Below are positions 1 through 24,050 of a stretch of 24,050 nucleotides of DNA, one piece after another. Position numbers and translations under genes: made by a program. This DNA is from a virus. Positions within the stretch are counted from its first letter, which is position 1; the number at the start of each line of letters is the position of its first letter. The notes beneath the pieces were generated by a model, which saw nothing but the letters and a program-made list of their open reading frames with translations, made no database searches and was not told the DNA's origin. Location of the stretch: positions 1 through 24,050 of the IMG/VR virus record IMGVR_UViG_3300025138_000349, one strand, 5' to 3'.

Positions 1-167
1 AAGTTCTGTCCGACCTATTACTAAATGACAACCTGCCCGACTGCGTAACAGCAGGGTACACGGTCTCGAAAGCCAAGTTCGACAAGGCCGACGAACACAC
101 AAGACAGCAACTCTCACCCGCCCTCACAATCAAACTAGGGCTCCCAACAATCAAGGTTAGCAAATGA
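1..167 (+). CDS. C-terminal 54 residues of an unidentified early protein (5' end outside window)
   Basis: The reading frame whose first complete codon is at base 3 stays open to a TGA at 165-167 and ends in the residues GLPTIKVSK. The other two forward frames hit stops within the first 30 bases. The stop overlaps the start of the next gene as ATGA (164-167), a junction typical of translationally coupled phage genes, which supports this being a real gene end. The fragment has a basic, polar C-terminus and no motif I recognise. Its position just upstream of a recombination ATPase suggests a role in DNA metabolism, but that rests only on context. Confidence 0.6.
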   Translation, partial: VLSDLLLNDNLPDCVTAGYTVSKAKFDKADEHTRQQLSPALTIKLGLPTIKVSK

Positions 168-943
168 AAATCACACCGCTAAAAACAAACGATGGCTCGG
201 TTTCGGGCGCGTCCAAGACGCTGCTTTACGGTCATCATGGAGCAGGTAAGACTGCGATGATAGGTAAGTATCATAAAGCATTTGGTAAAGGTCTCGTGCT
301 CTCGGGAGAGAGTGGCCTGTCGAGCATCAGCGATATGGAGATTGACTATCTGCCATTCAGTTCGTTCGACCGCCCGACGAAAGATGGCGAGTATTCGTTC
401 AAGGATCTATGTGCGTACGTCATGTCGCCCGAGTTTGCCAAGCAGGAATATAAGTGGATCGCAATCGATAGCGCGACCGAATTAAGCCAGCGTTGCTTCG
501 CTGATGTCGAAGTCGAGTTCGCCAATAACGCGAACGGCTTTGAGAAATGGGGCGTGTACGAGCGCAAGATTACCGCTGCTCTCAAGTGGGTGCGTGACTT
601 GGATATGCACGTACTGATCACTGCACTCGCAAGCGAAGAGAACGACGACAATGGTGTCACAAACTACTGGCCCATGTTGGTTCAAAAGAAAGTGCAGAAG
701 CTAATACCAGCGTTGTACGATCACGTATTTTGCCTCGTCCGCAAGACCAGCGAGGCCAATGGTAAGCTAGACGTTAAGCGTTATTTGGTCTGCGACCAGA
801 TCAACGGATGGCACGGTAAGACCCGTGACCCGCATAGACGCCTCGCCGCATTTGAAGAGTGCGATGATGTCACCGAACTATTGCGCCGCGTCTACATGAC
901 CGAAGCGCAATTCAAAAAACACCAGCAAGGAGTATCGAAGTAA
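164..943 (+). CDS. Sak4-like RecA-fold ATPase (phage single-strand annealing protein, AAA_24 type)
   Basis: This 259-aa P-loop ATPase probably promotes annealing of complementary DNA strands during phage recombination and replication. Seen directly: a Walker A motif GHHGAGKT at residues 23-30, a Walker B strand WIAIDS at 98-103 with E106 shortly after, and a basic GKTRDPHRR stretch at 218-226. Short length with these elements is characteristic of phage AAA_24/Sak4 ATPases, which are remote RecA homologues. Published work on phage HK620 Sak4 shows annealing activity stimulated by a cognate SSB, and here an SSB-like gene follows with a one-base overlap (TAATG). The ATG at 164 overlaps the upstream stop, and AAGGTTAG lies just before it. 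A general phage AAA ATPase with another role is the main alternative. Confidence 0.78.
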   Translation: MKITPLKTNDGSVSGASKTLLYGHHGAGKTAMIGKYHKAFGKGLVLSGESGLSSISDMEIDYLPFSSFDRPTKDGEYSFKDLCAYVMSPEFAKQEYKWIAIDSATELSQRCFADVEVEFANNANGFEKWGVYERKITAALKWVRDLDMHVLITALASEENDDNGVTNYWPMLVQKKVQKLIPALYDHVFCLVRKTSEANGKLDVKRYLVCDQINGWHGKTRDPHRRLAAFEECDDVTELLRRVYMTEAQFKKHQQGVSK

Positions 944-1395
944 TGTCATTCAGTGAAATGGGATTTGAAGGCGCAGATTTATCAGGCGTCGAAGTGCGAG
1001 GCGGTCAAAGCATCTTGGGTGCGGGTCGTCACGTTGTTAACATCACCAGCGCGGAAGTCGAGAAGGACGAGAAGAAAAAAACAATCCAGCTTGTGCTCGG
1101 ATACGAAAACGATGATGGCGTGATCCGCCAGTGGATTTATAAATACCACGATGGCAGCGAGGCCGCGACACGCATTGGTCTCGAGCAGATCGTTAGCTTG
1201 CTTACGTGCCTTGGGCATGACGCGAAGAAGACGCCGCACCCCTCGTACTTTGTGGGTAAAAAGGTGGGCATCGTCGCAAAGGACGAAGTTTATAACGGCA
1301 AGACATCAACCAAAGTGAAGTATCATTTCAATGTACCCGAGGACACCGAGAGCGAAAAAGAGGGTGACATCGGAGAAGATGAAATTCCGTTCTAG
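943..1395 (+). CDS. DUF669-like single-stranded DNA-binding protein with SSB-type acidic tip
   Basis: This 150-aa protein most likely coats single-stranded DNA and partners the upstream ATPase. The body (about residues 27-130) alternates short beta-rich stretches, with GRHVVNITSAEVE, KTIQLVLGYEN and GKKVGIVAKDEVYNGK, in the pattern of DUF669 proteins that often sit beside phage recombination ATPases. The last 18 residues are strongly acidic and end in DEIPF, closely resembling the DDDIPF tip of bacterial SSB that recruits repair proteins. A good AAGGAGT ribosome-binding site (927-933) precedes the ATG, whose first base is the last base of the upstream TAA. The DUF669 assignment rests on pattern recognition; the SSB-like tail is seen directly. 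Confidence 0.72.
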   Translation: MSFSEMGFEGADLSGVEVRGGQSILGAGRHVVNITSAEVEKDEKKKTIQLVLGYENDDGVIRQWIYKYHDGSEAATRIGLEQIVSLLTCLGHDAKKTPHPSYFVGKKVGIVAKDEVYNGKTSTKVKYHFNVPEDTESEKEGDIGEDEIPF

Positions 1396-1404
1396 GAGAC
1401 GATC

Positions 1405-2232
1405 ATGCACCCTGTATCGCCAATAGCAAAAAAAATAGTCGAGCAAATAGACGCGGGGTACGCGGGAGAAGATCGGGGAGAAGCCCGACAGTACATTGGG
1501 GCAAGCATGGCAGGGACGGATTGCATAGCGCAACTCGCCCTGTCATTGCGAGGCTTTCCTGATCGCGAACCTGACCCCACGCTCAAGCGCATATTTTTTG
1601 CGGGGCACCGCATTGAGGATTGGGTGGTTAAAGACCTGATCAAGAAAGCTGACGTGCGCGTGTGGGAGAAGGATGACTTTACGGGCCGACAGCATAGGCG
1701 CGAGTGGCTCAACGGTCATGTCGTGTGTCATGCTGACGGGCTGATCGACTTCGAGGACGGGGATGGCCCAGCCATTCTCGAGATCAAATCGATGAACGAT
1801 GCGAACTTTAAGAAGTTTGTGTCAGTCGGCGTCAAAGCGAGCCATCGGAAATACTATCGTCAGATGATTATGATGATGGCTATGTTCCAGATCGAGCGAG
1901 CGTTCTTCATTTCGTATTGCAAGAACACGAGCAAGTACCATGCGGAACTGGTCGCGTTCGATCAGGAAGAATGGGATGGCATGTACGTCAAGATACAGGC
2001 TGCGCTCGACGGGCAAGCTACTCGCGTATCTGATAAGCAAGAAGATTGGCGCTGCAAGTTTTGCTTCAAGGTAGATAGCTGTTGGAGCCCGACCAAACTC
2101 AAACCCGCTTGTAACTTTTGCTCGCACAGCTTTGCGAACGAGAACGGCGGATGGAACTGTAAATTATCTGGAAAAGAAGCGAGAGAGCCGTGCGATAAGT
2201 TCGAGCAATTCGCGCCAGAACCAAAGGTGTAA
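1405..2232 (+). CDS. PD-(D/E)XK nuclease with Cas4/AddB-like cysteines
   Basis: This 275-aa protein is probably a DNA exonuclease that resects ends to feed the annealing module. The nuclease core reads in order: GHRIEDWV (68-74) with E71; GHVVCHADG (104-112), in which D111 fits the PD aspartate; ILEIK (124-128), in which E126 and K128 fit the ExK; and YRQ at 151-153 followed by hydrophobic residues. C40 together with C217, C220 and C226 matches the spacing logic of the iron-sulfur cluster in Cas4 and AddB nucleases. A further group, C236, C239, C252 and C263, could bind zinc or a second metal. The Shine-Dalgarno AGGAG (1394-1398) overlaps the preceding TAG stop. No helicase domain is present. 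Near the start is an A8 tract (1428-1435). Confidence 0.75.
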   Translation: MHPVSPIAKKIVEQIDAGYAGEDRGEARQYIGASMAGTDCIAQLALSLRGFPDREPDPTLKRIFFAGHRIEDWVVKDLIKKADVRVWEKDDFTGRQHRREWLNGHVVCHADGLIDFEDGDGPAILEIKSMNDANFKKFVSVGVKASHRKYYRQMIMMMAMFQIERAFFISYCKNTSKYHAELVAFDQEEWDGMYVKIQAALDGQATRVSDKQEDWRCKFCFKVDSCWSPTKLKPACNFCSHSFANENGGWNCKLSGKEAREPCDKFEQFAPEPKV

Positions 2233-2233
2233 C

Positions 2234-2458
2234 ATGGATATCTATGACCAACTATCCGATGTCAGGCAGCGCGTGGTACGCAAAGAAGCTGACATTGAAA
2301 GTATTAACGAGCGGCTCGACGGAATGGAAGAACCCAGTACGGATGACGTTCACAGGGCCGAGACCAAGCTGCGTCACGAGCGAGACAGATTGATCGAACT
2401 CAAGTGCAAGCAAGTCGTACTCGAGTGTGAGATATTGAGGGAGCGAAAGAATGGTTAA
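2234..2458 (+). CDS. Small coiled-coil protein, function unknown
   Basis: This 74-aa protein starts at the ATG at 2234, one base after the nuclease stop and behind AAAGGTG (2223-2229). The frame is open further upstream to 2132, but that extension lies within the nuclease gene and is not needed. The sequence is highly charged and heptad-like throughout (for example SDVRQRVVRKEADIE and ETKLRHERDRLIELKC), with a short PST break near residue 34, suggesting two antiparallel helices. Two cysteines lie in the second helix. It could be an accessory subunit of the nuclease or a small regulator. I do not recognise a family, and only its place in the cassette supports a DNA-related role. Confidence 0.65.
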   Translation: MDIYDQLSDVRQRVVRKEADIESINERLDGMEEPSTDDVHRAETKLRHERDRLIELKCKQVVLECEILRERKNG

Positions 2459-2762
2459 GTCACGAGACATGCCGCTGCAAGAAGCCTCGCTGATAATCAA
2501 CAAGGATCGCAACAATGAGTATGGTGAACCGCACGAGAACTTCATGTCGATTGCAAACATGCTTAACGAATTGCTCAAGCCTCAACTCGCCGAGGGTGCG
2601 AAGCTGGGGCCAGAGCATGTCACCATGATTATGATGGCGGTCAAGCTGTCGAGGATGGTTACGTCACCCACAAAGTTCGACACGTATGTGGATATCTGCG
2701 GCTATGCCGCCGTGGGTTGGGAAGCGGTGCGGATCGAGGGGGCTAAGAATGGCAAAAGATGA
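2451..2762 (+). CDS. DUF6378-like phage protein
   Basis: This 103-aa, mostly helical protein carries the signature NKDRNNEYGEPHENF at residues 17-31, followed by a central helix with KLSRM (65-69) and a C-terminal stretch DTYVDICGYAAVGWEA (77-92). Phage proteins with a dR..YGdP..nF block and a final D..D..GYA block form the DUF6378 family, common beside replication genes; its biochemical function is not established to my knowledge. The start overlaps the upstream gene by eight bases, and the next start lies within its own end, so it is embedded in the coupled early cassette. Confidence 0.72.
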   Translation: MVKSRDMPLQEASLIINKDRNNEYGEPHENFMSIANMLNELLKPQLAEGAKLGPEHVTMIMMAVKLSRMVTSPTKFDTYVDICGYAAVGWEAVRIEGAKNGKR

Positions 2763-2898
2763 TGACGCCAAGAAACAAGAGAAGATACGGCAAATGAAGA
2801 ACCAGCTTAGAAGTTCCCAAGCTGGTTCCGTTTACGCTCGAGCGAAAGAGGGCGTGACCGTCACGCTCAAGGACATGCCTTGGGCCGATGAGGGTTAG
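2749..2898 (+). CDS. 49-aa basic hypothetical protein at the end of the early cassette
   Basis: The start is the ATG at 2749, which overlaps the DUF6378-like gene by 14 bases and is preceded by the purine run GAGGGGG (2736-2742). Starting further upstream in this frame would only read through the neighbouring gene. The protein has a lysine- and glutamine-rich N-terminal helix (KKQEKIRQMKNQ) and a C-terminal part ending in WADEG. No family is recognised. Its TAG stop (2896-2898) overlaps the stop codon of the convergent giant gene. Its codons also contain a perfect 10-bp inverted repeat (2799-2828), described separately. A small noncatalytic phage protein is the safest description. Confidence 0.55.
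   Translation: MAKDDDAKKQEKIRQMKNQLRSSQAGSVYARAKEGVTVTLKDMPWADEG
2791..2828 (-). terminator. Candidate terminator of the late (minus-strand) operon, inside the 49-aa gene
   Basis: GAACCAGCTT (2799-2808) and AAGCTGGTTC (2819-2828) are a perfect 10-bp inverted repeat around a 10-base loop. Read on the minus strand, the hairpin is followed by TTCATTTG, a moderately T-rich tail. It begins about 67 bases past the stop codon of the giant gene, so it sits where a late-operon terminator is expected. The tail is weak, so rho-independent activity is inferred. Confidence 0.45.
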
Positions 2899-5800
2899 TA
2901 GCCGCTGCCGTAGCCGCTGCCGTAGCCGCTGCCGTAGCCACTGCCGCCGCCCGAGCCTGCGCCCTTTTTACCCGCCGCAGCATCAACAATATTTTCGACC
3001 ACCGACTTAGGTAGTGGGCCTCGGCTCACTACCTCTCTTACGCCTGCGCGTCTGATGCCGTTGGCTTCGTCACCATCCGCATATGAGCGGATCGCCTCTG
3101 CCACTGTGAGAGCATCGAAGAACAAGCCCGTGGATGGGCCAGCCACCGCTTCCATCACTCTGCGCTGACCGTATGCGCCATTGTCAGATTGCGTTGCGAC
3201 CTCGTACATCAAGTCGCCAAGCAGACCAAACCCAACGGACGCCATGAACCCATCGAATGTTTGACCCAACACGCGGTCAAGGTTCTCGTTGTCCTCGAAC
3301 CCCGTGTAAACAGTCTTGCTTAATCGACGGTCGCGGAGCGCATGTTCTCTGTTCTCCTCACCGCCTCGGCCCTGCACCTTATCTTTGAGGGCGACCGCCG
3401 CTGCACCAGCCACGGGAGCGGCTGTCAGAAGGGCTGCGAGAGGCGCTAGGCGGTTGTCTGAGGCACCGACAAACGCTTTGGCGAAGTTCCCTGTCCGATT
3501 GGCGACACCCTCACCAGCGAACGCCTCACCGAATGTGCCGCCGATCATGCGGCCCATCAAGAGCGGGAACGATTTAAGCTGCATAACCATCGCGCCAAGT
3601 GGCGTCTGACCCCAAAGAGGAAGGTCGTTGGGGTTGGGCGTAAAGATCATCTGGTTGACCAATTTAATAACCGAAGCCGATACCTCTTTGCTGCGAGGAT
3701 GTTCGCTCGCAGAGCCTCGGCTCTCCATAATCAGATCAATGTCGTCGTCAGCTTCCAAGCCTTTCAGTCCGTTCTGATCGAGGATGCGTTTGGCTATGCG
3801 TCCTGATCGTGAGTTCGGAACTTCACGAGCGATACGAGCCTGTGCTTTAAGGTGCTCGTAAGCAACCGCCGCACCCACATCCCGCATCATGTCAGTCCAA
3901 GGAGTTAAGAGAGTGGTGTTAAAGAAGCCCGACATGAACTGGGTTTGATCGACACCGTGAGCCATCGTCATCCGTTGATGCACCACGTTCTCGGTAGCTG
4001 CACCGACATTGCGGATCATCTCACGATAAGCCTCGCCCGTGTCCGTTTGCTTAGTATAGTTCTTGAGTGCTCGGGTGTATGATTTCAGATCGCCCGTGCG
4101 GATCAGTGGGAGAACCAAGTCAGGCAGTGACGTGAGAGTGGTGTAAGTGAGGAGCGTGACCGCGTTGATGCCGCGCAGCCACTTACTTGCGTTGGGCATA
4201 GAGTATAGGCCGTGCATCCCCTCGATGGGGCGGCGCATAGCTGCATTAAAGAAGCCTCTCGCGTGTTGCACATTCTCTGCGCTCGTGTGCTTGGTTAAAC
4301 CCTGCGTGTCGTACAGTGCATTGGCGATTGATCGCGCTCGCTTTTGAAAGTTCTGCCGCATTTGCTGGGCATTCGCTGTGCCTTGGAGGGCAGCTTCCAG
4401 TTGCAGCATAATGTTTTCTTCGAGGTCACGAGCCGTGCTGCCTTGACGCGCCATGTTAATAAGCTCGTCCGCTTTCTGCATCGCGGGGAACTGCTCTTTG
4501 AATGGAGCCATAAAGACATTGTGGTCGAAGGTCTTGTTCATCACACCCTGACCGTCACCGCCATTGCGCGAGTAGGTTGTTCGGATGATCTTGTTCGAAC
4601 TGAGCAAGGTTGCGATAGTTGCTTTCGCGCTGGGCGGTGAGCCCACGATTGCAGTGTAGTCGTGATACCCGTGTGCGCCCACCCCGAATGCCTCGGTCAT
4701 ATCAAGGCGGTGCTCGAGGTTGTCCGAGTATTTGGTCATGGCGACGAGAATGTCATTCTCGAGATACCCTGCGAGACTGTTGGGGTGGTTAAAGTCTTGG
4801 AACGCAGGGAACTCATCGAGGCGGATCATGCGTCGATAGTCAATGTGATCGTCGCCGTTGACGTTGCGTAGTTGCTGCGCTGGCTGTGACAGCACACCAT
4901 CCTCGTCAGTTAGCTTCGTGACAATACGCTCGGCAATCGTACGGGCGTGTCCATCTGGATGAGGGGCACCGCCTGTGGATTTCTGCTCGGTCTCGAGGTA
5001 CTCGGTCAGGCGTCTTGTGAAGTCGTCCTGATTGGCGAGGATCAGGTCTTTGCGCCACACTTGCGGGAAGTAGTTTTCCTTTAAGTCGCCCACAACGATG
5101 CCAGCCTTCCGCATTCTTGTGACGGCACTTCTCAGGTACGAGCGAACGTGATCGTAAACCTTTAGTTCTTCGCCGCCGAGGAACCTCTTTGCCTTGCTGT
5201 CTCGCAGGGCTGTGACAATATCCATGTTACTTTTGGGCTGAGATGTTCTGCGGTGGGGAGAGAAGCCAACGACTGAGGCGGCAGAGCCTCGGGCTGCGTC
5301 GATCATCTGACGTGGCCCATTATCCCAATAGCGCCCGAGTGCGCCCTTACTATCGGGCAGCTTTCTCATCATGCTCGTAAGGGGCATAAGGAACTTGCCC
5401 ATGCTTTCGTTCGTGCGCTCGAAGTGACCACCGCCACCCTTCTCTGGTTCGAAGTGGTTGGCGAGCCAATTCATGCCCGAGTTACGCATGATCGCGCTGT
5501 TGGTTTTGAGCGGGTTCCAGACGTTAGACTTTCTGATTATGTCCTTGCCGTCTTCGCCGATGTTGCGCCCGTTGGCTGCTGCAATCATCTGATCGAGTGT
5601 GCGGGGTGGCACACCGCCCGCCTCGAGAACTCGTGCAGCCGCGACAGCCATGTTGTCTGACGTGTCCTCTGTTATTGAGTTAATCAGCATTGAGTTTACG
5701 TTGACTTCATCATTGCCACCGCCGAGAAGCGGATCAGCCTCATCGAACATTGACGCTTTGATCGAGCGTATATCTGACGGGTTCAGCATTACTCGCTCGC

Positions 5801-8800
5801 CGTCAACCGCAACACTCGAGTAGCCCTGCTCGCGCAGAATGCGCTGGATATGCCTCGGGCCACCCGCTATTTCAGAAAGCATCGAATACATTTTGGAGGA
5901 CGGCATTACGCCCTGCAAAACGAGCGCGGCTTGATCCACGTCTATGTTTCCGCCGTTCTCCGCTACGTGTCGGCGTAACGCATTGAGAATTGACTGTACT
6001 GCGGGCGTATTCTTGCTGGTCTCTCTCGGGAAGATGATTGGGTTCTTGTCCGAGATAAACACGGGCTCGACAGATGTGATGTCAGTGATGCCCATTTCTT
6101 CAAGCTGCTCGGATATATCGTCATCCATTGCCCGTAAGACAAAGCGGTCTCCGCCTTGCCCCATCTTGGCGCGTACATCTCCAAGCGTTTCAAGCAACTC
6201 GGTGGCTATTGCCTTCTTGTCATCTGGGAGGGCGGCAACCATCTCGCCTGTTCTGCGGTGGATATGATCGACAGGTAGCTCGTCAACGTAAACGCCATCT
6301 CCCATGATTTCTGATGGCGCTCGTTTACTTTTGTAATAGACACTGACGTTTCCGCCTGTGAAGTTCCTAACCGCATCTATTTGTGCAGGGTTCATGCGCG
6401 ATACGACAGTGCTTGCGTAGCTAGTAGCAAGCTCGGAAGGAACCTCTTTGCCGTAGGTATCCGCCGCAGACGCATTCGTGATCTTTGCGCCTTCTTTCCC
6501 CCCGAATACTGAGCGAACAAACGGCACGGGAAAGCGGCGTCTTGCGGCAGGCTTGGCGACAATCCCATGCAGGATGTATGAGGCGGCCTCCATCATTTCC
6601 TCTGACAGTGACAGGGTGAAGTCATCAAACTTCGGGATATCGTCGCCTTCCATTGTGTCCATCATCTTGCGGAAGTCGGTCTCGACGCCATCGTCATCGA
6701 CCCAATCAGCAAAAATTCTGCCGAGCAATGTGTCTGCTGGTACGCCTGACTGACGAGCGTACTTGTCTATCAACACGCGGTTGGCATCGGTAACAACAGA
6801 CGTGTTATAAAGAGATTTGCCGATGTACTGCATACTTTGCGTGATGTCTTCGGACTTGCTTACGTTGGATGCAACGCCTCGCAACTCTTTGACAAACCCG
6901 TTCCATCCCTCGTCAGCTTTTGACGGCGGTAAGTCCACACCCAGACGAGCGAGGCGAGCCGCAATGGTGCGAGCCGCGTATGTCGTGTCCTCGTTCCGAT
7001 GGTTGATCTGGCTCAAGAATGTACGCATTGCAACATTAGCGTTTGCTGGCACACCGTCTTCCGTTCCGCTGCCAACATTTTGACGCTGCTCGACATCAAC
7101 AGCTTTGCTGATAGTGGGCGATTTTGCCACCTCCATAAAGTCAGCTTGATCATTGGAAGCTCTGCGGCGCTTGACTTCTACCCGTATAAAATCGCGGTCG
7201 GCCTTGGCCTTCTTTGTTTTTGTTGTGGTAGCCTTCGCGAGCGCCGCCGTAAGCGCATACTTGTCCATTCCTCCGTAACGCTGCTGCGCTTCCGAGATGT
7301 TTGCGTCAGACATGTCGATGGTGTCTTCGCCATTGATTATCTGGTTGACCCTGCGGTGCAGCTTTTTACCCAGCGCTGACGGTACGCCGACTGTCTGTTT
7401 CTTTTTATCAACGCCATCGGCAACGATATTACGCAAGTAAGCATCGAGAAGTTCGCCCATGCTTGCGGTCTCGTAGTTGATGTTCGCATCGTTGAACTTC
7501 TTAATGTCCGCCTGAGACATGATGGCGTTGGCTTTAGCCGAACCAGACATGATCTCCCGAGCGGCCTTAAAGTAAGCGGCTCGCTTGCGGTTGGCGTTTT
7601 GAATTACCTTTTTGAAGTTTACCTTTTTCTTTAGAACTTCGGGCGTGAAGTTGTTGCTCTTTCGGAGATCGAGAACTTCGTCTGACAGGCGGTACTCGGG
7701 AAGATCGCCACCCTCAATATCCATGAATTTCTCGTTCAAGCTGTCGAGCACGTTGTTGATTAAGACCTCAAGATCGCTCTCGTAGAACGCAACCATCTCT
7801 GTGTCGAAGCCCTCTCGAAAGGCTTGGCCCTCGATGACGCCATCACCCTTTTGGTTGACGTACTGGTTCTCTTTATAAAGCATCTTCGAGAGAGTGTCGG
7901 CTGCCGCCTTCATCTTTCTGTTGAACTTCTTGGTTGCTTGGAACGGGCCAGTGGTGGTGCGATACTCTTCCTGCTTCTTGAAAGCAGATATCTTGTTGTC
8001 CTTTATCGTGTTCGCCATTCCGTGAAACTCGTGAGCCACTTTAAGCATCGCCTCGGCTGCCATCTGTGGGTCTCTCACGCTCTCGTCTTGACCCATGATT
8101 TGTCTGTACTCTTGATGCGCGTCATTCAACTGGACAAAGCGCATCCGTATTGCTTGGCCTAAACGTGTCGAGCCGTCCACAGGCATGTGGAACTTGACGC
8201 GCTTGGCTTCCTTGCGGCTCACAATCATTTTATCGAAGAGCGGTTCTAGCTCAAGATCGTGTACTTTTTTTCCGCTCATGTAAGACCAAAGCATTTTGAC
8301 TAGCTTTGTGACTTTATTCCAGAGCTTTTTATTCTGGGGGAAGTAAACCGCGTCATGCCTTCTCTGCATGTATAAAGCGAACTGGTTGGCAAACATTTCT
8401 TGCGGGCTTTCGGCCCCGTTAAACGCGCCTATTTCCGCCCCGAAAAGTTCGTCTTCGGGGTTAGTCACTTTAATAAATGGGGTGCGTTGCTCGACCACAG
8501 TGCGACCGTAGGCGTCTTTGCCACCGCCATTAAACGTACCGTTTGCTGCGTAATACTTATCCATCTGCTGCCAGAACTCGAGCTTCATGTCGGCATTCAT
8601 CAGATTTCTGTAAGCCCAATGGCCCATCTCGTGCATAACAAGGAAGGTTCCCGACATGCCGCCTCGATCTCCATTAGGAAGAACCGCAACACCTGGGTTC
8701 CTTCTGCCTTTCATGTCAAGGTTGATAGAGTTTGTTTTGTTCAAAACGGAGTGGACGGCCTGATACGATTGGTTGGCCGTTCCTGTGGTGTCTACAAAAT

Positions 8801-11800
8801 TTGGGGCAACGTCCCCGTCTTGAATAACGGTGTCAAACAAGCGGTTAATTTCTTTTGTTTCCACATCGCTCAAGTGCCGAGTGATCTTGTTAAGGCTGGC
8901 CCTTGACGCATCCACCTTGTCGTTAGGCAACTTGATGCCGCTCGGAGCCATCTTGTCGATAATAGAGTACAAGCCCGTTAAGGCTTTGATCCGCGTTTGG
9001 ATCGGGATTTCAATTACGTCACCATTAACGCTCGTGAACTTATTGACCCAATGGTCGCTCTCGAGCCTTTGAAGGACAGTCCATAACTGCACTATGTTTA
9101 TGGTCTGGGTCTTAAGGACATCTTTATTGTTCGATATGCCCTGAGTTGGATAGGGTGTGTTTGGATCGAACTGATACGCTTGCTCTGGGCGGCGAACATT
9201 ATTGTTGTTTCTCACAAGCATCATTGCATTGTGCAGGCGGTCAAATAAATCGGGCTCCTCTTCCGCCAACTCGCTTAGTTTTAGCTGGGTGTTATAGCCA
9301 TCTTGTGCGTAATCAACCATCGGGGGCGGAGCTTCGGGAAGGTCAGCGCGTACCGCACCGTCGAGCAGGTTGTTATCGTTTAGCGGGTCGAAGTTAGCGA
9401 GCAATGTTTGAACATCAGTCTTCTGCTGACGGGCTGGCTTACCGTTGATTGTCTCTGGTATGTACCCAATGTACCAATCGTCGGCGTCTTTGCCGCCAAG
9501 GATATCGTCAAGGGACTTGTTGTTCTTGACTTGGTATGCGCTCGCCATACGAACATTGTCTTTGGGCGGGCTGCCATCGTCGGTGGCTTCATTTAGCACA
9601 CGGCGGATCAAGACTGCTATCTTGCCATCTCGAGACACGAACCCTTTGACCTTGGACTTCGGCTTGCCGTTAGGCTTGACCTCCACAACAGGCTCGGGCT
9701 TGGGGGTGCGAGCGTTAATGCGGCGCTTCTCGCGCAGGTACTTGTCGAGGTCGCCGTGCCCACCGTCCAAGTCGCCGTCACCCTCATACCTTTTCTGGGC
9801 TGCCTCGAGTGCGGCTTCTGCTTCGTCTGCATTGGCAAACATCTTCTCGGGCTTAACTGGCGGGCTGTCTGTAGTCTTGCCCGCCCAAGCTGGGCCGAAC
9901 TGAGCCTTCATTGCCAATTCTTCGGTGGCAAAAACCTTTATCGTCCATCCTGATTTGGTCTTAATAGGTACACCAAAGAGCATGTCGCCTTTGGTAGCCT
10001 TACCCATCACGCCGACCTTGCCGCTCTTGATGCCCACTGCTTGCTCGCCGCCTTGCGAGGTGAAGCGGTAAACGGCCTTCTGAACCTTGAGCCCAGCATC
10101 TTTAATTGCGAGAGCGAGAACCTGCTGTTTGTTGAACGAGCGAGGGTCTAAGTCACGGACACCATCGGTCACGGTAAACCCGTCACCAATGTCCAAGCCC
10201 CTTCTGAACAGGCTGGATATCTTACTGCTTACTTTCCGCTCGCCCTTGCTGTTGACGTACGTTTTGAATACACGACCACCCACAGGATCATTCTCGAGCG
10301 CTGCGCCTGCCTTGGCTGTCGAGCCACCCACGCGGTTGCCGCCCGAGGACTTTTGCGAACTGGCTAGGTCGGCCTCGCGGTTCAGAACAAGGTCTTCGGA
10401 TTTGATGCGCTTGATTTCTTCTGCGCTTTCGTCCGCTTTGACTGTCTTGCGTACCTTATCCCAGCTATTTATGCGGCGCTTGATGGCAGCATATACTTCG
10501 TCCGTTACCTCGTCCTTGTAGGCCACGAGATACTTGTTGATTAGTATTTTCCTGTCTGCGCCGAGGTAGCGTTTGCTCGAAGCTGATGCCTCGATGATGT
10601 CCATAAATATGTTGTCCGCAACATCACTGACAGCCTTGTCACCCGCCGCTTGCTCTGGAGTTCTGCCGTCAAGATAAGCCTGCCGTCTTGCCGCTTCGCT
10701 GTCCTCAACCTCCGTTACGGTTTTGCGCTTGCTGCTCTGGTATTGTTTCTTCTCACCGCCACGAGCCGAGGCGATCTCCATGATTTTTTCAAAGCCATTT
10801 GTGGTAATGCGCCCGTCATCGGTCAGCTTAATTTGACCGCCTTTGATTAGCTTACCAATGTCGTCCTCGGTAAGAGGCGGGTAGTCACCGAACTCTTCCG
10901 CATTCTTTGCATATATCGCAAGACGATTGCGGAGTTTCGCCATCTTCTTGTCTTGTGTCTCGGGCTTGACGCTAAAGATAATGTCGGCGGCGCTGCCTTC
11001 ATTGTCAGGTATTTCAGCGCCAATCCGCCTTACAAAAAGCTCGGCCTTGGTTTCGTTAGTACCCCTGTTGTCCGCGTTTACATCCGAAGGCGGGGGCGTT
11101 TCAACGTCAAGGTCAGGAGTGTCATCCACATCAACGTCAGGAGTGTCAGTGTCAGCGCTTGCAGCCTTTGGCTTTGCGGTTGGTTTTGCAGATGACAAGT
11201 TGGGAACGAACTGCTTTTCGGGAGCGCCGAGACGAGATGATGCCCACTGGCGAACCTGTTGCCTGCCTTTTGCGGACAGAGCGCCCGCTTTAGTTATGTC
11301 AATCTCACCCGCATCGATCAGCCTGCCGATCTCATCGTCAGTAATTGGCTTGAGGCTTGTGCCGTTTTCTTTATTCAGCTTCTCTATTGTTGCTGCGTAA
11401 CGCGCTCGCATTTCGTCGAGAGACTTAACCCACTTATGAGGCGCGTCTTTCTTAGTCTTGCCTGCGGCCTTTTTCGTAATCGCAGTCGTGTACGTTGCGG
11501 TGCCATCGCCATCAGGGATTTCAAACTCAACGAAGCGCTTGTACGCCGCTGCCCTCTCGGGGCTTGCGGGCTCTTTAGGTGGGTCGGCTGGCGGTGTGGT
11601 TCCAGCGTCCGCGCCGACATCATCATCCATGTCCGCGTCTGATACTTCATCATCATCAGGTTTGGCGTTGGTGTCAGTGTCGTCCGCTGTCTTGTTGCCT
11701 GCGCCCGTGGCGGCATTGGGATCGGGGGTGCTGCTTGCGCCTCGAGCGGCAGCCCTTGTCGCGTCAAACCCTCTGCGCCACATGCGAGCGGCTTCCTCGC

Positions 11801-13103
11801 CGTGGACAGATTGGTAGGCGGCTTGCTGTGCAGCAACTTGCTCGTCACTCAAGTCCTTCATAGTGCCGTTGCCGTCACTGTCGTACTGCGTAGATTTTGC
11901 GCCTTCCTTCTCGTGACGAGCCATGCTTGGGTTGTTAGCGCTCGTTCCACCCGCGTTGGTTCCCGAGCCGCCCGTGTTAGTGCTCGAGCCGCCCGTGTTG
12001 GGGGGAGGGGTTGCCGCCGCTGCGGGCGGAGCGTTGCGTGTGTTGGCAGTCCAGAACTGGCTATCAAGTTTTTTCTCGACATCAACTAGGCGAGTTTGGA
12101 ACTCAGCCTGCAAGGCCACCTTGTCTTCACCCGTCTTATCAGCGTTGGCTATTTTTTCGCCAAGCTCGTCAAGCGCGTTTTGGTCGCCCTCAACTTCCCT
12201 GACGTGCATTTCTATGTCGGCTCGCTCGGCCTGCGCGTCTGCGAGATCATCTTTAAACTCGGCGCGGCGAGCTAAGAGGGTGTCATCGGCAACCTTGGCT
12301 TGAAGGTCGGCTTCCATGCGGCCTAGCTCTAACAGTCGGGCGTCGATTGTAGATGCGAGGCGGGAATTGTTGCGCCAGTTTAAGGCTGCATCAGCCTGAC
12401 TGCCCGAAGCGAACCTACCGATTACGCCGCCGAGAACGCTCCCGACACCCGCTTCGATAGCCGCGGCTTTCCCCGTTTGCGTGTCGTCAAATTCTTCGCG
12501 CAGTCCTTGCTGGATTTCACGAGACTGTTGGAGCCTGTCGAAGCCAGCGCCGAGACCAGCGCCGATAGTGCCCTCGATCAATGCGCCTTCTTTTGCGCCT
12601 TGATACAGACCCGCAACTCGGGCAGCCTTTCGAGACTGTCCTGACGCTCGAGCAGCCTGTGCTACTTTGCCAACCTTCGAGAGCTTGCTGGCAACGCCAG
12701 CGTACGGGACAAAGTTAATTGGATCGGCGATTATCGCTCCGCCGTAGTCTCCGAGTTGATCCCAGATAGTGCCTCGTGAGGGCGCTCGCTGCCATGCTGC
12801 TGCAAGACGGGTGTGAGTTGCCTTGTCGGCCTCACTGCCCATTTTGTACTTGCCCATGTCATAGCCAGCCGCACCGAAGTTGCTGTCGATCCAGCGTCGA
12901 TCAGAGTACCACTCGTCCAGCATCTCGCTCGTGGAAGAAAATGACTTGCCTTGGCTTGCGTAATACGCACGGATGTCTTTCTGGAAGTCCCTGTTTTTAA
13001 TAAGGTCGCTGCCAAAAAGATTGTCGTAGCCAGATACGCTATCAAATGTTTTGTTAGCGTTGTGTGTCTTAATAGTTTTAAGAAAGCTCGAGATGTCGGA
13101 CAT
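2895..13103 (-). CDS. Giant 3402-aa polyvalent virion/ejection protein with zincin and ADP-ribosyltransferase-like segments
   Basis: Probably packaged in the head and ejected into the host with the DNA. Order of parts: hydrophobic helices (about 121-140, 174-190, 215-232); coiled coil (about 255-350); Gly/Thr/Asn and acidic linkers (359-515); a duplicated domain of about 100 residues (524-633 and 693-790) joined by an Asp/Pro linker; a zincin motif HEMGH at 1491-1495 with a likely third ligand E1569; a segment at about 2235-2470 with YY (2256-2257), GDGVY (2268-2272), a KNP block (about 2350) and a terminal NPSDIRSI block, as in ADP-ribosyltransferase domains of polyvalent proteins; a long C-terminal region with hydrophobic helices (about 2972-3003, 3220-3240); and a (GSGY)4 tail. 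Position as third and largest of three ejection-type genes suggests a T7 gp16-like role, but T7 gp16 is only about 1318 aa. No transglycosylase, helicase, methyltransferase or convincing RNA polymerase motif was seen. GGAG (13115-13118) is the only ribosome-binding site. Confidence 0.85.
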   Translation of the reverse strand: MSDISSFLKTIKTHNANKTFDSVSGYDNLFGSDLIKNRDFQKDIRAYYASQGKSFSSTSEMLDEWYSDRRWIDSNFGAAGYDMGKYKMGSEADKATHTRLAAAWQRAPSRGTIWDQLGDYGGAIIADPINFVPYAGVASKLSKVGKVAQAARASGQSRKAARVAGLYQGAKEGALIEGTIGAGLGAGFDRLQQSREIQQGLREEFDDTQTGKAAAIEAGVGSVLGGVIGRFASGSQADAALNWRNNSRLASTIDARLLELGRMEADLQAKVADDTLLARRAEFKDDLADAQAERADIEMHVREVEGDQNALDELGEKIANADKTGEDKVALQAEFQTRLVDVEKKLDSQFWTANTRNAPPAAAATPPPNTGGSSTNTGGSGTNAGGTSANNPSMARHEKEGAKSTQYDSDGNGTMKDLSDEQVAAQQAAYQSVHGEEAARMWRRGFDATRAAARGASSTPDPNAATGAGNKTADDTDTNAKPDDDEVSDADMDDDVGADAGTTPPADPPKEPASPERAAAYKRFVEFEIPDGDGTATYTTAITKKAAGKTKKDAPHKWVKSLDEMRARYAATIEKLNKENGTSLKPITDDEIGRLIDAGEIDITKAGALSAKGRQQVRQWASSRLGAPEKQFVPNLSSAKPTAKPKAASADTDTPDVDVDDTPDLDVETPPPSDVNADNRGTNETKAELFVRRIGAEIPDNEGSAADIIFSVKPETQDKKMAKLRNRLAIYAKNAEEFGDYPPLTEDDIGKLIKGGQIKLTDDGRITTNGFEKIMEIASARGGEKKQYQSSKRKTVTEVEDSEAARRQAYLDGRTPEQAAGDKAVSDVADNIFMDIIEASASSKRYLGADRKILINKYLVAYKDEVTDEVYAAIKRRINSWDKVRKTVKADESAEEIKRIKSEDLVLNREADLASSQKSSGGNRVGGSTAKAGAALENDPVGGRVFKTYVNSKGERKVSSKISSLFRRGLDIGDGFTVTDGVRDLDPRSFNKQQVLALAIKDAGLKVQKAVYRFTSQGGEQAVGIKSGKVGVMGKATKGDMLFGVPIKTKSGWTIKVFATEELAMKAQFGPAWAGKTTDSPPVKPEKMFANADEAEAALEAAQKRYEGDGDLDGGHGDLDKYLREKRRINARTPKPEPVVEVKPNGKPKSKVKGFVSRDGKIAVLIRRVLNEATDDGSPPKDNVRMASAYQVKNNKSLDDILGGKDADDWYIGYIPETINGKPARQQKTDVQTLLANFDPLNDNNLLDGAVRADLPEAPPPMVDYAQDGYNTQLKLSELAEEEPDLFDRLHNAMMLVRNNNNVRRPEQAYQFDPNTPYPTQGISNNKDVLKTQTINIVQLWTVLQRLESDHWVNKFTSVNGDVIEIPIQTRIKALTGLYSIIDKMAPSGIKLPNDKVDASRASLNKITRHLSDVETKEINRLFDTVIQDGDVAPNFVDTTGTANQSYQAVHSVLNKTNSINLDMKGRRNPGVAVLPNGDRGGMSGTFLVMHEMGHWAYRNLMNADMKLEFWQQMDKYYAANGTFNGGGKDAYGRTVVEQRTPFIKVTNPEDELFGAEIGAFNGAESPQEMFANQFALYMQRRHDAVYFPQNKKLWNKVTKLVKMLWSYMSGKKVHDLELEPLFDKMIVSRKEAKRVKFHMPVDGSTRLGQAIRMRFVQLNDAHQEYRQIMGQDESVRDPQMAAEAMLKVAHEFHGMANTIKDNKISAFKKQEEYRTTTGPFQATKKFNRKMKAAADTLSKMLYKENQYVNQKGDGVIEGQAFREGFDTEMVAFYESDLEVLINNVLDSLNEKFMDIEGGDLPEYRLSDEVLDLRKSNNFTPEVLKKKVNFKKVIQNANRKRAAYFKAAREIMSGSAKANAIMSQADIKKFNDANINYETASMGELLDAYLRNIVADGVDKKKQTVGVPSALGKKLHRRVNQIINGEDTIDMSDANISEAQQRYGGMDKYALTAALAKATTTKTKKAKADRDFIRVEVKRRRASNDQADFMEVAKSPTISKAVDVEQRQNVGSGTEDGVPANANVAMRTFLSQINHRNEDTTYAARTIAARLARLGVDLPPSKADEGWNGFVKELRGVASNVSKSEDITQSMQYIGKSLYNTSVVTDANRVLIDKYARQSGVPADTLLGRIFADWVDDDGVETDFRKMMDTMEGDDIPKFDDFTLSLSEEMMEAASYILHGIVAKPAARRRFPVPFVRSVFGGKEGAKITNASAADTYGKEVPSELATSYASTVVSRMNPAQIDAVRNFTGGNVSVYYKSKRAPSEIMGDGVYVDELPVDHIHRRTGEMVAALPDDKKAIATELLETLGDVRAKMGQGGDRFVLRAMDDDISEQLEEMGITDITSVEPVFISDKNPIIFPRETSKNTPAVQSILNALRRHVAENGGNIDVDQAALVLQGVMPSSKMYSMLSEIAGGPRHIQRILREQGYSSVAVDGERVMLNPSDIRSIKASMFDEADPLLGGGNDEVNVNSMLINSITEDTSDNMAVAAARVLEAGGVPPRTLDQMIAAANGRNIGEDGKDIIRKSNVWNPLKTNSAIMRNSGMNWLANHFEPEKGGGGHFERTNESMGKFLMPLTSMMRKLPDSKGALGRYWDNGPRQMIDAARGSAASVVGFSPHRRTSQPKSNMDIVTALRDSKAKRFLGGEELKVYDHVRSYLRSAVTRMRKAGIVVGDLKENYFPQVWRKDLILANQDDFTRRLTEYLETEQKSTGGAPHPDGHARTIAERIVTKLTDEDGVLSQPAQQLRNVNGDDHIDYRRMIRLDEFPAFQDFNHPNSLAGYLENDILVAMTKYSDNLEHRLDMTEAFGVGAHGYHDYTAIVGSPPSAKATIATLLSSNKIIRTTYSRNGGDGQGVMNKTFDHNVFMAPFKEQFPAMQKADELINMARQGSTARDLEENIMLQLEAALQGTANAQQMRQNFQKRARSIANALYDTQGLTKHTSAENVQHARGFFNAAMRRPIEGMHGLYSMPNASKWLRGINAVTLLTYTTLTSLPDLVLPLIRTGDLKSYTRALKNYTKQTDTGEAYREMIRNVGAATENVVHQRMTMAHGVDQTQFMSGFFNTTLLTPWTDMMRDVGAAVAYEHLKAQARIAREVPNSRSGRIAKRILDQNGLKGLEADDDIDLIMESRGSASEHPRSKEVSASVIKLVNQMIFTPNPNDLPLWGQTPLGAMVMQLKSFPLLMGRMIGGTFGEAFAGEGVANRTGNFAKAFVGASDNRLAPLAALLTAAPVAGAAAVALKDKVQGRGGEENREHALRDRRLSKTVYTGFEDNENLDRVLGQTFDGFMASVGFGLLGDLMYEVATQSDNGAYGQRRVMEAVAGPSTGLFFDALTVAEAIRSYADGDEANGIRRAGVREVVSRGPLPKSVVENIVDAAAGKKGAGSGGGSGYGSGYGSGYGSGY
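2898..2945 (-). repeat. Four tandem 12-bp repeats encoding the (GSGY)4 tail
   Basis: The 12-base unit GTAGCCGCTGCC occurs four times head to tail, the fourth copy with one change (GTAGCCACTGCC). On the minus strand they encode Gly-Ser-Gly-Tyr four times, immediately before the stop codon. The first base of the array is also the last base of the opposing gene's stop. Such an array can change length by replication slippage without a frameshift. Confidence 0.9.
3009..3040 (+). terminator. Candidate terminator of the early (plus-strand) operon, inside the giant gene
   Basis: On the plus strand AGGTAGTGGGC (3009-3019) pairs with GCTCACTACCT (3024-3034) around the tetraloop CTCG, giving an 11-bp stem with one G-U pair. 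On the opposite strand that pair becomes a C-A mismatch, so the fold favours plus-strand RNA. It lies about 110 bases past the last early stop codon and is followed by CTCTTA, a poor U tract. It is a reasonable but unproven terminator. Confidence 0.42.
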
Positions 13104-13109
13104 TGTATC

Positions 13110-13154
13110 GGGTACTCCATTTAACCTGATCTCGGCAGATTACTCGGAGCACCC
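13110..13154 (-). promoter_or_regulatory. Potential hairpin that hides the ribosome-binding site of the giant gene
   Basis: In the minus-strand transcript GGGTGCTCC (13154-13146) can pair with GGAGTACCC (13118-13110) over nine base pairs including one G-U. The 27-base loop contains a further small stem, ATCT-GCCG-AGAT. The 3' arm begins with GGAG, the only Shine-Dalgarno sequence before the ATG at 13103, so the fold would hide it. This is the longest intergenic gap in the operon (64 bases). Confidence 0.4.
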
Positions 13155-13167
13155 TCTTAGGTCGTCC

Positions 13168-16100
13168 TTATTGAGATGACTTTTCCTGCTCCCAAAGCTC
13201 GAGAAGCGCAGGATCGTTAGTTTGCAATGCGTTTATAAGCTGTCTCCTCGCGCTGTCGCCTGTGTACCCAAGCTCTGCGGCTACGGTTGCCGCATTATCT
13301 CTTATCCATCCCCTCATTTGCAACTGGTCGTCAGCATCGGGCTGCTCATCATCTCCGCTGGTAAACAGACGCTTTATCGCAGCTACGGGATCAGGGCCAA
13401 CGGTTCTTACTTCGCCGTTGGGTGGCAGGTTCAGTGTTTCTGCAACAGCAGCCGCAGCGCTTGTTGGTGTTTGAAATGCTGTTTCTGGTGGCGCTGTCGG
13501 TGGTGGATTGCCCACCCCACCGCTGGTCGCCTCTTCGAGTTGGCGAACAGCCTCGCGGTTTTGTATTTGTCTTTGTAGGTCGCCTTCCAACCAATCCCGA
13601 TAGGCTTGGACATTATCATCGGCAGATAATCCCGTAGCGTCCTTGTATGCCTGCGTTGGCGTCTTCTTGATACCGTTGGGCGGTGTAATTCTATTCCATT
13701 CTGTTACAACTCCTTGGATGCGTTCGGCCTCGACCTTCTCGTCTTCCGCTATGCGTTTATCTTCTAGCTCAGTAAGCGAGGCCACTTGCATTTCAGCGTC
13801 ATTCACATAGCCCTCAATCCCCGCCCTTATTTCTTCGAGGTAGGCTAATTGACCTTGAAGGGCTTGGACGTTGCCATTGATCGTTGATCTCATTTGCTCG
13901 GCGCTCGCGCCTTTGCCATACATATCGTCAGCGCCAGCCTGCCGCAAATTGCCGATCTCTCGCTGTAGCTCCAACATCTCGCCATGCAGCGCTCTCGTAA
14001 GCTGACGAGCCTCACCGCTGCCGTTGATCTCTTGCAGTAGCTCTTGGTAAATGGCGAGCTTCGTGAAGTTTGGCACATCGACGTTTGGTAAGTTATTCGC
14101 CGTGCTAAGTTTGCGTATCGCAGCGTCAATCTTTCCCAATGCGCCAGTGAAGATAGGCTCGAGAGCAGAAAGGCTCGGATGCTGGCTAAAGTCGGCAGAC
14201 GCTACCCGACCATTAACGTCAAGCACAGTGCTTACACGATTAGCAAGTACACCAGATCGTTCGGCGGCATCGGTGTAAGCTGGATCAACCACGTTGTATT
14301 GGCTGTTGACGTACGCTCTACGATTGAGTTGGTATTGCGCCTTGAACGCTGCCAAGTCCTCCGCTCTGTCCTTCACATCCATGTCCTTGAATGTAACAAT
14401 TCCCGTCTCACGCATAGCCGCCAAGAATGCCGACTGCTCGATGCCGCCGTACTCACCCATGAGTAGCCCGCCTTCCATATCCATAAGGCTCGCGTACACC
14501 GCGTCCCTCACAACCTCCAAGTTTGTGCCGCTATCTTTGTTATACAACGGGATTACTTCTAACCCTTCTTCGGTTTCCTTTTGGCCCAGTAACAACTCGT
14601 TCATAACGTCCATTATAAGCTCGTTCGTGGCTGGCAGGCCAAGGGTATTAAAGACACTTTGGATTTCGTTGCGAACGTCAGAAGTAACTTGAGCGCCCAC
14701 TACCGCGACCTTATCTTTGTCGAGGTCTCCAAGTATGCTGGGTATCATTAGGATGGGTTCGAATATTTCGGCATTAGTATCCATCGGAATTAGGGAGCGA
14801 TTACCCGCCTCAACCTTCGCTATGACTTCGGCGATTGTTTCGTTTTCTCGGGCGTTGATTGCCCTGCGAGCCTTCTCGAAAGCTGCGTCGAAGCCTCCGT
14901 TCGCAAGAGCTGTGTACTCTGCTTTCTTGGCGGGGCTAATGGTGATCCCCAGTGCCGTCAGGTCGCGCTCAAACTTTTTCAAGAACTCCTCTCTGCCAGC
15001 GTCAGCCGCGCCTGCAAAGTCAAAGTTTGCATTCTCAGATTTGTTTGCGGCCTGCGTGATGGTAGCCATTAACTCACCCATAGTGACAGCGTACCTATCC
15101 GTAATACGAGCTTTTTGTTCGGGGGTAAGGGTGACATCTGTTTTCAGAGTTGCCTCCATCTTCGCCTCGAATGCCGCAACCGCGTCTTCCTTGCTCATTC
15201 CCGCTTGGGCAGATGGCATAAGTTCGCCTTCTTCCACAGCGACCGCAACATTTCGGGCTACTTCCTCTTCTTGTATCGTCTTCAACTCGCTCAATCTTGT
15301 CGCGATATTTGCGTCCGCTGTTGTCGTGTCGAACTGCAAAGCAACTGGGCTGCCTTTGAAGGTGTCTTTCAAAGCGCTGATGGCTCTGTCGTACTCGGGT
15401 TGCGTTGTGGCACTTGCCGCGATTTCGTTTGCTAGTTGAGTAAATCTCGCATCATCTTCGGTCTTGAGTTTGTCGAGCCTGTCTTGCTCTATTCCAGCGT
15501 TTATTTCGTTGGAGCTGTTAATTCTTATCCTGCCTCTCACCCCTTCATCGCCTGCCTCACGCAACAGTGTAGTTTTAAATTCTTCATAGGCTGCTGGCGA
15601 CATGGTTTGAGCAGCCTTCTCAAGTCGGCTCATGTAGTCTTTCGCGAGCGCGTCTTCGCTGCCCTCGATATTAGCTTGCACTCGATTATATGCGTCATCG
15701 AGCCAAGCGACATCCCCATCCTGATTTTGGTCAGGAAATTCGAGAAGGAATGACGCCCTTGCCGTTTGCCAATCCTCGAGGGTCTTGATGTTTTTTGCGG
15801 CGTTGAAGGCATACCTTGACGCTTTATTTGTCGCGGCTTCTGCCGCATCAGAAATCGTTGTAGAAAGAACGGCCTTGGGTGTTCCAAACGCGCCGCTCAC
15901 CCTTAACGCCTCGTAAGCATCTGGATATTGGTTCGCGATTGCCTCTATTCCTACGTCCGCGCCCGCCTGAGTTTGGTTTGGTGCCGTCAGAATTTTTGTC
16001 ACTTCGGCGAGAACGATGCCTTCATTCTTTTTGTCCTGCCGCACATACGCGCCCTTGAACTGGTTGGTGAACTTAGCGCCCCATATGCCAGCTTTTGTGT

Positions 16101-16641
16101 TGAGGCTCTCGAACGCGCCTTTGGATGGGTTTCTGAGGTAGTCGTCAATTACGCGAGCGTTGTTCTCCTGCCAATCACCCCAAGCCTTGTCGCCAGCCCG
16201 CTTGTAAACCGCGCCAAACATCTTTTCGTCAACTAGCCCATAAGAGTTCATCTGGGCTTTGAAGGCGGCTATTTCTTCGTCTTTGGTGCCGTACATGCCT
16301 GCCATAGCGTCACCCAAGCTAATGATGTCTGTAAGGCTTTGGCGAGCGTCCTGTGCTTTTTGACGCTTTGCTGCCTGCGCTGCCGCTGCGTCCTGCTTCG
16401 CTTTTGCGTCTCTGTACTTTTTGACTTGGCGCTTCATCGTTTCTTCGGTCGGAATGCCCGACTGTAGCCCGCGACTGTTGCCCGCAAGGTTGCCGTAATA
16501 TTCCTTACGCTCTGCAACGCTCGCGTCTGGATTTGCCCTTATCCATTCTGCATAAAGCTGTGCGTTCTGTGCGCGGCGATCTTTGCGTTTCTCATCTGCG
16601 CCGACGAAGGCGTTTGTAAAACCGCCGAGTGCTAGAGCCAT
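13168..16641 (-). CDS. 1157-aa putative internal virion (ejection) protein
   Basis: Large, alanine- and glutamate-rich and predicted almost wholly helical. The N-terminus is basic (about residues 18-100, with KRKDRRAQN and KKYRDAKAKQ). The middle is long helical repeats without a recognised enzyme motif. A coiled-coil stretch lies at about 890-1000, a Pro/Ala/Thr linker at about 1045-1090, and a small C-terminal domain of about 60 residues follows. Size and place between the 341-aa and 3402-aa genes parallel T7 gp15 (747 aa), the middle member of the three-protein ejectosome; that parallel is inferred from order, not sequence identity. AGGAG lies a few bases before the ATG. No signal peptide or membrane segment is evident. 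Open antisense frames under this gene are shadows of its Ala-rich codons. Confidence 0.7.
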   Translation of the reverse strand: MALALGGFTNAFVGADEKRKDRRAQNAQLYAEWIRANPDASVAERKEYYGNLAGNSRGLQSGIPTEETMKRQVKKYRDAKAKQDAAAAQAAKRQKAQDARQSLTDIISLGDAMAGMYGTKDEEIAAFKAQMNSYGLVDEKMFGAVYKRAGDKAWGDWQENNARVIDDYLRNPSKGAFESLNTKAGIWGAKFTNQFKGAYVRQDKKNEGIVLAEVTKILTAPNQTQAGADVGIEAIANQYPDAYEALRVSGAFGTPKAVLSTTISDAAEAATNKASRYAFNAAKNIKTLEDWQTARASFLLEFPDQNQDGDVAWLDDAYNRVQANIEGSEDALAKDYMSRLEKAAQTMSPAAYEEFKTTLLREAGDEGVRGRIRINSSNEINAGIEQDRLDKLKTEDDARFTQLANEIAASATTQPEYDRAISALKDTFKGSPVALQFDTTTADANIATRLSELKTIQEEEVARNVAVAVEEGELMPSAQAGMSKEDAVAAFEAKMEATLKTDVTLTPEQKARITDRYAVTMGELMATITQAANKSENANFDFAGAADAGREEFLKKFERDLTALGITISPAKKAEYTALANGGFDAAFEKARRAINARENETIAEVIAKVEAGNRSLIPMDTNAEIFEPILMIPSILGDLDKDKVAVVGAQVTSDVRNEIQSVFNTLGLPATNELIMDVMNELLLGQKETEEGLEVIPLYNKDSGTNLEVVRDAVYASLMDMEGGLLMGEYGGIEQSAFLAAMRETGIVTFKDMDVKDRAEDLAAFKAQYQLNRRAYVNSQYNVVDPAYTDAAERSGVLANRVSTVLDVNGRVASADFSQHPSLSALEPIFTGALGKIDAAIRKLSTANNLPNVDVPNFTKLAIYQELLQEINGSGEARQLTRALHGEMLELQREIGNLRQAGADDMYGKGASAEQMRSTINGNVQALQGQLAYLEEIRAGIEGYVNDAEMQVASLTELEDKRIAEDEKVEAERIQGVVTEWNRITPPNGIKKTPTQAYKDATGLSADDNVQAYRDWLEGDLQRQIQNREAVRQLEEATSGGVGNPPPTAPPETAFQTPTSAAAAVAETLNLPPNGEVRTVGPDPVAAIKRLFTSGDDEQPDADDQLQMRGWIRDNAATVAAELGYTGDSARRQLINALQTNDPALLELWEQEKSSQ

Positions 16642-16650
16642 AACGCTCTC

Positions 16651-17676
16651 CTATTTATTTGTTGCGCCCGTGATCGGGTTGTAATCGGTAGCCCTGTCGA
16701 GCCAAGTGCCGAACGCGCTGCCAGCGTTATCAGCGGCGGTAGCCATTCGGTCGCTCGCACTATTTGCTGATGTCAGCGCGGTGCCGAAGCCCGCTAAGTT
16801 CGCGCCATCTGCGGCAAACTTGTAAGTTCCAGCGGCTTCGTTGCCTTTGCTAATGGCGTAGTCTCGGAACACAGAGCTTGTGTTATTCATTGTGTCGAGG
16901 CCCGTCACGTAATCGTTTAGGTACGTGTTGTTTCTCATGCCTTGCAGGTTTTTAATGTCGTTTATTGCGCCGCCATACATGCCGATCTTGCCGTCCGCAA
17001 ACTCCATCCCGTAGCGTCCGCCCGCAATGTCATCGCCCGAGCGAGAGGTGCTGTAGTCGAGGTTGCCTTTGATGTAGGTCTGAGCGTCAGACATCGCATC
17101 AATTAAGTTCTGGTTGTATGCTTGGGCCTCCATGTCAGTGAGGCTTTTCTCCATCTGGATAGCGTATGTCGAGTTCTCCAAACCTTCGGGTATCTTGGCA
17201 CTCGCTCGAGCGCGAGCTTCTGCCACTGCTCTGTCTGTGTTTTGGTTGCGGAGATCAGCAAAGCGAGCGATCATCTCGTCTTGCTCTGATCGGCCTTGGT
17301 TGTAACGAGAGCTTGCGTTGTTTCGAAACCTGCTCTCGTCATTGATGAGCGTGGTTTGATAGCCCGTCGAGCGGTCAACAACCTGCGAGGCGTTTTGTAA
17401 CTCTTCAAGCTCACGAGCGTTCGAGAACATGCCGCGCATACTGTCAAACTGGTCTGCGCTTATCTGGTCGAAGCCGCCGAAGTTCTCGTAAGCGGCTTCA
17501 ATCGCTGCCCGCATTTCTTTAGAGCCACTGTCGTAAAGTGACATGACCCGCTCGTTACGAGCGATCTCGGCAGCGGTGAGTGCCGACTGCTCGTTAGATG
17601 CTGTGTTGGCTCGCTCGTTTGACTTGATCATATTCAAGCCAGTGAGCACCGCCATTCCTGTATTAAATACACTCAT
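16651..17676 (-). CDS. 341-aa putative internal virion protein (first of three ejection-type proteins)
   Basis: The N-terminus has a short, mildly hydrophobic stretch (VFNTGMAVLTGLNMI), followed by helical, Ala/Asn/Gln-rich sequence: SALTAAEIARNERVM near residue 31 and a long helix near 120-190 (RDEM..., VAEARARASAK). The C-terminus is Ala/Gly/Ser-rich with little charge, ending in DYNPITGATNK. In T7 and P22 the smallest ejected protein forms the outer-membrane part of the DNA conduit and precedes the larger ones, so this is a candidate T7 gp14-like component, though longer (T7 gp14 is 196 aa). The start follows AAAAGGAT, and the gene ends nine bases before the 1157-aa gene. Family identity is not certain. 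Confidence 0.6.
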   Translation of the reverse strand: MSVFNTGMAVLTGLNMIKSNERANTASNEQSALTAAEIARNERVMSLYDSGSKEMRAAIEAAYENFGGFDQISADQFDSMRGMFSNARELEELQNASQVVDRSTGYQTTLINDESRFRNNASSRYNQGRSEQDEMIARFADLRNQNTDRAVAEARARASAKIPEGLENSTYAIQMEKSLTDMEAQAYNQNLIDAMSDAQTYIKGNLDYSTSRSGDDIAGGRYGMEFADGKIGMYGGAINDIKNLQGMRNNTYLNDYVTGLDTMNNTSSVFRDYAISKGNEAAGTYKFAADGANLAGFGTALTSANSASDRMATAADNAGSAFGTWLDRATDYNPITGATNK

Positions 17677-17691
17677 GTCTACGATATCCTT

Positions 17692-19143
17692 TTAGGCATA
17701 CAATGTGCTGCCGAAGCCGCTACGCCGCTCGTTTCTGAAGTTGTCCTGCCCACTGTCTACAGACAGCGGAACCTCGACGTATCGTGTCTCACCTGTTTCA
17801 CGGTCTATAACGGGCCGTCTAACAAAGCCGCCGCCAGAACTAGGATCGACCATAGTTACACCCGAGGTGTCTTCTACTGAAACGCCATAAGTCAAAAGCT
17901 GCTCGCGTAGCGAGGCAATCTCGGCTTCTATAACTGATGTGTCCTCGCCGCTTTCCGAATTAGAAATCGCGTCTATCTGGGTTTGAAGCGCTGTGATCTC
18001 AGCGTTGATAGCAGCCGTGGCTTCGCTTGGCTCCATTTCGTTATACCTAATGGAATAATCATCTGTAGGCGCTGACCCACCCCCAGACGTAGCAGGCGGC
18101 GCGTTATAGTTTCTGTATCTTGCGTACCTTTGATTAGGGGTGTCGTCGCCGCCTTGGTTCATTCCCTCTTGGAAGTCGGCAAGACTTGATACGGGCTTAC
18201 CGTTGACAAAATATTGTGCACCAATCTGACCACTGTAGTTCACGCCGTTGGTATATGTGACGTAATCATCATCAGCCTTTAAGCCTTTATTTTTGGCTTC
18301 TGGCGTTGAGACAAGTGCTCGCACATCATCCGAAAGCCTACCCGTTTTCACGTTGCCTTCGTCGTCTCCGCCTTTTGGGCCGCCCATCATATTGCCGACA
18401 GCGCCCGCCAGCCCACCGCCGATGAAGTAATCTCCCGACTTACCAGTACCGCCGCCATCATAGTAATCTTCACTGTCTCGCCAGTTGCCGCCAAGCGTGT
18501 TTGAGATGTTTGAGATGAAGTTGCCAGCATTGCCTTTACCGTCTGCGCCGCCCATGCCGTCATTGTTGACGCCGCCTGTTGTATTTTCTTCTGGATCGTA
18601 CGGGTCAACATAATTGTTGGTAGGCGTGAAATATCCTTCGGTACTAAATGTCGAACCGCTTTTACCTTTGCCGCCGCCGTCCATCCAATCGGGTTTCCAC
18701 GAGGCTCCCATGTCTTGCGGAACCTCTGGTACGTTTACCACCCTATCGTCGCTGTCGTTTCCAGTTGCGGCATTCGTGGCGGCGTTGCCCGCTGCCCTGT
18801 TGGATGCGGCGGCTATGCCTGTGACTTCATTGCCAGCAATGTTGTCGTTGTCGTATGATTTGTTGTTCTGGTCTGGGGATGAAGCCCCTGGGCCACCACC
18901 GTCAAACATATCGCCGATACTGTCATACCCAAAGATGAACTCCATCTCGCCCGTCTCGGGGTTGAAGCTGCTCGCGCCACCCATATTCCTGAGAAGGTTC
19001 GCGGTAAACGGTGTGGCTTTTATGCTGTACTTGTCTCCGCCTCGGCCTTGGCTCGCTGCCTTGACGCCCAGAGTGGCAGCTTCTTTGCGGTTTGCAATCG
19101 AGATGCCCGTGTTCGGGCCAAAAATTTGTGCGCTAAAAGCCAT
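17692..19143 (-). CDS. 483-aa glycine-rich virion-operon protein of unknown function
   Basis: A low-complexity protein rich in Gly, Asp, Asn and Ser. A DGGGxGxS-type motif appears three times, near residues 78-85 (MFDGGGPGASS), 153-166 (WMDGGGKGKSGSTF) and 226-239 (YYDGGGTGKSGDYF), each preceded by an aromatic or Met residue. After residue 365 comes a predicted coiled coil (about 369-415, SEATAAINAEITALQTQID) and then a polar C-terminus. The start has a strong GAGGAGG Shine-Dalgarno sequence. It lies between the fibre-proximal and ejection genes, so it is presumably a virion or assembly protein. I do not recognise a family. The GKSG motifs are not P-loops because the required glycine four residues upstream is absent. 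Confidence 0.6.
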   Translation of the reverse strand: MAFSAQIFGPNTGISIANRKEAATLGVKAASQGRGGDKYSIKATPFTANLLRNMGGASSFNPETGEMEFIFGYDSIGDMFDGGGPGASSPDQNNKSYDNDNIAGNEVTGIAAASNRAAGNAATNAATGNDSDDRVVNVPEVPQDMGASWKPDWMDGGGKGKSGSTFSTEGYFTPTNNYVDPYDPEENTTGGVNNDGMGGADGKGNAGNFISNISNTLGGNWRDSEDYYDGGGTGKSGDYFIGGGLAGAVGNMMGGPKGGDDEGNVKTGRLSDDVRALVSTPEAKNKGLKADDDYVTYTNGVNYSGQIGAQYFVNGKPVSSLADFQEGMNQGGDDTPNQRYARYRNYNAPPATSGGGSAPTDDYSIRYNEMEPSEATAAINAEITALQTQIDAISNSESGEDTSVIEAEIASLREQLLTYGVSVEDTSGVTMVDPSSGGGFVRRPVIDRETGETRYVEVPLSVDSGQDNFRNERRSGFGSTLYA

Positions 19144-19200
19144 GTCGGCCTCCTCTATCTGCGGTCAATGTATGCGATATTGATGGGTGGGGTCGTCCCA

Positions 19201-20475
19201 TTAAAGTCCTCTTGCTTTCTCGGACGGGTTGATCTTCGGAAACGCCGTCATGTCTTCCGTTCCAAAATAGCTGTCTAGTTCCATACCGACAGACGTGGCT
19301 CCTGAGACAAAATCGTTAATCGCTGGCACAGCGGTTTCTGCAAAGGCACTCCACGCTCCCTTTGCCTTCTCGGACATTTCTCGAGAGAGGACGCGAGCCG
19401 AGTAGTCGAAGCCTCGGGCTTCTTTCTTGCCGCCGCGCCGCTTCTGCTCGTCCTCGATTTTTTCCGACTGCTCGAGAATGGCAGCAATGTTTGCGCCCAC
19501 GTTGGGGTTGCCCATCGAGCCGTCACGTAACACGGTCTCTTGTGCTTCTCTTGCTAAGTCTGCCTGCATTCTTTCGAGGTCGCTGTCCTCGTAGCCATTG
19601 TAAGTATGAGCCATCGCTACGCGCCCCATAAAGCCGCCGTCCATATCGTAGTCCGCCATCTGGCTCGCGTAATTAAGCGCTCTGCGAGCGTCGAGGCGAG
19701 CGTCGCTAATGCCCTCTTCGCCTTTGGCGTAAGTCATCTCAGTGTAGCCAGTGTCATCGTCACCCACGAATAGGTGGAACAGGCCGTCATCGCCTTGCTC
19801 TCCGAACATTGAGCCTCGCAAGACCGCTTCCTTGGGTAGCTGCGCTCGCATTTGATCCATCGCCGCTAGGAACATCTGGGAGGATACGAAGCTCTCCTGC
19901 GTGTCCTGTAGCCTTTGAAGGTGTGTCGGGATTTCGTCGCCTGACATTGATCTGTCGCCGTTTCCGCGAGTGTCTATATAGTGCAACCCAGAAGTTGCCA
20001 TCGGGCCAGCCGAGCCGACATCATTGCCGCTCGTATCGCGATACGCCACAGGGTAAAGGGTTTTGATATCCATGTTTCTAAAGGAGCCAAGCGTCTCGTC
20101 CTCGGGGGCTATATAATCGAGAGAGGGCTTTTGGTCGGGCGGAGGTGGCAGCATTGATCTTAGCATCTCAAGCTCGGGGTCGTTTATTAGAACAGACTGT
20201 GTGCCGTCATTGCCCATATTCGCCATCATAACGTCAGGCTCGATGCCGTACTCCATAAGGTTCCCTTGAGCGTCCGTGCCCATCATGCCTGTGGTACTCG
20301 ACATTTCTGGGTCTTCTGGTCGGAGGCGAGGGCGCAAGGATGTCTCGGGAGCGTTGCTTTGATAAGCGGGCATCTCGAGAGTTTGCCCGCCACCTTGCTT
20401 GGCTCGCTCGATACCTGCGGCCTCGGCCTCGGGGTTTTGGTCCCACGTTCCCGCAGGGTTGAAACGCTTATCCAT
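19201..20475 (-). CDS. 424-aa virion-operon protein of unknown function
   Basis: The first 170 residues look largely disordered, rich in Pro, Met, Asp and Glu (for example LRPRLRPEDPEM and LPPPPDQKP). The rest alternates helices, including FVSSQMFLAAMDQMRAQLP (about 195-213) and RMQADLAREAQETVLRDG, with a highly charged EKIEDEQKRRGGKKEARG segment near 345. No signal peptide, membrane segment or enzyme motif is seen. AGGGAAG precedes the ATG, and the stop is followed by a 57-base gap holding only the next gene's ribosome-binding site. Position after the fibre gene suggests a minor virion component, chaperone or scaffold; this is context only. Confidence 0.58.
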   Translation of the reverse strand: MDKRFNPAGTWDQNPEAEAAGIERAKQGGGQTLEMPAYQSNAPETSLRPRLRPEDPEMSSTTGMMGTDAQGNLMEYGIEPDVMMANMGNDGTQSVLINDPELEMLRSMLPPPPDQKPSLDYIAPEDETLGSFRNMDIKTLYPVAYRDTSGNDVGSAGPMATSGLHYIDTRGNGDRSMSGDEIPTHLQRLQDTQESFVSSQMFLAAMDQMRAQLPKEAVLRGSMFGEQGDDGLFHLFVGDDDTGYTEMTYAKGEEGISDARLDARRALNYASQMADYDMDGGFMGRVAMAHTYNGYEDSDLERMQADLAREAQETVLRDGSMGNPNVGANIAAILEQSEKIEDEQKRRGGKKEARGFDYSARVLSREMSEKAKGAWSAFAETAVPAINDFVSGATSVGMELDSYFGTEDMTAFPKINPSEKARGL

Positions 20476-20490
20476 GTTTAACTTCCCTTA

Positions 20491-22056
20491 TCAGACATTT
20501 GTGATGACGCAGGCCAAGGTTACTTCGATATCAGTGAGCGAGCTTTGCGATGTTATTTCGAAACCGATCTCTCGTGAGGCGGTGGTCGCGTCTACAGCGA
20601 TTGACGCCGAGAGGTTCTGCTCGGCAAGCGTTGAAGATACAGAAATCACATCGCCAGCGTTGGTGCCGTTGACGCGAAGCTGAATGTTGCAAGTTCCCGA
20701 GGTTGACTTAACGGCTACCGCATCAATCCGTATGTTCTGCTTAAAGGCACGAGTTACTTTCTTCACTCCGTTAGCTATCGAGCCAGAGGCTTGAAAGTAA
20801 AACGAGCGAGTTGCAAAGGTATCGGGTAGCTGGGCAACAGGAAGTTTACCTGTGCTGTCGAGGCCAGCAACGCCGTCCGCTGCTCCCATATAGGTTTTGG
20901 GAACCAAAGCGGTTTGGTCAACATTGCTGAACTCCAAGCCGCCGCCTGTCGAATTGACACGAAGGAACTGCAAGGCATTGGAGGTCGCGAAGGCTGGGAT
21001 GCCTGTGTCTGGTGAGGTCAGTAGCCAGCCCGTACCGTTATAAAACTTTAGGACGTTGGGATTACTTGATGTGTCCACCCACATGTCGCCAGAGTTTGCA
21101 GTCGAAGGCTGCGAGGCGGACACGTAGACGCGGCCTCTGTTAGCAAGGAGGGTTGAGATGCCACTGACCTTAGCTTGGGGGATTTCATTGTCAGTTACAG
21201 CAAGCCTTGCGAACGGAATTAAGCCGCTAGTGTTCGTGAATTTGTCTTCGGTCATCAAGCCAGCGACACGAACTTGTGCCGTATCCTCAACGATCATAAA
21301 GGTGATAATATCGTTTACCGACATCCCCGAAGTGAACGTGATAGTGTTGCCGCTGGCCTGTTGAGTATAGTCGTTACTACCACCTTCTCGTTGCAGGACG
21401 CCATTTCGATATACGAGAATAGCCTGCGTGTCCGTGTGAACGAAAGGGAATACAGCCTGTGAAGCAGAAGATGTAATCTCTGTTCGTGTGAAGCCACTGT
21501 TGTTTGACGCTTGGACTTTATAGATAGTTATAATATCGCCCGCGGATGTCGCCGAACCCAGCGTAACCGTGTTCGCTGTTGAGCTGTTCGAGAAGGTCGT
21601 TGTCGCTTGTAGAGCGCCGTTGATATACACAACAATAGCGTCTGTTGCGTCATGGGCGAACGAGAACGCTGTGGTGCCCGTTGGGTAGGGTATTGAGCCG
21701 CTGATAGTGGCGTTGACAACGTGATCCACCCGTGCCGAAAACAGGGGTGCTCCGATTGTTCCTAAGTCTAGGCCCGATGTGCCGCGCAATTCAGCAACCG
21801 TTGCCAAGCCCGTCCAGCCCGTCTCGCTTTCAGTGTACGTTCCCACTCTGTATTGCAGACCCGCAATGCTGTCGTTCCGAAGCTCGACGGGAGCGATTAG
21901 CTTGCCCGTGCTGTCGAACAGTATTTTGACTAGCTCGGCAAGCGTGTTGTCGCCAAGCTCTGCGGCGTTGAGATAACGAACAATGTTCTCCACATCGGCC
22001 CCGATGTTGCCGCTTGATGTATGATTTCCAGGGTACAGTACCTTGAGACGAGCCAT
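20491..22056 (-). CDS. Tail fibre/receptor-binding protein with two internal beta repeats
   Basis: This 521-aa protein likely forms the trimeric fibre that contacts the host. Residues 1-105 look like a virion-attachment domain (LGDNTLAELVKILFDSTGKL, then GLQYRVG and RGTSGLDLG). Two repeats of about 70 residues follow at 113-181 and 185-257: AFSFAHDATDAIVVYINGAL is echoed by VFPFVHTDTQAILVYRNGVL, and SAGDIITIYKV by SVNDIITFMIV. Next come fibre-style blocks, a GDMWVDTS-to-FYNGTGW stretch (323-344) and LDSTGKLPVAQLP (399-411), and a beta-rich C-terminal domain (about 415-521) that probably includes the tip. AAGGAGAAA precedes the ATG, one base after the upstream stop. No chaperone gene or catalytic spike motif is apparent. 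Confidence 0.78.
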   Translation of the reverse strand: MARLKVLYPGNHTSSGNIGADVENIVRYLNAAELGDNTLAELVKILFDSTGKLIAPVELRNDSIAGLQYRVGTYTESETGWTGLATVAELRGTSGLDLGTIGAPLFSARVDHVVNATISGSIPYPTGTTAFSFAHDATDAIVVYINGALQATTTFSNSSTANTVTLGSATSAGDIITIYKVQASNNSGFTRTEITSSASQAVFPFVHTDTQAILVYRNGVLQREGGSNDYTQQASGNTITFTSGMSVNDIITFMIVEDTAQVRVAGLMTEDKFTNTSGLIPFARLAVTDNEIPQAKVSGISTLLANRGRVYVSASQPSTANSGDMWVDTSSNPNVLKFYNGTGWLLTSPDTGIPAFATSNALQFLRVNSTGGGLEFSNVDQTALVPKTYMGAADGVAGLDSTGKLPVAQLPDTFATRSFYFQASGSIANGVKKVTRAFKQNIRIDAVAVKSTSGTCNIQLRVNGTNAGDVISVSSTLAEQNLSASIAVDATTASREIGFEITSQSSLTDIEVTLACVITNV

Positions 22057-22057
22057 T

Positions 22058-23578
22058 CTATTTCTCCTTGTGCATTAGAAATGCAAACGAAATGACCGTC
22101 AGGTCTGTGTCCACATCTTTTTCTTCCGTCCGAAAACGCATTCGTACGCCTCGGAAAGTATGGTTAAACGGGTAAGTGTAGTCATGCTTGAGGGGAGCAT
22201 CACCCCATCTTTTGTCGCCCTCTAAACGGTCGAGCACGACTTCGAGAGAGTGCATGTCGCGACCTTCCTCATCGGTAAAATCGATAAAGAAGCTGCCCGT
22301 ACCAGTTGCTTGCACTACAAATGAGTGGGTGCGCTTTGTGCCGATGAAGTCACCAAGCCAGAGGACGGGTGTTTCGGCTACCATTTGCGAACGGCGGAGA
22401 TCAGCTAACCCAGTTTCTTGATCGAATGTTCGTCTAGTGCTTTCATAAACACCATCCGAAGTTCCGAAAACAAGGCGACCTCCCAAGAACGAACCACACC
22501 TCGGAAGGAGCGTATCGCCAAGCTGGAAGTTTACCATCTCGTATCCCGAGCGGAAGTTCATCGAGAGGCGCTGTGTAAGTTTGCCGCCCGCTCGTGGGAA
22601 AAAGACATGATAAGCCTGCTCGTCTTGGTCAAAAACTGCCGAGATCGTTCGCGGATCAGGCGTTGACCTTACGAGTTCTTGATACAGCGGCTCGATCTCG
22701 TCAGATAGAGATGCCTCTGCAATGGTGATCCCGTTTGTCTCGTTACGCATAATCGAGTGAATACCTCTGCGAGAACAGAACAGAAGGTCGGAGCCAGCGT
22801 TAATGATCGTGCCGTGTGAGATGCACCCGATACGAAGGTTGGCTCGGCTGTCTAGCTGCCATTCCTCGAAGCTGGGGTCGATGATGTAAACGAGCGTTTG
22901 GTCTTGCGTGAACACGGCAAGGCGGTTGGCCTCAAATGTGCCTAACCCAATAATCTGGTCGGCGGTGCCTATCAAGTTCGAGATGTCGATAAAGGCGGCC
23001 CGTGTTACTTCGTCAGTGGTGGCTTCTTCTTCAAGGAAAATGTCAGGAGCATCGACGCGGCTGAACTCGATTACTGTTGGCCTGTCTTTAAATCCCGCGA
23101 CCGCAAGGCGGCGCTGTATGGGAACGCCGAAGGCTGGTTTTATTGATGCGGTGGATGTCGAGAATTGAAACCCGTCATACTTATACATCTTGGTGTCGCC
23201 AGAAAAGATATGCACTTGACCCTTGAAGTTGGTCATGTGGACAATGGCGTCCTTTTCGTACGCGCTTACAACTACGTGGTCGCGGTCAGATCGTAAGTGT
23301 GTGGCGGCTGCGTCTGTCTCGGCGTAGACAACGCCCTCTCGGCTGTAGAAGCGGAGAGCCTTAATGGGGAAGTTGTTTGATCGGCTGTATTTGAAGAAAG
23401 CGGGGTCTCTAATTAGCTGGCCTCGATAATCCACATAGCAGTTTTCCAAGTTGTAAAAGTTTTGCTCCTCCTCAGTCTCAAGAGCAGTGATGTCACGAGA
23501 CCGATCAATACCCCGAAAACTATAATAGGTTTTCGAGACCGTTTTTACTGCGATTGGAGAGTAAGCGAGGCGACCCAT
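22058..23578 (-). CDS. Tail hub/nozzle protein (P22 gp10- or T7 gp12-like beta-propeller)
   Basis: This 506-aa beta-rich protein fits the tube segment that joins the adaptor ring to the tail tip and closes the DNA channel. Propeller-like blades are suggested by repeated short strands: VHIFSGDTKMYKYDGFQ, RLAVFTQDQTLVYI, LLFCSRRGIHSI and RLVFGTSDGVYES. The segment IGCISHGTIINAGSDLLF is typical of this class, and the length is close to P22 gp10 (472 aa) and below T7 gp12 (794 aa). Start and stop abut the neighbours: the adaptor's TAG is directly followed by this ATG. The order adaptor, hub, fibre supports the call. Which of the two families it is closer to cannot be settled by eye. Confidence 0.7.
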   Translation of the reverse strand: MGRLAYSPIAVKTVSKTYYSFRGIDRSRDITALETEEEQNFYNLENCYVDYRGQLIRDPAFFKYSRSNNFPIKALRFYSREGVVYAETDAAATHLRSDRDHVVVSAYEKDAIVHMTNFKGQVHIFSGDTKMYKYDGFQFSTSTASIKPAFGVPIQRRLAVAGFKDRPTVIEFSRVDAPDIFLEEEATTDEVTRAAFIDISNLIGTADQIIGLGTFEANRLAVFTQDQTLVYIIDPSFEEWQLDSRANLRIGCISHGTIINAGSDLLFCSRRGIHSIMRNETNGITIAEASLSDEIEPLYQELVRSTPDPRTISAVFDQDEQAYHVFFPRAGGKLTQRLSMNFRSGYEMVNFQLGDTLLPRCGSFLGGRLVFGTSDGVYESTRRTFDQETGLADLRRSQMVAETPVLWLGDFIGTKRTHSFVVQATGTGSFFIDFTDEEGRDMHSLEVVLDRLEGDKRWGDAPLKHDYTYPFNHTFRGVRMRFRTEEKDVDTDLTVISFAFLMHKEK

Positions 23579-24031
23579 CTAGTACGCCTTTACTGTGGTT
23601 AAAGGCGCATACGCTTTGTTTGAGCCGCCGTCTGTTATGGTGCGGGTGTACGCTTTGTTGCCGTTTGAGCGCTCGTGAAGAATGTTGTTTAAGCCAGCTT
23701 GGTAAAGCTGTAGGAATACCATTGCCTTTTCCGAACCCTGCTGGATGAAATAGTGAGCGGTCAGCCCGTCAATCATAATCATGTCGGGTACGGCGCGACT
23801 TTGGGTGATGTCAGCGTAATAGTCGATGTCACCGCCCGTCCAATACGGGTGCTGGCGAACGTCCTCGACCACTCGGTTGGCGAGTTCAATCATCATCATC
23901 ATCACTTCGCCGTCGATGCGTGACGGGCTAAAGTTGCCCGCCCGAACGAGAGCCGAGCGCACAAGGTTCTCGAGTGGGGTAAAGTTTCCCGTACCCGCAG
24001 CAAAAGGTTTTTGGACGCTCAGTTCAGCCAT
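23579..24031 (-). CDS. Head-to-tail adaptor protein (P22 gp4/T7 gp11-like)
   Basis: This 150-aa, largely helical protein probably forms the dodecameric ring below the portal. Visible parts: an N-terminal helix (LENLVRSALVRAG, 20-32), a Met-rich helix starting at VMMMMIELANRVVEDVRQ (43-60) with a following HPYW, a short loop VPDMIMIDGL (81-90), a helix (MVFLQLYQAGLNNILHERS) and an extended polar C-terminal arm ending in VKAY. The length is near P22 gp4 (166 aa) and T7 gp11 (196 aa). The downstream hub gene starts immediately after its stop. A TGAGGAT Shine-Dalgarno sequence lies in the last bases of the window; the capsid gene is presumably just outside. The call relies mainly on size, fold impression and order. 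Confidence 0.62.
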   Translation of the reverse strand: MAELSVQKPFAAGTGNFTPLENLVRSALVRAGNFSPSRIDGEVMMMMIELANRVVEDVRQHPYWTGGDIDYYADITQSRAVPDMIMIDGLTAHYFIQQGSEKAMVFLQLYQAGLNNILHERSNGNKAYTRTITDGGSNKAYAPLTTVKAY

Positions 24032-24050
24032 TGTTAATTATCCTCAGATG

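Follow-up and report, generated by a model that had tools for sequence, protein, structure and literature searches.

The 24,050-base IMG/VR virus record analysed here (hereafter the window) encodes a 3402-aa protein that is probably a giant podophage ejection protein of the T7 gp16 class, with a conserved scaffold at its two ends, an inner cargo whose zincin-like metallopeptidase would act around entry, and other enzymes that have become degenerate. The features on which this reading is built are collected in Table 1.

Table 1. Features of the giant ejection-type protein and of the neighbouring late genes in the window (amino acid numbers refer to the giant protein).
Feature	Window coordinates	Strand	Basis or remark
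3402-aa giant ejection-type polyvalent protein, whole gene	2895..13103	-	ORF, conservation, selection
N-terminal ejection module, aa 30-264	12312..13016	-	homology to pelagiphage internal virion protein D N-terminus; relatives match PHROG 342 at ~281-474
Duplicated domain, first copy, aa 521-667	11103..11543	-	self-alignment
Duplicated domain, second copy, aa 690-828	10620..11036	-	self-alignment
Zincin-like metallopeptidase domain, aa 1384-1640	8184..8954	-	invariant HExxHW...E; predicted structure
HEMGH zinc-binding motif, aa 1491-1495	8619..8633	-	third ligand Glu1569 at 8397-8399
Degenerate second zincin region, aa 2030-2200	6504..7016	-	HExxH intact in relatives, absent here
ADP-ribosyltransferase (ART) remnant, aa 2225-2470	5694..6431	-	catalytic [YF]HGT lost; omega 0.07-0.12
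C-terminal ejection module, aa 2500-3380	2964..5606	-	most conserved part; relatives match PHROG 342 at ~531-1209
Strongest hydrophobic segment, aa 3219-3239	3387..3449	-	hydrophobicity
1157-aa protein, gp15 position, upstream of giant gene	13168..16641	-	family-specific; no known-family matches
341-aa protein, gp14 position, upstream of giant gene	16651..17676	-	no known-family matches
Tail tubular B / stabilization protein homologue	22058..23578	-	44% to CRP-810 gp42; marks late structural operon

A preliminary description made from the DNA alone had pointed to one uninterrupted 10.2-kb gene, the last of three ejection-type genes of rising size, and both observations hold. The giant gene is a single minus-strand frame that begins with ATG and has no internal stops, and the three genes encode 341, 1157 and 3402 aa in the order of transcription. 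The protein is conserved at 96-98% aa among six IMG/VR contigs and at 22-40% in 25 of the 27 other full-length members, and its dN/dS between near relatives is below 0.46 in each part; this conservation and selection indicate that the frame is not a chance ORF. The giant gene is the last and largest of a gp14-gp15-gp16-type cluster in a late operon, in which the gp14 and gp15 identities are taken from gene order alone. The part of this operon upstream of the giant gene also encodes homologues of CRP-810 tail proteins, and the giant gene has the virion-gene neighbourhood that serves as a criterion for polyvalent proteins.

Megablast of the window against deposited phages gave no near relative. 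The window phage is placed near CRP-810, a Roseobacter phage that serves as the type of a proposed family of marine phages (PMC11288001). Searches with the giant protein and with an alignment of its C-terminal part recovered a family of 3.0-3.4-kaa single-ORF proteins from CRP-810-type marine phages, present on about 200 IMG/VR contigs; on 27 contigs a full-length homologue is encoded by a single ORF, 2987-3414 codons long when counted from stop to stop. Poseidonocella sp. HB161398 contains a prophage-like copy of 3277 codons, and there the same stretch (L175, 2651-12484) also holds an antisense open frame of 3195 codons, presumably an effect of GC content. The CRP-810 counterpart (gp36/gp35/gp34; PMC11288001) belongs to the same protein family and is colinear with the window protein, and its phage, which has been cultured, is in the same family as the window phage. 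It differs from the window protein in keeping both zincin motifs and the ART motif and in being deposited as three overlapping ORFs (L008, OR671924). The breaks between these ORFs (10062-10130 and 16066-16112) fall at two module borders, the second at a 31-bp tandem duplication; two relatives (L172 and L173) have one frame where the CRP-810 homologue is broken, and either an assembly artefact or genuine splitting of the gene could account for the breaks. In a further member (L058, 6330-6560) the protein is split into two ORFs within the ART remnant by a small indel relative to L061.

The assignment to the gp16 class comes from PHROG 342, the T7 gp16 ejection-protein family, whose profile T7 gp16 fits from end to end. 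In a per-frame search, relatives of the giant protein match this profile in colinear pieces within single ORFs, outside the transglycosylase part (profile positions 281-1209). Specifically, one record (L071) has pieces at profile positions 311-416, 547-675 and 1025-1066 in one reading frame; the first two are about 2,112 residues apart in the protein and 131 positions apart in the profile, and the second and third about 393 residues and 350 positions. Another (L074) matches at 544-681 and 800-1209 (E 8e-13), L093, L079 and L088 behave similarly, and isolated C-terminal segments of relatives match with E values down to 1.7e-19. The C-terminal module of the window is 32-59% identical to that of the relatives that match PHROG 342. 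The N-terminal module is homologous to the N-terminus of the pelagiphage internal virion protein D (hhalign probability 99.7, E 3.5e-27; tblastn 2e-14), which has only this module, and not the C-terminal one, in common with the giant protein. The window protein gives no direct match to PHROG 342 or to Pfam, the links running through its relatives, and T7 gp16 as a single sequence gives no significant comparison with the giant protein. Default hmmscan of whole proteins loses the PHROG 342 match, which returns in the per-frame search, a loss that we provisionally attribute to HMMER filters acting on long low-complexity sequences. PHROG 342 also matched cellular genomes in control searches, probably because of the transglycosylase part of the profile, which the matches of the relatives do not use. 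Pfam and PHROG give no transglycosylase or lysozyme match in the window protein, and the PHROG 342 matches of the relatives start at position 281 or later. T7 gp16 carries an N-terminal lytic transglycosylase (aa 1-156), and P22-like members are without the domain (PMC8954989), so that it does not define the gp16 class.

We regard the gp16-class identity of the giant protein as well supported by homology. The colinear order of the PHROG 342 pieces, together with the gap of about 2,112 residues across 131 profile positions, indicates that extra material sits at one site between the N- and C-terminal modules; judged from these alignments, the cargo lies inside a gp16-like scaffold and is not appended to its end. 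The earlier suggestion that a core protein in the gp16 position had been fused with effectors thus stands for the gp16 assignment, by homology as well as position, whereas the cargo appears to be inserted and not joined to an end. The giant protein resembles the T7 gp16/internal virion protein D family in the colinear homology of both modules, in the two smaller core-type genes that precede it and in its late operon. It differs in its length (3402 aa against 609-1337 aa in a surveyed set; PMC8954989), in its internal insert of about 2,100 residues and in being without the N-terminal transglycosylase.

Giant proteins of this size class and gene position are also known from Schitoviridae, and a diverged N4-type virion RNA polymerase would account for the size, the zincin and an N-terminal ejection domain. 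The N4 virion RNA polymerase gp50 has about 3,500 aa, is encoded by the last of three ejection genes, and carries a polymerase and an HExxH domain between an N-terminal and a large helical C-terminal domain (PMC12633501); some of its relatives carry an ART (PMC5512222, PMC12633501). One relative of the giant protein matches the virion RNA polymerase family PHROG 2206 with its N-terminus at 9e-4. However, no member scanned matches an RNA polymerase family, a polymerase domain is not detectable in the giant protein, comparison of N4 gp50 with the giant protein yields nothing significant, and the C-terminal module matches gp16 and not the virion RNA polymerase. We consider an N4-type identity very improbable and rejected it on the missing polymerase family match and profile similarity.

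The preliminary description had recognized zincin-like, ADP-ribosyltransferase-like, duplicated and membrane-prone regions in the protein. The zincin-like region was confirmed: the HExxHW motif, a downstream Glu and then FA..F are invariant throughout the giant-protein family, and the HExxH is found in 27/27 full-length homologues. These 27 were recovered by their C-terminus, so that the motif was not a selection criterion; a later set of homologues found by the HExxH motif itself is not counted as independent support. Structure prediction, proposed earlier as a check, gave a confident AlphaFold2 model of the zincin-like domain (45 sequences; pLDDT 84.7, pTM 0.85) in which an N-terminal helix and strands precede the helix with HExxH and then the helix with the Glu, the succession that was expected and that has been described for polyvalent-protein metallopeptidases (PMC5512222). 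Foldseek matched this model to two predicted proteins of uncultured phages, both named after domains of large polyvalent proteins (E 1.4e-7 and 1.5e-6). Against solved structures, Foldseek found no significant match for this model or for one of aa 1300-2490, so that no solved zincin confirms the predicted zincin fold; the aa 1300-2490 segment, folded as one piece, has a pTM of 0.36. Profile searches of the PDB with four segment alignments gave nothing beyond coiled-coil matches that look like chance and weak matches to a zincin helix. Omega for this first zincin, from comparison of the window with its two nearest relatives, is 0.17-0.36.

The ADP-ribosyltransferase-like region stood in part. 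Pfam ART-PolyVal (PF18760) gives no match on the window protein, and the region is recognized only through relatives, 7/20 of which match ART-PolyVal (best E 1.8e-9), as does CRP-810. The YHGT...G.G.Y motifs are carried by CRP-810 and a set of relatives, the His motif occurring in about 23 relatives. In the window the [YF]HGT site reads YYKS, and relatives with the loss have FYxx. In a tree of the C-terminal module, the non-intact ART state forms one 21-row clade that includes the window (SH-aLRT 100), plus a few separate rows. The region is homologous to an ART, as had been proposed, but the catalytic His motif has been lost in the window clade. The second zincin follows a similar pattern, its HExxH being present in CRP-810, L085, L088, L171 and others and missing from the window.

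For the ART remnant, the comparisons of the window with its two nearest relatives give an omega of 0.07 and 0.12. Both the first zincin and aa 1640-2020 (0.31-0.45) change more quickly than the remnant; these estimates rest on few substitutions. By this measure the ART remnant is under purifying selection and not decaying freely. An enzyme still active with a changed active site would be a further way to read such selection, as well as the retention of the C-terminal strand motif of the ART region, but the His-containing motif is replaced and, compared with intact members, the region is shortened, and we hold continued activity to be improbable. The window ART is a homologue of Pfam ART-PolyVal that has probably become a pseudoenzyme. 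One criterion for a polyvalent protein is the presence of at least two biochemically disparate catalytic domains in a single polypeptide; the window keeps catalytic motifs of the first zincin only, and some relatives keep those of both zincin and ART. Since the ART and second zincin motifs have been lost in the window clade, the set of effectors in the preliminary description was overstated for the window, where one zincin remains: such a set appears mostly to be a property of relatives, with one likely active enzyme here.

Pfam, PHROG and PADLOC gave no matches on the window giant protein. The two copies of the duplicated domain align with a score of 121, compared with 34 +/- 6 (maximum 67) in 500 shuffles, in agreement with the duplication proposed before, and the membrane-prone region proved to be one strong hydrophobic stretch within the C-terminal module.

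On the reading that we favour, the scaffold would comprise the N-terminal ~235 and the C-terminal ~880 residues, the parts with homology to gp16-type proteins, and would enclose a cargo segment of about 2,100 residues whose constant element is the zincin-like metallopeptidase. As suggested by the T7 gp16 family, the giant protein would be a late product, presumably carried in the internal core, that is ejected into the host together with the gp14- and gp15-position proteins to give a trans-envelope DNA channel; in T7 itself, gp16 inserts into the inner membrane and its C-terminal part protrudes towards the cytoplasm (PMC8954989). The zincin would most likely act around entry, perhaps cutting the polypeptide itself, so that cargo is set free or the channel trimmed, or else cutting a host protein. 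The second zincin and the ART would be former enzymes, their motifs kept in related phages and degenerate in the window, and the ART region would be retained under purifying selection as a probably non-catalytic part. Packaging, ejection, proteolysis or processing, and counter-defence are functions that we infer for the giant protein; our literature search found no virion proteomics on its family.

It is also conceivable, although we think it unlikely, that the protein is an ordinary if very large ejection or core protein, in which the zincin serves solely to mature the protein at assembly, the remaining insert being structural filler or channel, with no effector or counter-defence role. The zincin is the sole catalytic centre conserved throughout and is always in cis with the ejection scaffold, the window clade has lost the ART and the second zincin and yet kept the gene, and DdrB of phage P1 is processed before packaging (PMC5512222). 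Filler would hardly explain why relatives across a deep clade keep the ART motifs, however, and a counterpart in Aeromonas phage phiA008 carries a nuclease domain. This 2050-aa protein (gene0066; L177, 9223-15375), annotated as hypothetical, has an SNase domain (E 7.9e-7, above the cut-off), a HELGH zincin and a C-terminal module shared with the giant protein, so that zincin and ejection module occur together again, this time beside a different enzyme. Tentatively, the T7-gp16 class may have a cargo slot between its two ejection modules, a single internal site at which a large family of marine phages carries exchangeable enzyme domains, about 2 kaa in all. These would be grouped around an unchanging zincin that releases or trims them during entry, the enzymes being lost or made non-catalytic over time.

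The giant protein shares with the polyvalent proteins of Iyer et al. 2017 (PMC5512222) a zincin-like peptidase, a homologue of the polyvalent ART, a duplicated domain and a late-gene neighbourhood. It differs in being built into a T7-gp16-type ejection scaffold, of which a text search of that paper gave no mention, and in the degenerate state of its ART and second zincin in the window clade. Polyvalent proteins with zincin and ART were already known, as was an N4 virion polymerase with a zincin and sometimes an ART (PMC5512222, PMC12633501); the literature searched, from which most subscription journals were outside scope, makes no mention of a gp16-based polyvalent protein or of a gp16-type scaffold with internal cargo. 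The giant protein joins the literatures on podophage DNA-ejection machines and on polyvalent effectors, and a polyvalent protein placed by homology on a gp16-type scaffold points to a specific means of delivery that can be tested. Cultured CRP-810, whose homologue retains both zincin motifs and the ART motif, would allow packaging, processing and modification of the host to be measured. The ART of the window clade, which looks like a conserved pseudoenzyme, illustrates that domain resemblance does not equal activity.

The surroundings of the gene offer some minor observations. Among relatives, the length of the gp15-position protein differs greatly, from 618 to 1170 codons, and this protein has no known-family match, and a putative fibre protein (20491-22056) matches Pfam DUF4183 barely above the cut-off and the CRP-810 tail fibre at 45%. 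The holin and endolysin genes of CRP-810 occupy the place 3′ of the giant gene and are absent from that place in the window. The giant gene and a plus-strand early-type ORF (2686-2898) end tail to tail with a 4-base overlap, and the C-terminal end of the giant protein (window 2895-2960) is a GSGYGSGYGSGYGSGY repeat tail.
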